In this document: one piece after another, positions 1 to 64,000 of the stretch | Position numbering within the stretch: the stretch's first letter is position 1 | Layout of the letters: each line of letters begins with the position of its first letter | Source of the DNA: Roseateles koreensis | GTDB lineage: Bacteria; Pseudomonadota; Gammaproteobacteria; Burkholderiales; Burkholderiaceae_C | Assembly (NCBI RefSeq): GCF_028595305.1 | Contig: NZ_JAQQXS010000003.1 | Coordinates: 248,001 to 312,000 of the forward strand | Direction of reading: 5' to 3' | Length of the DNA: 64,000 nucleotides | Program-made: the position numbers and the translations under genes | The notes under the pieces: generated by a model | Told to the model about the DNA's origin: nothing | The model's database searches: none | The model's input: the letters and a program-made list of their open reading frames with translations, nothing else

Positions 1-1
1 G

Positions 2-334
2 GTTTCACTGGATTTGTTGCACGGCCATGACCCCGAGGCGCTGCGTTTGACGCTTCGCCCGGGTCTCGCGTTGTTGCGGGTAGCCCCCATGGCTGCAGCG
101 TGTTTGGCGTGCCCTGCGCCAAGTGGCCGGGTGCTGGTTTGGCGCTGCGCCTGGCAGGCGCGCTGCGCAGAACTGGATGCCGGGAGTTTCAGCTTCATGG
201 CTGCAATTCAGGCGGGGCAGAGCCTTCATCACGCCTTGTTGATGGCGTTGGAAGATGCGCCCGACTTCGATTTTTCGCAATACCTGCAGCGTGCGCTGCA
301 GGACGGCTGGCTGCAATCGGTTGACATCATTTGA
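2..334 (+). CDS. BufC/HvfC-type DUF2063 protein, C-terminal part
   Basis: This is an open frame running in from the window edge, so only the last ~110 residues are visible. The segment has the character of the C-terminal half of the DUF2063 (putative DNA-binding domain, HvfC/BufC) family: repeated small hydrophobic residues and a closing acidic/aromatic stretch (EDAPDFDFSQYLQRAL). Known context for the family is an operon of a DUF2282 peptide, a DUF692 (MNIO) iron enzyme, this partner protein and a DoxX protein; the DoxX gene does follow here, 49 bp downstream. In that system the partner delivers the precursor peptide to the MNIO enzyme, giving a copper-binding peptide. The assignment rests mainly on the DoxX neighbour and on weak resemblance; the N-terminal domain is outside the window. 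Confidence 0.55.
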   Translation, partial: VSLDLLHGHDPEALRLTLRPGLALLRVAPMAAACLACPAPSGRVLVWRCAWQARCAELDAGSFSFMAAIQAGQSLHHALLMALEDAPDFDFSQYLQRALQDGWLQSVDII

Positions 335-383
335 GTGCTGTGACCGGGCAGCCTCCGCAACATTCATTTTTGATGGAGTGATC

Positions 384-875
384 ATGAAAAATATTCTTTG
401 CGCCATCGGGCGCTTCTTTGTGGACCCTGGTTTGCATCACCCGGCCGATTCCCGCCTGGCTGCGTGGATTCGGGCGGTGTTGGGCCAGGCGCAATCGCTG
501 GCCTTGTTGCTGGCACGCTGGTACGTGGCCCGTGTCTTCTTTCTCTCCGGTTTGACGAAAATCCATGATTGGCAAAGTACCTTGGCGCTGTTCGCTGATG
601 AGTACCAAGTGCCCTTGTTGCCGCCGGAACTGGCCGCTTATCTAGGCACCGGCGGCGAACTGGGATTGCCGGTGCTCCTGTGCCTGGGGGCTGGGGGGCG
701 TTTTGCCGCACTGGGTTTGAGTGTGGTCAATCTTGTGGCGGTGCTGAGTCTCAGTGATATCGCGCCGGCTGCCTTGGCGGGGCACCAGTTGTGGGGTGTG
801 TTGTTGCTGTCGGTGGCGCTGTGGGGGGCGGGGCGCTGGTCGGTGGATGCGTGGCTGCAGCGAGTGAAAACTTGA
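384..875 (+). CDS. DoxX family membrane protein
   Basis: A 163-residue protein with about four membrane segments. After a short polar leader comes the typical DoxX opening (LLLARWYVARVFFLSGLTKIHDW), followed by a loop ending in PLLPPELAAYLGTGGELGLPVLL and two more hydrophobic helices. The start is placed at the ATG in GAGTGATCATG, because this begins the membrane-protein sequence; an in-frame extension upstream overlaps the preceding gene. DoxX proteins accompany MNIO/BufC modules and are thought to act in redox or quinone-linked membrane chemistry, but their exact role in those operons is not settled. It is probably the last gene of the operon that enters from the left edge. Confidence 0.85.
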   Translation: MKNILCAIGRFFVDPGLHHPADSRLAAWIRAVLGQAQSLALLLARWYVARVFFLSGLTKIHDWQSTLALFADEYQVPLLPPELAAYLGTGGELGLPVLLCLGAGGRFAALGLSVVNLVAVLSLSDIAPAALAGHQLWGVLLLSVALWGAGRWSVDAWLQRVKT

Positions 876-893
876 TGGCCTACAGTTGCGTCC

Positions 894-1970
894 ATGCCAA
901 ATTTTGATGAACACCCGCACCCACGTTGGCCCGCCTTGCGGGGTAGTTTGTTCGCGTTGCTGGCGGCGCTGCTGTTTGGGGTGAGCACGCCCCTGGTTCA
1001 GCGCTGGGGACAGGGCGTGGGGCCCTTGGGGACGGCGGCCTTGTTGTATGCCGGAGCCAGTGGCGTGGGGCTGTTGCTGCGGCGGCCACTTGCCGCTGAA
1101 GCCCGGGTGCAGCAGGGCGACTGGGGTCGCCTGCTGCTGATGGCGGGTTTTGGGGCGGGCTTGGCGCCGGTGGCCTTGGTGTGGGGCTTGCAGCACACCA
1201 GTGGCACCAGCGCCTCCTTGATGCTGACCCTGGAAGCGGTGTTCACCGCCGTGCTGGCGCGCTTGTTCTGCCACGAGGCCCTGGAGAAGCGGGTGGTCTT
1301 GGCGCTGGGTTTGCTGACGCTGGGAGGGATGGTGCTGGCCTGGGACAGCGTGGCGACGGGCTCTGCGCAGGCTTGGGGTTTGCTGGCGGTTTTGGTCGCC
1401 ACGGCGGCTTGGGGCTTGGACAACACCCTGTCAGGCGCCTTGGCCGGGCGCGATCCTGGCCATGTCGTCATGCTCAAGGGGGGCTTGGGCGCGGCGGTGA
1501 CGGGTAGCTTGGCCTTGCTGTTCAACGAGTCGCTGCCGACTTTGGGGGGCGCTGCGGGCTTGCTGTTGATTGGGGCCACGGCGTATGGCTTGAGCTTGCG
1601 CTTTTACCTGCTGGCCCAACGCGCTATTGGTGCTGCACGCACGGGCTCGGTGTTCGCTTTTGCCCCCTTCGTTGGCGCAGCGCTGGCCTATGCCATGGGG
1701 GAGCGTTCGGGGGCGGCCTATTTGGTGGGGGCGGCCGCGCTGATGGGGCCTGGCGTGTTGCTGCATCTGGCAGAGTCGCATGACCATGCGCATCTTCACG
1801 CGGCGCTGGCCCATGAGCACGCCCATCGCCACGACGACGGGCACCACGATGACCACGAACATGGTCATGCGCGCCCGGTGCAGGGTGAGCACAGCCATTG
1901 GCATCTACATGCGCCCAAGCAGCATCGGCATGCCCATGTGCCCGACGCGCACCATGTGCACCCGCATTGA
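894..1970 (+). CDS. EamA/DMT-family transporter with histidine-rich C-terminal tail
   Basis: A 358-residue inner-membrane protein. Residues ~15-290 contain about ten hydrophobic segments in two repeats, as in EamA/RhaT drug-metabolite transporters (for example LFALLAALLFGVSTPL, LAPVALVWGLQHTSGTSASL). The last ~65 residues are a soluble tail with about two dozen histidines interspersed with Asp and Glu, of the kind that binds Zn, Ni, Co or Cu. It starts only 18 bp after the DoxX gene on the same strand and so may belong to the same transcript. Most EamA proteins lack such a tail, so a metal-related substrate or metal sensing is plausible, but this is inference. It is convergent with tolA. Confidence 0.85.
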   Translation: MPNFDEHPHPRWPALRGSLFALLAALLFGVSTPLVQRWGQGVGPLGTAALLYAGASGVGLLLRRPLAAEARVQQGDWGRLLLMAGFGAGLAPVALVWGLQHTSGTSASLMLTLEAVFTAVLARLFCHEALEKRVVLALGLLTLGGMVLAWDSVATGSAQAWGLLAVLVATAAWGLDNTLSGALAGRDPGHVVMLKGGLGAAVTGSLALLFNESLPTLGGAAGLLLIGATAYGLSLRFYLLAQRAIGAARTGSVFAFAPFVGAALAYAMGERSGAAYLVGAAALMGPGVLLHLAESHDHAHLHAALAHEHAHRHDDGHHDDHEHGHARPVQGEHSHWHLHAPKQHRHAHVPDAHHVHPH

Positions 1971-1989
1971 GCCGACAGAAATCTCGTGT

Positions 1990-2934
1990 TTACTCGCGCG
2001 GTTTGAAGCTGATCACCAGCACCGAGGGGACACGTCCATCGGTGTCGCGCGGCAAGATTTCGGTCTTGTCGATGGCGCGTAAAACGGCGGCATCCCAGTC
2101 GCCATCGCCACTGGGCTTGAGCAGCTTGCGCGACAGAATAGCGCCGTCAGGCGCGGTGCGAACCTCCACCTCGGCCACCGGGTTGGCGCTGCTGGTGTCG
2201 GGATAAATGATGTTGGGGCGGATGCGGGCCTTGATGCGGCCGGCGTAGTTGGCCGAGGGGCCAGAGGCTTGTAGCGCGGTGCCCCGGGCGTCAGGCGCCC
2301 CGGTGGCGCCCGCCATGCCCTGGATGCGACGCAGATTGTCCTGGCGCTGGGCTTCGGCCTTGGCGTCGCGGGCGGCGTCACTTTTCTTTTTGGCGTCAGC
2401 ATCTTGCCTGGACTTTTGTTTGGCCTCGGCGGCTTGCTTGTCCAGCTTCTCCTGCATTTCTTGCTTTTGACGCTTTTCGAGTTTCTGGAGCTTTTCCAGC
2501 CGCTCGCGCTCGGCCGCTTCACGCTCTTTGTCCTTCTTGCGCTGGGCTTCGAGTTCAGCCTGGCGCTGCAATTCCTGGGCTTCCTTCTTTTTCTTGTCCT
2601 TGGCTTTGGCGATGGCAATCTCAGCATCGCGCTCGGCGTGGTTGTCCACGGGCGGCGGTGGCGGCGGCGCGACAACGGGCTTGGGTGGCGGGCTGGGTTC
2701 GGTTTCAGGTTCAGGCGTCGGCGGGGCTTGTTCTTTGGGGGCGGCCGCCTGAGGCGCGGCCGACCACAGCTCGGCCTCGAAGGCCGGGGTCTCCTGATTG
2801 CGCCAGCTCACCCCCGCGCTCAGCGCAGCCAGCAAGGCAGCGTGGGCGATCAAGGCAAATGCAAAGCCACGGCCCAGGCCCGGCGGCGCCGGGGGGCGGA
2901 GTGGGTCGGACGGCGGCAGGGTGAGGGTGCTCAT
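1990..2934 (-). CDS. tolA: TolA, envelope-spanning Tol-Pal protein
   Basis: A 314-residue protein with TolA architecture. A short cytoplasmic N-terminus and one transmembrane helix (residues ~18-40, FAFALIAHAALLAALSAGVSW) are followed by a Pro-rich hinge, a long Lys/Glu/Ala/Gln-rich alpha-helical domain (~95-225) and a compact C-terminal domain (YAGRIKARIRPNIIYP to the end). It couples the TolQR motor to the outer membrane during constriction. The start is ATG with MSTLTLPPSD; an upstream in-frame extension would run into tolR. It lies 16 bp downstream of tolR. Unusually, no tolB or pal follows: the next gene is convergent and only 19 bp away. Confidence 0.93.
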   Translation of the reverse strand: MSTLTLPPSDPLRPPAPPGLGRGFAFALIAHAALLAALSAGVSWRNQETPAFEAELWSAAPQAAAPKEQAPPTPEPETEPSPPPKPVVAPPPPPPVDNHAERDAEIAIAKAKDKKKKEAQELQRQAELEAQRKKDKEREAAERERLEKLQKLEKRQKQEMQEKLDKQAAEAKQKSRQDADAKKKSDAARDAKAEAQRQDNLRRIQGMAGATGAPDARGTALQASGPSANYAGRIKARIRPNIIYPDTSSANPVAEVEVRTAPDGAILSRKLLKPSGDGDWDAAVLRAIDKTEILPRDTDGRVPSVLVISFKPRE

Positions 2935-2950
2935 GCGCGCTGAAAAGCTT

Positions 2951-3406
2951 TCACGGAGCCTTGCGTTCACCGTCGGCACTGCCGCCGCCGTTGCGAACAG
3001 CCAGGCCAACACGTTGGACGCCGGCGGACTGCAGCACGTCCATCACCTTGACTACGGCCTCGTACTTGACGCTTTTGTCCGCCGAGATCACCACCGGCGT
3101 GCTGGCCTCGCCGGCTTGCGCGGTCCGCACCTTGTCGGCCACCTGCTTGAGCGTGATGGCGGCGGGCTCTTCCTTGTCGACCTTGAGCTTGAGTTTTTCG
3201 TCAGGCCCGACGATGACGTGGATCACATGCTCGGGCTGCGCACGGCTTCGGCCCACGCTGGGCAGGTCCACCACGCCCGTGGTGATCAGGGGTGCGCTGA
3301 CCATGAAGATGATCAGCAGCACCAACATCACGTCAATGAAGGGCACCATATTGATTTCGTTGATGGTGCGGCGGCGGCGCGAGCCGCGTGAGCTGATGGC
3401 AGCCAT
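2951..3406 (-). CDS. tolR: TolR, ExbD/TolR proton-channel subunit
   Basis: A 151-residue inner-membrane protein with one transmembrane helix near the N-terminus. The helix carries the invariant Asp of the ExbD/TolR family (FIDVMLVLLIIFMVSAP), the proton-relay residue that works with TolQ. The periplasmic part ends in the usual TolR fold (VVISADKSVKYEAVVKVMDVLQSAGVQRVGLAV). It starts 18 bp after the tolQ stop and precedes tolA by 16 bp, so the three are one operon. The length is normal for the family. Confidence 0.95.
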   Translation of the reverse strand: MAAISSRGSRRRRTINEINMVPFIDVMLVLLIIFMVSAPLITTGVVDLPSVGRSRAQPEHVIHVIVGPDEKLKLKVDKEEPAAITLKQVADKVRTAQAGEASTPVVISADKSVKYEAVVKVMDVLQSAGVQRVGLAVRNGGGSADGERKAP

Positions 3407-3424
3407 GGCGTGTGCGGCTTCGGA

Positions 3425-4117
3425 TCAGCGCGTGCCAGCCACGGGGGGCTGGCTGGCGTTGCGCTGCAAGATGTTGGAGAACTCTTCGATGAAGGACTCC
3501 AGCGTGATTGCGCTGCGGTCAATCTGGCGGGCAAAGCGGTTATAGGCGAGCACGGCAGGGATGGCGGCAAACAGGCCAATGGCCGTGGCCACCAATGCCT
3601 CAGCAATGCCCGGGGCGACCGTGGCCAGGGTCACCTGGGTCAAGTTGGAGAGGCCGACGAAGGCGTGCATGATGCCCCAGATGGTGCCGAACAAGCCCAC
3701 ATATGGCGACACAGAGCCCACGGAAGCCAGGAAGGACAGGTTGCTTTCCATGGCATCCAACTCGCGCTGAAAGCTGGCGCGCATGGCGCGGCGGGCACCG
3801 TCCAGCAGAGCGCTGGGCTCGGTGACACGGCGTTCGCGCAGCTTCAAGAACTCGCGCATGCCGGAGGCAAAAATGCGCTCCAACGGCGCGCCGTCGACCC
3901 GGTTGGCCACGCCGTTGTAGAGCTCGTTGAGATTCTTGCCTGACCAGAACTCTTGCTCGAAGGCCTCATTGCCGCTGTTGATGCGTTTGATGGAAATCAG
4001 CTTGCTGAAGATCACGCTCCAACTGGCCAGGGAGACAGTCAGCAGGGCCGCAATGACCATTTGCACCGCAAAACTGGCGTGCAGGATCAGGGTAACGATG
4101 GAGAGGTCTTGGTTCAT
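3425..4117 (-). CDS. tolQ: TolQ, MotA/TolQ/ExbB proton-channel subunit
   Basis: A 230-residue protein with three membrane segments: residues ~12-40, and two more in the C-terminal half (ESNLSFLASVGSVSPYVGLFGTIWG and IAEALVATAIGLFAAIPAVLAYN, shown in part). Together with TolR it forms the proton-driven motor of the Tol-Pal system. The start is ATG at MNQDLSIV, which overlaps the ybgC stop by 4 bp (ATGA) and so is translationally coupled; a longer in-frame reading upstream has no family similarity and is rejected. Confidence 0.95.
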   Translation of the reverse strand: MNQDLSIVTLILHASFAVQMVIAALLTVSLASWSVIFSKLISIKRINSGNEAFEQEFWSGKNLNELYNGVANRVDGAPLERIFASGMREFLKLRERRVTEPSALLDGARRAMRASFQRELDAMESNLSFLASVGSVSPYVGLFGTIWGIMHAFVGLSNLTQVTLATVAPGIAEALVATAIGLFAAIPAVLAYNRFARQIDRSAITLESFIEEFSNILQRNASQPPVAGTR

Positions 4118-4560
4118 TTGGACTCGAGTGCTGCGATGAGCGCGGCTGGAATTCGGGTGGTTTTGAAATCGTCGCTGGAGGCTGTCGGCGGGCTGGCATG
4201 GCCTGGGCTGGCGACGCAGCCGATGCGAATCTCGCCCTCCGCCAGCAGGCAATCGCCGCGCCAGGCTTGCTGGAACAGCACCATGCTGGCACGGCCCAGA
4301 TCGCGGATTTCAACCGTGACACGCAGCAGATCGTCCAGCCGCGCCGGGCGCAGGTACTTCACTTGCGTGCTGCCAACGACAAACATCACGCCCTGCGTCC
4401 GCCGCATGGCTTCTTGCTCGAAGCCCAGCGCGCGCAGCCACTCGGTGCGCGCCCGTTCGAAAAACTTCAGGTAGTTGGCGTAGAACACCACGCCACCGGC
4501 GTCGGTATCTTCCCAATAACAGCGCACCAGGTGTTGGTAGGCAGACGTGGGTTCGTTCAT
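4114..4560 (-). CDS. ybgC: YbgC/Tol-Pal-associated acyl-CoA thioesterase
   Basis: A 148-residue hot-dog-fold protein. The N-terminal signature RCYWEDTDAGGVVFYANYLKFFERAR-like stretch contains the catalytic Asp of the 4-hydroxybenzoyl-CoA thioesterase/YbgC family (WEDTDAGGVVFY). YbgC hydrolyses acyl-CoA thioesters and is linked by operon membership to Tol-Pal and phospholipid metabolism. It overlaps both neighbours by 4 bp (ATGA), giving a tightly coupled aminotransferase-ybgC-tolQ-tolR-tolA transcript. Confidence 0.94.
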   Translation of the reverse strand: MNEPTSAYQHLVRCYWEDTDAGGVVFYANYLKFFERARTEWLRALGFEQEAMRRTQGVMFVVGSTQVKYLRPARLDDLLRVTVEIRDLGRASMVLFQQAWRGDCLLAEGEIRIGCVASPGHASPPTASSDDFKTTRIPAALIAALESK

Positions 4561-5750
4561 TGGCGATATTGCGGCAGCACTTGGGCCAGGCGGGCCACGG
4601 TTTCCTGTAACTCCGCCATGCTGCTGGCGAAGGACAAACGCAGCCAGCGTTCGGCGCCCTGCCGACCAAAGTCACGGCCGGGTGTCAGTGCGATTTGTGC
4701 GTTATGCATCAAGGTGAAGGCGAAGTCCCAGGCGTCGACGCTGAAGGCGCTGCAGTCCATCCACACATAAAAGGCACCGTCGGGGACCACCGGCACCTTG
4801 AATCCAAGCGCCTGTAGGGCGGGCACGATGTAGTCACGCCGGGCGCGAAAATCGGCACGGCGACGCTCAAACTCAATCATCGAGGCCGGCTCAAACGCTG
4901 CCAGTGCGGCATGCTGTGCGATGGTGGAGGGGCAAATGAACAGGTTCTGCGCCAATTTTTCAATGGGCGCCACCATTTCAGTGGGCAGAACAACCCAGCC
5001 CAGCCGCCAGCCAGTCATGCCGAAGTATTTGGAGAAGCTGTTCACCGAGATGACGTCCTCACCCAACCTCAGTGCCGAGGTTTCGAAATGCGGGTCGTAG
5101 CTGAGGCCGAGATAGATTTCATCGACGATGGTGACGCCGCCTTTTGCACGCACGGCCTCGACGATGGCGCGCATCTCGGTGGGCTCGATCGAGGTGCCGG
5201 TCGGGTTGCTGGGCGAGGCCAGCAAAACGCCCCGGGTGTGCGGCCCCCAGGCCTCGCGCACTTGCGCGCAGCTGGGTTGAAAGCGCTGCTCAGGGCCGGT
5301 TGGTAGCAAAACAGCGCGCGCGTCTGCCGCCGCCACAAAGTGCCGGTTGCAGGGGTAGCAGGGGTCGGGCATCAGCACTTCGTCGCCGCGCTCAAACAAG
5401 GCCAGGCACACCAGTTGCAGCGCGGCAGAAGCGCCCGCAGTGATCACGATGCGCTCAGCCGCAATTTGCAAGCCAAAGCGCTGGGCGTACCAGTCGGAGA
5501 GGGCTTGGCGCAGGGCCGGGAGGCCCAACGCCGAGGTGTACTGGGTCTGCCCCTGGGCAATGCAGGACGCAGCGGCCGCCTGCACCGCCTGCGCCGCCCC
5601 GAAATCGGGTTCACCAATATTCAGGTAAATCATGGGGCGCCCCCCTTGGGCGGGGTCGCACAAGGGGCTGGCTGCCAGGGCGTTTGCCGCCTTGGCACAT
5701 TCCATGACGTAAAAAGGCTCGATCTCGTCGAGCCGGCTGGCGAGTTTCAT
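4557..5750 (-). CDS. Class I/II PLP-dependent aminotransferase
   Basis: A 397-residue fold-type I aminotransferase. The PLP lysine lies in the classic context NSFSKYFGMTGWRLGW, the substrate and cofactor region has VDEIYLGLSYD, and the N-terminal half has ASPSNPTGTSIEP. This is an aspartate/alanine/methionine aminotransferase-like subgroup (MalY/PatA related); the substrate cannot be decided from sequence. It is the first gene of the tol operon, with its stop overlapping ybgC. The 27 bp between it and nusB upstream could allow a common transcript. Confidence 0.9.
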   Translation of the reverse strand: MKLASRLDEIEPFYVMECAKAANALAASPLCDPAQGGRPMIYLNIGEPDFGAAQAVQAAAASCIAQGQTQYTSALGLPALRQALSDWYAQRFGLQIAAERIVITAGASAALQLVCLALFERGDEVLMPDPCYPCNRHFVAAADARAVLLPTGPEQRFQPSCAQVREAWGPHTRGVLLASPSNPTGTSIEPTEMRAIVEAVRAKGGVTIVDEIYLGLSYDPHFETSALRLGEDVISVNSFSKYFGMTGWRLGWVVLPTEMVAPIEKLAQNLFICPSTIAQHAALAAFEPASMIEFERRRADFRARRDYIVPALQALGFKVPVVPDGAFYVWMDCSAFSVDAWDFAFTLMHNAQIALTPGRDFGRQGAERWLRLSFASSMAELQETVARLAQVLPQYRQ

Positions 5751-5777
5751 CGGGCGGCGGTCAGGGCGCGATGGGGT

Positions 5778-6284
5778 TCAGGCTTTGTTGCGGGCGGCAA
5801 CTTCAGCCGGACGCAAATCACCCGCGGCGCGATCGAGCACGCCGTTGACGTATTTGTGTCCATCGGTGCCGCCAAAGGATTTGGCCAACTCCACCGCTTC
5901 ATTGATCGCCACTTTGTAGGGGATGTCAATGCAGTGCTTCAACTCATAAGCACCGATCATCAACACGCCGTGCTCGATGGGGGACAGCTCGGTGGTTTTG
6001 CGGTCGACATGGCGGGCCAGCACTGCGTCGAGATCGGCCGCTTCCAGGATGCAGCCGTTCAGCAGCGCGTCAAAGTGGGCTTGGTCGGCCTTTTTGAAGT
6101 CTTCTTGCTCGCGCATATGGGCGTCGATGGTAGCGACGTCGTCACCCGTGATCAGCCATTGGTACAGGCCTTGCAAGGCGGCTTCGCGTGAGCGGCGGCG
6201 GGCCGATTTGGGTTGAGCCCGCTTGGCGCCGGTTTTGCCTGCGGCAGGTTTTTTGGCCGGGGCGTTGTCGTTGCTGGTGCTCAC
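5778..6284 (-). CDS. nusB: Transcription antitermination factor NusB
   Basis: A 168-residue protein with a Lys/Ala-rich N-terminal tail (~28 residues) followed by the all-helical NusB fold. Diagnostic pieces are [16 protein letters not shown] and the C-terminal [21 protein letters not shown] with KYVNGVLD. It binds boxA RNA with NusE (S10) in rRNA antitermination. It overlaps ribH by 4 bp (ATGA), the usual ribH-nusB arrangement of proteobacteria. Confidence 0.96.
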
Positions 6285-6748
6285 TGGAGTTCTTTCATCA
6301 AATTGGCCATTTCAACGGCTACGCGGGCGGCATCGCGGCCTTTTTCTTCGGTACGGGCCCAGGCTTGCTGCTCGTTTTCTACGGTCAGGATGGCATTGGC
6401 AATCGGTGTGGCGTAGTCCAGCGTGATGCGGGTGACCGCTGCACCGCTTTCATTGGCCACCAACTCGAAGTGGTAGGTTTCGCCGCGAATGATGCAACCC
6501 AGGGCGACCAAGGCATCGTAGTCTTCGCTGTCGGCCATGGCTTGCAAGGCCAGAGGCACCTCCAGCGCGCCCGGCACGGTGACATGGCGGATGTGCGCGG
6601 GGTCAACGCCCAGGGCTCGCAGTTCGGTGATGCAGGCCTGAGCCAGGCTTTGGGTGATGTCCGCGTTGAAGCGCGCTTGCACGATGCCGATGCGCAGGTT
6701 TTCGCCGTTCAGCGAGGCGCTGGCGTGCCCTTTGTCAGATGCTTGCAT
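6281..6748 (-). CDS. ribH: 6,7-dimethyl-8-ribityllumazine synthase
   Basis: A 155-residue lumazine synthase. It condenses 5-amino-6-ribitylaminouracil with dihydroxybutanone phosphate in the penultimate step of riboflavin synthesis. Family motifs seen are [43 protein letters not shown] and [12 protein letters not shown]. It sits 57 bp downstream of ribBA and is coupled to nusB, so the order is ribD-ribBA-ribH-nusB. Confidence 0.97.
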
Positions 6749-6805
6749 GAGCTTTTCGTTGGTGATTCAGTTGATCGGTCGATCAGGAAGTCAGTCAATA
6801 CAGGG

Positions 6806-7906
6806 TCAGGGCTTGTGACCAGCCGCCACAAAACCTGTGACTTCCAGGCCGTAGCCGGTCATGCTGGGCATGCGGCGCGGGCTACCCATCAAGCGCATGC
6901 GGTGCACGCCCAGCTCGCGCAAGATTTGAGCCCCGACGCCGTAGGTGCGCAGATCCACGGCTTTGGCGGGTGGCTCGCTGCTGGGCTCGGCTTGCAGCCG
7001 GGTCAGGAGGCTGTTGCCGTCTTCACCGCAGTTGAGCAATACCGCCACGCCGCGGCCTGTGCTTTGCAATTCAGCCAGCGCAGCAGCCAAGGGCCATGAG
7101 TGGCAGTTGGTGCTGAGTTCCAACAAATCAAGCACGGACAACGGCTCGTGCACGCGCACCAGCACTTCGTCTTCGGGCTGCCATTCGCCAAGGCTCAGCG
7201 CCAAGTGGGTGCCGCCCGTGCGGTCCTGGAAGATGTTGCAGTCGAATTCGCCCTGCACCGTTTGCATCTTGCGATGGCCGATGCGATGCACCAGGGATTC
7301 GTTGCGGCTGCGGTATTCGATCAGGTCGGCAATGGTGCCGATCTTCAGGCCGTGCTCTTTGGCGAACTCGACCAGATCTGGCAGGCGCGCCATGGTGCCG
7401 TCGTCTTTCATGATCTCGCAGATCACGGAGGCGGGGGTCAGGCCGGCCATTTTGGCCAAATCGCAACCCGCTTCGGTATGGCCTGCGCGCATCAACACGC
7501 CGCCGTCCTGCGCTTGCAGGGGGAAGATGTGGCCGGGTTGAACCAAGTCACGGGCGACCGCATCGCGCGCCACGGCGGCTTGCACGGTGCGCGCCCGGTC
7601 GGCGGCAGAAATGCCGGTGGTGACACCTGTGGCCGCCTCAATGGAAACGGTGAAGGCGGTGGCGTGTTTGGTCCCGTTGCGGCTCGCCATGGGCGGCAAG
7701 TTCAGGCGCTCGCAACGTTCGCGGTTGAGGGTGAGGCAGATCAAGCCACGACCAAATTTGGCCATGAAGTTGATCGCTTCCGGGGTGACGTGGTCGGCTG
7801 CAAGCACGAGGTCACCCTCGTTCTCGCGGTCTTCTTCGTCAACCAGGATAACCATGCGGCCAGCGGCCAGCTCGGCGACGAGCTCGTGTACAGGTGATAT
7901 GGGCAT
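6806..7906 (-). CDS. ribBA: 3,4-dihydroxy-2-butanone 4-phosphate synthase with degenerate GTP cyclohydrolase II-like domain
   Basis: A 366-residue two-domain protein. Residues 1-~200 are a canonical DHBP synthase (RibB), with [16 protein letters not shown] binding Mg and ribulose 5-phosphate, [13 protein letters not shown], and the closing CEIM..DG. Residues ~205-366 align in position with GTP cyclohydrolase II, but the three Zn-binding cysteines (HSECLTGD..RCDCG in RibA) are absent. In their place is [14 protein letters not shown]. The GTP-contacting REGRNIGL motif is also lost (CGEDGNSLL). The protein is therefore expected to have RibB activity only. Such RibB-X fusions are common in Burkholderiales; a true ribA must be elsewhere. 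Confidence 0.93.
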
Positions 7907-7968
7907 CCCGCGATTGTAGGCGGGCGCGGCGAGTCTGGTGAGCTTGGGCGTCAGAGCCCGTGATCCGA

Positions 7969-9081
7969 TCAGGGGCGGCGGGCGCGCAGACGGAGGTCTT
8001 CCCCCCGCATTTCACAGTCCAGCCAACGCCATTGCTGGGCCTCTTGCAGGGAGCTCAAGGCCCCGATATCGGCCATGCCGAAGCCTTGGCCCAGCATTTT
8101 GGGGGCGAGGTAGATCAGCAATTCGTCCACCCAGCCTTCTCGCAGCAGCGAGCCGTTGAGCTTGGCACCGGCTTCGATATGGAGCTCATTGATGCCGCGC
8201 GCACCCAAATCTGTCAGCACCTGCCCGAGATCCACCTTGCCTTGCCGGTTGGGCAGGCTCACCAGTTCAGCCCCCGCGGCGAGCAGTGGCGCCGCGCCAG
8301 GATGGGTGCTGATGTCTTGCGCACAGTAGATCAAGGCGGGTGTCTTGCCCCGCAGCAATTTGGCGCCGACGGGTGTGCCCAGGCGGGAGTCGATCACCAC
8401 CCGCAGGGGCTGGTGCGTGGTTTCCACCAGGCGCACGTCCAGTTGGGGATCGTCGTCCCGCACGGTGCCAACGCCGGTCAATACTGCGCCAGCGCGGCGG
8501 CGCCATGCGTGCCCATCGGTGCGGGCAGCAAGGCCGGTGATCCATTGGCTCTGGCCGTTCAGCAGGGCTGTTTTGCCGTCCAATGAAGCCGCAATTTTCA
8601 TGCGGACAAAGGGGCGACCCCGCTGCATGCGCGAGAAGAAACCGATGTTCAGTTCTTGCGCCGCCTCTGAAAAAAGGCCCAGCTCGGTCTGAATCCCCGC
8701 CGCCCGCAAACGCGCCATGCCTTGCCCGGCGACCAGCGGGTTGGGGTCGCCAATCGCCACAACCACGCGTGCGAGGCCGGCTGCAATCAAGGCCTCGCAA
8801 CAGGGCGGGGTGCGTCCATGGTGCGCACAGGGCTCCAGCGTGACGTAGGCCGTGGCGCCGCGCACGTCGTGGCCGCGGGTTTGGGCGTCGCGCAAAGCCA
8901 TCACCTCCGCATGGGCCTGCCCGGCTGCTTGTGTGTGGCCGCTGCCCAGCACCCGGCCTTCGGCGTTGGTGATCACGCAGCCGACACGCGGATTGGGGTC
9001 GCTCAAGCCGATGGCGCACTCGGCCAGGGCCAAGGCGTGGCGCATGGCGCTTTCAGGGGACGGGTGGTGTGTGGGATTCAT
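7969..9081 (-). CDS. ribD: Bifunctional riboflavin deaminase/reductase RibD
   Basis: A 370-residue protein. The N-terminal deaminase domain (1-~150) has the zinc site HAEVMAL and PCAHHGRTPPC. The C-terminal reductase domain (~150-370) begins RPFVRMKIAASLDGKTA and carries SQWITG and later LHIEAGAKLNGSLLREGWVDELLIYLAP-type sequence. It catalyses two consecutive steps of riboflavin synthesis. It lies 62 bp upstream of ribBA; riboflavin synthase (ribE), which is often found between these two in related genomes, is absent here and occurs at 23885. Confidence 0.96.
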   Translation of the reverse strand: MNPTHHPSPESAMRHALALAECAIGLSDPNPRVGCVITNAEGRVLGSGHTQAAGQAHAEVMALRDAQTRGHDVRGATAYVTLEPCAHHGRTPPCCEALIAAGLARVVVAIGDPNPLVAGQGMARLRAAGIQTELGLFSEAAQELNIGFFSRMQRGRPFVRMKIAASLDGKTALLNGQSQWITGLAARTDGHAWRRRAGAVLTGVGTVRDDDPQLDVRLVETTHQPLRVVIDSRLGTPVGAKLLRGKTPALIYCAQDISTHPGAAPLLAAGAELVSLPNRQGKVDLGQVLTDLGARGINELHIEAGAKLNGSLLREGWVDELLIYLAPKMLGQGFGMADIGALSSLQEAQQWRWLDCEMRGEDLRLRARRP

Positions 9082-9090
9082 CGTGGCACT

Positions 9091-10080
9091 TCAATCCCAG
9101 GGCGCAGCGTCCAGGGCAGGGGTGTCGGGAGCAGAGGCTTCAAGCGGCGCGGGCGGCAAGGCGGCCAGCGCGGCACCTGCAGCCAGGAAGTCGTGCTCGC
9201 CACCCAGGCCTTCGATCAATTCGGGGATGAGCTTGCTGAGTTCGCCCGTGGCCAACGCGGCGTCCGCATCAAAGGCTTCGTCCTTCTCGGGCGAGTCGCG
9301 GCCCTCGAAGGCCAGGTCCAGAAAGCTGATTTTCTTGATCTGGAAGGTGTCGGTGAGCATGAACGAGACCCGGTCTTTCCAGGTCATAGCCAATCGCGTG
9401 GGGGCTTTTCCGCCGGTGAGGTGCTGGCGCACTTCTTCGATGTCCAGCGCATGACGGGCATAGCGCACCACCGATTTCATCTCGTCGCCGCTCTTCAACT
9501 CACATTCGCGGTCGATCGTGAAGCCGGCCGGGGGCACGCCGTCCATCAGCCAAGCGGCCATGCAGGCTGCAGGGGCCTCAGCCGTTTGGATCAGGTGCAG
9601 GTTCAGGCCATCAAGCGCTTTGATCAACAAGGTGACCACCTCTTCGGCGCGGCTGGCGCTGCCGGCGTCGATCATCAGCAGTTGTTGCGCCGGTGCGATC
9701 CACACGCGGATTGATGATTGCTTGGTAAAGGCCATGGGCAGCAGCTCCAGCGTGGCCTGCTCCTTGAGTTCTTTGCCTTGCTTCTTGCCGGGCTTACGGC
9801 CGGTTTCCTGCTCAATGCGGGCGGCCATTTCGTCGACTCGGCGTTTCACCACGGAGCCGGGCAGCACGCGTTGCTCCAGCATCAGCTTGAGCAGAAAATG
9901 ACCACCGATGTCTTCAACCAGCGGGGCGTGCGGCACGCCGCGGGGGGAGGTCCAGCCCAAGGACTGCGCCTGGGTGGCACCGCACTCCACAAAAACCTGT
10001 TTTTCGAGCGCCTCTTCAATTGTCTGGGCATGGGCCTGCCAAGTGGGGCCGATGCGGTAAACCATCAGGTTCTTGAACAC
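9091..10080 (-). CDS. rdgC: Recombination-associated protein RdgC
   Basis: A 329-residue protein of the RdgC family, a ring-shaped dsDNA-binding protein that moderates RecA. Matching features are the start MFKNLMVYRIG and the family stretch LKLMLEQRVLPGSVVKRRVDE, with KQGKELKEQ following. The length is slightly above the E. coli protein (~303), from an Ala/Pro-rich C-terminal tail. It is separated from ribD by only 9 bp and is probably co-transcribed. Confidence 0.95.
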   Translation of the reverse strand: MFKNLMVYRIGPTWQAHAQTIEEALEKQVFVECGATQAQSLGWTSPRGVPHAPLVEDIGGHFLLKLMLEQRVLPGSVVKRRVDEMAARIEQETGRKPGKKQGKELKEQATLELLPMAFTKQSSIRVWIAPAQQLLMIDAGSASRAEEVVTLLIKALDGLNLHLIQTAEAPAACMAAWLMDGVPPAGFTIDRECELKSGDEMKSVVRYARHALDIEEVRQHLTGGKAPTRLAMTWKDRVSFMLTDTFQIKKISFLDLAFEGRDSPEKDEAFDADAALATGELSKLIPELIEGLGGEHDFLAAGAALAALPPAPLEASAPDTPALDAAPWD

Positions 10081-10246
10081 TGCTGCAATCCTTGTACGCC
10101 TGTTGTGTGAACGTTCTGCTCACGGGGAATGGTGGGAACTGCCGCGCTATGGCAACTTCGCGCGGGCAAAAGCATGATTGTGTCAGGCTTCAGGCAGGTG
10201 GATTGATTGCGGGCCCAGCCTTTGCCGGTCAAGCGGCGGCGGGTGA

Positions 10247-11485
10247 TCAGCGCACGCCGTTGGGTTGATGCAGCACCGTGGCCGTGTTGCTGAAGAAGCC
10301 CAGGCTGGCGTCGATCGCGTGGCCTGCCGGGCAGTTTTCTGATCCCGGGATGACCAGAAAGTTTTGTCGGGTCAGGGCGCCGCTGACTTTGCTGTAGCTC
10401 AGGGGATGCTCCGCGTTGCTGATGCTGCCATTGCCGTCGTAGTCTGCGCTGTACCGGCAGATGTTTCTGGCGCTGGTGCCGCTGCCATTGCTTTGGCCGG
10501 TCAAGGGAATGCCGGTCAGCGTCAATTGCCCCGACCAGATGGGCGGCGTGCCGCTGTTGGGGTAGACCACGCAGTAGTAGCTCACATAGGTCTGGGTGGC
10601 GGGCGTGGTAAGGGGCGTGTCGCTGAAACACTGGTAGCTGGGCATCATGCTGCTGGAGGTCGTCAAGGCGAGGTTGAGCCCCATCGGAATAGCCTGCCCG
10701 ATGGGGTTGCCCGGGTCGCTCGGCGAATGGTCTGAAAAACGCACAAAGCCGCTCAGCAGGTAGCCGAATGCGTTGCCTCTGCAGGCGGCGACGTCGGCCG
10801 CTGCCAGATTGCTTGTCGGTGTGCTGGGGATGTTGCAGATGCCGGTGATGACGCCGGTCAGATTGTTGAAGACCCAAACAACGTCGCCTGAGGCCAGGGG
10901 CTTGAACGCGCTGCTGCCGTCGCCAAGATCCTTGGCGTTCGTGGGGATGCTGGCCTCACGGTTGGCCGGGCGCCGCAGGGGCGAAGACACCGGGGCGATC
11001 CCCAGGGCGCCACCCAATAGTGGGTCGGCCCGGGACAAGACGCTGTCAAGGCTGACGGTTTGAGTGCCTTCGCTGCGGTCAAGCCAGCTCACTTCAACAC
11101 GGATTGACTTGCGAATGGGCTCCACTGAGTCGACCACCGTCCGGGTTACGGTGAAGGTGGCATTGGTCCCGTTGTCAAAGGTCGCGACCACGCCGTCGGA
11201 GCCGGGTGTGGCGATGTCGTCAAACGCCAGAGTGTTGGCGTTCGCCGGGTTGGGCGTGGCGAGTTGAGAGTAGCTGCGCAGCTTCTCCATTTCTTGCTGC
11301 GCCAAGCGCACTGCCTCGCCGCGTTGTTTGGCCAGGTCGGAGCTGTGGCGCAGATTGCTTTGCAGGCCGACCAGCGCCAGCATGCCAAAGGCCATGATCA
11401 GCAGGGCCACCAGGGCTTCAAGCAGCGCAACACCACGCGCGCCATGCTGTGGCGTGTTGAGTGAGGGGCGTGCGGGCCGGTTCAT
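10247..11485 (-). CDS. pilV: PilV-type minor pilin, greatly extended
   Basis: A 412-residue protein with a type III prepilin N-terminus: ARG followed by VALLEALVALLIMAFGMLALVG, with the Glu at +5 after the predicted cleavage site. PilV proteins are usually ~150-200 residues; here ~200 extra residues follow, with several cysteines and the loop DYDGNGSISNAE near residue 350, which fits the EF-hand pattern DxDxNGxIxxxE. The start is placed at ATG with MNRPARPS, 10 bp after the pilX stop. It is the last gene of the minor pilin cluster. Function: part of the tip complex that primes type IV pilus assembly. Confidence 0.85.
   Translation of the reverse strand: MNRPARPSLNTPQHGARGVALLEALVALLIMAFGMLALVGLQSNLRHSSDLAKQRGEAVRLAQQEMEKLRSYSQLATPNPANANTLAFDDIATPGSDGVVATFDNGTNATFTVTRTVVDSVEPIRKSIRVEVSWLDRSEGTQTVSLDSVLSRADPLLGGALGIAPVSSPLRRPANREASIPTNAKDLGDGSSAFKPLASGDVVWVFNNLTGVITGICNIPSTPTSNLAAADVAACRGNAFGYLLSGFVRFSDHSPSDPGNPIGQAIPMGLNLALTTSSSMMPSYQCFSDTPLTTPATQTYVSYYCVVYPNSGTPPIWSGQLTLTGIPLTGQSNGSGTSARNICRYSADYDGNGSISNAEHPLSYSKVSGALTRQNFLVIPGSENCPAGHAIDASLGFFSNTATVLHQPNGVR
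10409..10444 (-). other. EF-hand-like calcium-binding loop within PilV
   Basis: These twelve codons encode D-Y-D-G-N-G-S-I-S-N-A-E. Positions 1, 3, 5 and 12 hold Asp, Asp, Asn and Glu, position 6 is Gly and position 8 Ile, an exact match to the canonical EF-hand/dockerin loop. It lies in the non-pilin extension of PilV. Calcium binding is inferred from the pattern only. Confidence 0.6.
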
Positions 11486-11495
11486 TGCGCCGCGC

Positions 11496-12842
11496 TCAGT
11501 TCCACCAGCCGCCAGGAATGCGCACAAAGCTGCCCGCGCGATTGCTCAGTTGGTCCATCACGGCGGCCTGGTACCACAGGTCGACCGTGCCGGTCACGGT
11601 GGTGTTTCCGGCCACGATCATGGCGCCGGTGAATACTGCGGGCATGGCGCTTGAATTTGCCCAGTCCAGATTGCCGTTGCTGAACAGCAAGCCTGTGAGC
11701 TGCATCGGCCCTTGCAGCGCCACGGCGCCATCGGCCACCAGCAGCAAGGGCTCGGTGGCGGTACCCAGGGTGATATTGCTGCTGATGACCAAAGGCCCCG
11801 CCACCCATGCCAGGCGAACGCCGCTGTTGTAGGCGGCCAGCAGGGCTGGGCCGCAATCCCCTTGCGGGCAGGTGATGGTGCGCATGGCGGGTTGGTTCTG
11901 GTAGTTCACCATGGCCATGCCGAAAAACATCTTGAACAGGTCGGCACCTTGCTTGCCCAGCAAGCTGGGGTCGGCCAGTAAGAGGGCTTGCCGACCCGGC
12001 GTACCGGGCAGGCTGTCGAGGCGGCTGTCCAGCAGGCCGGAGGGATTGGCGTCCAGGCTGCTCAGAAGCAAGCCGCCGCTGCGTGGGTCGGTGTTGTGCA
12101 GGCCGAGTCCTGCGGCACCTGCGCCTACGGTGCCCATCGCCACCAAAGGGCTGGCCGGGGGCGCTTTCAATGCGCTCAACAAGGCGATGTCCACGTACAA
12201 CTGCGACAGGCCCAAGGACGCAGCCCGGGCGTAGCTGCTGTTGGACTGGCATTCGGTCGACCCACTGGCCGTGCACCCTTCAATGAACATGCGGACTACG
12301 CCGGGCCGAATGGGAGACGCGGTGTCAATGGCCCGCAGCGAGACGGCGAAGCGCGGCTGCATGCGCGAGGCTTCCGTCAGCAGCGGCGAGACGGGCAGGG
12401 GCCCTGAGGGGCATTGACAGGTCCAGTCTTGTGCGCCCGAGGCCTTTCGGACGCAATCGGCGACAGCGGGCGTGCCGTAATTGATGGGCGTTATGCCCCG
12501 GGAGCCGGAGTCAATCGTCAAATAGCGTTGGCGAAAACTGGTCCCACCCGTACTGCTGGGCGTGCATGCTGCGTCCACCGCAATGCCATTCAGCATGGAG
12601 AGCGCCCATTCCGCACCGGCTTCGCCCGCTTCCAGGGCAACTCCGGTGCGGTAGTAGTTGCTGGCAATCCGCTGTTCGAACAGTTGATTGCGGCTGGCGA
12701 AGGCTGCCATCATCGCCATGATCAGGAACAAGATCATCACCACCACCAAAGTCGCGGCGCCACGCTGTGGCAACCGAGCGGCGGGCGCCCAGCTATTTTT
12801 TCGGTGCATCCCGGTGATGCCTTGGGGGCGCCGCAGGTTCAT
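11496..12842 (-). CDS. pilX: PilX-type minor pilin/pilus assembly protein, extended
   Basis: A 448-residue protein with a PilX N-terminal signature: RGAATLVVVMILFLIMAMMAAFASR, lacking the +5 Glu as PilX proteins do, then RQ-rich helix RNQLFEQRIASNYYRTGVALEAGEAGAEWAL. Typical PilX proteins are under ~250 residues; here a long soluble C-terminal part (residues ~90-448) follows, rich in Gly, Ser, Thr and paired Cys. The start ATG overlaps the pilW stop (ATGA), which favours the full-length start over an internal ATG 11 codons later. It belongs to the pilW-pilX-pilV transcript. Confidence 0.82.
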   Translation of the reverse strand: MNLRRPQGITGMHRKNSWAPAARLPQRGAATLVVVMILFLIMAMMAAFASRNQLFEQRIASNYYRTGVALEAGEAGAEWALSMLNGIAVDAACTPSSTGGTSFRQRYLTIDSGSRGITPINYGTPAVADCVRKASGAQDWTCQCPSGPLPVSPLLTEASRMQPRFAVSLRAIDTASPIRPGVVRMFIEGCTASGSTECQSNSSYARAASLGLSQLYVDIALLSALKAPPASPLVAMGTVGAGAAGLGLHNTDPRSGGLLLSSLDANPSGLLDSRLDSLPGTPGRQALLLADPSLLGKQGADLFKMFFGMAMVNYQNQPAMRTITCPQGDCGPALLAAYNSGVRLAWVAGPLVISSNITLGTATEPLLLVADGAVALQGPMQLTGLLFSNGNLDWANSSAMPAVFTGAMIVAGNTTVTGTVDLWYQAAVMDQLSNRAGSFVRIPGGWWN

Positions 12843-13612
12843 GGTGGGCAGGCGCCGATGACTTCGTCATTGCGCATCTTGCTGCTGACCCTGAGGGTTC
12901 GCACCACATTGGCATCGTGGGCGGCGACGCCGGTTAATGTGATGTCGAAACGTTTGACAAGCAGCTGTGGCGGGCATGTCGCTGTGACGACCGGACAGGT
13001 TTTTTCGCACATGTCCTGCAATGACAGGTTTTGAATATTGGGCTGAACGGTGAACGCCGTGATCAGCAAGGTGGCGGGGTCGGTCAAGGCCTGCCAGTTG
13101 CCCCCGGCGTTGCCATTGCCTTGTTTGAATTGCAAGGTCTGACCGTCCAGGCGAAAGCCGAAATGTTCATTGCTCGAGGAGACATTGTCTTCCGGGTAAA
13201 GCGGGGTGCCACCGACCCGGCTGTCACTGACCGAGTAGCTGTAGTCGACCTCGTTTTGGGCTTGAGCCACGGAGGTTTGACTGGCGTAGTCGTTGGTGAT
13301 GGGGCCGGCCGCCGTGGCCGCCGGAACCCAAACCATGTTTTCAGCCATCGCGTGAGCGCCTCCGCGGCGCAACTCGCGCAGCATCAGGTCGGCGGCGGCG
13401 CGCAGGTCCTGCTGAACTTGGGTCTCTAGCACCAGCCGTCGGTGTTCGTTGAGTTGCTGGGTCAACATCATGCTGGCCCCAGCAACCACAATCATGCCCA
13501 CCGTGATGCCTACCATCAACTCAACCAGACTCAAGCCCAGTTGGCCGTGGCGCCTGCCCATGCTGCGGACCTTGCCCGGGCCAACTTCTTGGCGAGGCAT
13601 CACGACACGCAT
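12839..13612 (-). CDS. pilW: PilW-type minor pilin
   Basis: A 257-residue protein with a prepilin leader: GQLG then LSLVELMVGITVGMIVVAGASMML, Glu at +5 after cleavage, followed by RLVLETQVQQDLRAAADLMLRELRRGG, the usual PilW helix. The C-terminus has a CEKTCPVV...CPP cysteine cluster, probably disulfide-bonded in the periplasm. I chose the ATG preceded by AGGGGT, which overlaps the upstream fimT-like gene by 13 bp; an ATG four codons further in has no ribosome binding site. Confidence 0.87.
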   Translation of the reverse strand: MRVVMPRQEVGPGKVRSMGRRHGQLGLSLVELMVGITVGMIVVAGASMMLTQQLNEHRRLVLETQVQQDLRAAADLMLRELRRGGAHAMAENMVWVPAATAAGPITNDYASQTSVAQAQNEVDYSYSVSDSRVGGTPLYPEDNVSSSNEHFGFRLDGQTLQFKQGNGNAGGNWQALTDPATLLITAFTVQPNIQNLSLQDMCEKTCPVVTATCPPQLLVKRFDITLTGVAAHDANVVRTLRVSSKMRNDEVIGACPP

Positions 13613-14202
13613 ACGGGTACCCCTGAAAAACTGCCGTTCGGGCTGCAAAGGTGCACCCGGCCCATGCCATTGAGTTCTACCCGCAACTGACTGCTTCGCC
13701 CGACGACGTTGACTCCAAAATTTTGAACCGATGGCAGCATTTGCGGCGCTTGAAAGGCGACGCGGTTACGAGCCCCGGCGGGCCAACTCCCGGTGGGCGA
13801 AAAAGAAACGCCCGTGCTGCTGAGCAGTTGCTCGGTGCGCAATTCCTGCAAACTGGTGTGTGAGGAGCAGGCTGAGCCCGGTGCCTTGCTGCAGTCGCAG
13901 TGGCCGTAGCCAATGCCATAGGCGATGGTGTAGCAGCTGACCGTCGACGTTTGCTGAAAATACACGATCACGTTCTCCGGGCGGAGTCCTGATTCAGCCC
14001 GCGCATAGGCCAAGTCGTTGCTCAGATTGGCGGCCACCACTTGGACTCGCCGGCGATTCAACAGGTCAACGAACGAGGGCGCAGCCACGGCCATCGTGAT
14101 GGCCAGCACGCCCATGGCGACCAGACACTCGACCAGCGTGAGGCCGGTACCGGTGTTCGTACCAGCGCCAGATGGTCTTGCCGACTTCAATGGGGCCAAC
14201 AT
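13600..14202 (-). CDS. FimT/GspH-family pseudopilin
   Basis: A 200-residue protein with a prepilin leader (GTG before LTLVECLVAMGVLAITMAVAAPSF, Glu at +5) and the GspH/FimT pattern VQVVAANLSNDLAYARAES. It contains several cysteines (CDCSKAPGSAC). FimT proteins are minor pilins; in some naturally competent bacteria they bind DNA at the pilus tip. It overlaps pilE upstream by 16 bp and pilW downstream by 13 bp. This is the second FimT-like gene of the cluster. Confidence 0.83.
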   Translation of the reverse strand: MLAPLKSARPSGAGTNTGTGLTLVECLVAMGVLAITMAVAAPSFVDLLNRRRVQVVAANLSNDLAYARAESGLRPENVIVYFQQTSTVSCYTIAYGIGYGHCDCSKAPGSACSSHTSLQELRTEQLLSSTGVSFSPTGSWPAGARNRVAFQAPQMLPSVQNFGVNVVGRSSQLRVELNGMGRVHLCSPNGSFSGVPVCVS

Positions 14203-14684
14203 TTTTGACTGCTGTCGTTACCCGCTTTGTCTGTGGCCAGGTATTTCATATTTCCGCCGTTCAGCTCAACGGACATGGATGCGCAGTCGCTGTCGTTGGC
14301 CTGGGGGGAGCTGCTATTGGCTTGCGCAATGGCTTTGAAGCCGAAGCTGAAGTCCGTCGAATTGCTCAATGCTGCAATGCTCAAGTTGTAGTGCCCGCCG
14401 GGTGACAGCCCGTTGCTGTAAGGCGCCCCGAGGCCGGTATCCGCCAAGCTCGACACGTAGGTGCTGCGGTTGCTGCGCAATCGCTCCTGGGCCTGAACAA
14501 TGCTGCTCAGTGAATTGATGGCGTCGGACCGGCGACCTTTTGCGATTTGTTGCTTGAAGGAGGGCAACGCTACCACCGCCAATACGCCCGCAACCACGAG
14601 GGTGATCATGAGTTCGACCAGCGTGAAGCCGAACTGCCGTGGTGCAGCACGCCGTGCAAAGTCGTGAAGGCGGGGGGTGTCCAT
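14187..14684 (-). CDS. pilE: PilE-type type IV pilin
   Basis: A 165-residue pilin-like protein. After an ~20-residue basic leader comes QFG/FTLVELMITLVVAGVLAVVALPSF, the conserved prepilin peptidase site and hydrophobic helix, followed by QQIAKGRRSDAINSLSSIVQAQERLR, typical of Neisseria/Burkholderiales PilE-like minor pilins. Two cysteines near the C-terminus (DCASM..., QKC) could form the D-region disulfide. The ATG at MDTPRLHD is chosen; a longer in-frame reading into the intergenic gap lacks pilin character. Confidence 0.87.
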   Translation of the reverse strand: MDTPRLHDFARRAAPRQFGFTLVELMITLVVAGVLAVVALPSFKQQIAKGRRSDAINSLSSIVQAQERLRSNRSTYVSSLADTGLGAPYSNGLSPGGHYNLSIAALSNSTDFSFGFKAIAQANSSSPQANDSDCASMSVELNGGNMKYLATDKAGNDSSQKCWPH

Positions 14685-14860
14685 CGTTTGATTATGGGAA
14701 GCCGGTGCGGATAAACGGTGCTGAAAATTGCCTTTTGTCGGGTTTTGCCTACCTTTGGTCGCTGACCCCCTGTTCGAGTGGTGTCGTTGGCAAAGAAGAT
14801 TGCGCAGCGATGTTTGATTTGTGGCAGGCGTAACCTTTTGGGGGAAGTCAAACCTGAACG

Positions 14861-15448
14861 TCAACACTTGGGATATCGCGCCAGCTTACCGGCTGGGCTG
14901 CAGGCCCGGGTGCGGCCTACGATGTTCACGATTTGATGAATCAGTTCGCCATTGGCATTGGAGAGTTGGATGGTGCCCATCTTGGCCACGGTCCCTTGGC
15001 GCGCCTGAAAGCTCATCTGGCTCACATTGGACTGAAAAACCACATGGTCGGTCTCGGGCACCCATTGCAGTTTGATCAGGGCGGCAAGGTTGCTGCACAC
15101 CGGAGTGCCTCCATCGTCGCAATGGCATTGATTGGCCGCGCCGCCATGCAAGACATAGCAACTGCCATGCAACGTGCGATTGAAATGGATATGGACGGGG
15201 TCCGACCCCAGCACGGCGGCACTGCGGGCATGTTGAAGGTCCGTCAGCAAGGTCTGGGAGACCGCGTACAGGCGTTGGCGTTGTTGCAGGGCGCCAAAGG
15301 CGGGTACCGCTGCCGCCGTCAGGAGAGCGCTGATGCCCGCACAGGTGCAGAGTTCAAGCAGGCTGATGCCCCGCTGTGGGCGCCGTGGGCCTAGTGGGCG
15401 CCCTGGACGTTGCAGGTGTTGCGTGCGTTTTATCTGAAGCAAAGCCAT
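14861..15448 (-). CDS. FimT/GspH-family pseudopilin
   Basis: A 195-residue protein with a basic leader and prepilin site (QRG/ISLLELCTCAGISALLTAAAVPAF). The GspH/FimT helix follows: QRLYAVSQTLLTDLQHARSAAVLG. A cysteine-rich central loop, CYVLHGGAANQCHCDDGGTPVC, resembles that of the other FimT-like protein in this cluster (CYTIAYGIGYGHCDCSKAPGSAC), suggesting an ancient duplication. It is first in the minor pilin cluster and separated from pilE by 176 bp, so it may have its own promoter. Confidence 0.83.
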   Translation of the reverse strand: MALLQIKRTQHLQRPGRPLGPRRPQRGISLLELCTCAGISALLTAAAVPAFGALQQRQRLYAVSQTLLTDLQHARSAAVLGSDPVHIHFNRTLHGSCYVLHGGAANQCHCDDGGTPVCSNLAALIKLQWVPETDHVVFQSNVSQMSFQARQGTVAKMGTIQLSNANGELIHQIVNIVGRTRACSPAGKLARYPKC

Positions 15449-15631
15449 CTCCCAGGGGGCACCTTGGCGTGAGCACACTGTAGAAGACGGGGGCTTGGCG
15501 CGAGTTCCCCTGAATACGGGGCAGGGTGTCGCTGCAATCAGGGGCTGATCGAAAGGGCGCGGCGGGGTGCTTGGGCCCTCAAGCTAGCGCCTGGGGCGTG
15601 CCTGCTACACCTGTGGCGACGGAGTTCAGCG

Positions 15632-16075
<444 letters not shown>

Positions 16076-16110
16076 CGGCGGAGGGGGCTGACTCGGTGAG
16101 CGTTCAGGCT

Positions 16111-17358
<1,248 letters not shown>

Positions 17359-17616
17359 GATGGTGGTGTGTGCGTTGAATGGGGAGTTGGCGCTGCTGGC
17401 AAACCGAACCGCGGTCAAGCAGGTTCAGCGCAGAACGGCCCAGGCGAACGGCAAATGCGGTTTTTGGAACCTCCCCAAAAAACCGTTCGCGCTCCCCGGT
17501 GGTCCACCACCTCAAATCGAGGGCCCTGGCCGGGCCGCATGATCATGATCGCCAGTCGCGCGAAGCTTGCAGTGTAGCCGTTGCCGGCTCTGGTCTGAAC
17601 GATCGGCGTGTGCCGA

Positions 17617-18486
17617 CTATTGAACCATGGCGACTTTGGCGGTCGTCAAGGTCAGCTCGGCCGAAGCCAGGGGCGTGGTACTCGCCAAAGTCGGGGCGGG
17701 GCTGTCGCGCGGTGTTTTCGGCACCGGGTGGCCGGCTGCCACGCCCTTCATCTGCTCATGCAGTTCAAGCACGCGTGCGGCGTAGCCCGTGTCGTCTGAC
17801 AGGTTGGCAGCGCCCACGTAGTAGCGCAGGCCTTCGTCCAAATTGCCGGCCCGCTGAATGCACTCCTTGAGCACCTGAACACCCACACGCAAGTTGGTGA
17901 TGGGGTCGAAGGCCGCCAGATTGCCGCCAAAGGCTTCGTACTTGTCGTTGTGCACGCGTGTCATCACCTGCATCAGGCCCTGCGCACCCACGGGGCTTTG
18001 GGCAAAGGGGTTGAAACTGGATTCCACGGCCATGATGGCCAAGATCAGCGTCGGCTCCAGATGTGCCTTCTGGCTGACCGCCCAGGCTTCTTGCACCAGG
18101 CGGCTGATTGGTTCGGGCGCGACTTTGTAGCGGCGTGACAGCCACATGGCGACGGCAGCCTGCTGTCGCGTCAGGTCCTTGGGGTCGGCCGCCGTGGCCC
18201 GGTCGACGGCATTGGGCTCCGCCATCGCGAGCAGGGTATTGCTGCCGTCCGCTTGGGTGCGGGCTTCCTCGCGGGCATTCAGCCAGTCGAGTGCCTGGCC
18301 TTCCAGGTCTTTACGCAAATCAGCCTGGCTCACAAACACCAGACCCAGGGCCACAACAGCCAAGCCCACCAACGCCAGGCTGTTGTGGCTCACGACCAGC
18401 AGACCTTGCCCAATGTCCTTGATGAACAAGGACAAGGTGGCTCGGGTGGCTTTTGCCAGGGATAAAAGATCATGTCGCGCTGTCAT
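17617..18486 (-). CDS. Membrane-anchored lytic transglycosylase (SLT domain)
   Basis: A 289-residue protein with a single N-terminal membrane segment (~residues 33-55, HNSLALVGLAVVALGLVFVSQ). The periplasmic SLT domain contains the catalytic Glu in AIMAVESSFNPFAQSPVGAQGLMQV and later NLRVGVQVLKECI and YYVGAANL. It would cleave the glycan backbone of peptidoglycan to 1,6-anhydromuramyl products. A Pro/Thr/Ser-rich C-terminal tail (~40 residues) follows. It stands alone between glyA and the divergent ubiD. Confidence 0.9.
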   Translation of the reverse strand: MTARHDLLSLAKATRATLSLFIKDIGQGLLVVSHNSLALVGLAVVALGLVFVSQADLRKDLEGQALDWLNAREEARTQADGSNTLLAMAEPNAVDRATAADPKDLTRQQAAVAMWLSRRYKVAPEPISRLVQEAWAVSQKAHLEPTLILAIMAVESSFNPFAQSPVGAQGLMQVMTRVHNDKYEAFGGNLAAFDPITNLRVGVQVLKECIQRAGNLDEGLRYYVGAANLSDDTGYAARVLELHEQMKGVAAGHPVPKTPRDSPAPTLASTTPLASAELTLTTAKVAMVQ

Positions 18487-18661
18487 GCAACTCCTTTGTT
18501 CTCAGTCACGCCAAGTTCCAGGGCTTGCGCCATGGAAGTTCGACATGAAAGTGATAATCAGTTGATGCGCCCGGGCCAGGCTGCAAGCACAGCCCAGACA
18601 ATCAGATTTCACTCAGCAGCGGTAAGCGCCTCCAAGTCTTCTTGGGGTGGCGCGGGTAAAC

Positions 18662-18676
18662 CCTTGTGTCACAAGG
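18662..18676. promoter_or_regulatory. Perfect inverted repeat, possible operator upstream of ubiD
   Basis: CCTTGTG-T-CACAAGG is a perfect 7-bp inverted repeat around one base, 70 bp ahead of the ubiD start and in the 259-bp gap shared with the divergent transglycosylase gene. An AT-rich stretch (18713-18743) lies between it and the ATG, where a promoter could sit. The regulator is unknown; the site does not match the FNR or CRP consensus spacing. Confidence 0.35.
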
Positions 18677-18745
18677 TTCGGCGAATTCTAGGGGTGAAAA
18701 ATAACCCGTCAAGCTTATAAACGTCGTTTTATATAACTAAACAAT

Positions 18746-20302
18746 ATGAAATACAGGGATTTGCGTGACTTTATGGGCCAATTGGAGGCCTTGGGCGAGC
18801 TCAAGCGGGTCAGCCAACCGGTGTCGCCCGTGCTCGAGATGACGGCGCTCAGCGACCGCGTGTTGCGGGCGCAAGGGCCGGCACTCTTGTTCGAGCGGCC
18901 AACGGGTTTTCAGACACCTGCATTGACCAATTTGTTTGGCACGACACGGCGTGTTGCCCTGGGCATGGGAGCGCAAAGCCTGTCGGAGCTGCGGGACGTG
19001 GGCCATGTTCTCGCTGGCTTGAAAGAACCCGAACCGCCGAAAGGCGTGAAGGACGTGGGCCGCCTGCTCAGCATGGCCAAGGCGCTGTGGGACATGAAGC
19101 CCAAGGTCGTCGGCAAAGCCGCTTGCCAAGAAGAGGTGATGGCGGGCAGCGAAGTCGACCTGAAGCGCCTGCCCATTCAAACCTGCTGGCCAGGCGATGC
19201 GGCGCCGCTTTTGACCTGGGGCTTGGTCATCACACGAGGCCCGCAAGGCATTGTCCAAGCGCGCTCGCGCCAGAACCTGGGCATCTACCGGCAGCAATTG
19301 ATCGGTCGCCGGCAGTTGATCATGCGTTGGTTGGCGCATCGGGGCGGGGCGCTGGATTTTCGGGATTTCGCGCTGGCCAATCCTGGTCAGCCCTTTCCCA
19401 TCGCCGTGGCCTTGGGCGCTGATCCGGCCACCATCCTGGGCGCCGTGACACCCGTTCCTGATAGCTTGTCGGAATATCAGTTTGCCGGCTTGCTGCGCGG
19501 TTCAAGAACCGAATTGGTCGATACCGGCGTGGGCGAGGCGGGGCGCATGCTGCAAGCCCCGGCCAGCGCTGAAATCGTGCTTGAAGGGCATATCCCCACG
19601 GCACCCACTGGCTACGCGGGCCTCAGCGAGGATGGTGTTCCTTTGAAGGAAAAAGGCGGCTATCTCCACGCGCTGGAGGGGCCGTACGGCGACCACACGG
19701 GTTATTACAACGAGCAAGACTGGTTTCCGGTGTTTGAGGTAACCCGGCTGACGCAGCGTCCCAACCCGATTTATCACTCGACCTACACCGGCAAGCCGCC
19801 AGATGAGCCGGCCATTCTGGGGGTGGCTTTGAATGAGGTGTTTGTTCCCATTCTTCAGAAACAGTTTCCTGAGATCGTTGATTTTTACCTGCCCCCTGAG
19901 GGTTGCAGCTACCGCATGGCGGTTATCTCCATCAAGAAGTCTTACCCGGGGCATGCCAAGCGCCTGATGTTTGGCCTTTGGAGTTATTTGCGCCAATTCA
20001 TGTATACCAAGTTCATCGTCATCGTTGATGAAGATGTGAATGTGCGCGACTGGCAGGAGGTGATCTGGGCCATCACCACCCGGATGGACCCGGTTCGCGA
20101 CTGCACCCTGGTCGACAGCACCCCCATCGATTACCTGGACTTTGCGTCGCCGGTTAGCGGCTTGGGCGGCAAGATGGGCCTGGACGCCACCAATAAATGG
20201 CCCGGTGAAACCAGCCGTGAATGGGGCCGGGTGATCACCATGACCCCCGCCGTCCAGGCGCGCGCCGATCAATTGTTCGACACCTTGTTTGCAAATAAAT
20301 AG
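18746..20302 (+). CDS. ubiD: 4-hydroxy-3-polyprenylbenzoate decarboxylase UbiD
   Basis: A 518-residue prenylated-FMN-dependent decarboxylase of ubiquinone synthesis. N-terminal [22 protein letters not shown], central GLVITRGP...[10 protein letters not shown] and C-terminal [25 protein letters not shown] and [18 protein letters not shown] are all characteristic of the E. coli-type UbiD. It needs the prFMN made by UbiX, which is not in this window. The length is in the normal range for the family. Confidence 0.96.
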
Positions 20303-20442
20303 CGAGCCGTCCTTGAATTACGCCTCGGGCTCGCCTATTGTTCAAAGGCCTGCTACAGGCATCTCCACTGGCGCAATCATTGCGCGCCAGGAGCCCTCCG
20401 GCATCATGCTTTAGAGCTCCATTGATGGCGTAAGCCATCCGG

Positions 20443-20479
20443 CCCCTTTCAACCGCTCGGTTGAAAGGGGTTTCAATTT
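20443..20479 (+). terminator. Rho-independent terminator-like hairpin
   Basis: A perfect 12-bp stem (CCCCTTTCAACC, loop GCTC, GGTTGAAAGGGG) is followed by TTTCAATTT. It lies about 140 bp after the ubiD stop and would end ubiD transcription before the glycosyltransferase gene. The stem is very strong; the U-tract is broken by CAA. Confidence 0.65.
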
Positions 20480-20488
20480 GGGCTTGCT

Positions 20489-20520
20489 GTTTGTACATGC
20501 CGTTTGTACATGCCGTTTGT
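20489..20520 (+). repeat. 13-bp tandem repeat (2.5 copies)
   Basis: GTTTGTACATGCC occurs twice back to back (20489-20501 and 20502-20514) and begins a third time (GTTTGT). It is in the gap before the glycosyltransferase gene. No function is evident. Confidence 0.7.
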
Positions 20521-20726
20521 GCTTTGCACGGCTTCGTTCCTGGTCCCCATGGAGACAACGACGCTGAAAGTGGGCGCTCGTCGAGTGCTGGCGTAGGGCG
20601 CCTTGGCTGCGTGCGCCTGAAACGTAACTGATTGGTAAAGCCTGTCAGCGGCCAGGAAAAGGATGTTCCACTGGGTACTTCGATGCTGAAGTTTGTCCAA
20701 CGCTTGACGCCTGAACACCGCTTTTC

Positions 20727-21836
20727 ATGAGAGTGCTGATTCTTTTGCGTGATCTGTCCTTGAACGGCATCACCAGTTACAACCGCATTTTGGCGGGTGA
20801 ATTACGGGCGCAAGGGCATACGGTATTTGTGCTGCCCTCGGGCGCAGACATGCCGTCTGATAACCGGTTTGGCTGGCCTCTCTTGCATCCCTGCCTTGAA
20901 CCCCTGGTGCGCGGCGCGATTGCTCGCCTGATGCCTGATGTGATTGTGGTGAACCACTACACCCAGGCGAGGGTCGCCCACCGATTGAGTGAATCGCTGG
21001 GAATTCCTTGGCTTGCGATCATGCATAACGCGCATTCCGATCGTCGTATGCGTGAATGGGCCCAGTTGTTCAGCAATGTCAGCGGCGTGGTGACGATGTG
21101 CCAGACCCTGCGAGACAAGTACAGCGATCTCCTGAGGGAGAGTGCAGGGTTTCTGGCGGGCCACAAGCCGCCCATTTTTCTGAGTCGGCTGCCGCTTCAA
21201 CGCCCCGTGGCGCCGCTCGCTCGCTCGGGGGGGGCGACCCCGGAGACGGTGGTACGTCTGGCCTATTGTTCACGGCTCAGCGGTAGTAAAGGGCCACGCT
21301 GCGAGGCGTGGTTGAAAGCCGTGGCCCTGCTGCCCGATCATGCGAGCTATCGCTTGCGCGTGATGGGTGGTGGCAGTCAATTGAGGCAGATCAAGCAGTT
21401 GGCGGGCCGTTTGGGTCTCAACGTTGAGTTCACCGGCATGGTGGCCAATGTGCTGCCCTACCTGGAGGATGTGTCCGTCATGACAGGCGCTGGGTATGCC
21501 GTTCTTGAGGGCTTGGTCCATGGCTGTGCGGCCGTGGGACTGGGTTTTGGCGGCTGCTTCGGTGCTGTCACGGCGGCGCGTTTGGACGCGGCCATGGCGG
21601 TGAATTTCGGTGACCACGCGATGGGCAGATTTTCAACCGACCCGGCCTTCATCGCCCAAGAGTTGCAAACGGCGATTGAGTTGCACCGCAGCGGGCAGGC
21701 ACAGGCGGTGTCTGAACGCGTGATTGCGCTTTGTGCACCTGCCGAGATTGCCACTGGGTTGACCCGGTTTGCACAACGTGTCTGCCAGCCTGCCTATGAG
21801 CGGTCTTTGTCGATGGCGGGAAAGTCGCTGACTTGA
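20727..21836 (+). CDS. GT4-like glycosyltransferase, orphan
   Basis: A 369-residue protein with GT-B glycosyltransferase character. N-terminal MRVLILLRDLSLNGITSYNRILAGELRAQGHTV is the usual acceptor-side Rossmann start. The C-terminal half has VRLAYCSRLSGSKGP (donor-domain entry), LRVMGGGSQLRQIKQLAGRLGLNVEFTGMV, and a Gly-rich GAGYAVLEGLVHGCAAVGLGFGG in place of the ExGxxxxEAxxxG motif of GT4 enzymes. Substrate is unknown. It has no polysaccharide genes nearby, is preceded by 424 bp of non-coding DNA, and lacks a clear ribosome binding site, all consistent with an acquired single gene. Confidence 0.75.
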   Translation: MRVLILLRDLSLNGITSYNRILAGELRAQGHTVFVLPSGADMPSDNRFGWPLLHPCLEPLVRGAIARLMPDVIVVNHYTQARVAHRLSESLGIPWLAIMHNAHSDRRMREWAQLFSNVSGVVTMCQTLRDKYSDLLRESAGFLAGHKPPIFLSRLPLQRPVAPLARSGGATPETVVRLAYCSRLSGSKGPRCEAWLKAVALLPDHASYRLRVMGGGSQLRQIKQLAGRLGLNVEFTGMVANVLPYLEDVSVMTGAGYAVLEGLVHGCAAVGLGFGGCFGAVTAARLDAAMAVNFGDHAMGRFSTDPAFIAQELQTAIELHRSGQAQAVSERVIALCAPAEIATGLTRFAQRVCQPAYERSLSMAGKSLT

Positions 21837-21876
21837 GCGTCCCGCTCGAGTGCTATTGCTGGCCACCTGGCTTGTG

Positions 21877-22611
21877 CTATTCCGCCACCACCCATTGGCC
21901 GTCAAGGCGCAGTTGATGGGGTTTGTACCGAGCTTTGTAAGCCATCTTGGGGCTCTCGGCGATCCAGTAGCCCAGATAGAGATGTGACAGTTGCAGGTCT
22001 TTGGCCTGCTGGATTTGCCACATCACGTTGTAGGTGCCGTAACTGACATCCTCCTCGGGTTCGTAGAAGGTATAGACCGCAGACAAACCGTCGCTGAGGA
22101 TGTCCAGAATCGACACCATTTTGAGGCGGCTGCTGCCGTCCGCTTGCAACTCGCGAAATTCGACAAGGCGTGAATTGATGCGGCTCTGCAGCAGGAACTG
22201 GGTGTATTGGTCGATGCTGTCGTTGTCCATCCCCCCCCCCGAATGACGGCCGGCCTGGTAGCGCAGGTACAACTCGTAATGCTCTTGGCTGAAGTCCAGG
22301 CGCATCACACGCGCTTGCAGATTGTGGTGCTGTGTCCATGCGCGCCGCTGGCTGCGCGAGGGGCGGAAGGTCTCAACCGGAATCCGCATCGGCACACAGG
22401 CTTTGCAGCCATCGCAATAAGGGCGGTAGGTGAACAGCCCACTGCGGCGAAAGCCCGACGCCACCAATCCCGAGTAGGCGTCGGCATGAATCAGGTGGCT
22501 GGGCGTGGCCACCTGCGAGCGAGCCTGCCGGTCGGGCAGGTAGCTGCAAGGATAGGCTGCAGTGGCGTAGAACTGCAGTTGGGCGAGCGGTAAGTCCTTG
22601 GGGTAAGTCAC
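21877..22611 (-). CDS. bpt: Aspartate/glutamate leucyltransferase (Bpt/Ate family)
   Basis: A 244-residue member of the arginyl/leucyl-tRNA-protein transferase family, which adds Leu to N-terminal Asp or Glu and makes N-degrons. Family features are the N-terminal cluster [13 protein letters not shown], the [27 protein letters not shown] cysteine motif, and the C-terminal [19 protein letters not shown]. It lies 29 bp downstream of aat, so the two N-degron transferases form an operon. The codons for RHSGGGM contain a run of ten G on the coding strand (22231-22240). Confidence 0.93.
22231..22240 (-). repeat. Ten-base homopolymer (G10 on the coding strand) inside bpt
   Basis: A C10 tract on the plus strand encodes Gly-Gly-Gly of bpt. 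A tract of this length in an otherwise mixed coding sequence is prone to slippage, which would frameshift the protein at about its midpoint. Confidence 0.8.
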
Positions 22612-22640
22612 GATGGAAGCGTCGATGGCTGGGGACGGGT

Positions 22641-23396
22641 TCAGACTTCATCGGAAAAAATGCCGCCGAGTTGTGTCCACAGCGACGGATGATAGGTCCA
22701 GTTTGTGGCATCAGGCTGCGCGCAATAGGCCTTGATATGCGCTTCAAAGGCCTGGCGAGGCACTTCAGCGGCGCCCATGGACGCCAGATGCCGGGTGTTC
22801 TGCTGGCAGTCGATCCACGGAATATCTTGGCTGCGGCACAGGCAAACCAGGGCTGCCAGCGCAATTTTTGACGCGTCGGTGCGCCGCATGAACATGGACT
22901 CGCCGTAGAACATGCGGCCCAGATTCACGCCGTAGAGGCCGCCCACCAGGGCGCCGTCCATCCACGTCTCGATGCTGTGCACGCAATGGCTTTGCGCCGC
23001 CCAGGCCAAATAGGCCGCCTGCATCTCGGGCAAGATCCAGGTGCCCGATTGACCTTCTCGCGGCGCGTTGGCGCAGGCGGCCAGTACATCCGGGAGCGCG
23101 CTGTCCACCCGAATTTCACAGCGCTGGGAACGAATGAAATGAGCCAGTGTCTTGCGCAAAGAGCGCGACAGCTTGAAGTTGCGCGTCTGCAGAACCATGC
23201 GCGGGTCAGGCGCCCACCACAGCGGCGGTTGGCCGGGCCCATACCAGGGAAAGACGCCGTTTGAATAGGCCGCCTGCAAGCGCGCGGGCGACAAATCGCC
23301 ACCCGCAGCCAAGAGCCCGGGCGCATCGGAGTCCGGGCCCAACGCAAGCCGGGTGGGTGGAAAGTTCAGTTCGGAATCAACCAGCCAATCGATCAT
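22641..23396 (-). CDS. aat: Leucyl/phenylalanyl-tRNA-protein transferase
   Basis: A 251-residue Aat, which adds Leu or Phe to N-terminal Lys or Arg of proteins for ClpS/ClpAP degradation. Diagnostic sequence: [38 protein letters not shown]-like [45 protein letters not shown] and [18 protein letters not shown]. The start is probably [11 protein letters not shown], with an AGGA just upstream; an ATG nine codons earlier overlaps the divergent start of the next gene. Product and bpt together cover both bacterial N-degron branches. Confidence 0.94.
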
Positions 23397-23421
23397 GTCC
23401 TGACATGGTAGCCTGTCGGCC

Positions 23422-23778
23422 ATGAAGATGATTGTTTATGGAATTCCCAACTGCGACACCGTCAAGCGGGCCCGCACTTGGCTGACCGAGCATGGCCAGG
23501 CATTTGATTTTCATGATTTCAAGAAGGCCGGTGTGCCGCCCGCCGAGGCAAGCAGTTGGTTGGCTGAATTCGGCTGGGAGAAGGTCGTCAACCGCTCGGG
23601 TACGACCTGGCGCAAACTTGACGACGCGGCCCGGGCCGGGGTCGTGGACTCGCCCAGTGCCGCCGCGCTCATGCAAGCGCAGCCCAGCGTGATCAAACGC
23701 CCGATTGTTCGATGGGTCGATGGCAGCCTGACGCTGGGATTCTCGGCGGATGCATTTTCGGAAAAACTCCAGGCCTAG
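23422..23778 (+). CDS. ArsC/Spx-like (YffB) reductase-fold protein
   Basis: A 118-residue thioredoxin-fold protein of the ArsC/Spx/YffB family. Its N-terminal MIVYGIPNCDTVKRARTWL carries the conserved single cysteine (CDTVKRAR), with later VVNRSGTTWRKL and VIKRPIVRW, the RP motif of the family. YffB-type proteins are not arsenate reductases in the studied case and may be glutathione-dependent thiol reductases. Its start codon touches the divergent aat gene (26 bp between starts), so the two promoters must overlap. Confidence 0.9.
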   Translation: MKMIVYGIPNCDTVKRARTWLTEHGQAFDFHDFKKAGVPPAEASSWLAEFGWEKVVNRSGTTWRKLDDAARAGVVDSPSAAALMQAQPSVIKRPIVRWVDGSLTLGFSADAFSEKLQA

Positions 23779-23884
23779 CAGGGAAACCAAGCGGTGCGTA
23801 GCCCTTGCGCTTAACCCATGGCGCATGGCGCTTAAGGTAAGCTCGGCGGTCTGACATTCATCGCCGTCGCAGCGTCATCACTTC

Positions 23885-24592
23885 ATGTTCACAGGCATTG
23901 TTCAAGGCGTCGCCCGCGTCGCCACCATCAACGACCGACCGGGTCTGCGCACGTTCACGCTGGCCTTTCCCGCGGGGTTTTGTGCGGGCCTTGAAATTGG
24001 CGCCAGCGTGGCCTGTGACGGCGTTTGCCTGACGGTCACCCACCTTGTTGACGCTGACCATGCCGAATTCGACGTGATGCAGCAAAGCCTGGCCTTGACC
24101 ACCCTTGCGGGCTTGGCGGTGGGTAGTTGTCTCAATGTGGAACGCGCTGCCCGCGACGGCGCCGAAATTGGCGGCCACCCCCTGTCGGGCCATGTTGACT
24201 TCACCGCCGTGTTGGCGGGTATCCGGCGGCCTGAAAACAACCACGTCATGCGCATTCAGGTGCCTGAGCGCTGGATGCGCTACATCTTTGCCAAGGGTTA
24301 TATCGCGATCAACGGCGCCAGCCTCACCGTCGCTGAAGCAGATCGCAAAGCGGGTTGGTTTGAAGTCTGGCTGATTCCTGAAACCTTGCGCGCCACCACC
24401 TTTGCAGAAAAAGGCGAGGGCGCGACCCTGAATATTGAAATCGAGCGGCAAACCCAGGTGTTTGTCGACACAGTGCGTGATGCGCTGGACGAACGGCTGG
24501 GCCCTTTGTTGCCCGCGCTTGAAAAGCTGCTGGCCAGCCAGGGCGCTAGTTTGGACGCTTTGAGCGAGCCGCCCAAGTCCATCCAGGCCTGA
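23885..24592 (+). CDS. ribE: Riboflavin synthase, alpha subunit (E. coli-like type)
   Basis: A 235-residue riboflavin synthase with two lumazine-binding repeats: MFTGIVQGVARV at the start and the second barrel from about residue 100, with IGGHPLSGHVDF joining them, and IPETLRATTF and VDTVRDAL at the end. It dismutates two ribityllumazines to riboflavin. The MFTGIVQG start and overall pattern resemble E. coli RibC rather than the MFTGII type usually beside ribD/ribBA. It is 15 kb away from the rib cluster and stands alone, with no FMN riboswitch visible in the 106 bp upstream. A ~30-residue C-terminal extension is unusual. Confidence 0.93.
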   Translation: MFTGIVQGVARVATINDRPGLRTFTLAFPAGFCAGLEIGASVACDGVCLTVTHLVDADHAEFDVMQQSLALTTLAGLAVGSCLNVERAARDGAEIGGHPLSGHVDFTAVLAGIRRPENNHVMRIQVPERWMRYIFAKGYIAINGASLTVAEADRKAGWFEVWLIPETLRATTFAEKGEGATLNIEIERQTQVFVDTVRDALDERLGPLLPALEKLLASQGASLDALSEPPKSIQA

Positions 24593-24619
24593 TCGGCTCT
24601 AGGGCCGGGGGCACACGGG

Positions 24620-25990
24620 TCAGTGTGGTTTGCCGTGTAGCTTGGCATGGATGCGGCGCGTGGCCGTCCACACCCCGGCCATCACCAGCGGCACGGCCAA
24701 GCCGGCCGCCAATTCAGGGTTGATCGGCACGCCGGCGGACTTCAAGGCTTTGGCGGCATAGAGCAGCAGGCTGATGCAGTAGTAGCTAATGGCGGCGATG
24801 GACAAGCCTTCCACCGTGGTTTGTAGGCTCAGTTGCAATTCTTGGCCGCGGTTCAACTTGGCCAGCAGTAATTGGTTTTGTGCCTCCGATGCAATATCGA
24901 CCCGGGTGCGCAGCAGCGCGCTGCTGCGCTCGATCCGAACCGACAAGGCCATCAAACGTTGCGCCGAGGCGCCCACCGTCGCGATGGCGGGTGAGAGCCG
25001 TCGCTGCATGAATTCGCCCAGCGTCTGGGTGCCTGAGATTGGTTTTTCTCGCAGTTCGGCCAGCCGCTGCAAGACCAGGGTGTTGTAGGCCTGGGTGGCG
25101 GAGAAACGGTAGGCATGTTCCGCCGTGGCGCGCTCGACGCCTGCCGCAATGTGGATCAAGCGGTCCAGCAGTTCGGACTCTGAGGCGCTGCGCGTTTCGA
25201 GTTGCTGGGTCACCTCCGCCAAGCCCGCCTCGGCGGCGCCGAGTTGCGGTGAGAGTTGCTTCGCCACGGGCAGGCCCCGCAAAGCCATCAGGCGATAGAT
25301 TTCCATCTCCAGCAGCCGCTGCGAGATGCGCCCTGCGCGGTTGGGCGAGGTGCCAGGCGGCGCCATGACCAGGATGTGCTCAAAGCCGCTTTCGCGCAGG
25401 CGCAAATCCGTGACCGCCATCGAGTGCCCATTGCCCATCAATGAGGCCACCACATGGCGGCCCCCAAACCATCGGGAAGCCAACTCCAGTGTGGCGTGTG
25501 GATCGCTCAGATCGTGCTCCAGCATCACCAATTTCATTGCCGCAACTGTGCGGCCTGGAATTTCGTGCAGCCAATTCGCGTCGACGGCCAGCACCGACAG
25601 CAGATCCACGTCACCGCAACAACCCAATTCCACGTTGTGGGGCAAGGATTGCACCAGTGAGTAGCGTGTGAACTCGGTGTGCCGCTCCCATTTGACGGAA
25701 TGGTCGGTGCCCCGCAGGCGCAGGAAGTTGTCTTGCAGCGCGCTGGGCAGCAGATCCTGCTGGCCGGGCAGGCGGCGCAGATGGGTCAGCTCCGCCTCCC
25801 GGCTGACGTCCTGATTCAGCACGGCCACGCACACCACCAGGGCGGGCAGCCGGATGCGCGTGGAGGGGCGGGCATGCACCTCGTTGTGCAGCAGCACGCG
25901 GAGCTCGTCATCGGGCGGCAGCGCGCTGGGTTGCGCGCGAGCCGGGGTGGCCTTTGCCGTGGCGCTTGATAGTGTTTGCGGTGTATTCAC
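24620..25990 (-). CDS. DUF3422 family membrane protein
   Basis: A ~456-residue protein of the DUF3422 family, which opens with the conserved LHNEVHARPSTRIRLP and continues VKWERHTEFTRYS. The last ~65 residues contain two membrane segments (LSIAAISYYCISLLLYAAKAL and a second near ELAAGLAVPLVMAGVW), suggesting inner-membrane anchoring with a large cytoplasmic part. The function is unknown. The start is tentatively the GTG at 25990, 22 bp after the MFS stop; the ATG at 26068 would overlap that gene by 56 bp. It probably shares a transcript with the MFS gene. Confidence 0.85.
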   Translation of the reverse strand: MNTPQTLSSATAKATPARAQPSALPPDDELRVLLHNEVHARPSTRIRLPALVVCVAVLNQDVSREAELTHLRRLPGQQDLLPSALQDNFLRLRGTDHSVKWERHTEFTRYSLVQSLPHNVELGCCGDVDLLSVLAVDANWLHEIPGRTVAAMKLVMLEHDLSDPHATLELASRWFGGRHVVASLMGNGHSMAVTDLRLRESGFEHILVMAPPGTSPNRAGRISQRLLEMEIYRLMALRGLPVAKQLSPQLGAAEAGLAEVTQQLETRSASESELLDRLIHIAAGVERATAEHAYRFSATQAYNTLVLQRLAELREKPISGTQTLGEFMQRRLSPAIATVGASAQRLMALSVRIERSSALLRTRVDIASEAQNQLLLAKLNRGQELQLSLQTTVEGLSIAAISYYCISLLLYAAKALKSAGVPINPELAAGLAVPLVMAGVWTATRRIHAKLHGKPH

Positions 25991-26012
25991 GCCTTGAGGT
26001 CCTGAAGCCGGA

Positions 26013-27320
26013 TCAATGATCGTTGTGCAAGTAATGTGCCTGCTTGGGCAGACGCAGGCTAACGACAATACATAGCGCCATCATGACGGTGACGTACCAA
26101 AAGAAGCTCGATTCGTGGCCTTCGGATTTGAGGCTCAGCGCAACAAACTCGGCAGAGCCGCCAAAGACGGCGTTGGCAATGGCATAGGCCAGGCCCACAC
26201 CCAGTGCCCGCACCTCGGTGGGAAACATTTCGGCCTTCACGATGCCGGCAATCGAGGTGTAAAAACTGACGATCGCCAGGGCCAGCACAATCAAGCCGAA
26301 TGCTGCAAAGGGATTGGTGACGCTTTGCAGGCCCGTCATGATGGGCACCACGCTGAGCGAGCCCAAGATGCCGAACAAGAGCATGTTGTTGCGCCGCCCG
26401 ATGCGGTCAGACAAGGCGCCAAACAAGGGCTGCATGCACATGAAGACAAACAGCGCGCCCGTCATGACATTGCTGGCCGTCTTGATCGACATGCCCGCAG
26501 TGTTCACCAGGTACTTCTGCATATAAGTGGTGAAGGTGTAGAAAATCAGCGATCCACCCGCTGTATAGCCCAAGACCGTGGCAAACGCCGGCCAGTGGTG
26601 CCGCAGCAGATGGGACACGCTGCCGGCTGATTTGCTGGCGCGGGCCTCGGCCGACGCGGTTTCATGCAGCGTGCGCCGCAAGAGCAGGGCGATGACCGCA
26701 GTGATGGCGCCGATCACAAATGGAATGCGCCAGCCCCAGGCCTTCAACTCGGCCTCGCTCATCACCTGCTGCAAGGCCACCACGACCAGTACGGCCAACA
26801 ACTGCCCGCCAATCAGGGTCACGTATTGGAACGATGAAAGAAAGCCACGTTGCCCCCGCATGGCTACTTCGCTCATATAGGTGGCCGTGGTGCCATATTC
26901 ACCACCGACAGACAGGCCCTGGATCAGGCGCGCCAGTAACAGCAGCGCTGGCGCCCATGCGCCGATGCTGGCGTAGGTGGGCAGGCAGGCGATCATCAGC
27001 GATCCGCCGCACATCAGCAGCACAGAGGTGACCATGGAGGCCTTGCGGCCGCGCCGGTCGGCGATGCGCCCGAACAACCAGCCGCCAATCGGGCGCATCA
27101 GAAAACCGGCTGCGAAAACGCCGGCCGTGTTGAGCAATTGCACCGTCGCGTCGGCCTTGGGGAAGAACGACGGCGCGAAGTAGATGGCGCAGAAGGCGTA
27201 GACGTAGAAGTCAAACCACTCCACCAGATTGCCCGATGACGCCGCCATCACGGCGAAGATGCGCTGGCGCTTTTCAGCTGCGGTGTAGGGGCGCAAAGTT
27301 GCGGTCGGGTCTTGGGCCAT
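26013..27320 (-). CDS. MFS transporter, alpha-ketoglutarate/proline-betaine permease type (KgtP-like)
   Basis: A 435-residue major facilitator with twelve predicted membrane segments. It has the metabolite:H+ symporter signatures [27 protein letters not shown] between TM2 and TM3, and [25 protein letters not shown]. This set groups it with KgtP/ProP/ShiA. A dicarboxylate such as 2-oxoglutarate is the best guess, supported by the NAD-glutamate dehydrogenase gene next upstream on the same strand, but the substrate is not proved. Confidence 0.88.
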
Positions 27321-27420
27321 GGCGCATTCTCGTCAGGTGAAAATCGCATTCCAACACAGCGCCCGCGTGATGCGGCCCCCGACGCCCGGCCCGGCCTAAA
27401 AAACAGGGCACACCCTGACA

Positions 27421-27443
27421 TGAAGCGTGGCGTTCACGCTTCA
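27421..27443 (-). terminator. Hairpin between gdh and the MFS gene
   Basis: TGAAGCGTG-GCGTT-CACGCTTCA is a perfect 9-bp stem in the 187-bp gap after the glutamate dehydrogenase stop. No U-tract follows on the minus strand, so it is only a possible terminator or processing site. Confidence 0.35.
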
Positions 27444-27507
27444 ACGTACAGGGCGGGCGCCCGTGTGATGGCTCTGCGCGGTCAGCCCAGTCATTGCGAT
27501 TGGCTTG

Positions 27508-30500
27508 TTATGCCAGGTTGCGCAACTCTCGCAGCGCCACGGACACCATCGCCAAGTCCACGCCCTTGGCTTCGCCCAACTCGCTCAGCAGCCGGCCCGC
27601 GCGCTCCAGCGCTTCGCCTTTACGCTGCTCCCAGTCGCTCAAGATGTGTGGCGCTGCGCCTTGGCCGCCGTTCAGTACGTCAACGGCAATGCCGCGCTGC
27701 AAGCCGGCCAAGTCGTCCCCCAGGGCCATCTTGGCTTGTGTCTGCCAGTAGCTGTCGGCGGGCAGTGCGGCGATCTGCTGATGCAGCCGGGCCAGGCCCA
27801 GGCGTTCACCCAGGCTGGCATGCACTTCGGCCACTTCGTCCAGCGAGCGCTGGCAGGTGTCGGCGACTTCCGCAATGTCCAGCGCAGCGTACAAGCGTTC
27901 CGCCTGGGCCACCGCGTGGGCCAGCGCAGCCGGCACCCCGGCTTCGGTCCAGGCTTGCGCGGTTGCAAGCGAGGGCGCGTCCGCGAGGCGTGTGCGCATC
28001 ACGTCCACGGCTGGCGTGAATCTTGAAAAAACCTGCCCCATGGGCTCACCCAGCCTGCGTGAGCGCAGGAACCACGTCGTAGCTTGCTGACCCAGGCGCC
28101 CCAATTCTTCAATCATTTCGGCTTGGACGGCGTCTGGAACGCGGTTGTCCAGCGCCTCGATCTGCAGCCACAGCGACACATAGCCAAACACCTCACGCGT
28201 GGCCAGATAGGCGCGCACTACCTGTGCGGCTTTGCTGCCCGTGGCCTCCGTCATGCGGTGGACAAAGGTCGGCCCCACGCGGTTGAGCATGCTGTTGAGG
28301 ACGTGCGTCACGATGATTTCGCGCTTGAGCGGGTGGCGGGGAATGTAGCCCGCAAATTTCTCCCGCAGCAGGGCCGGGAAGTAGCGCTCCACTGCCGTGC
28401 CGATCCAAGCGTCTTCGGGCAGGTCGCTGGCCATCAACTCGTCAGACAGCCACATCTTGCTGTAGGCCAGCAGTACCGCCAACTCGGGGTTGCTCAGCCC
28501 GACGCCCCGCGCCTTGCGTTCTTCGATCTGTTCATCGCTGGGTAAAAATTCAATGGCACGGTTCAATTGCCCCTTGCGCTCCAGGAAGCGAATGAAGCGC
28601 GCCTGCGCATCAATCACCGACACGCCCTGGCGGCGCGCAATAGACAGCGCCTGGGTCTGGAAGTAGTTGTCGCGCAGCACCAGCCCGGCCACCTCTTCTG
28701 TCATCTGCGGCAGCAGGGTGTTGCGCTGCTTCAGCGTCATCTCACCGTCGCCCATGGCCAGGCCAAGCAAGATCTTGATGTTGACTTCGTGGTCGGAGGT
28801 GTCGACGCCTGCTGAGTTGTCGATGGCGTCGGTGTTGAGCGACACGCCGTTCAAAGCGGCTTCGATCCGCCCCCGTTGGGTGGCCCCCAGATTGCCGCCT
28901 TCGCCCACCACTTTGCAGCGCAACTCGGCGCCATCGATGCGCAGGCCGTCATTGGCGCGGTCTCCCACCTCTGCATGGGACTCCGTCGAGGCTTTGATGT
29001 ACGTGCCGATACCGCCGTTATAGAGCAGGTCGACTGGCGCCTTCAAGATCGCGCTGAGCAAATCATTCGGCGGCAAACGGTCGACGGTGATGCCTAGAGC
29101 GGCTTGGGCCTGCGGTGAAATTGGAATGGATTTCTCCGAACGCGCCCAGACCCCACCGCCAGCGGAGATCAGGCTGGCGTCGTAGTCCGTCCAGGCCGAC
29201 CGAGGCAGTTTGAACAAGCGTTCCCGCTCGGCAAACGAGAGGGCGGTGTCCGGATTTGGGTCGATGAAGACATGGCGGTGGTCAAATGCCGCCAGCAGCC
29301 GAATGTGACGCGACAGCAGCATGCCGTTGCCAAACACATCGCCCGACATATCGCCCACCCCCACCACGGTGAAGGCGGTGGTTTGGGTGTCCAACCCCAC
29401 TTCGCGGAAATGGCGTTTGACGCTCTCCCACGCGCCCCGGGCGGTGATGCCCATGGCCTTGTGGTCATAACCCACGCTGCCCCCGGAGGCGAAGGCATCG
29501 CCCAGCCAATGGCCGTATTCGGCGCTGACTGCATTGGCGTAGTCAGAGAACGTGGCCGTGCCTTTGTCCGCTGCGACCACCAGGTAGGGGTCGTCCGCAT
29601 CCTTGCGCACCACTTGGGGCGGCGGTACCACCTGGCCGGCAGACAAGTTGTCGGTCAGGTCGAGCAGCGCACGCAGATAGTCTTGGTAGCAGGCCACGCC
29701 TTCTTTCATGAAGGCCTCCCGGTCGCTGCTGGGGGGCGCCTTCTTGAGCACGAAGCCGCCCTTGCTGCCCACGGGCACGATGACGGTGTTTTTGACCATC
29801 TGCGCCTTCACCAAGCCCAGCACTTCGGTTCGGAAGTCTTCGGGGCGATCAGACCAGCGCAGCCCACCGCGCGCCACCTTACCGCCGCGCAGGTGGATGC
29901 CTTCAAAGCGGGGCGAGTAGACGAAGATTTCGTACAGCGGGCGGGGGGCGGGCAGGCCGGGTACCCGGGCGGAGTCGAACTTGAAGGAGAGAAAGGGGCG
30001 CCGCGGCCCAGCTTCACCGCTGTGGCCCGGGCCGGTGCGCCAGAAGTTGGTCCGCAAGGTTGCTTGTACCAAGGCCAGTAATTGGCGCAGCACGCGGTCG
30101 TCTTGTAGGTTGCTGACTTTTTCGAGCGCTTTTTCAATGCCGTTGACCTGGGCGGTGGCCCCTTGTTCATCGTGGCTGTCGGGGTGAAAACGCAGTTTGA
30201 ACAGGGTCACCAGCATGCGGGCGATGCGTGGGTGCGCCGCCAGGGTGGCCTCGATGGCCGATTGCGACAAGGCAAATCCGATCTGCCGCAGGTATTTGGC
30301 ATAGGCCCGCAGCACGACGATATCGTCGCAACTCAAGCCGGCACGCAGGACCAGGCGATTCAAGTCGTCGTTCTCGACTTCGCCTTTGAACACCCGGGCA
30401 AAGGTGTCCTCGAATAGACGTGAGAGCGCGTCAGGGTCGATGTCTTCCGCGGCCTGCGCCTGCAATTCGAAATCGTGGAGCGAAATTTGCACCGCCTCGG

Positions 30501-32352
30501 CATCCGCCTCGAGCGCGCCTTGGCTGCTGACGATGCGGTAGTTGGCCTCACCAAAGACCCGCACCCCCATGTGCTCCAGCATGGGCAGGCTGTCGGACAA
30601 CACCACGGCGGGGCCGTGGTGATAGACCTTGAAGCCGAGCTTGCTGGCCTGCGCACCCATCGGGCGATAGAGCGCCAGCGCGAGCGGGCTGGCGGGCGTG
30701 AGACTGGCAAATTTCAGTACATCAGGCACGGCCGCACGCGCACTGACGCGCTCGCGGTAGCCCAGTGGAAAGCCACCGGCCCAGCGCTTGTACAGCTCCA
30801 GGCCACGGGCTTCACCTTCGGCGTCGATCAAGGCGTCCCGTAACTCGTCATCCCAGCGGCGTGCAGCAGCGGCCAGCTTGGCCTCAACCTCCCGTTTGTC
30901 GTAGTGCGGCAATTCGCCGGGGGTCGTGCGCACCGTGAAGTGGATGCGGGCCAGCACGGCATTGCTCAGTTGCACATCAAACTCGGCGCTGCTGCCTTTC
31001 AAGACCGCCATCAAGATGGCCTGAAACTTGATGCGTAAATCGGTCGAATAGGCCTCGCGAGGCACATAAACCAGGCAGGAGACAAAACGCTCGAAGGGGT
31101 CGTGGCAGACGAACAGGCGCAGCCGTTGGCGCTCGCCCAAGGCCAGGATGCCCAGCGAGGTTTCAAACAATTCATCGTCCGAGATCTGAAACAGATCGTC
31201 GCGTGGGTAGGTTTCCAGGATGTGTTGCAGCGCCTTGGCCAGGTGCCCGCCGGGTGGCAAGCCTGCACGCTCGGTGATCGCCTGGGTGCGGCCGCGCAGC
31301 AGCGGCGTTTCAGACACCCGGGCGCTGTAGGCCGTTGAGGTGAAAAGCCCGATGAAGCGGTGCTCGCCGATCACCTGGCCGGCGGCGTCATAACGTTTTA
31401 TCCCCACGTAATCGGTGTAGCCTGGGCGGTGCACGGTGGAGCGCGTGTTGGCCTTGGTGATCAAGAGCATGGGTTGCTGCGCGCGGGCCATGGCACGCGC
31501 ATTGGCGGGGAGTTGAGCGAAGCTGGCCGACAGTTTTTCTTCAGTGGTTTCACGCAACAGGCCCAGCCCGCTGCCGGGCACCAGGCGCAGCGCGTCGCCA
31601 CCATCCTGGGTGATCAACTCGTGCTGGCGGTATCCCAGCAGGGTCATGTGATCGTCGGCCAGCCATTCGAGAAAGGCGCGGTTTTCGCGCACCTGCTCGG
31701 GCGGCAGGCCGGGAATGTCGCGCTCCAACTCAAGCATGGCGGTGCGCAGGGCGGTCACCATGGCTTGCCAGTCTTGCACTGCCCGCCGCACGTCGGCCAA
31801 CACTTGTTCGATCCCACTGACCAGATCGTGACGTTGCTGGCTGTCGACCAGCCGGTCTACCTCAATGTGCATCCAGGACTCGCGCTGCGTGGCTGCGCTT
31901 GTGTCTCCGGCATGCCGGGGGCGGATCGAGAGCAACTGGCCTTCAGCGTCCCGCTCCACCGCGAAGATCGGATGCACCAGCAGATGCAGGGTTAGGCCGT
32001 GACGGTTGATCTCCATCGTGGTGGTGTCCACCAGAAAGGGCATGTCGTCGTTGACGATGTCGATCACTGTGTGGCGCGAGGCCCAGCCGTGCTCGGCCAT
32101 GCTGGGGCTGAGCGCCCGCACCAGGGTCTGCCCCGGCAGGCGCCGGTCGCCCAGTTGCAGGTGGGCCAGCAAGGCTCCTAGCAGGTCTTCAGGCGTTCGG
32201 GCCTGCAGGTCCTCGGGGTCTTGGCGGGCGAAGTATTCGCGGCCAAAGCCGTCGATCATGCCTTTGTATTGCGTTGCGCTGGGGTGTTGCGCGGCCAGTG
32301 CGAGCACGGCCTCGATTCGTTCGCGCTGAAGCAGGTCTTGTGGATCAGTCAT
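27508..32352 (-). CDS. NAD-specific glutamate dehydrogenase, large (180 kDa) class
   Basis: A 1614-residue protein, the size of the L_180 NAD-GDH class (GdhB of Pseudomonas). It converts glutamate to 2-oxoglutarate with NAD. The N-terminal half (~1-700) carries the regulatory ACT-like modules. The catalytic domain has GGLRWSDRPEDFRTEVLGLVKAQMVKNTVIVPVGSKGGFVLKK (glutamate and lysine site) and the NAD fold with VVGEGGNLGATQRGRIE and ILLGLAM. The C-terminal ~350 residues form the helical tail typical of the class. The reading frame is uninterrupted. It is separated from the next gene by 187 bp. Confidence 0.95.
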   Translation of the reverse strand: MTDPQDLLQRERIEAVLALAAQHPSATQYKGMIDGFGREYFARQDPEDLQARTPEDLLGALLAHLQLGDRRLPGQTLVRALSPSMAEHGWASRHTVIDIVNDDMPFLVDTTTMEINRHGLTLHLLVHPIFAVERDAEGQLLSIRPRHAGDTSAATQRESWMHIEVDRLVDSQQRHDLVSGIEQVLADVRRAVQDWQAMVTALRTAMLELERDIPGLPPEQVRENRAFLEWLADDHMTLLGYRQHELITQDGGDALRLVPGSGLGLLRETTEEKLSASFAQLPANARAMARAQQPMLLITKANTRSTVHRPGYTDYVGIKRYDAAGQVIGEHRFIGLFTSTAYSARVSETPLLRGRTQAITERAGLPPGGHLAKALQHILETYPRDDLFQISDDELFETSLGILALGERQRLRLFVCHDPFERFVSCLVYVPREAYSTDLRIKFQAILMAVLKGSSAEFDVQLSNAVLARIHFTVRTTPGELPHYDKREVEAKLAAAARRWDDELRDALIDAEGEARGLELYKRWAGGFPLGYRERVSARAAVPDVLKFASLTPASPLALALYRPMGAQASKLGFKVYHHGPAVVLSDSLPMLEHMGVRVFGEANYRIVSSQGALEADAEAVQISLHDFELQAQAAEDIDPDALSRLFEDTFARVFKGEVENDDLNRLVLRAGLSCDDIVVLRAYAKYLRQIGFALSQSAIEATLAAHPRIARMLVTLFKLRFHPDSHDEQGATAQVNGIEKALEKVSNLQDDRVLRQLLALVQATLRTNFWRTGPGHSGEAGPRRPFLSFKFDSARVPGLPAPRPLYEIFVYSPRFEGIHLRGGKVARGGLRWSDRPEDFRTEVLGLVKAQMVKNTVIVPVGSKGGFVLKKAPPSSDREAFMKEGVACYQDYLRALLDLTDNLSAGQVVPPPQVVRKDADDPYLVVAADKGTATFSDYANAVSAEYGHWLGDAFASGGSVGYDHKAMGITARGAWESVKRHFREVGLDTQTTAFTVVGVGDMSGDVFGNGMLLSRHIRLLAAFDHRHVFIDPNPDTALSFAERERLFKLPRSAWTDYDASLISAGGGVWARSEKSIPISPQAQAALGITVDRLPPNDLLSAILKAPVDLLYNGGIGTYIKASTESHAEVGDRANDGLRIDGAELRCKVVGEGGNLGATQRGRIEAALNGVSLNTDAIDNSAGVDTSDHEVNIKILLGLAMGDGEMTLKQRNTLLPQMTEEVAGLVLRDNYFQTQALSIARRQGVSVIDAQARFIRFLERKGQLNRAIEFLPSDEQIEERKARGVGLSNPELAVLLAYSKMWLSDELMASDLPEDAWIGTAVERYFPALLREKFAGYIPRHPLKREIIVTHVLNSMLNRVGPTFVHRMTEATGSKAAQVVRAYLATREVFGYVSLWLQIEALDNRVPDAVQAEMIEELGRLGQQATTWFLRSRRLGEPMGQVFSRFTPAVDVMRTRLADAPSLATAQAWTEAGVPAALAHAVAQAERLYAALDIAEVADTCQRSLDEVAEVHASLGERLGLARLHQQIAALPADSYWQTQAKMALGDDLAGLQRGIAVDVLNGGQGAAPHILSDWEQRKGEALERAGRLLSELGEAKGVDLAMVSVALRELRNLA

Positions 32353-32545
32353 CGCTCAGGTCTCCTTGTAAATCGGAGTGTGCCTCATGCGAGGAGAGGT
32401 GTCTTGAGGGTTTTCGGCCTCGAATTCCCTCCCCATGTGCCCCACCGCGGGCCGCATTTGCAGGCAAGGCCGTGCGGGCGGCGTCCAATGCACCATAGCG
32501 ATTTACAGTAAGGGACTCGACACTTGAAATATCTGGAGTACCGCC

Positions 32546-33247
32546 ATGGGCGCACAGTGGAAAGCAAAACATAAAGATCTGGCCGCCAATGCGCGAGGCC
32601 GATTGTTCGGCAAGCTCAGCAAAGAATTGATGGTGGCCGCCCGCAACGGCGCCGACCCCGACTTGAACCCCCGCCTGCGCATGGTGATGGAGGCCGCGCG
32701 CAAAGTGTCCATGCCGCGTGAAACCCTGGAGCGCGCCGTCAAGAAAGGCGCAGGCCTGCTCGGTGATGCGGTGCATTTCGAGCACGTCACGTATGAGGGT
32801 TATGCCCCGCACCGGGTGCCCGTGATCGTGGAGTGCCTGACCGACAACGTCAATCGCACGGTGTCTGAAATCCGGGTGCTGTTCCGCAAAGGCCACCTCG
32901 GTTCGGCCGGCTCGGTGGCCTGGGAGTTCGACCGCTTGGGCCTCATCGAGGCGGCGCCCAGCCGCCCCGGCGTCGACCCTGAAGAAGCCGCCATCGAGGC
33001 CGGCGCGCAAGATGTGCAGGCCGGCGAAGAGGGGGATTCCTTGTTCCTCACCGATCCCCATGACCTGGATCTGGTCAGTCGGGCCTTGCCGGACCTGGGC
33101 TTCACCGTGCATTCGGCCAAGCTGGGCTACCGCCCCAAATCAACGGTGAACTTGAGCGCCGCCGATCTGGAGGAAGTTGAAGCATTCCTTGCCGCCATCG
33201 ATGCCAACGACGACGTGCAAGAGGTGTACGTCGGCTTGGGAGACTGA
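32546..33247 (+). CDS. YebC/PmpR-family DNA-binding regulator or translation factor
   Basis: A 233-residue YebC-like protein. The start [28 protein letters not shown] resembles the AGHSKW...KRGK..TK..KEI start of classic YebC but with MGAQWKAK, the YebC_I-type paralogue seen in proteobacteria. Later parts are [29 protein letters not shown], and [28 protein letters not shown]. Members act as transcription regulators, and recent work assigns some to ribosome rescue at proline stretches. It is convergent with the acyltransferase gene 6 bp away. Confidence 0.92.
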
Positions 33248-33253
33248 GCGGGC

Positions 33254-34477
33254 TCAGTTGCAGCGGGGCATCTTGGGCATGCCGCCCTGGCAGTTCAAGG
33301 TGCCCACGGCTTGATTGGCCGGGCGGGCCTTGCCCGGAAACTGCCGATCACGCCAGCGCATGAATGGCTGCTCCACCCCGTGGTGGAGCAGGGCGCCAAT
33401 GAGCAGGCTGACGAGCAGGATGAGGCCCAGCGTCCACAGCGATTGGCGGTCAGGCCCGCCCATGCCGCGCAAGGCATCGCGCAGCACAAAGATCACTGCC
33501 TTGTGCGACAAATATATGGCGTAGGACCAAAGGGCGATCGACCGGGCGCCCGGTAGGCGCAGCCGCGCCAGGCTGCTGCGCGGGCTCAAAGCCGCTATCA
33601 CGAGCCCCGCAAAAGACAGGGCCACCAGCGAGTAGCCCCAGGCTGTCATGGCAAAGCCATAGCCATAGCCGTCGATGTAGTAGAAATGCACCAGCGCGTA
33701 GGCCATGGCGGCGCAGGCCAACCCGCCCACGACGAGCATGGCTTGGCCCTGTGCTTGCACGGCCGCCCAAGCTTTGGGATGAAAGTTCTTCAACGTGGCG
33801 ATTGCGATGCCGGGCAAAAACTCATCGGCCCGGGCCACAGTGGCGTAGTAAATGTTGGGGTGGTAGCCCATCACGGCGTTGCCTGCCTCCAGGCCATAAC
33901 GGGCCCAAAGCACGGCGCGAGCCCAAACGCCCAGGCCCATCAAACCCAGCAGCAGCAGCCAAGCCCAAGCCATGCCCGTACGCCGCAGGTTCAGTCGCCA
34001 AACCAGCAAGACGGCGGCAGGCAAGACGAGGTAGAACTGCTCTTCCGCGCACAGCGACCAGGCGTGCGAGAAGGCCGTGCCCGGCTGCAATTGCCAATTC
34101 TGGGTGAAGGTGAGAAAGCGCCACAAGGCCGGCGGTGTTTTGCCGCCCATGAAGGCCGGAAACATGAAGTAGGCCGCCAGCACGACGTAGAAGACGGGCA
34201 GGGTGCGCAGGGCGCGCCGTGCGTAAAAGGTTGTCAGTGACAGCGGTTGGCCCCGGACGCGTGCCGAGAAAATGGCGTTGGCGATCAGGTAGCCGCTCAG
34301 CACGAAAAACAGGTCAACACCGACCCAGCCAATCTGCCCGACCCACCCGAAGGTGGCCTGCCCGCTGCCAAAGAGTTGGTAGTGGTGGGCAAAAACCAGG
34401 GTGATGGCGAGGGCCCGTAGCGTGTCGAGGCCAGCCAGCCGATCTGGCTGGGGCGAGAAAGGCAAGGGGAGCGACAT
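33254..34477 (-). CDS. Acyltransferase 3 (OafA/YrhL-like) membrane protein
   Basis: A 407-residue membrane protein with about ten hydrophobic segments. The N-terminal motif LDTLRALAITLVFAHH carries the catalytic His of the acyltransferase-3 family, and RALRTLPVFYVVLA and FSHAWSLCAEEQFYLVLP (the SL..E motif) follow. These enzymes O-acylate surface sugars such as O-antigen, peptidoglycan or exopolysaccharide. No polysaccharide gene cluster is adjacent. A cysteine-containing C-terminal tail (NCQGGMPKMPRCN) is unusual. Confidence 0.9.
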   Translation of the reverse strand: MSLPLPFSPQPDRLAGLDTLRALAITLVFAHHYQLFGSGQATFGWVGQIGWVGVDLFFVLSGYLIANAIFSARVRGQPLSLTTFYARRALRTLPVFYVVLAAYFMFPAFMGGKTPPALWRFLTFTQNWQLQPGTAFSHAWSLCAEEQFYLVLPAAVLLVWRLNLRRTGMAWAWLLLLGLMGLGVWARAVLWARYGLEAGNAVMGYHPNIYYATVARADEFLPGIAIATLKNFHPKAWAAVQAQGQAMLVVGGLACAAMAYALVHFYYIDGYGYGFAMTAWGYSLVALSFAGLVIAALSPRSSLARLRLPGARSIALWSYAIYLSHKAVIFVLRDALRGMGGPDRQSLWTLGLILLVSLLIGALLHHGVEQPFMRWRDRQFPGKARPANQAVGTLNCQGGMPKMPRCN

Positions 34478-34564
34478 GGGGGATGGCTTTAGCGGCGGAG
34501 CGAGCCGCGCATCATGCCATCGTCTGTCGCGTCCGCCCCTGCTTTGACGCTTGACGCTTGGCGC

Positions 34565-36238
34565 TCAGTCCAGCACGGCACCCGTGCTGGCGCTGGAGGC
34601 ATTTTTGGCAAACTTGGCCAGTACGCCGCGGGTGTAGCGCGGCTTGGGTTGCACCCAAGTGGCGCGGCGCTGGGCAATCTCGGCCTCGCTAACGTTCAAT
34701 TGCAGCAGCAATTGATGCGCGTCGATGGTGATGGAGTCGCCTTCTTGCACCAGTGCAATCAGGCCGCCTTCGAAGGCTTCGGGGGCGACGTGGCCGACCA
34801 CCATGCCCCAGGTGCCGCCAGAGAATCGGCCGTCGGTGACCAGCCCCACGCTTTCGCCCAGGCCCTGGCCGATCAGCGCGCCGGTAGGGGCGAGCATCTC
34901 GGGCATGCCGGGGCCACCCTTGGGGCCGAGGTAGCGCAGCACCATCACGTCGCCGGCGACGATTTTGTTGGCCATGATGGCGGCCAGGGCAGATTGCTCG
35001 TCGTCGAACACCCGCGCCGGGCCGGTCATTACCGGGCTTTTCAGGCCGGTGATCTTGGCCACGCAGCCTTCGGGCGAGAGGTTGCCCTTCAGGATGGCGA
35101 GGTGGCCCTCGGCGTAGATGGGATCGGTGATGTCATGGATCACGTCTTGATCGGCGCGTGGCGAATCAGGGATGTCCGCCAGGTTTTCAGCCACCGTCTT
35201 GCCAGTGATGGTGATGCAGTCGCCATTCAAGAGGCCAGCCTTCAGCAAGATCTTCATGACTTGCGGAATGCCGCCAGCACGGTGCAGATCCACGGCCAGG
35301 TACTGTCCGCTGGGCTTGAGGTTGCACAGCACGGGGGTGCGGCGGCGCACGCGCTCGAAGTCGTCGATGCTCCATTCCACCTCCGCTGCGTGGGCGATGG
35401 CCAGGAAGTGCAGCACCGCGTTGGTCGAGCCGCCAGTGGCCATGATGACGGCCACGGCATTCTCGATCGCCTGCTTGGTGACGATGTCGCGTGGCTTCAG
35501 GTCGGCCTTGACGGCCTCTACCAGCACGCGGGCGGCCTCTTGGGTCGAGGTGATTTTTTCTTCATGCACATTGGCCTGGGTGCTGGAGTAGGGCAGGGAG
35601 ATGCCCAGCGCCTCGAAGGCCGAACTCATGGTATTGGCGGTGTACATGCCGCCGCAGGAGCCGCTGCCGGGGATGGCCTTGCGCTCGATGTTGCAGAAGT
35701 CTTCTTCGCTCATCTTGCCGGCGCTGAACTGACCCACAGCCTCGAACACGCTGACGATGTTGAGGTCTTGCCCCTTGTAATGGCCCGGCAGGATGGTGCC
35801 GCCATAGACGTAGATGGAAGGCACATTGGCGCGCAGCATGCCCATCAGGCCGCCGGGCATGTTTTTGTCGCAGCCACCGATGACCAGAACGCCGTCCATC
35901 CACTGACCGCCAACGCAGGTCTCCACGCAGTCGGAGATCACCTCGCGCGAGACCAGCGAGTACTTCATGCCCTCGGTGCCCATGGCCATGCCGTCGGAGA
36001 TGGTGGGGGTGCCGAAGATCTGCGGGTTGGCGCCGGCGGCCTTCAGGCCCTCAACGGCGGCGTCGGCCAGCACTTGCAGGCCCGAGTTGCAAGGTGTGAT
36101 GGTGGAGTGGCCGTTGGCCACGCCGATCATGGGCTTGCCGAAGTCATTTTCCTGGTAACCCAGGGCGTAGTACATGGAACGGTTGGGCGCGCGGGCAACG
36201 CCTTCGGTGATGTTTTTGGAGCGGCGGTTGAAGCTCAT
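34565..36238 (-). CDS. ilvD: Dihydroxy-acid dehydratase
   Basis: A 557-residue dehydratase of the IlvD/Edd family in the branched-chain amino acid pathway. Three iron-sulfur cysteines are visible: [19 protein letters not shown] and [15 protein letters not shown]. Also present are the [27 protein letters not shown], and [17 protein letters not shown] motifs. The start is at MSFNRRSKN, which matches the usual N-terminus; an upstream in-frame ATG lies in the intergenic region shared with the lysR gene. Divergently transcribed from a LysR regulator. Confidence 0.96.
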
Positions 36239-36343
36239 CGGGTGTCCTTGGTGTTGCGGGGTCAACGTGGCACCGAGTATCCGTGTTGCTTGTTTTTTGT
36301 TCAAATATATTATTCATGTTCTATCGATTTGTTTGGTGTATCA
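36239..36343. promoter_or_regulatory. Shared divergent promoter region, ilvD and lysR-type gene
   Basis: The 105-bp gap between the two start codons has an AT-rich core (about 36288-36340). Divergent gene pairs of this kind are usually controlled by the LysR product binding in the gap, but no clear T-N11-A inverted repeat could be assigned by eye. Confidence 0.4.
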
Positions 36344-37258
36344 ATGATCGAGTTACGACCCTTGCGCCAGTTTGTTGCCGTGGCCGAGGAATTGCACTTC
36401 GGGCGCGCAGCCCGGCGCCTGCACATGACCCAGCCGCCCTTGACCCTGGCGATCCAGAAACTGGAGGCGGACATGGCGGTGCAACTGTTCGAGCGCAGCA
36501 GCCGCACAGTGACGCTGACACCTGCGGGCGCGGCGCTCCTGCCCCAGGCGCAGGCGCTGCTGGCCCAGGCCAGCGCCTTGCCCGGCGTGGTGCAGGCGGC
36601 GGCCAAGGGCGAGAGCGGGCGCCTGCGCTTGGGCTTTGTGTCGACGGTGGGCTATGGTGAGTTGCCGCGCTGGCTGCGGGACTTTCGGGAGTGCTTTCCG
36701 GACATCGCTTTGACCTTGCGTGAGTCGACCCTGGATGTGCAATTGCAAGCCTTCGATCGCGATGAGTTGGACGCGGGCTTCATCATCCACGCCCCGGGCG
36801 CTGTGCCACCGGGGTTTGAGGCCTGCACGGTCGCCAGTGAGCCCTTGGTGCTGGCCCTGAGCGCCGATTCGCAACTGGCGGGCCACCGGCGTTTGAGCCT
36901 GGTCCAGGTGGCGGGTGAGCCGCTGGTGATTTTTCCGCGTGAAATCGCGCCCTCTTTGTTTGATGCCATCCTGGCCGTGTACCGGACGCAGGGTGTGGCT
37001 GCGGGCATCGTGCAGGAGGCGATTCAGATGCAGACCATCGTGAACCTCGTCTCCGCCGGCATGGGCCTAGCCTGGGTACCGGCCAGCGTGCAGAGTTTTC
37101 AGCGGCCCGGCGTGGTTTACAAACCCGTGCAGGGCGCCGTGCCCATCTGTGAGACTAGCTTGATCTGGCGCCGCACTGCCGCGCCTGCGGTGTTGCGCTT
37201 TGTTGCCCATGTTCAGCAGGCGGTGGGGCTTGGGGGCGGCACCATCCACTCGCTATGA
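36344..37258 (+). CDS. LysR-family transcriptional regulator
   Basis: A 304-residue LysR protein. The N-terminal winged HTH is MIELRPLRQFVAVAEELHFGRAARRLHMTQPPLTLAIQKLE; the rest is the periplasmic-binding-like effector domain (ESGRLRLGFVSTVGYGELP, and MGLAWVPASVQSF near the end). It starts 105 bp from ilvD in the opposite direction and could regulate it; the effector is unknown. An unbroken frame continues upstream through the antisense of ilvD, but the LysR fold begins at this ATG. Confidence 0.93.
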   Translation: MIELRPLRQFVAVAEELHFGRAARRLHMTQPPLTLAIQKLEADMAVQLFERSSRTVTLTPAGAALLPQAQALLAQASALPGVVQAAAKGESGRLRLGFVSTVGYGELPRWLRDFRECFPDIALTLRESTLDVQLQAFDRDELDAGFIIHAPGAVPPGFEACTVASEPLVLALSADSQLAGHRRLSLVQVAGEPLVIFPREIAPSLFDAILAVYRTQGVAAGIVQEAIQMQTIVNLVSAGMGLAWVPASVQSFQRPGVVYKPVQGAVPICETSLIWRRTAAPAVLRFVAHVQQAVGLGGGTIHSL

Positions 37259-37323
37259 TGCCCGCCTTGTGCTCGCCGCCTGTGCTGCGCGGGCGCTGAA
37301 ATTTTTTGCTCAGGATTGCCACC

Positions 37324-38124
37324 ATGTGGGTTCACCCCCAGTTCGACCCCATTGCCCTCCGGCTTGGCCCTTTGGCCATTCATTGGTATGGGCTGACTTA
37401 CCTTGCCGCCTTCGGCATGTTTCTTTGGCTGGCGAACAAGCGTGTCGCCCAAACGCAATGGGCCAACGCTGGCTGGAGCCGCCGGGATGTGGATGACATC
37501 CTGTTCTTTGGCGTGCTGGGCGTGGTGCTGGGGGGCCGGCTGGGCTACGTGCTGTTTTACAAGCCCGACTACTACCTCCACAACCTGAGCGAAGTATTTG
37601 CGGTGTGGAAGGGTGGCATGGCTTTCCACGGGGGCTTGCTGGGCGTTATCTTGGCCATGGCCTTGTTTGCCAAGCTGCGCGGCCGCAAGTTCTTTGAGGT
37701 GACTGACCTGATTGCCCCTTGCGTGCCCACCGGCTTGGCCGCTGGCCGCGTGGGTAACTTCATCAACGGTGAGCTGTGGGGGCGCGTGGCGGATCCCAGT
37801 TTGCCCTGGGCCATGGTGTTTCCGCAATCGGGCACGCTGGTGCCGCGCCACCCCTCGCAAATCTATCAATTCCTGGGGGAAGGCCTCGCGCTGGCGCTGC
37901 TGCTGTGGTTGTATTCCCGTAAGCCACGTGCCACGGGAATGGTGTCGGGCATGTTCTTGATCGGCTATGGCTGCTTCCGCTTTGCGGCGGAGTACTTCCG
38001 CGAGCCTGATGATTTTCTGGGCTTGCGGGCGCTCAACCTGAGTCAGGGACAATGGCTGTCTCTGCCCATGATCGCTGCGGGTATTGCCATTTGGCTGTAC
38101 GCGAACCAGCGTCAGAAAAACTAA
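37324..38124 (+). CDS. lgt: Phosphatidylglycerol-prolipoprotein diacylglyceryl transferase
   Basis: A 266-residue membrane enzyme with about seven TM segments. The Lgt signature [14 protein letters not shown] is present, with HGGLLG upstream (the catalytic His region) and [13 protein letters not shown] downstream. It attaches diacylglycerol to the lipobox cysteine of prolipoproteins, the first step of lipoprotein maturation. Start at MWVHPQFDP; 3 bp separate it from dnaQ, so the two are co-transcribed. Confidence 0.96.
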
Positions 38125-38127
38125 GTT

Positions 38128-38850
38128 ATGCGCCAAATCTTCTTCGACACTGAAACCACCGGCCTCCTGGCCGAGGGCGGCGACCGCATCATTGAAATTG
38201 GCTGCGTCGAAATGATCAACCGGCAGTTGACCGGTAACAACCTGCACCTGTACATCAATCCGCAGCGCGCCAGCCACGAGGACGCCCTGAGGGTCCACGG
38301 GCTGACCGAGGCGTTTTTGTCCGACAAGCCGCTGTTTGCGCAGATCGCCCCGCAGTTGCTGGAGTTCTTGGCCGGTGCTGAATTGGTGATTCACAACGCC
38401 CCGTTTGACATCGGCTTTGTGAACGCCGAGCTGAAGCGCTTGCGCCGGCCACCCATCACCGATGTGGTCGACAACGTGCTTGACACCTTGTTGATGGCGC
38501 GCAATATGTTTCCCGGCAAGGCCAACTCGCTGGACGCACTGTGCCGTCGCCTGGAGGTCGACAACTCGAACCGCAAGTTGCACGGCGCGCTGCTGGACGC
38601 CGAGCTTTTGGCCGAGGTTTACATCCGGCTGACCCGTGGGCAAGACTCGCTGGTGATGGACGATTCGGGCGATAGCTCGGGTGATTCCGCCGATTTTCGT
38701 GTTGCCGCCGTAGACCTTCGCTCCTTTGACTTGCCTGTGCCGCAAGCCAGCGAAGAGGAGTTGGCTGCCCATGAGAAAGTGCTGTTGGAATTGGATAAAA
38801 CCAGCGGCGGTAAGCGGGTCTGGATGACCGAAAAAACAATTTCCGCATGA
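38128..38850 (+). CDS. dnaQ: DNA polymerase III epsilon subunit
   Basis: A 240-residue proofreading 3'-5' exonuclease. The DEDDh motifs are: ExoI FFDTETTGLL, ExoII HNAPFDIGFVN, ExoIII HGALLDAELLAEVY. The C-terminal tail (~190-240) has a polar stretch followed by the alpha-binding region. It is 3 bp downstream of lgt. Two tRNA genes follow on the same strand after 139 bp. Confidence 0.95.
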   Translation: MRQIFFDTETTGLLAEGGDRIIEIGCVEMINRQLTGNNLHLYINPQRASHEDALRVHGLTEAFLSDKPLFAQIAPQLLEFLAGAELVIHNAPFDIGFVNAELKRLRRPPITDVVDNVLDTLLMARNMFPGKANSLDALCRRLEVDNSNRKLHGALLDAELLAEVYIRLTRGQDSLVMDDSGDSSGDSADFRVAAVDLRSFDLPVPQASEEELAAHEKVLLELDKTSGGKRVWMTEKTISA

Positions 38851-38989
38851 AATTGATGCAAGCCCAGAAAAGTCATGGCATAATCGTGGGCTTCCCGGTT
38901 AGTGAATATTTGATTCGCAACGCAGCCGGTTTTTTGGGCCCTGCAGCACGCTGAAAAGCGGGCAGCAAGAACCAGAAAATCAAATAGCC

Positions 38990-39064
38990 GGGCGGTTAGC
39001 TCAGCGGTAGAGCACTGCCTTCACACGGCAGGGGTCGCAGGTTCGAACCCTGCACCGCCCACCA
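38990..39064 (+). tRNA. tRNA-Val (anticodon CAC)
   Basis: A full cloverleaf of 75 nt including encoded CCA. The acceptor stem is GGGCGGT/ACCGCCC, the anticodon stem CTGCC/GGCAG encloses TTCACAC (anticodon CAC at 39022-39024), and the T-arm is GCAGG-TTCGAAC-CCTGC. All stems pair without mismatch. Confidence 0.96.
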
Positions 39065-39071
39065 CATTCAT

Positions 39072-39085
39072 CAACAAATTTGTTG
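39072..39085. repeat. Perfect 14-bp palindrome between the tRNA genes
   Basis: CAACAAATTTGTTG is self-complementary and lies 7 bp after the first tRNA. It could be a processing or weak termination signal. Confidence 0.4.
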
Positions 39086-39105
39086 GTTTGTGAGGCTGCG
39101 ATTGG

Positions 39106-39145
39106 GGAGAGTACCGAAGCGGTACGAAACCGATTTCAAAATCGG
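39106..39145 (+). pseudogene. tRNA-Ser-like 5' half molecule
   Basis: GGAGAGTACCGAAGCGGTACGAAAC resembles the acceptor 5' strand and D-arm of a tRNA-Ser of the kind typical of Firmicutes and phages. It is followed by an anticodon-stem-like palindrome CCGAT-TTCAAA-ATCGG, with a 6-base loop instead of 7. The last bases (39144-39145) are the first bases of the next tRNA-Val, so the 3' half is absent and the two appear fused. It cannot form a functional tRNA. Confidence 0.35.
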
Positions 39146-39218
39146 GCGATTAACTCAGCGGTAGAGTGCCACCTTCACACGGTGGAAGTCACATGTTCGA
39201 TCCATGTATCGCCCACCA
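39144..39218 (+). tRNA. tRNA-Val (anticodon CAC), diverged second copy
   Basis: A 75-nt cloverleaf including encoded CCA. Acceptor GGGCGAT/ATCGCCC, anticodon stem CCACC/GGTGG around TTCACAC (anticodon CAC at 39176-39178), T-arm ACATG-TTCGATC-CATGT. The anticodon is the same as the first copy, but the stems differ at many paired positions with compensation, so this is not a recent duplication. It may be functional. Confidence 0.88.
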
Positions 39219-39266
39219 AATTCGCCTCGGCAATCGCATCGAGGCAGCCCTTCAGGGCGCATAGAG

Positions 39267-39301
39267 TCCACCTCGCCAAGCATGGCGACGGTGGATTTTT
39301 T
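39267..39301 (+). terminator. Rho-independent terminator after the tRNA genes
   Basis: TCCACCTCGCCA-AGCA-TGGCGA(C)GGTGGA forms a 12-bp stem with one bulged C, directly followed by six T. It would terminate the tRNA transcript. Confidence 0.85.
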
Positions 39302-39474
39302 GTGTCTGCGCGTTGTATCTGCGGTCGACGAATGCGTTGGGTGCGTCGCTCTTGTGCCACCCCGCACGCTGGTCTGAACTGCCCGCCGTCTTCGTGCGCT
39401 ACTCGAGATCGTCAACGCGCTCCTCTCGCAACGCCAGGCCTTGGCCTCTGTCATAGGTAAACCCCTTGTTGTGG
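39302..39474. other. Non-coding stretch between terminator and xylosidase operator
   Basis: No plausible gene is seen on either strand; open frames here have arginine- and serine-rich translations without family character. With the tRNA terminator before it and the operator after it, the tRNA-to-GH43 gap is 337 bp. Confidence 0.6.
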
Positions 39475-39499
39475 TTAGTTTGTTCGTCGAGCAAACTAA
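39475..39499 (+). promoter_or_regulatory. XylR (ROK)-like operator
   Basis: A 25-nt inverted repeat, TTAGTTTGTT and AGCAAACTAA arms around a 5-nt centre (CGTCG). The xyl operator of Bacillus and Staphylococcus has arms TTAGTTTGTT and AACAAACTAA around a 5-nt centre, so 19 of 20 arm bases agree with the same spacing. It ends 56 bp before the start of the GH43 gene, where a repressor would block the promoter or elongation. Confidence 0.7.
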
Positions 39500-39555
39500 T
39501 GTCGGCCGAATTGCAGCAAGCTGTGCTTCGAGTTGACAAAAATAGGGGGGCAGCG

Positions 39556-41175
39556 ATGTTGACGCGAAGGGCATTCAAGGCGGCCTTGGCTGGGGCACTC
39601 GTCGCGCAAGGGTCGGACGCGCATGCGGTGACTCGTGCCGCGAATCGTGCGCACCCGGTGGGCTCGTCCGGTGTTGGTCTGGAGGGTCAGCGGCGGGCTG
39701 ACCTCGGCCGGGGGCGTTATCTCAATCCCATCGTGTCCGGGGATCACGCGGACCCGACGGTGTTGAAGGACGGCGCGAACTACTACATGACGTTCTCGTC
39801 TTTCCAGTCTTGCCCAGGTGCCGTGATCTGGCATTCGCAGGACTTGGTGAGTTGGGCGCCCATCGTGGCGGCGCTCCAGGTGCCAATTGGCAGCGTCTGG
39901 GCGATGGACCTGATCAAGCACGAAGGACGCTATTACCTGTATATCCCAGTCCTGGCGGATGCTGGCACCGGCATTTATGTCGTCTACGCGGATGACATTC
40001 GCGGCCCCTGGAGCGCACCAATCGATTTACACGTTCTCGGCTGCATTGATCCTGGGCATGTGGTCGGTGAAGACGGGCGACGCTACTTGTTTGTCAACGG
40101 CGGAAGGCGTGTGCGACTGAGTGCCGATGGGCTGGCCACCGACGGCCCCGTGGAGTCAGGCGCTTGGCAGCCCTGGCAATATCCGGCGGACTGGGTGGTT
40201 GAAATGTTTGCGCCCGAGGGGCCCAAATTGTTTCGCCGGGGGGAATGGTTTTATCTGGTGTCGGCGGTTGGTGGCACGGCTGGCCCGCCGACAAGCCATA
40301 TGGTCACGGCGGCGCGTGCACGATCCGTGCATGGGCCCTGGGAGCATTGCCCGCAGAACCCGATTGTCAGAACGCAAGATGCCAACGAGCCTTGGTGGTC
40401 GCGCGGCCATGCCAGCGTGGTCGAAGGCCCGGGCGGCGATTGGTGGATGGTCTATCACGGCTACGAGAACGGCATGCGAACCTTGGGTCGACAGACGCTG
40501 CTGGAGCCGATCGAATGGACGGTGGACGGCTGGTTTCGGGCCCGTGGCGGCCGACTGGACAAGCCCTTGCCCAAGCCCAAGGGCGGGATGGCCGGCCCTG
40601 CCGGCGTGCCTTTGTCCGATGCGTTTACCGGGCCGCGGCTGGGGCTTCAGTGGGGCTTTCACGCCGCCGGTAGGGACGAGGCGGCGCGGGTGCGATTCGA
40701 CGGTGACGGGCTTTTGCTGGAAGGCAAGGGCCGCGCATTCGGCGATTGCTCTCCCTTGACATGCATCGTGGGTGATCGAAGTTATGAGGTCGCCGCTGAA
40801 TTCGAGATCCAGGGCGGCGTTCATGGCGACTTTCACTGCGGTCTGGGTGTCTTCTACAACGAGAGGGGTTATGCCGGCATCGCTTTCAGCCGCTCCCAGA
40901 TGTTGACTTATGGCTACGGAGATGAGCAGCGCTGGATGCGCGAAGAGATGGCGGTCTCAAAGGTCAACATCCGCATGCTCAACCGTGAAAACGTCTTGAC
41001 CTTTCACTATTCGGTCAACGGACAACCGTGGAAACAACATGCATGGCAGATGGAAGTCTCAGGCATGCATCACAACGTTTTTGGCGGCTTTCTCAGCTTG
41101 AAGGCGGCCCTGTTCAGTGCCGGTGTGGGTGAGGTGCGTATTCGAAATTTTGTATATCGGGGGCTCCAGTCATGA
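39556..41175 (+). CDS. GH43 family glycoside hydrolase, beta-xylosidase/arabinofuranosidase-like, Tat-like signal
   Basis: A 539-residue secreted protein. The N-terminus MLTRRAFKAALAGALVAQGSDAHA is a Tat-like twin-arginine signal. The five-bladed propeller carries the GH43 triad: Asp66 in HADPTVLKDG (base), Asp118 in WAMDLIKHEGRYYLYIP (pKa modulator), Glu221 in FAPEGPKLFRRGEWFYLVSA (acid). From ~residue 350 a C-terminal beta-sandwich follows (the GH43_C2 type seen in beta-xylosidases). It overlaps GH39 by 4 bp (ATGA) and lies behind the XylR-like operator. Substrate is expected to be xylo- or arabinoxylo-oligosaccharide. Confidence 0.88.
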   Translation: MLTRRAFKAALAGALVAQGSDAHAVTRAANRAHPVGSSGVGLEGQRRADLGRGRYLNPIVSGDHADPTVLKDGANYYMTFSSFQSCPGAVIWHSQDLVSWAPIVAALQVPIGSVWAMDLIKHEGRYYLYIPVLADAGTGIYVVYADDIRGPWSAPIDLHVLGCIDPGHVVGEDGRRYLFVNGGRRVRLSADGLATDGPVESGAWQPWQYPADWVVEMFAPEGPKLFRRGEWFYLVSAVGGTAGPPTSHMVTAARARSVHGPWEHCPQNPIVRTQDANEPWWSRGHASVVEGPGGDWWMVYHGYENGMRTLGRQTLLEPIEWTVDGWFRARGGRLDKPLPKPKGGMAGPAGVPLSDAFTGPRLGLQWGFHAAGRDEAARVRFDGDGLLLEGKGRAFGDCSPLTCIVGDRSYEVAAEFEIQGGVHGDFHCGLGVFYNERGYAGIAFSRSQMLTYGYGDEQRWMREEMAVSKVNIRMLNRENVLTFHYSVNGQPWKQHAWQMEVSGMHHNVFGGFLSLKAALFSAGVGEVRIRNFVYRGLQS

Positions 41176-42758
41176 ATGGATTTAGACCCTGGCGCCGCCG
41201 CGAGCTGCTGTCGGCGGCAACTGTGTTTGCGCTTGCTAACGACAATAGCTTTGCGGCCCGGAGCCGGCGCGAGATCGCGTTGGACCTGACCCAGGCCACC
41301 CGGCCGATGGACCGTTTTTTTGACCACTGCGTCGGGTCGGACTACCCGGGTACGCTCTATCGCGAAGATTCGCTGGCGCAACTGAAGGAGGCTGTGGCGG
41401 AGCTAGGATTTCGCTACTTGCGCTTTCACGCGATCTTTCACGATGTCTTCAAGACCGTGCGGCAAGAGGGCAATGGGCAACTGGTCTTTGACTTTACAGG
41501 CATAGACAAGCTTTATGACGCGATGCTGGCGCTCCGCATCCGCCCCTTTGTCGAACTTGGGTTCACGCCCCAGGCCTTGGCAACGTCGAATGCCAAGATT
41601 TTTTACTGGGCTGGCGGAACGTCGCATCCCGAGCCTGAAGGCTGGCAGCAACTGATCGACGCCTTCACCCGGCACCTGCTGCAGCGCTACGGCGCGGCGG
41701 AGGTGCGTCAGTGGTATTTCGAGGTTTGGAACGAGCCCAATCTCGACGGTTTTTGGGAGGGGGCTGACCGTCAGGCATATTTTGAGCTTTACTCGCGCAC
41801 TGCCAAAACGATGAAGGCGATCGATCCGCACCTGCGCCTTGGTGGGCCCTCGACGGCCGGGGCCGCCTGGGTGCCGGAGTTTCTGGCCCACGCCAAAGCG
41901 ACCGATACGCCGGTGGACTTCATCACCACGCACACTTATGGCGTGGACCATGGCTTTCTTGACGAGTTCGGTGTGGATGACCGTCAGTTGTCACCGTCGC
42001 CGGACGCCATCGTGGGCGATGTACGTCGGGTTCGCGCGGCGATTCAGGCGTCGCACCTGCCGGGGCTGCCGCTGTTCTTTACTGAGTGGAGCACCAGTTA
42101 CAACCCGCGTGACAAAGTTCATGACAGCTATATGAGCGCCGCCTACGTGCTGACCAAGCTCAAGCAGACGCAGGGGCTGGCTCAGTCGATGAGCTACTGG
42201 ACTTTCAGTGACTTGTTTGAAGAGCCCGGGCCTCCGGATGCCGCTTTCCATGGTGGTTTCGGCATGATGACCCGTGATGGCATTCGCAAGCCGATCTGGT
42301 TTGCCTACAAATACCTGGCGGCCTTGTTGGCGCGGGAAATTCCAACCCATGACCCGTACTGTTGGGCCAGCACAGACGGTGGCAGTGTGCGGGCTGTTCT
42401 ATGGGATTGGCGCAACCCGGATCAGAAGGTCAGCAATCGCCCGTTTTTTGGCTCGCTTCAACCCGCCCGCGACGTGGGTACGGTGTCCATCCGTTTGCAG
42501 GGGCTGCAAGCCGGCCGCTATCGGCTTGAATGGCATCGCGTGGGTTACAACGCCAATGACGCCCAATCCGCCTATCTGCAGATGGGGGCGCCGAAGGACC
42601 TTGACGTTACACAACTGCAGCAGTTGCAGGCGCTCACCATGGATGTGCCGGAGTCGCAACGAGAACTCCAGGTCACAAAGGCGGGCGCCTTGACGCTGAC
42701 CATCGATTTGCGCAGTCATGACGTGCTTCAACTGCGACTGGACAGGCTGGCGGGATAG
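41172..42758 (+). CDS. GH39 family glycoside hydrolase, beta-xylosidase-like, Tat-like signal
   Basis: A 528-residue protein with a Tat-like start (WRRRELLSAATVFALANDNSFAA). It shows the GH39 clan-A (beta/alpha)8 barrel: acid/base Glu188 in YFEVWNEPNLDGFW and nucleophile Glu305 in LPLFFTEWSTSYNPRD. The C-terminal ~110 residues look like the beta-sandwich of GH39. GH39 xylosidases release xylose from xylo-oligomers. Its start overlaps the GH43 stop, so the two are made together, probably in the periplasm. No sugar transporter or xylose catabolic gene is nearby. Confidence 0.88.
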   Translation: MNGFRPWRRRELLSAATVFALANDNSFAARSRREIALDLTQATRPMDRFFDHCVGSDYPGTLYREDSLAQLKEAVAELGFRYLRFHAIFHDVFKTVRQEGNGQLVFDFTGIDKLYDAMLALRIRPFVELGFTPQALATSNAKIFYWAGGTSHPEPEGWQQLIDAFTRHLLQRYGAAEVRQWYFEVWNEPNLDGFWEGADRQAYFELYSRTAKTMKAIDPHLRLGGPSTAGAAWVPEFLAHAKATDTPVDFITTHTYGVDHGFLDEFGVDDRQLSPSPDAIVGDVRRVRAAIQASHLPGLPLFFTEWSTSYNPRDKVHDSYMSAAYVLTKLKQTQGLAQSMSYWTFSDLFEEPGPPDAAFHGGFGMMTRDGIRKPIWFAYKYLAALLAREIPTHDPYCWASTDGGSVRAVLWDWRNPDQKVSNRPFFGSLQPARDVGTVSIRLQGLQAGRYRLEWHRVGYNANDAQSAYLQMGAPKDLDVTQLQQLQALTMDVPESQRELQVTKAGALTLTIDLRSHDVLQLRLDRLAG

Positions 42759-42812
42759 CTCAGGCATGGCGCAGCATGTGTTGTGCCGCGCGCCGATTCT
42801 TAGCGTACTGTC

Positions 42813-43589
42813 TCAGTTTCGATAAGAGTTGACGATCTTGTTCATCTCGCCAGATCTCTTGAAGTTGTCCAACTCGGCATTCATTTTTTCAATGAAATCA
42901 GCCTTGAAGGTCGCAGCCGATGTGGCGCTGTAAGCAATGTGCGCGGTCTGTTCGGCGAGTCGAACCACTTCGCTGATTTTCACGTCGGCAAACGCCGGGT
43001 CAGCGTGTAGCTTTCTGAGTGAGTACAAGATGGAGTCGCGGTCGTTCGCATAGCAATGGATGTGGTTGGACGCCAGCATCCGCAGGTTGCGTTCGTTGCC
43101 TTTGACCTCACTCATGACGAACTTGCCGTTCTTCGCGGCCTCGGTGAAACCTTCTGAAAGCATGAACCCCGCATTCACGCCGATCGTCAGGCCCGCAAAG
43201 TCGTCAGGAAATTTCATGACCGCTGACTTGATGGCATCCTGCCGGCAGAAGATCACAACCTCTTCTGTATACAGCGGCACGGAGTACGCTTGGATGAAGT
43301 GGCGGCTCTTGTTGATGTAGGGTGGAAACAGCGCAAACGATGCCCCTGTTTTCAGCTCCAACAAGCCGCGCCGCCAGTTGATGGACTTCAACTCGATTTC
43401 ATAGGCTGGTTTGAGCCTTTCGGCCACGACGCGCAGCGCGTCGACGTAGATGCCCTTGAAGTGACCGGCTTCAAGATACGAGTAGGGCGCATAGTCTTCG
43501 TCCCCATAGATGACGACTTTTTCGGCGGCGCGAGATGCCACGGCCAGCCAGGGCGCCACGACAAGCACAAGCCATGCAATGGATTTCAT
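42813..43589 (-). CDS. Family-3 extracellular solute-binding protein (orphan)
   Basis: A 258-residue periplasmic protein. Signal peptide MKSIAWLVLVVAPWLAVASRA is followed by EKVVIYGDEDYAPYSYLEAGHFKGIYVDALRVVAERL, the family-3 (PF00497-type, ABC or histidine-kinase input) start. The closing stretch is ADFIEKMNAELDNFKRSGEMNKIVNSY. No ATPase or permease is nearby. The start is chosen at the signal peptide; a long in-frame reading upstream is non-coding in character. Confidence 0.83.
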   Translation of the reverse strand: MKSIAWLVLVVAPWLAVASRAAEKVVIYGDEDYAPYSYLEAGHFKGIYVDALRVVAERLKPAYEIELKSINWRRGLLELKTGASFALFPPYINKSRHFIQAYSVPLYTEEVVIFCRQDAIKSAVMKFPDDFAGLTIGVNAGFMLSEGFTEAAKNGKFVMSEVKGNERNLRMLASNHIHCYANDRDSILYSLRKLHADPAFADVKISEVVRLAEQTAHIAYSATSAATFKADFIEKMNAELDNFKRSGEMNKIVNSYRN

Positions 43590-43880
43590 AGCGTATTTTG
43601 AGGCGACTATCGACCTGATGCGTTGACTCCTACGTTTGTAAACGACTTTTTGTTTGGCGGGTGAAGTGCTTGTTACCGATGGACCGAGATAGTTTCGTGG
43701 CCCGCGCCTTTCGGCGTTATATCGCAAGCATTTGGCACCCCTTGGGGCAGTACCCTGGCCCAAGTTTCCAATGACCGGCTGGCATTGTGGAGCGCCCAAT
43801 ACAAACGGTATGGGGATGCGCAAGCGTTGTCTGCTCAGTAGGAGATGTTCGATCTAGGTTGCCGTTTGGCAACCTCTCTG
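43590..43880. other. Upstream region of the first orphan binding-protein gene
   Basis: The 291 bp separate two same-strand binding-protein genes and are AT-richer than the core genome. They contain the short repeat CGTTT-GT-AAACG (43633-43644) near the probable promoter of the 42813 gene. No further gene is seen. Confidence 0.45.
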
Positions 43881-44744
43881 TTACTTGGGCAGTAAACGCC
43901 CTGCACCGCCGGAGGCGGCAATGGCGGCGTCAATGCGCCCCAACAGCCTGGGTGACATTGCCTTGTTGCACATCAGATAGGAAGCTTGGCCGACCACGTC
44001 CGCAAATACGGTGGCGTCCAATGGACTTGTTGGATTCTCGGTTCGAAAGGCCTCAAACAGGTCCTGGGGCAATAAGGTGAAGTCACCCCGATTTTGCGTC
44101 AGCATGCGTAGAACCTGGCCTGCAGGCACGCTGGGGCGCTCCACATGGCCTCGCAGCTTTGCGATCATCCCGTCGATCTGGTTACCAAGAGAGAGACCGC
44201 CGGCGAATAATGCGCGCAAATCGGTCTTCTGCGTAAAGTCGTTAAGCGTATGGAACTGCCTGACCGCACCCGTCACTTCCGGGCGGCTGACCACCACCCA
44301 TGGCAAATCCAGGAAAATCGCCTGCGAAAAAACAAATAGGGCTTCTCGCTCTTTCGTCTTGTAAACGCCGATGGAACACGCAGGATTTCCATATTGCAGC
44401 GTTTCCTGATCCCGGCGTTTGAGCGGCATCTCGATAAATCTTGCATGAACCCCGGCCCGTGCCAACACCAACTGGGCTTTGTCATACAGCGGCCCTCCAA
44501 TGCGCCCGTCGCCATTTGGAGATTTCTCGCTCTCGACCAAAGGGGGACGATTGCTGAAGTGAATGGTCAACTCCGCCTGTTCCTCACCCACCGGGCCAGT
44601 GCCCGCATGGCCTGCTGGTAAAAAAATCAATAGCGCCGCCGCTGCGACACCTCGCCACCGTCTTCGCACAGAATCAACGTTGCCAGCGGAAGGTGTATCT
44701 ACCCCAAGGCGTTGTGAAATGGCCTGGCTGAACGATTCTTGCAT
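43881..44744 (-). CDS. Periplasmic solute-binding-like protein (orphan)
   Basis: A ~287-residue protein. The N-terminus has a basic stretch, RRRWRGVAAAALLIFLPAGHA, which fits a signal peptide 27 residues from the chosen start. The mature part begins ELTIHFSNRPPLVESEKSP, with GGPLYDKAQLVLARAGVHARFIEMPLKRRDQETLQYGNPACSIGVYKTKEREALFVFS, consistent with the type II periplasmic-binding fold. The conserved cysteine pair CSIGV and LMCNK may be oxidised. The start is uncertain (also ATG at 44762). No transporter partner is nearby. Confidence 0.7.
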   Translation of the reverse strand: MQESFSQAISQRLGVDTPSAGNVDSVRRRWRGVAAAALLIFLPAGHAGTGPVGEEQAELTIHFSNRPPLVESEKSPNGDGRIGGPLYDKAQLVLARAGVHARFIEMPLKRRDQETLQYGNPACSIGVYKTKEREALFVFSQAIFLDLPWVVVSRPEVTGAVRQFHTLNDFTQKTDLRALFAGGLSLGNQIDGMIAKLRGHVERPSVPAGQVLRMLTQNRGDFTLLPQDLFEAFRTENPTSPLDATVFADVVGQASYLMCNKAMSPRLLGRIDAAIAASGGAGRLLPK

Positions 44745-44836
44745 GCGCCGATTCTGCCCCATCAAATCGAGCGATCTACAAGCTGGGTAACTCTGGAGAC
44801 ACCCTCCAACGCCTGTTTGTTGGACGACGTGAATCG

Positions 44837-45673
44837 TCAATCGCGAACACCGTATTTTTCTTGAATCGCAGATAGCTCACCACTGCCGCGCATGCGTTGA
44901 ACGGCTTGCTCAATGCGAGTCGCCAATTTTGGCTCAGTTTTCCTCGAGACCACGATGCAAACATCTTCGCGATTGAATCGAGTAGGGATCAGTTTGATTC
45001 GTCCCTCCAGCCCATCTTTATGGAGTTGCTTGCGCAATACCGTGCCGCCGTAATAAACAAAACGGACGCGGCCCTTGAGCAGTTTTTTCAATGTGTTCTC
45101 GACCGACACCGCCCCGTCATCAACGACCAGTCCTCCGAGCGCTTTCAACTGTTCAACATAGGCTGAGCCTCTCGGCACGCCGACTACACCCGCACCGCCT
45201 AGCGTTCGAATTTCATCAAACGTCTGGATTTCTATGGGGTCATCGCCCCTAACAGCCAGTTGCGTGAATTGCCGGTACAAGGGCGCAGAAAGTACGACAT
45301 ATTTTTCTTGACGAGCTTGATTGCGAACCAACCCAAAGAACACATCCAATGAGCCCGCCTCAAGTTCCAAATCAATGCGGCTCACAGGGCGCAACACCTC
45401 TTGTCCAACGAATTTCAAGGCCGGATCAATGCGTTCAATCGCTCGCATCACTTCGATACTCAACCCAGGGGCTGCGGCATTGTCAGGATCAAATTTGATG
45501 AGATTTTCTGACTGTCCGCTCGTTCTGATCAACGGTGTGTCGTCAAGCCCGAGGGCGAAACACGAAAACGCGCCCAAGCACAGGCAGATCCAAACTACCA
45601 ATCGACGCGCGCAGCTGCGGTGAAAATCATCGGCCCTCGCGAGTGAATGTGTGTAGGGAGAAATTGGATCCAT
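44837..45673 (-). CDS. Family-3 extracellular solute-binding protein (orphan)
   Basis: A 278-residue periplasmic protein. A long N-terminal signal region (RRLVVWICLCLGAFSCFALG) precedes the binding domain, which has APGLSIEVMRAIERIDPALKFVGQEVLRP and the closing IEQAVQRMRGSGELSAIQEKYGVRD, typical of family-3 solute-binding proteins. It is upstream of the 43881 gene by 92 bp. With the 42813 gene this makes three such genes in a row on the same strand, all without ABC components. Confidence 0.82.
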   Translation of the reverse strand: MDPISPYTHSLARADDFHRSCARRLVVWICLCLGAFSCFALGLDDTPLIRTSGQSENLIKFDPDNAAAPGLSIEVMRAIERIDPALKFVGQEVLRPVSRIDLELEAGSLDVFFGLVRNQARQEKYVVLSAPLYRQFTQLAVRGDDPIEIQTFDEIRTLGGAGVVGVPRGSAYVEQLKALGGLVVDDGAVSVENTLKKLLKGRVRFVYYGGTVLRKQLHKDGLEGRIKLIPTRFNREDVCIVVSRKTEPKLATRIEQAVQRMRGSGELSAIQEKYGVRD

Positions 45674-45789
45674 GGCCCGATGCTGTGTAGTTCCGAATTT
45701 CCTACAAAAATACTACACATAAAGCGATCATTGTGCTGAGATTGCCTGAGCTTGTTTGGGACTAAAAATCCTTCTAATTCATTGCAGTT

Positions 45790-45840
45790 AATAGGGTTTT
45801 TATTGGCTTGGGGCATTCTGAGGCGCCCCAAAACCCTATT
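45790..45840. repeat. Large inverted repeat at the end of yicC
   Basis: AATAGGGTTTT (45790-45800) and AAAACCCTATT (45830-45840) are exact reverse complements (11 bp), with an inner TGGGGC/GCCCCA stem (45809-45814, 45825-45830). It overlaps the yicC stop and lies 116 bp from the start of the 44837 gene. It could form a branched hairpin that stops yicC transcription, though no U-tract follows. Confidence 0.5.
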
Positions 45841-46756
45841 CGATATTCTGAACCTGCTCCCGCAGTTGCTCCACCGCCACCTTCATTTCCACCGAGATAT
45901 TGGTCAGCTCCAGGGCTGCCGCCTTGGAGCCCAGGGTGTTGGCCTCGCGGTGCAGTTCTTGTATCAGGAAGTCCAGGCGCTTGCCGATTTCGCCGCCCTT
46001 TTTGAGCAGGCGGGCGATTTCTTCGAGGTGGGCGCGCAGGCGGGCCAATTCTTCGGCCACGTCGATGCGGATGGCGTAGGCGGCGGCCTCGTTCAGGGCG
46101 CGTTCACGCAGGTTTTCTTCAGGGATGGTTTGCCCGGCGCCGGTGGTGACCAGGGCCTCCTGCCAGCGCTCCAGAAAGCGTTGCTGCTGGCGCTGCACGA
46201 TGGCGGGCAGCAGGGGCTCGGCGGCGTCGGCCAGCTTGCGCAGGTGCTTGACGCGTTCCATCAGGATGGCCACCAGCTTTTCGCCCTCGCGCTCGCGCGC
46301 TTCGAGCAAGCCTTGCACGCAGTTGCGCGCGGCTTCCATGGCGGGCTCGTCCAGGCGCTCGGTGGCGTTGCCGCCGCCTTTGCACCACTGCAAGGCTTCA
46401 TGAACGGAGAGCGGTTGGGCTTTGGGCAGCCAGCTTTGCACGGTGCTTTCCAGGCGTGAGAGTTTGTTCAACTGGTCCGGCTGCGGTTGGGGCCAGTTGC
46501 CCTCGTTCTCGCGCTGGGTGTTGATGCGCAACTCGACCTTGCCGCGTTTAAGCTTGGCGGTGAGCAACTCGCGCAGGGCCGGCTCCAGGCTGCGCAGGTC
46601 TTCCGGCATGCGAAATCCCAGATCCAGAAAGCGCCCGTTGACGGACCGAATCTCGACGCTGACCGACGTGGTGCCGGTGCTGGGGGGGGCTTGTTCACTG
46701 GGGGAAGCGGACTGCGAGCTGGTGCTGGCATATCCGGTCATGCTGTAGACTGGCAT
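45836..46756 (-). CDS. yicC: YicC family endoribonuclease
   Basis: A 306-residue YicC-like protein. The start MPVYSMTGYAS is diagnostic, and the C-terminal part has IDVAEELARLRAHLEEIARLLKKGGEIGKRLDFLIQELHREANTLGSK, the DUF1732 segment. YicC proteins cleave small RNAs such as RyhB in E. coli. It is divergent from the kinase gene (31 bp between starts). Confidence 0.93.
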   Translation of the reverse strand: MPVYSMTGYASTSSQSASPSEQAPPSTGTTSVSVEIRSVNGRFLDLGFRMPEDLRSLEPALRELLTAKLKRGKVELRINTQRENEGNWPQPQPDQLNKLSRLESTVQSWLPKAQPLSVHEALQWCKGGGNATERLDEPAMEAARNCVQGLLEAREREGEKLVAILMERVKHLRKLADAAEPLLPAIVQRQQQRFLERWQEALVTTGAGQTIPEENLRERALNEAAAYAIRIDVAEELARLRAHLEEIARLLKKGGEIGKRLDFLIQELHREANTLGSKAAALELTNISVEMKVAVEQLREQVQNIE

Positions 46757-46787
46757 CTAGCGTCCGGTGTAGAAATAAAAGTCGATT

Positions 46788-47756
46788 ATGTCAAAGCCGA
46801 AACCGGCCCCACTGCCTGCAGGAACCGTGGTCGGGGGCTACCAGATCATCAAGCGCTTGGCAGCCGGTGGATTCGGCGTCGTTTATCTGGCCGAAGACCC
46901 CGAACGCCATCTTGTCGCCCTGAAAGAATACCTGCCTTCCAGCTTGGCTGAACGCTCGCCGGGCGAGTTGACGCCGCGCGTCAAACCCGAAAAACAGCCG
47001 CTGTACCGCCTGGGCTTGAAGAGCTTTTTCGAAGAAGGGCGCTCGCTGGCGCAGATCTCTCATCCCAGTGTGGTTTCGGTGCTGAACTTTCTGCGCGAGA
47101 ACGAAACCGTCTACATGGTGATGAACTATCTGCAGGGCGACACGCTGCAGGATTTCATCGTGACGGCGCGCGACCTCAAACGCGACAAGGTGTTCCGCGA
47201 GTCCACCATTCGCAGCCTCTTTGACGAGATTTTGCGTGGCCTGCGTATCGTGCATCAGCACAAGATGCTGCACCTCGACATCAAGCCGGCCAATATCTTC
47301 ATCACCAATGAAAACAAGGCCGTGTTGCTCGACTTTGGCGCCGCACGCGAGGTTTTGAGCAAAGAGGGCAACTTCATCCGACCCATGTACACCCCCGGCT
47401 TTGCTGCGCCCGAGATGTACCGCCGGGACGGTGCGTTAGGCCCCTGGACCGACATTTACGCGATCGGTGCGTGCATCTATGCTTGCATGCAAGGTTATCC
47501 GCCTAACGACGCACCTCAGCGGCTTGAAAAAGACCGGTTGGCGCTGAGCCTTTCGCGCTTGCGCAATGTCTACTCCGACAACCTGATCGAGGTGACGGAG
47601 TGGTGCATGTCTCTCGATCCCTTGGCGCGGCCACAAAGCGTTTTTGCGCTGCAAAAAGAACTGGCCCGCGAAACCGAACGCCGCTATACCAAGCTGACCT
47701 TCAGCGAGCGTCTCAAGTTGCAGCTGGAGAACCTCAAGACCGGGGCCAAGGCGTGA
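46788..47756 (+). CDS. Eukaryotic-like serine/threonine protein kinase
   Basis: A 322-residue soluble kinase. The glycine-rich loop is RLAAGGFGVVYLA; the ATP-binding Lys46 is in HLVALKEYLP. The catalytic loop is HLDIKPANIFI (HxD variant of HRD), DFG is LLDFGAARE, and APE is FAAPEMYRR. No transmembrane segment or sensor domain follows, which suggests a cytosolic kinase. The stop overlaps the phosphatase start (GTGA), so the pair is made stoichiometrically. Confidence 0.93.
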   Translation: MSKPKPAPLPAGTVVGGYQIIKRLAAGGFGVVYLAEDPERHLVALKEYLPSSLAERSPGELTPRVKPEKQPLYRLGLKSFFEEGRSLAQISHPSVVSVLNFLRENETVYMVMNYLQGDTLQDFIVTARDLKRDKVFRESTIRSLFDEILRGLRIVHQHKMLHLDIKPANIFITNENKAVLLDFGAAREVLSKEGNFIRPMYTPGFAAPEMYRRDGALGPWTDIYAIGACIYACMQGYPPNDAPQRLEKDRLALSLSRLRNVYSDNLIEVTEWCMSLDPLARPQSVFALQKELARETERRYTKLTFSERLKLQLENLKTGAKA

Positions 47757-48685
47757 GGTTCAGCACCTATCAGGTCAGCCGCAAGGGCGGCCGTGAGAAG
47801 AACGAAGACCGCATGGGCTACTGCTATACGCGGGAAGCTGGCTTGTTCGCGCTGGCCGACGGCATGGGTGGGCACCCCGAGGGAGAAGTGGCCGCGCAAC
47901 TGGCCTTGCAAACCTTGGCGGCGATGTTTCAACGCGAGGCCGCGCCCGCTTTGGCGAGCCCTGAACAGTTTTTGCAAGACGCCATTCAAATTGCGCACCA
48001 GCAGTTGCTGCGTTATGGCGCCCAAAAAGGGCTGACCGACACCCCGCGCACCACGGTGATTGCCTGCATCATTCAAGGGCGGACGGCCTATTGGGCGCAT
48101 TGCGGCGACTCCCGGCTTTATATGCTGCGCGCAGGCAAGTTGGTGATGCGCACACGTGACCACTCCTACCTGGAACTGCAGGCTGCGTTGGGGCGCAGCC
48201 CGCAACCGGGCGAGACCTTCAATCGAAACGTGTTGTTCACCTGCCTGGGCAGCCCCGGCCGGCCCATGATTGACAGTTTCGGGCCGCTGCAACTGGAGCC
48301 AGGCGACCGCCTGATGCTGTGCTCCGACGGGCTGTGGGGGACGGTGTCCGATGAAGCCATCACTCTTCAACTGGCCACCCGGTCCATCACCGACGCGGTG
48401 CCTGAGTTGGTGGAGCATGCGCTGCGCAATGGCGGCCCGCGTTGCGACAATGTCACCGTCTTGGCGGTGGAGTGGGAAGGGGTGGGTGAACCTGAAGTCG
48501 ATTCGACCCAGGGTTTGAGCGATCAGGGCTTTGCGTCCACCATTCAGAGCCTGGGCTTCGGCAACGAGCGCCACTTTGAAATGGATGAGGCGGAAATTCA
48601 ACGCTCGGTGCGAGAAGTTCAAGACGCCATCAAGCAAGCCCACGAGCGCGGCAAGCCGCCGGCACCGGCCAAGCCTAAAAACTGA
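47753..48685 (+). CDS. PP2C-family serine/threonine phosphatase
   Basis: A 310-residue metal-dependent phosphatase. The start is a GTG overlapping the kinase stop. PP2C motifs are [50 protein letters not shown] and [11 protein letters not shown]. Residues ~245-310 are a polar C-terminal extension with acidic and Lys/Pro-rich parts, not present in minimal PP2C enzymes. It probably reverses the kinase's phosphorylation; the targets are unknown. Next is rph, 8 bp downstream. Confidence 0.92.
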
Positions 48686-48693
48686 GGAATTCC

Positions 48694-49443
48694 ATGACTG
48701 TTGAAACTTCTGCGCCGGGCACTTTTGTGCGTTCGGCGGGTCGTGCCGCCGATGCGTTGCGTCCCGTGCGAATTACGCGCCACTACACCTGCCATGCTGA
48801 GGGTTCGGTGTTGATCGAATTTGGCGGCACCAAGGTGCTGTGCACCGCGTCTGTTGAAGAAAAAGTGCCGCCGCACAAACGCGGCTCCGGCGAAGGGTGG
48901 GTCACCGCCGAATACGGCATGCTGCCCCGTGCCACGCACACTCGCAGCGACCGCGAAGCGGCACGCGGCAAGCAGTCGGGCCGCACGCAGGAGATTCAAC
49001 GCTTGATCGGGCGTTCTTTGCGTTGCGTCTTCGATCTGGGTGTGCTGGGTGAGCGCACCATCGCGCTGGACTGTGATGTGCTGCAGGCCGATGGCGGCAC
49101 GCGCACGGCGGCCATCACGGGCGCCTACGTGGCGGCGCACGACGCAGTGACGTGGTTGTTGTCGCAAGGCAAGATCAGCCAGTCGCCCATCAAAGGCGCC
49201 GTGGCTGCGATCTCCGTTGGCCTTGTGAACGGCGTGCCTTTGCTTGACCTGGAGTACACCGAAGACGCAGGCTGCGACACCGACATGAACGTGGTGATGA
49301 CGGCCGCCGGTGGCATGGTTGAACTGCAGGGCACGGCCGAGGGTACAGCCTTCACGCGACCAGAAATGAACGCGCTGCTGAACCTCGCGGAAAAAGGCAT
49401 TGGCGAATTGCTGGTGGCGCAACGCGCTGCCTTGGGGCTTTGA
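48694..49443 (+). CDS. rph: Ribonuclease PH
   Basis: A 249-residue phosphorolytic exoribonuclease that trims tRNA 3' ends. [28 protein letters not shown] opens the fold, and [41 protein letters not shown] and [19 protein letters not shown]-type segments follow. It is the first of the rph-rdgB-hemW set and 8 bp after the phosphatase. Confidence 0.97.
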
Positions 49444-49446
49444 TTG

Positions 49447-50073
49447 ATGGGCACGACGACTCGATTGGTGCTTGCGTCCAACAATGCCAAGAAGCTGGCT
49501 GAGCTGCAACAGTTGTTTGCGCCGCTGGGCGTGACCCTGGTCACCCAGGGCTCACTGGGCATTGCCGAAGCGGAGGAGCCCTTTGGCAGTTTTGTCGAAA
49601 ACGCCTTGGTCAAGGCGCGTCATGCGGCACGTTTGAGTGGCCTGCCTGCCTTGGCCGACGATTCGGGCTTGGCGGTTGAGGCCTTGAATGGCGCGCCTGG
49701 CGTCTTGTCTGCGCGTTATGCCAGCTTGTTCGGCCGCCCAAAGTCGGATGCCGAAAACAACCGCGCATTGCTTGAGCAGTTGCAACCTTTCGCCGCGCCC
49801 TCGCAGCGTGCCGCTCGTTTTGTTTGTGCCCTGGTGGCCGTGCGCAGCACCACCGACCCGGAACCCTTGATTGCCATGGGCCGCTGGCAGGGCCAGATCT
49901 TGTCCGCGCAAGTGGGTGAGGGCGGCTTTGGCTACGATCCCTTGATGTTCATCCCTAGCTTGGGCCGCAGTGTGGCCGAGTTGAGTGCGGCGGAAAAAAA
50001 TGCCCTGAGCCATCGTGCCTTGGCCGCGGCCGATCTGGTGGCTCAGATGCGTGAGGTTTGGCATCTTGGCTGA
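49447..50073 (+). CDS. rdgB: XTP/dITP diphosphatase (RdgB/HAM1)
   Basis: A 208-residue nucleotide house-cleaning enzyme. Diagnostic: LASNNAKKLAELQQLF, PFGSFVENALVKARHAA, LPALADDSGLAVEALNGAPGVLSARY and the C-terminal EKNALSHRALA. It hydrolyses ITP, dITP and XTP. The ATG at 49447 is chosen (a TTG lies one codon before). It is 3 bp downstream of rph. Confidence 0.96.
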   Translation: MGTTTRLVLASNNAKKLAELQQLFAPLGVTLVTQGSLGIAEAEEPFGSFVENALVKARHAARLSGLPALADDSGLAVEALNGAPGVLSARYASLFGRPKSDAENNRALLEQLQPFAAPSQRAARFVCALVAVRSTTDPEPLIAMGRWQGQILSAQVGEGGFGYDPLMFIPSLGRSVAELSAAEKNALSHRALAAADLVAQMREVWHLG

Positions 50074-50086
50074 GTTGCTGCATTTG

Positions 50087-51271
50087 ATGCGGCCCGGCAC
50101 GCTGAGCTTGGCCGCCTTGCCCCCCTTGTCGCTTTATGTGCACCTGCCCTGGTGCCTGCGCAAGTGTCCGTACTGCGACTTCAACTCGCACGAAATCCAG
50201 GGTCAGGAAAAGTCCCTGCCGGTGGACACTGCGCGTGCCTATTTGGCGGCTTTGCGGGCCGATCTCGAAGCGGCCTTGCCGCTGATCTGGGGCCGGCCGG
50301 TGGTCAGCATCTTCATCGGCGGCGGCACGCCCAGCCTGTTTGCTCCGGCGCAGATTGCCGAGTTGGTCTCGGACATCCGTGCCCGCTTGCCGTTGGAAGC
50401 CGCATGCGAGATCACGCTCGAAGCCAACCCGGGCACTTTTGAGCGCGATCGTTTCAAGGGTTTTCGGGACGCCGGCGTGACCCGCTTGTCCATTGGGGTG
50501 CAGAGTTTTGACGACCGCAAGCTCAAGGCCTTGGGGCGCGTACATAACGGCGAGCAGGCACGGGCAGCCATTGCGGAGGCCGCGGGCTCATTTGATACCT
50601 TCAACATCGACTTGATGTATGCGCTACCGCAGCAGACCTTGGCCGAACTGGATATCGAATTGCAGACGGCTTTGGCCTTCAAGCCGCCGCATCTGTCGGT
50701 CTATCACTTGACCATCGAGCCCAATACGCGCTTTGCGATTGCGCCACCTGCCGCTTTGCCGGATGCGGATTTGGCGAGCGACATGCTGGACCTGATCACG
50801 CTGCGTACTGGCGAGGCCGGGTTGGATCGGTACGAGGTGTCTGCCTTCGCCCGCGCGGGCCACCGCTGCACGCACAACCAAAACTATTGGCAATTCGGCG
50901 ACTACCTGGGTATTGGTGCTGGCGCGCACAGCAAGTTGAGCTTTCCGCACCGGGTGTTGCGGCAGGTGCGTTGGCGCGAGCCTGCCGCCTATATGGCCAA
51001 GGCCGGTGAGGGCGCCGCGGTGTCGAATGAGAACGAGGTGGGGCGCGCTGAGCTGCCCTTCGAGTTCATGCTCAATGCCTTGCGTTTGCGCGATGGCGTG
51101 CCGCTCAGCCAGTTTCTGGAGCGAACCGGCTTGCCGCCCTCCAGCATTGCAAAAGCCATGGCGGCGGGGCGGCAGAAGGGCTTGTTGCAGGCTGACCCTT
51201 CACGCGTGGCGGCCACGGCGCGGGGCTTTGATTTTTTGAGCGATCTGCAGGCCTTGTTCCTGGCCGATTGA
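50087..51271 (+). CDS. hemW: Radical SAM heme chaperone HemW
   Basis: A 394-residue radical SAM protein. The CxxxCxxC cluster site is LPWCLRKCPYCDFNSHE; later come FIGGGTPSLF, LEANPGTFE and CTHNQNYWQFGDYLGIGAGAHS, the HNQNYW block of HemW. Members hand heme to acceptors rather than oxidise coproporphyrinogen, lacking the cysteine that marks HemN. The ATG at 50087 follows rdgB by 13 bp; TTG at 50066 would also be possible. Confidence 0.93.
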   Translation: MRPGTLSLAALPPLSLYVHLPWCLRKCPYCDFNSHEIQGQEKSLPVDTARAYLAALRADLEAALPLIWGRPVVSIFIGGGTPSLFAPAQIAELVSDIRARLPLEAACEITLEANPGTFERDRFKGFRDAGVTRLSIGVQSFDDRKLKALGRVHNGEQARAAIAEAAGSFDTFNIDLMYALPQQTLAELDIELQTALAFKPPHLSVYHLTIEPNTRFAIAPPAALPDADLASDMLDLITLRTGEAGLDRYEVSAFARAGHRCTHNQNYWQFGDYLGIGAGAHSKLSFPHRVLRQVRWREPAAYMAKAGEGAAVSNENEVGRAELPFEFMLNALRLRDGVPLSQFLERTGLPPSSIAKAMAAGRQKGLLQADPSRVAATARGFDFLSDLQALFLAD

Positions 51272-51313
51272 TTCCGCCTGCGTGCTTGCTTGGCTGGCCG
51301 CTTGCGGGTGCTC

Positions 51314-53221
51314 TTAAGTCGTTTCCATCACGTACAGGCTGAGTTGTTCATGTTTGGCGTGGCGCTTGGCGCTGGCTGCAGCCGTGGCCACTTCTTCAAC
51401 CCGCTGCAGGCTGCCCGGCTTGATGCGCACCACACCGATGCTGAGGGTGGTGCAGGGGTGGAAGCGCAGGTCACCGTGGCGGTCTTCGGCCATGATGCCG
51501 CCGGCCTGCAGCGCAGCGGCATCGAAGAGGTTGCGGGCCAAGGCGTTGAAGCGTTCGATGATCTGTTCACAGCGTTGCTCCCAATCGTCACTCTGGAATA
51601 GCATGACAAAGTCGTCGCCGCCCACATGCCCCAGAAAATCGCGTTGCGTGTCGCAGTGCATGCTGCTGACCCGGGCGACCAGGCGAATCATCTCGTCGCC
51701 GCGCCAATAGCCGTACTCGTCGTTGAACGGCTTGAAATGGTTCAGGTCGGCGTAGGCGGCCACGAATTCACGCCCGCTCGACAGCAGCCGGCCAATGTGC
51801 TGGCTGATCGGGATATTGCCCGGCAAAAAGGTCAGCGGGTTGGCGTGGCGGGCGGCCTCGATGCGTGCTTCTGTTACGGAGCGGACCAATTGCTCCCCCG
51901 TCCCCAGCCCCAAGTAACGCCCCTCACGGGTGATGATGAAGCCTTCGCGCAGATAGCGTTGGTCGGCTGAGGTTAAGACGGTGGTGAGCGCCTCGATCCC
52001 GGTGTCGGCGTCCACGACCAGCGGTGTAGGGTTGGCGAACAAGGTGCAGGGCCGGCGGCCGTACAGGTCGAGGAAAAAGGGCTTGGCCCAGCGGTTCAAA
52101 AATTGCGCGCGGTCCACCAGAGCAACCGGATGTTGGTGCTCGTCCAGCACTGCGACGGCGTGCAGTTGCTCGTTGTCGTCAAACAGGCGAAACAGTTGCT
52201 CGTGCGTGGTGTCCTGGCTGACGGTCACGGCTTCCATGATCAGGCGCTCGGCGGTGACACCGTTGCTCGACGCACGTCGCAGCTCGGGCAGCACGGCAAT
52301 GTCGCTGCTGGCCAGCACGTCACGCGCGGCGGGCAGCACTTCGAGCTGACCTTGTGGATTGGGGCGCCCCAGAAACCAGCCCTGGCCGAAGCTAACGCCA
52401 AGATCTCGCAGCACGCGCAGCTCCTCGGCATTTTCGATACCTTCTGCCACCAACTGGGCGCCAAAGGTTTCGGCCAATTGCAGCAGGGCGCGAAAGGTCT
52501 GCAGCTTTTCGGCGTGGGCCGGCAAATCGTGGGTGAAGTATTTGTCGATCTTGACCAGGTCGGGCTGAATCTCTGACCACAGGCGCAGCGAAGATCTCCC
52601 GTCGCCAAAGTCGTCCAGCGCAATGCCCACACCCTGGCGGCGCAAGCCCACAATGGTTTGGCGCAGGATTTCGATGTCGGTGACACGCTCGTGCTCCGTC
52701 AATTCGATCACGATGCGGTCCAAGGGCAGCCCCAGCCGCTCGTTGAGCAGGGTGTTGCAGTCGCCGTGGTTGTCGTGGCCGCTTTGCGCCACGGCGCTGG
52801 CCAAAGCGGCTGCGCTCATATTGATCAGCAGCTTGCCGGGCAAGGCTTGGTGGCGCCAGTCTTGCAGCGCTTGGCGGGCGCAGCAGATTTCAAGTTCAAC
52901 GCTCAAGCCCTCCCGCCGGCCTGCGGCGAAGAGGGCATCGGGGTACTCAAGTGCACTGCCTTTGGGGCCCCGAACCAACGCTTCGTAGCCGTAGATCAAG
53001 CCTGAATCGAGTTGGGCGATGGGCTGAAACATCGTGCTCAGCAGGCCTTGTTGAATCAGGGCTTGCACGCGCAAGGGTGCCGTTCGCTCAGTCGTTCGCT
53101 CCGCTATGCGGCCTCCTGAGCCGGTCAATTGGCTTGGGACGTTAGGCGTGCCGTGGGCGCCCATCGCGCTTTGAGCAGAATGCGCGTGCTGCGCAGTGGG
53201 AAGCAGGGTGGCGGTGTTCAT
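51314..53221 (-). CDS. EAL-CBS-GGDEF c-di-GMP signalling protein
   Basis: A 635-residue cytosolic protein. The EAL domain (~50-300) is complete: YEALVRG, Asn in LLINMSAAAL, ELTEHERV, ALDDFGDG, VKIDKYF, AEGIENAEE and QGW, consistent with active phosphodiesterase. A CBS-like pair (~320-460) follows. The GGDEF domain (~460-630) has GHVGGDDFVMLF, an acceptable signature, but lacks the inhibitory RxxD five residues before it. It may make and degrade c-di-GMP, or use one domain for regulation. The next gene on this strand is cheB, upstream. Confidence 0.92.
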   Translation of the reverse strand: MNTATLLPTAQHAHSAQSAMGAHGTPNVPSQLTGSGGRIAERTTERTAPLRVQALIQQGLLSTMFQPIAQLDSGLIYGYEALVRGPKGSALEYPDALFAAGRREGLSVELEICCARQALQDWRHQALPGKLLINMSAAALASAVAQSGHDNHGDCNTLLNERLGLPLDRIVIELTEHERVTDIEILRQTIVGLRRQGVGIALDDFGDGRSSLRLWSEIQPDLVKIDKYFTHDLPAHAEKLQTFRALLQLAETFGAQLVAEGIENAEELRVLRDLGVSFGQGWFLGRPNPQGQLEVLPAARDVLASSDIAVLPELRRASSNGVTAERLIMEAVTVSQDTTHEQLFRLFDDNEQLHAVAVLDEHQHPVALVDRAQFLNRWAKPFFLDLYGRRPCTLFANPTPLVVDADTGIEALTTVLTSADQRYLREGFIITREGRYLGLGTGEQLVRSVTEARIEAARHANPLTFLPGNIPISQHIGRLLSSGREFVAAYADLNHFKPFNDEYGYWRGDEMIRLVARVSSMHCDTQRDFLGHVGGDDFVMLFQSDDWEQRCEQIIERFNALARNLFDAAALQAGGIMAEDRHGDLRFHPCTTLSIGVVRIKPGSLQRVEEVATAAASAKRHAKHEQLSLYVMETT

Positions 53222-53253
53222 GCCATCATGCTGCAGGACGTCAATGACAGGCC

Positions 53254-53289
53254 CAAGAAAACTGCCCTGCCGACGGTCAAAGGCAGGGC
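53254..53289 (-). terminator. Terminator between cheB and the EAL/GGDEF gene
   Basis: GCCCTGCC and GGCAGGGC form an 8-bp perfect stem with a 10-base loop. On the minus strand it is followed by AGTTTTCTT. It lies ~45 bp after the cheB stop and would separate the two genes' transcripts. Confidence 0.65.
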
Positions 53290-53332
53290 GGGCGTTAAAA
53301 AGTGCAGGCTTTGCTGTTGCGGGCCCGCCGCA

Positions 53333-54427
53333 TCAAACCCGGTTCATGGACATGCCCGCGGTGCTTCTCAGCCGCTCGATCAGGCGGGGCGCAATTTGCT
53401 GAAGGGGCAGCACTTCGTCGGCCGCACCGGCGGCGATGGCTTCTCGCGGCATGCCGAAGACCACACAGGTGGCCTCATCTTGCACAAAGTTGTAGGCGCC
53501 GGCGTCTTTCATCACACGCATGGCCTTGGCGCCATCAGCGCCCATGCCCGTGAGCATGATGCCCAAGGCGTTGGGGCCGACGATCCGTGCGGCCGAGTTG
53601 AACAACACTTCGACCGAGGGTTTGTGGCGGTTCACGGGATCGCCGTCCTGGACGCGTGCGATGTAGTTGGCGCCGGAGCGTTCAACGCTGAGATGAAAAC
53701 CTCCCGGCGCGATGTAGCCGTGGCCGGGCAAAATGCGTTCACCGTCTTGCGCTTCTTTGACGCGGATGCGGCACAGACCGTCCAGCCGCGCGGCATAGCT
53801 GCGGGTGAAGCCCGGCGGCATGTGCTGGGTGATGACAACGGCGGGGCAATCTGCGGGCAAGTTGACCAGCACGTCTTTGGTGGCCTCGGTGCCACCGGTT
53901 GACGCGCCGATGAAGATGATCTTCTCGGTGGACAAACGCCCCAGGCTGGCCATGGTGATGGGCTTGGCCGGCGCTGCGGGTGGGGCACCGGGTGCAGGCG
54001 CCGCAGGCGCGTGGCTGCGGCGAATGTGTGCCTTGGAGGCGATGCGGATTTTGTCGGTGATGTCGTCGGCCAAAAGGCGAATACCGTCAGCCACGCCGAT
54101 CTTGGGTTTAGCAACGAAATCCACGGCCCCCAACTCCAGCGCTTTGAGCGTCACCTCGGCACCGCGCTCGGTCAGGGTCGACACCATCACCACGGGCATG
54201 GGACGCAGGCGCATCAGGCGGGACAAAAAGTCCAGCCCATCCATGCGCGGCATCTCGATGTCGAGTGTGATGACGTCGGGGTTGAGGTTGCGGATCATCT
54301 CGCGTGCCACCAGCGGGTCAGCGGCGGCGCCGATGCACTCCATATCACTTTGGCGATTGATGATCTCGGTCAGGATGCTACGGACCAGGGCCGAATCATC
54401 GACCACAACTACTTTTGTTTTTGCCAT
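53333..54427 (-). CDS. cheB: Chemotaxis response regulator, protein-glutamate methylesterase CheB
   Basis: A 364-residue protein. The receiver domain has [13 protein letters not shown], phospho-acceptor Asp in [14 protein letters not shown] and [27 protein letters not shown]. The methylesterase domain has [15 protein letters not shown] (Ser), [10 protein letters not shown] (His) and [20 protein letters not shown] (Asp). It demethylates receptors on phosphorylation. An Ala/Pro-rich linker (~140-170) joins the domains. Start at [11 protein letters not shown], 33 bp from cheD; a long in-frame reading upstream through cheD is rejected. Confidence 0.96.
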
Positions 54428-54459
54428 TTCGTTAATCTCCGGGCGCGGCGTCTTGATTC

Positions 54460-55149
54460 TCAGAACAGGTCGACAGAGCCGCCTGTGGCCACCACGGGCT
54501 GCGCCTTCTGCGCGGCAGCGCGGTCTTGTTGAACGAGGGCATCTGTGTTGGTGGGGGCGAGGCGTTTGACCATGGCCTTGCCACTGTGGGGCAGGAAGCA
54601 GACCTTGCGTGGGTACACGTCCATCACGTCTTTGGAGACGATAGGAATACGCTCCGTCTTTAAATAGTCGATCACGAAGTTGGTGTTTCTTTCGCCGACG
54701 TTGATGGTGTTCATGCCCGCGATGACCGCGCCACCACCAAAGATCTTGGCTTCCATACGGCTCTTGGAGGCACCGCGTTTCATCATTTCGTTGATCAGCA
54801 ATTCCATTGCAAACGAGCCGTAACGGCCCGAATCGCCGGCACCATCCGGCAGCATGAAGTGGTTCATGCCGCCGATTTGGGCATGGCGATCCCACAAGCA
54901 GGCGGCAATGCACGAACCCAGGGTGGTCATGACCAGCAGGTCTTCAGAGTCGACAAAGTACTCGCCAGGCAAGATCTTGACGGCCGCATTTTTGAAGTGC
55001 GCGTCATAGAAAAAGAAAGAGGCTTCGCCGGGTTTGCGGTGCACTGACTTCAGTTGCGCAACGCGGGCCGCCCCTGCTGAACTGGAAGACAAGGCGCTGG
55101 CGCTCGAAGCGGCGGCACCGATTCCTGGGGAAGCGGGGGAATTGCTCAT
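54460..55149 (-). CDS. cheD: Chemoreceptor glutamine deamidase CheD
   Basis: A 229-residue CheD. The catalytic Cys is in [16 protein letters not shown], with His in [10 protein letters not shown] and the [18 protein letters not shown] block. It deamidates receptor glutamines and feeds back on CheC or CheY-P. An Ala/Ser-rich ~30-residue N-terminal stretch is additional. It is between cheR and cheB on the same strand. Confidence 0.95.
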
Positions 55150-55213
55150 GGGTTTCTATCGGCCTCGCGTTGACTGTCTTTAGGGGATGTTCCCGATTCG
55201 GTGGCGAAGGGTG

Positions 55214-56065
55214 TCAAACTCGTTCATAAATCGTTTTACCGCGTAGGCGAAACAGGTCGCGTGACTCGGTGAAATTTTCTGAATGCCCGACAAATAGCAG
55301 GCCATGGGGGCGCATTTCGCGGTGGATGCCTTCCAGCACCTTGCGCTGGGTTGGGGCGTCGAAATAAATCATGACGTTGCGGCAGAACACCATGTGGAAA
55401 GGCTCGCCCAGCGACCACTGCCGGTCCATGAGGTTCAGCGTGCGGAATTCGATTCCGCGCTGCAATTCAGGTTTGACGCGAATGCGCCCGGCATTGGCGC
55501 CCGTTCCGCGCAGGAAGAAGTTTTTCAACCGCGTTGCGTCAAGGCCGCGTGCGTCGGCGTTGTAGACCCCGCGGCGGCAGGCGTTCAAGACGTTGGTGTC
55601 GATGTCGCTGGCGGTGATTGAGACGTTGGCATTGGCACCAAGCGCCTCCCGGCAGGTCATGGCGATGGAATAAGGCTCTTCACCTGTCGAAGCCGCACAA
55701 CACCAGATGCGCACCGATTTGCCGACGAAAGGCTTGAGGTCATCTGCCAAGGCGTGGAAATGGTGCTCTTCACGGAAGAAAGAGGTCAGGTTGGTGGTCA
55801 GGCAGTTAACAAATTCCTGCCATTCTGAAGTGGCTTGCGCCCCGGTGGTGGAGTCCAGCCATTGCAGGTAGCTGGCAAAGGACTTGTGGCCGGTATCGCG
55901 CAGTCGACGCGAGAGACGGCTGTACACCATCGCATGCTTGCCTTCATGCAGGCTGATGCCAGCATGCTTGTAAATCAGTTCTCGAACCCGATCAAAATCA
56001 GTCTTGCTGAAGCTGAACTCGTGGTCGACGGTGTCGCCGCTGGAAGCACTGGTAACAGCTGACAT
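55214..56065 (-). CDS. cheR: Chemotaxis protein methyltransferase CheR
   Basis: A 283-residue SAM-dependent methyltransferase. N-terminal helical domain (FDRVRELIYKHAGISLHEGKHAMVYSRLSRRLR), then the SAM domain with SVRIWCCAASTGEEPYSIAMT, ASDIDTNVL and MVFCRNVMIYFD. It methylates receptors. The order cheR-cheD-cheB is typical, but cheA, cheW, cheY, cheZ and an mcp are not adjacent. The upstream neighbour is divergent. Confidence 0.95.
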   Translation of the reverse strand: MSAVTSASSGDTVDHEFSFSKTDFDRVRELIYKHAGISLHEGKHAMVYSRLSRRLRDTGHKSFASYLQWLDSTTGAQATSEWQEFVNCLTTNLTSFFREEHHFHALADDLKPFVGKSVRIWCCAASTGEEPYSIAMTCREALGANANVSITASDIDTNVLNACRRGVYNADARGLDATRLKNFFLRGTGANAGRIRVKPELQRGIEFRTLNLMDRQWSLGEPFHMVFCRNVMIYFDAPTQRKVLEGIHREMRPHGLLFVGHSENFTESRDLFRLRGKTIYERV

Positions 56066-56260
56066 AAGGGATCTCGGTTGGTCTCTCTAGGCCATGGCGC
56101 TGGACGAGGTGGTCGCAGCATCAAGACCGCCAGTGTGTATTTCGATTGTCTTCCAGCATAGGCTAAACAAGGCTTGCATTGGCCCCTTGTTTCAATCTGC
56201 GCCCTCGGGAACCCCCTGATAGACTGCGGTCGCATAAAGCTTGGACTACCTTGAATTCCA

Positions 56261-56271
56261 CCCCCCCCCCC
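56261..56271 (+). repeat. C11 homopolymer at the start of the diguanylate cyclase gene
   Basis: Eleven consecutive C lie 3 bp before the ATG chosen for the GGDEF gene and inside the frame if the upstream TTG (56251) is used. Length changes by slippage would alter spacing before the ATG or frameshift a TTG-initiated product. Confidence 0.8.
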
Positions 56272-56274
56272 GCA

Positions 56275-56973
56275 ATGCTGGATCCACGTCAACTGAGACT
56301 TGACTTGGCGCTGAAGCTGCTCTCGCAGGCCGGTGCCCGGTTGCCGGACAACGAACCCTACAGCCAGGCCTGGCTGCAGGATGTTGTTGACGCACTGTGC
56401 GACCTCTCCAGCAAAGACGCCCTGACCGGGCTGGTCAATCGACGCAGCTTCGAGATGGCCTTGTCTCGCGAGGTCGACCGGGTGGCGCGCTCCGGCGAGC
56501 CCGCGCTGCTACTGGTCGTCGATATCGACCATTTCAAAGCCGTCAACGACACCTATGGGCACGCGGCAGGCGACTTGGTGATCAAAGCAGTGGCGTCGGC
56601 TTTGAACCAAGGGGTCCGACCCATGGACACGGTTGCCCGGGTGGGCGGCGAAGAATTTGCCATCGTGCTACCCAGTTGCCCCGCCAGCTTTGGCGTCATG
56701 GTGGCCGAACGCATGCGCGAGCGTGTGTCTGAACTTCAAGTCGAAGTGGCTCCTGGTCAGGTGTTGGCCGTAACGATCAGCCTGGGCGGTGCTTTCGCCC
56801 CGCAGTGGGTGCGTTCCTCGTCTTTGCTGTGGATGGAGCGGGCGGATCGCCAGCTCTACCGCGCCAAGGCCGAGGGGAGAAATCGGGCTTGCCTGGAAGT
56901 GCAGGTCGAATCCTTGGTCAGTGCCGAGGAAAAAGGCATGTTGTTTGCAGTAACGCAACAGGAAAGCGAATGA
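56275..56973 (+). CDS. Diguanylate cyclase (GGDEF domain)
   Basis: A 232-residue protein with an ~40-residue N-terminal helical region and one GGDEF domain. The signature is VARVGGEEFAIVLP (GGEEF at residues 124-128). The inhibitory I-site RPMD lies five residues before (115-118), so product inhibition is expected. The domain start has LVVDIDHFKAVNDTYGHAAGD. No sensor domain or membrane segment is present, so the signal must come from a partner. The stop overlaps the ParA start (ATGA). The start is uncertain: ATG 56275 after a C11 run, or TTG 56251. Confidence 0.92.
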   Translation: MLDPRQLRLDLALKLLSQAGARLPDNEPYSQAWLQDVVDALCDLSSKDALTGLVNRRSFEMALSREVDRVARSGEPALLLVVDIDHFKAVNDTYGHAAGDLVIKAVASALNQGVRPMDTVARVGGEEFAIVLPSCPASFGVMVAERMRERVSELQVEVAPGQVLAVTISLGGAFAPQWVRSSSLLWMERADRQLYRAKAEGRNRACLEVQVESLVSAEEKGMLFAVTQQESE

Positions 56974-57815
56974 GTACGAGCACAGATCCTGCTGCATCAT
57001 CCCAGGCGAGCCAGTCCGGCACGAGCCCGACTGCGCGACCGGCTTCGGGCCGGGCGGGCGGCGCCCGAACCCTGGCGGTCACCAGCGGTAAAGGCGGCGT
57101 TGGCAAGACATTTGTGACGGCCAATCTGGCTGCCGCTTTAGCGGCTCGCGGACAAAAAGTGTTGGTGCTTGACGCCGACCTGGGTTTGGCCAATCTGGAT
57201 GTGGTGTTGAATCTGCACCCTAAATTGACCTTGCATGACGTCTTCACGGACAAGGCCACGCTTGAGCAGGCAATTTTGCCGGCACCGGGCGGCTTTCATG
57301 TGCTCTTGGCGGGTTCCGGCATGGTGGAGTATTCGCGGCTGACGCCCGAAGTCCGGGACCGCCTGCTGGAGATTGTCGAGACCGTGCGGCCCCGTTTTGA
57401 CTGGATTTTGCTGGACACGGGCGCCGGCATTTCCGACGTTGTTTTGTTCGCAGTGTCCTTGGCCACCCAAGTTTTGGTGGTGGCCACTCCCGAGCCCACT
57501 TCATTGACCGATGCCTATGCCACCATCAAGGTGCTAGCCACACAGCAAGGTCGCCGCGAGGTCGGCTTGGTGGTCAATCAAGCCAGCAGGGTGGGCGAGG
57601 GCAAGTTGATCTGCGGCCAGTTGCAGCAGGTTTTGCAACGTTTTGTGGGCCCGCAGCCTGGACAAACCTTTCGCCTTGATCTGATGGGCGAGGTGAAGAT
57701 GGACAGCGTGGTGCGTCAGGCCGTGCTCAAGCGTCAACTGGTGCTGGAGAATTTTCCGGGCTCGGATGCGGCCCAATGCATCAAAGCCCTCGCCAACAAA
57801 CTGCTGGAAAAATGA
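56970..57815 (+). CDS. ParA/MinD-family ATPase, FleN-like
   Basis: A 281-residue MinD/FleN/ParA-type ATPase. The deviant Walker A is AVTSGKGGVGKTFVTANLAAALA (residues ~39-47), Walker A' DADLGLANLDVVL, and Walker B DWILLDTGAGISDVVLFA; PEPTSLTDAYATIKVL is the FleN/YlxH-like segment. A Ser/Ala-rich N-terminal ~30 residues are not conserved. FleN-like proteins control flagellar number, but flhF and other flagellar genes are absent here. It is coupled at both ends: ATGA with the GGDEF gene and ATGA with the globin gene. Confidence 0.93.
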   Translation: MSTSTDPAASSQASQSGTSPTARPASGRAGGARTLAVTSGKGGVGKTFVTANLAAALAARGQKVLVLDADLGLANLDVVLNLHPKLTLHDVFTDKATLEQAILPAPGGFHVLLAGSGMVEYSRLTPEVRDRLLEIVETVRPRFDWILLDTGAGISDVVLFAVSLATQVLVVATPEPTSLTDAYATIKVLATQQGRREVGLVVNQASRVGEGKLICGQLQQVLQRFVGPQPGQTFRLDLMGEVKMDSVVRQAVLKRQLVLENFPGSDAAQCIKALANKLLEK

Positions 57816-58237
57816 CCGAGGCGACACACATCACTCCTGCGACACCCGCAACATCCGAGCGCCCCGCAACGGCCTTTGATTGGGTGGGCGGTGAGGATGC
57901 CGTTCGCCGTTTGGTGGATCGTTTCTACGATTTGATGGACCTGGAGCCCGCATTTGCCGTACTGCGCAGCCTGCATCCCAGTACGTTGGAAGGCTCGCGC
58001 GACAAACTGCATTGGTTTCTCTGCGGCTGGCTGGGCGGCCCCGACCATTTTGTCGAACGATTTGGACACCCGCGTTTGCGCGCCCGGCATTTGCCGTTTC
58101 GCATCGGCATCAAGGAGCGCGATCAGTGGCTGGCCTGCATGCATCAGGCCATGACGGAGTGCGCGCTGGATCCCTCGCTTCAACAGCGGCTTAACGAGTC
58201 ATTCGCCGGCACTGCGGATTGGATGCGCAACGTTTGA
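57812..58237 (+). CDS. Group II truncated haemoglobin
   Basis: A 141-residue truncated globin of the TrHbO class. FYDLMDLEPAFAVLRSLHP is helix B/C, GWLGGPDHFVERFGHPRLRARHLPFRIGIKERDQWLACMHQAM covers helices E-G, with proximal His in RARHLPF and the distal-side tryptophan in RDQWLACM. Such globins bind O2, CO or NO and are linked to oxygen delivery or NO and peroxide handling. It follows the ParA gene with a 4-bp overlap, so it is made in the same transcript as a diguanylate cyclase. Confidence 0.9.
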   Translation: MTEATHITPATPATSERPATAFDWVGGEDAVRRLVDRFYDLMDLEPAFAVLRSLHPSTLEGSRDKLHWFLCGWLGGPDHFVERFGHPRLRARHLPFRIGIKERDQWLACMHQAMTECALDPSLQQRLNESFAGTADWMRNV

Positions 58238-58277
58238 GCGGCCTGGCGATCTGACTGGACCAGCCGATCTGGCCGGG

Positions 58278-58994
58278 CTAGCGGTCTTTCTGTGCTTGCT
58301 GCAGCAAGACCATCAGCGCACCGCAGCCGCCGTCACTGGCGCGGGCCTGCACGAAAGCCAAAACCTCCTGTTTTTGCACCAACCAGCGGCGTACTTTGGT
58401 TTTCAGCACCGGCTCCCGTCCGGGTGAGCCATTGCCTTTGCCGTGCACGACACGCACACAGCGCAAGCCACGGCGAGCACTGTCCTGTACAAAATTGCCC
58501 AAGGCCTCTCGGGCTTGGTCGCGGCGCAAGCCGTGCAAGTCCAATTGCGCCTGCAGCGCCCAGTGGCCGCGTCTGAGTTTGCGCACGGCCTCCTCCGGAA
58601 TTTCAGGTCGGCGGAAGGACAGGGTGTCGTCGGTCTCCAGCAAGGACTCGACATCAAAATCATCCGACAGGGCTTGCAACAGCACCTGCCGTTCATCGGC
58701 TTCGCGCTGCAAAGGCTGCGCGACGGGTTTGGGCAAGGCATGGACGGCGCGATGCGTTGGGTTCAAGGGCATCACCGCGCCCACGCTCAGCTCAAAAATG
58801 CAGCGTTCTTGCTCGGCAAGGCGGGCGGCGGCGGCGGCGCGCTCGCGGCGTTCTTCCTCCAACCGCCTGTTGAGTGCCAGCTCGCGCTGCAGTTGCTTGA
58901 GGTCTTGCAGGCTGTTCAACCGCTTGGGCGCGGGGGGGCGCGCGGGTGTTGATGGCGCGGTTGTGGATACCGAGCCGGCCGCTTGGGGTTTCAT
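58278..58994 (-). CDS. Smr-domain protein
   Basis: A 238-residue protein. The C-terminal Smr domain has [22 protein letters not shown] and [14 protein letters not shown], the LDxHG and HGxG motifs of the MutS2-like Smr nuclease or nickase family. The N-terminal ~60 residues are an Ala/Arg/Glu-rich helix probably forming a coiled coil. It overlaps radC by 4 bp (ATGA) and is downstream of it, so the two are co-transcribed. Confidence 0.92.
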
Positions 58995-59710
58995 ATCAAC
59001 CCCCGTTCGGCCATTGAAATGACGGTGTCGCCGCCCACCACCAGATGGTCCAGCACGCGCATGTCGACCAGCGCGAGCGCATTCTTCAGCGCTTGGGTCA
59101 GCAACGCATCCGACTGTGAGGGCTCGGCCATTCCTGAGGGGTGATTGTGGGCCAGGATCACGGCCGCTGCGCCCAGCTCCAACCCGCGTTTAGCCACTTC
59201 GCGGGGGTAGACCGACGTTTGGGTCAACGTGCCGCGAAACATCTCCTCCATGGCGATCAGGCGGTGCCCAGCGTCCAGAAACAGCACGGCAAACACCTCG
59301 TGCGCCCGGCTGGCAAGGTGCAACTGCAGGAAATGCTTGACGGCTTGCGGGTCGGTGAAGACCTCGCGCTCTTGCAGGCGTTGCGCCATGGCACGACGGG
59401 CCAACTCCAGCACAGCGACAATCTCGGCGCGCTTGGCCGGGCCCAGGCCTTTGACGCGCCTGAGGTCATCGGCGGTAGCATGCAGCAGTCCGGCTATTCC
59501 TCCAAAACCGCCCAAGAGATTGTCCGGCTGAGGTGAGGCACTATCATTTTTGAGTTGAAGTAATTCCTCCGCCATTTGCAGCACCCCCTTGCCTTGAATG
59601 CCTGTACGCAGCAATATCGCGAGCAATTCGATATCACTGAGTGCACCGGGGCCGCGGGAGAGCAGCTTCTCACGCGGGCGTGCCTCGGCGGGGATGTCTT
59701 TGATGGGCAT
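58991..59710 (-). CDS. radC: RadC family JAB-domain protein, intact copy
   Basis: A 239-residue RadC. The N-terminal helical region ends in the helix-hairpin-helix [15 protein letters not shown], and the JAMM metal motif is [18 protein letters not shown]. The family's biochemical role is unsettled; the historical link to DNA repair was not confirmed for E. coli RadC. It is complete and uninterrupted, unlike the decayed relative at 62766. Confidence 0.94.
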
Positions 59711-60447
59711 GGGAATGAGGTTGGGCAGATTCAGGTTTTTTGGCTTCGGAATTGAAGTCAGTTTATCGGGACACGGATGAGTTCAACAATTCCCCCGGGA
59801 CTCTTGCTCATTGACGCCAGAATTTGGCAAAACTCAGCATCTACCCGTGGATTCAAAGCGCGGCTCGCGTTGGCAATCCACATTGGCTCCAATGCCGCGT
59901 TTATTGCCGTCCAGATCGTCGGTCTGAATTTTTGGAGCCGAACCAAAGCGGAAAACGCGACTGATCAACTGGCTGCGTGACGGCGACCATTCGAGTACGC
60001 TCAACTCCATGCAATGAAACGCCGACTTGTGAGTCGGGTATGCCGCGGCGGACCAAGCCGCTCGCGAACGGCAGTTTTGCTGCGACCCAAATTGTTGTCG
60101 AACATGGCAGGGGAAACGTCGCAATGGTATGCCCAACAGCGTCGATATTCGAATTTGAAAGGTTCTGCAAAACAAACGGGCGACACAGTAGGTGAAGCGC
60201 GTCCCAGTTCCGCGACTTTGGTTACAGTCGCCCAATGGCAACCAATGTCAGTAATACCAAGCCGTCGCAGTCTTGGAATCCCTCCAGTCTCATGGCGGTT
60301 ATGCAACCCACGTGGCCAGGAAGCGTGTCGGATGGCACGGCGCGCTTGGCGCATCGATTGCTGTGGCACATACTGGGGCATTGCCGCATATCGTCTGGGT
60401 GCGCTTCTGTCACGAGACAACCGAAACACCTAGAGCGAGAAAACGAC
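59711..60447. other. 737-bp region without a recognisable gene
   Basis: Between radC and the serine hydrolase gene. Short frames occur on both strands (for example 59777-59980 plus and 59834-60241 minus), but none has family features, a ribosome binding site or codon use like the neighbours. The sequence is lower in GC than radC. It could be degraded coding sequence from the inserted segment. Confidence 0.55.
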
Positions 60448-61746
60448 ATGTTCAAACTGCATCAGTTGGCGTTGATACCTATCCTGCTCGGCGGCACTGC
60501 ACTGCATGCAGCTGATTTGGCCAAGGCCCCACCGGCTATCACCGACGTCCCCAGCCAAGTGGGGGTCATGGTCGGCGCACCGCCCACTGCGGAAAATCAG
60601 GTTACTTTGCGAAACAGTATCAGCCCGCGCTTTATCCGCTGGACGCTGATGCACATGTCTACCCTGGCCAACACAACACGCATTTCGCGTGGGACGGATA
60701 TGCCAATGCCTTTGCCGCAAGGTAAGCCGCTCGACGTCGATGCACTGAGCGTGGAATGGCAAGGCAAGCAAATTTCCGTAGCAGAGGCCTATCGCATTCT
60801 GGGAGCCGATTCCTTAATGGTCTTGCACCGCGGACGGGTGGTCTACGAGCGCTATATCGGCGACATGACTCCGGACACATTGCATGCCACCAATTCCTGC
60901 ACCAAGAGCCTGATCGGTACGTTGGTGGTCATCCTGGCCCACGAAGGCAAGTTGGATCTGGCTGCACCGGCATCACGCTATCTGCCCGAGATCGCATCAT
61001 CAGCAGTCGGCTCCGCGACGCTCCAAGAGTTGTTGGACATGCGGGCAAATTTCAAACTCGGTGACGATGTCCATGTGGGCGGAAGCATTCAGGTTGCCGC
61101 ACAGCAGGCCTATGGCATGTTTCCGCGTCCGAAAGACTACGCAGGGCCCGACGGGGCCATGGAAATGGTACTGGCGTCCCGACCCACAACCGCGCATGGA
61201 ACTGGGCCATTTCGCTATGACAACGTCAGCACGGAAACGCTCGGATGGATTCTGCACCGCGTCAGCGGTAAATCGGTCCCTGATTTGATCAGCGAACGAT
61301 TCTGGCAGCCCATCGGCGCCGAACAAGATGGTGACTTTCTGCTCGATACCCGTAAGACACCCATTGCAGCCTTTGGCTTGCAAGCCAACATGCGCGACAT
61401 GGTGCGCTTTGCCGAAATGATTCGCAACGATGGCCGGGTGGGAAATAAACAAGTTGTGCCTGCGGCCGTGATTGGCGCGATTCGGCGCGGAGGTGACAGG
61501 GCGGCGTTTGCAGCCAGTGCGGATGGCCCGATCCTTCCGAATGGCTCGTATCACGACCAGTGGTGGTTAACCCACGACGAATTTGAATCTTTCCAATGCC
61601 AGGGCCAGTTTGCCCAACGCTTTTGGATAGCACCCAAGGCGGAGACCGTGATTGGGTTGTATTCGACGGACCCGGATACGACCCGGACCCGAGAACCTCT
61701 TCGCAGTGCCGTATTTAAGACGATCGCACGTGCCTTGAATCGCTGA
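60448..61746 (+). CDS. Serine hydrolase, class C beta-lactamase/6-aminohexanoate-dimer hydrolase (NylB)-like
   Basis: A 432-residue protein with an N-terminal signal-like stretch (MFKLHQLALIPILLGGTALHAAD), so probably periplasmic. The catalytic SxxK is S150-CTK153 (HATNSCTKSLIGT), and the YxN motif is Y257-D-N259 (FRYDNVSTETLG). The later YHDQWW segment resembles NylB and its EstB-like relatives. Substrates of this group range from amide oligomers to esters and cannot be predicted. It is 10 bp upstream of the alpha/beta hydrolase gene. Confidence 0.87.
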   Translation: MFKLHQLALIPILLGGTALHAADLAKAPPAITDVPSQVGVMVGAPPTAENQVTLRNSISPRFIRWTLMHMSTLANTTRISRGTDMPMPLPQGKPLDVDALSVEWQGKQISVAEAYRILGADSLMVLHRGRVVYERYIGDMTPDTLHATNSCTKSLIGTLVVILAHEGKLDLAAPASRYLPEIASSAVGSATLQELLDMRANFKLGDDVHVGGSIQVAAQQAYGMFPRPKDYAGPDGAMEMVLASRPTTAHGTGPFRYDNVSTETLGWILHRVSGKSVPDLISERFWQPIGAEQDGDFLLDTRKTPIAAFGLQANMRDMVRFAEMIRNDGRVGNKQVVPAAVIGAIRRGGDRAAFAASADGPILPNGSYHDQWWLTHDEFESFQCQGQFAQRFWIAPKAETVIGLYSTDPDTTRTREPLRSAVFKTIARALNR

Positions 61747-61756
61747 AGGAATTGCC

Positions 61757-62701
61757 ATGACAAAAACAACTTCGGCTCCAAGTCACTACGTGCGTAATTC
61801 GCTCTACGGGGTTTTGTGCATCCTGGTGCTTGGCGTTGCATGGATTTTGACCCATGCACTTGCCGATGACGCCCGCCCAGCGCTTGGAACCGTCCACACC
61901 GCGGCCGGTACGCCGACAGTCACCTATTACCTGCTGGAACCTAAGTCCAACGCGGAAAAAACTGAAACGGTGGTTTTGCTGGCCAGTTTGGGGCGACCCG
62001 TCAGTGACTTCAATGAACTTGCAACCAGTTTGGTGGACGCTGGTTACCGCACCATCGCGGTGGAGTCGCGCGGCATCATGACCTGGTCGGGTGGCGGATT
62101 GTCACGCTACGAATTGGGAGGCCTGGCTGGTGACATTCGCCTCGCCGTTTCGGATGCTGGCGTGGCTCCCAATGAACGTATCCACCTGATTGGCCACGCT
62201 TTTGGGAATCGCGTGGTGCGGACATTTGCAACACTCTACCCCAAGCAAACAGCAGGTTTGGTACTGGTGGCCGCCGGTGACAAAACCGACACTATGCCAG
62301 CGGACGTGGCGCGCTCACTGCGTCTGTCCACATTGGGATTTGTTCCCTGGTCCGTGCGTGGAGCGTCCGTATCCAAAGTTTTCTTCGCCGCTGGTGCTGA
62401 AGCCCCAGAATACTGGAAACGTGGCTGGAGTAGCTGGGGCGCGATTGGCCAGGTCAGGGCTGCGAAGTCTGATAGCAACGGTAACTTCAACGCAGGTGGT
62501 AGCGGCCCGATGTTGGTTCTACAGGCGCAGGACGATCTCATTGCCCCACCGAAAGACGCAGGGGAATTACTCAAGGCGAATTACGGCGCAAGAGTGACAC
62601 TGGTGCCCGTATCCCATGCGGGACATGCATTGCTTCCTGAACAGCCGGGCGTCATCTCAAGTGCGGTAGTTGCGTTTCTGCGTGAGCACCCGGCCAGGTA
62701 A
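61757..62701 (+). CDS. Alpha/beta-hydrolase-fold protein, nucleophile Ser replaced by Ala
   Basis: A 314-residue protein with a single N-terminal membrane anchor (SLYGVLCILVLGVAWILTHALAD), so probably periplasmic. The fold has the DIRLAV..., RIHLIGHAFGNRVVR nucleophile elbow, LVLQAQDDLIAPP (Asp) and VPVSHAGHALLP (His). In the elbow the canonical GxSxG is GHAFG, with Ala148 (codon GCT, 62198-62200) in place of the catalytic Ser. It could be a non-hydrolytic binding protein, or use a different residue. Co-transcribed with the serine hydrolase. Confidence 0.85.
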   Translation: MTKTTSAPSHYVRNSLYGVLCILVLGVAWILTHALADDARPALGTVHTAAGTPTVTYYLLEPKSNAEKTETVVLLASLGRPVSDFNELATSLVDAGYRTIAVESRGIMTWSGGGLSRYELGGLAGDIRLAVSDAGVAPNERIHLIGHAFGNRVVRTFATLYPKQTAGLVLVAAGDKTDTMPADVARSLRLSTLGFVPWSVRGASVSKVFFAAGAEAPEYWKRGWSSWGAIGQVRAAKSDSNGNFNAGGSGPMLVLQAQDDLIAPPKDAGELLKANYGARVTLVPVSHAGHALLPEQPGVISSAVVAFLREHPAR

Positions 62702-62765
62702 GGACCTGATGAGTGGCGTCTATTTGGCGGCGAATTGGGGCGTCGCCACACCCGCTGTCAGCCCG

Positions 62766-63209
62766 CAAGAGACATACCGCAAAACATCTCCACCATGGCG
62801 ATCGGGCGGTGCCCAGCGTCCAGAAATATGACGCCAAATACTTCATGCGACAGCCCGCCAACTTGAGCCGCAAATACTGCTTGACCGTATCCGGCGCATC
62901 AAACACCGGCCGTTCCGCCAGTTGCTGGAGCAAAGAGCGGCGCGCAATTACAAGCACCGCTGCAATCTCGGCCCGCTTGGCCGGGCCCAGGCCTTTAACC
63001 TGCGCCAGATCGCTGATCTTGGCGTGCAGCAGCCCCGCCCAACCGCCCAACCTGTCCAGCAAAGCCTGCGCGAGTTGCCGCACGGGTTACCCAGCAGTCC
63101 CGGTGCGCAGCAGCAGGGCCAGCAACTCGGCATCAGCCAGGGCTTGGGGGCCGCGGGCCAGCAGTTTTTCGCGGGGGCGTGCGTCTGGAGGAAGGTCGCT
63201 GCGAGACAT
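62766..63209 (-). pseudogene. Decayed radC-like gene
   Basis: A start at ATG 63209 gives [20 protein letters not shown], closely resembling RadC ([20 protein letters not shown] in the intact gene). The frame is cut by a TAA about 40 codons in (63088 region), then continues [40 protein letters not shown] +1 frameshift near 62850 is needed to read SHEVFGVIFLDAGHR, and the homology stops near MFCGMSLAG with no JAMM metal motif. So there are a nonsense codon, a frameshift and a 3' truncation. It is clearly diverged from the intact radC at 58991, so it is not a recent copy. Confidence 0.85.
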
Positions 63210-63279
63210 ATGGCCGCATGGCGCAGGGAATTGACGAAGCAGGCCCTAAAATCTGAGCAGTCTAGCCAATATTGCTCCC

Positions 63280-63726
63280 ATGAATCCCACAATCCAAGCC
63301 GGCTCTTTTTTGACCTTGCATTACCGTCTGGCCGGTCCTGATGGCGCCGATGTCATCAACACCTTTGCCGATAAGCCCGCCACCTTGACTTTAGGTACGG
63401 GCGAGTTGTCACCCGCCATCGAGGCGCGCTTGGTGGGCCTGGCGGAAGGTAGCCGTACGCAGTTCGAGTTAGCCCGTGGCGAAGCCTTCGGTGATCGCAA
63501 CCCCGCCATGTTGCAATGGGTCAAAATCAGCCTGATGCGTGAGCTTGGCGACCCGGACGAGCAATACAAGGTCGGCGACGTCGTGCAATTCCCCACGCCA
63601 GACGGGCAGAGCAGCTATGCCGGCGTGCTGCGTGAAGTGGCGCCTGACGCCCTGTTGTTCGACTTCAACCACCCCTTGGCTGGGCAGCCGGTGAGTTTTG
63701 AAGTGCAAGTGATTGGGGTGTTGTGA
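63280..63726 (+). CDS. fkpB: FKBP-type peptidyl-prolyl isomerase, SlpA/FkpB-like
   Basis: A 148-residue cytoplasmic isomerase of the SlyD/SlpA class. [23 protein letters not shown] begins the FKBP domain, [42 protein letters not shown] joins to the insert-in-flap region, and [23 protein letters not shown] ends it. It is immediately upstream of ispH, the standard fkpB-ispH pair. Confidence 0.95.
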
Positions 63727-63727
63727 C

Positions 63728-64000
63728 ATGACTGACGCTGCAGCCCTGCAGGCGAGCGAAGCGCCGCTCAACGCGCCCGAAGTGATCTTGGCCGAACCCC
63801 GCGGTTTTTGCGCCGGGGTGGACCGCGCTATCGAAATTGTTGAGCGCGCTTTGCTGAAATTCGGGGCCCCCATCTATGTGCGCCACGAGATCGTCCACAA
63901 CACCTATGTGGTGAATGATTTGAAGGCCCGCGGCGCCATCTTCATTGAAGACTTGGCGGAAGTACCCCCCGGTGCCACCTTGGTATTCAGCGCCCACGGC
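63728..64000 (+). CDS. ispH: 4-hydroxy-3-methylbut-2-enyl diphosphate reductase, N-terminal part
   Basis: The first 91 codons of IspH, cut by the window end. The first iron-sulfur cysteine is in [48 protein letters not shown] and FSAHG follow. It makes IPP and DMAPP in the last step of the MEP pathway. It overlaps fkpB closely, with 1 bp between stop and start. Confidence 0.96.

Follow-up and report, generated by a model that had tools for sequence, protein, structure and literature searches.

The 25-nt near-palindrome TTAGTTTGTTCGTCGAGCAAACTAA, located upstream of a GH43-GH39 gene pair in the window (the whole 64,000-nt stretch of DNA analyzed), is very probably the operator of the ROK-family XylR encoded by the same genome, which would repress the gene pair until xylose releases it. 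The site was found exactly at the place, and with the letters, given in the first-pass annotation. We infer binding, repression and the exact promoter, as well as xylose as the inducer, the last because of the gene context and of what XylR does elsewhere (PMC12034463, PMC3750489 and PMC2873477; these articles, and PMC9104551 and PMC5343134 below, are cited from excerpts). Without xylose, XylR would occupy the operator, a site overlapping the likely promoter, and GH43-GH39 would be off; such a position of the operator would fit repression by blocking of RNA polymerase. Xylose freed from xylosides would bind the ROK domain and XylR would leave the operator, after which the genes for xylose catabolism would be expressed and the exported GH43-GH39 enzymes produced. 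The circuit looks like a real but fairly ordinary case of xylose control.

The two genes downstream of the site had been described as a xylosidase-type pair with a 4-bp overlap. Pfam searches confirmed the family domains of GH43 (PF04616, E 4.5e-83) and GH39 (PF01229, E 3.1e-90), both over the cut-off, and the genes share bases 41172-41175 (Table 1). No NCBIfam equivalog for GH43 or GH39 reached its cut-off. Family GH43 also includes arabinofuranosidases, and the two products are predicted to be xyloside-type enzymes. The program that listed the open reading frames favors a TTG at 39466 as the start of the GH43 gene, which would place the site inside the gene. We preferred the ATG at 39556 because an RR-type export signal, read from the translation, starts there and because several relatives align from residue 1-4 of the ATG start. 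The distance from the site to this ATG is 56 bases, as had been noted before.

Table 1. Features of the operator region, the regulator gene and the sites in relatives. Locations without a locus handle are positions in the window.
Feature	Location	Strand	Basis
XylR-type operator (candidate), 25-nt near-palindrome	39475..39499	+	Pattern search; matrix score 30.7-30.8 bits
Weak -10-like hexamer TAATGT, overlapping the operator end by 3 bases; putative promoter element	39497..39502	+	Comparison with other operator promoters
Probable ribosome-binding site AGGGGG, 6 nt 5' of the ATG	39544..39549	+	Read from sequence
GH43 glycoside hydrolase, GH43_C2 domain, RR-type export signal; beta-xylosidase/arabinofuranosidase type	39556..41175	+	ORF list, Pfam
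GH39 glycoside hydrolase, beta-xylosidase type	41172..42758	+	ORF list, Pfam
ROK protein XylR (G000:C13:28052-29320), on a contig other than that of GH43	L004:10049-11320	-	Homology search, Pfam
Site in relative, before xylF	L048		
Sites in relatives, before GH43	L047, L168		
Site in relative, before GH39 65% identical to the GH39 of the window	L167		
Sites in relatives, GH5 (the frame of L170 starts 348 nt away)	L169, L170		
Sites in relatives, BNR-repeat proteins (same site and gene type in two genomes)	L162, L165		
Site in relative, MFS_2 transporter	L172		
Site among GH43 loci, before GH43	L064		
Site among GH43 loci, before a gene with an arabinofuranosidase C-terminal domain	L066		
Site among GH43 loci, between a ChvE-type binding protein and an aldose epimerase	L067		
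Site among GH43 loci, similar site	L065		
Site among GH43 loci, xylR site of the locus	L056		

The site differs at one position from the arm pattern TTAGTTTGTT-N5-AACAAACTAA, and 11 of the 12 pairs of the full palindrome match, the symmetry extending through the centre. It is a 25-nt inverted repeat of the TTNGTTT...AAACNAA type, as described for the operator of XylR (PMC12034463, PMC9104551), with 10-bp arms and a 5-base spacer. The likeness to the Bacillus operator pointed out in the first-pass annotation was borne out, since the site agrees with the published xyl operator of Bacillus subtilis, TTAGTTTGTTTGGGCAACAAACTAA (PMC12034463), at 19 of the 20 arm positions and at 20 of the 25 positions overall. 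Dinucleotide shuffles of the window did not yield a match to the arm pattern at up to 3 mismatches (0 of 100 shuffles). When the whole genome (4,372,104 bases in 35 contigs) was searched with the Bacillus-type pattern at up to 3 mismatches, the GH43 site was the sole match, and the reversed pattern, used as a control in the same search, gave none.

A regulator had been expected elsewhere in the genome, and a ROK protein is encoded together with xylB and xylA on another contig. This XylR is one of two ROK proteins in the genome (G000:C13 and G000:C12); it has an N-terminal winged helix-turn-helix domain (PF13412, 26.1 bits, cut-off 21.9) and a ROK domain (PF00480, 161.2 bits, cut-off 22.9). The patterns of the ROK family are the zinc motif CxCGxxGCxE and ExGH; XylR carries them at residues 262 and 249, respectively, and the second ROK protein carries them likewise. 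Among the solved structures, 30 distinct sequences match the ROK protein, and the one named XylR (4ija, E 6.7e-12) is too distant for base contacts. In the gene group xylR-xylB-xylA, the ROK gene overlaps xylB by 4 bp and xylA comes next, xylA and xylB each scoring over the NCBIfam cut-off. Farther along the locus are a TonB receptor gene, preceded by a stretch resembling a half-site (L004, about 6880-6900), and a gene with matches of the GH35/GH42 type. The stretch was discarded, having no matrix match of at least 9 bits. Divergent from xylR are a tryptophan-halogenase-like gene and a GH31 gene, which passes as alpha-xylosidase in NCBIfam. The former, a flavoprotein gene at L004:11552-13150 (PF04820, E 1e-175), has a relative at 8 of the 9 close xylR loci.

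A second site, ATAGTTCGATCGATGAACTAACTAA, is present in the promoter of this xylR (L004:11365-11389), with 44 bases to the start codon at 11320. A symmetric consensus, which was composed after the sites had been seen, matched the genome at up to 3 mismatches at exactly two places, the GH43 site and the xylR promoter; of the further copies at xylose genes that might have been expected, this search revealed the one at the promoter of xylR-xylB-xylA and no third site. A looser pattern at 2 mismatches identified the same two places. In a set of 11 genomes, the symmetric consensus at up to 3 mismatches had a match in six and none in five, which are also XylR-bearing, and its reversed control had none in the 11 genomes.

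We consider it quite improbable that a different sugar regulator, for example the second ROK protein, binds the site and that GH43-GH39 answers to another sugar. The presence of two ROK proteins in the genome leaves room for such a regulator, and positions 7 and 19 of the GH43 site depart from the close xylR sites; however, the motif is shared within the genome with the xylR promoter only, and the 20-kb region around the second ROK gene (L005) contains no matrix match of at least 9 bits. In addition, the helix at the corresponding position, by our own assignment, reads SPQTVANIT in the second ROK protein and TKSTVS in XylR. The second ROK gene adjoins a gene for a PfkB kinase, and its neighbors, judged from their translations, look like GH9, MFS and TonB receptor genes.

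To characterize the motif of XylR, we searched for XylR over 250 genomes of the family, of which 38 matched at 1e-60 (48 match rows), and examined 30 loci. All nine loci of close ROK orthologues among them (70-100% identity, our own included) have a 25-nt site, which begins 67-85 nt before the estimated start of xylR. The family consensus of the close xylR sites is TTANTT(C/A)GT...CGAACTAW. Position 7 is C in five and A in four of the nine sites, T being absent; position 19 is G in every one of the nine and A at the GH43 site. The main matrix was built from the 8 distinct sites of the nine loci (two sites being identical), and an alternative matrix from the same 8 sites with the addition of one xylF site; the GH43 site was excluded from both. 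The GH43 site scored 30.7 bits on the family matrix and 30.6 bits when the xylR site of its own genome was left out, which falls within the range of the leave-one-out scores of the 8 matrix sites (23.0 to 41.8 bits). The best of 39.9 million positions simulated with the dinucleotides of the window scored 20.4 bits. Of the 21 distant ROK loci (39-51% identity), three have a match of at least 15 bits (31.2, 31.9 and 15.8 bits); xylB lies alongside in seven of the 21, just one of which has such a match, a weak one (15.8 bits). Because few distant loci have a match, the motif belongs to the close XylR group.

The first-pass annotation had also regarded the site as an example of operator conservation across phyla. 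The agreement in the arms stands, but at positions 7 and 19 the site has Bacillus-like bases that are atypical of the family, the B. subtilis operator scores just 18.7 bits on the family matrix, and the distant XylR-xylB loci are mostly without the motif. Among 369 genomes sampled from the class, 15 had the Bacillus-like pattern at up to 2 mismatches and 21 its reversed control, which is no enrichment; a broad conservation of this pattern across the class was rejected since the control was commoner. Judging from these sequence comparisons, the GH43 site does not simply represent the retention of a Bacillus sequence across phyla, and its affinity for XylR may be lower, given the A at position 19 and the non-family base at position 7. 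Bases like the TTTG or CAAA of the GH43 site also occur in relatives, for example at an extra xylR copy (L171) and at the GH39 gene of L167.

We also compared the promoters. In 10 of the 12 other operator promoters compared (those of eight xylR genes, the GH43 gene of L064, L065, L066 and the xylF gene of L048), TANNAT spans the end of the operator, the exceptions being TAATAA in L016 and TAATCT in L048. The hexamer after the GH43 operator of the window, TAATGT, is a poor -10, and a sigma-70 scan of 39200-42900 gave no promoter on the plus strand. By eye, a TTT-then-C-rich stretch (e.g. GTGTTTCCCC) was seen 14 nt before most of the xylR operators (loci L011-L019) and before those of L065 and L066, and was absent before the operators of the window GH43, the L064 GH43 and the L048 xylF. 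It is perhaps a further contact or an activator site.

It is very improbable that the operator is a relic, that is, that the gene pair was acquired with its operator and that the XylR of the host no longer binds it tightly, so that the genes are constitutive or silent. The palindrome is intact in 11 of its 12 pairs, its score is inside the leave-one-out range, and XylR and the GH43 site are both present in the genome, although the restriction of xylR and GH43 to one of the 18 genus genomes each, the poor -10 and the departures at positions 7 and 19 would be in keeping with such a history. That the site is a palindrome arisen by chance, or the hairpin of a terminator behind the tRNA genes, as its location between tRNA-Val and GH43 might suggest, has a negligible probability, being contradicted by the genome-wide search, by the shuffles, by the simulation (0 of 39.9 million positions reach its score) and by a terminator scan, which did not include the site among its predictions.

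Sites resembling the putative XylR operator are found at other sugar genes of relatives (Table 1). The looser pattern marked at least one place in each of the nine XylR-bearing genomes and 23 places in total, and its reversed control marked none. These places were found by pattern and only in part scored with the matrix. Eleven of them belong to xylR copies and another is the window site; among the remaining 11, nine are beside a recognized gene, one (L173) is without a recognized gene and one was not retrieved. The upstream region at L167 is common to the GH39 gene and a divergent Cu/Zn superoxide dismutase gene. Genomes with several XylR-like genes were observed, such as G070 (L160, L164 and L171), which has 4 match rows. 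The additional xylR copies are often accompanied by their own site (L164 and L171), and four of the five loci L189-L193 score at least 18 bits.

From the 173 relatives of the GH43 gene found, we analyzed 80 loci, and five of the 80 have a matrix match of at least 20 bits anywhere in the retrieved stretch. A same-strand GH39 gene lies downstream in 12 loci, and the site is directly before GH43 in L064 only. In L056, the site is at the head of a cluster with the order xylB-xylR, site, tryptophan-halogenase-like gene, GH31, GH43 and GH39. In L064, which is from Roseateles chitinivorans, the order is GH43-GH39-GH31, followed by a site identical to the own-genome xylR site; the fitting coordinates suggest that xylR is probably just beyond GH43-GH39-GH31, forming one cluster. 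The other 10 GH43-GH39 pairs had no match of at least 9 bits in the 1.4 to about 6 kb of upstream sequence retrieved. Seven of these 10 (L049, L050, L052-L055 and L075) have, directly next to or overlapping GH43, a frame that is 66-69% identical to the L172 transporter, so that GH43 is probably part of a longer operon; the remaining three (L051, L057 and L069) have another same-strand frame whose end is 20-71 nt upstream of GH43.

The co-occurrence of XylR and the gene pair was examined with 18 hand-picked loci among the 80. A close XylR (67-73%) was found in all 12 genomes with the GH43-GH39 pair in this hand-picked set, and also in all three genomes selected for the site in their GH43 locus (L065-L067). 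XylR was found at 1e-60 in none of the three comparison genomes without the GH43-GH39 pair (Massilia L058, L073, Dyella L076), the GH43 of which are 60-66% identical to that of the window; Massilia L058 is also of Burkholderiales. As judged from equal coordinates, some genomes occur under two handles (G262 is the genome of L056, G266 that of L065, G183 that of L066 and G276 that of L052), and the L056 site is part of the matrix, so that the lines of evidence based on relatives are not wholly independent.

The proposed circuit shares several features with known systems. As in B. subtilis, the operator is 25 nt long with 10-bp arms around 5 bases, and the ROK repressor goes with xylA and xylB (PMC12034463), whereas here the operator centre is symmetric, the order xylR-xylB-xylA is on one strand, and in the close relatives position 7 is C or A and position 19 is G. 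The ROK XylR of Thermotoga maritima controls xylose catabolism and xylan/xyloside hydrolases at separate loci (PMC3750489), and the likeness is in the layout of the regulon; it comprises seven operons there and two sites here. The group 1 XylR (ROK) of Clostridium acetobutylicum also recognizes a 25-bp inverted repeat, but its consensus, ACTTattAAAnnnnnTTTaaAAAgt, is unlike the GH43 site (PMC2873477); XylR motifs can vary widely within one phylum. An earlier description of this operator circuit was not found in the literature searched, RegPrecise itself being outside the search, and the words 'XylR' and 'xylose' are absent from the excerpted main text of a survey of proteobacterial regulons (PMC5343134). 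The circuit would be a testable two-site XylR regulon in a betaproteobacterium, with the regulator and the family motif named, and would link the exported GH43-GH39 enzymes to xylose control. For the biology of ROK proteins, the sites provide a natural series of operators varying at positions 7 and 19.

Within the genus, XylR was detected at 1e-30 in one of 18 genomes, our own only, and none of the 17 others, two of which are under 80% complete, had a GH43 match above 27% identity at 1e-30. The dnaQ gene was found in 16 of the 18 genomes, with lgt before it in all 16 and tRNA-Val (1 to 3 copies) after it in 15, the remaining locus ending early. Within the retrieved flank, which does not exceed 1.5 kb and is less in some genomes, GH43 is present beyond lgt-dnaQ-tRNA-Val only in our own genome. 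The simplest reading would be a gain of xylR and GH43 by this species, with loss elsewhere as the alternative. Among plasmid records, 787 have a relative of XylR and 153 one of GH43, all best places being under 60% identity, and no mobile carrier was found among them.

We tentatively raise the possibility of a movable xylose/xyloside regulon in Burkholderiales. It would consist of xylR-xylB-xylA and GH43-GH39, clustered in L056 and probably in L064, acquired, within the genus genomes examined, only by this species, and now located on different contigs but tied by the operator; the outer core of the operator would be shared by Bacillota and Burkholderiales, with the inner bases drifting (TTTG, TTCG and TTAG). 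If this were true, the shared outer core and the drifting inner bases would open the co-evolution of ROK recognition with the operator to direct tests.

In the window, two tandem tRNA-Val(cac) genes are located at 38990-39218, and the operator sits between tRNA-Val and GH43. The duplication of tRNA-Val was rejected as a trace of integration, as two or three copies are present in 9 of the 16 genus loci. At 42813-45673, after GH39, three successive minus-strand genes resemble those of periplasmic solute-binding proteins, judged from their translations.
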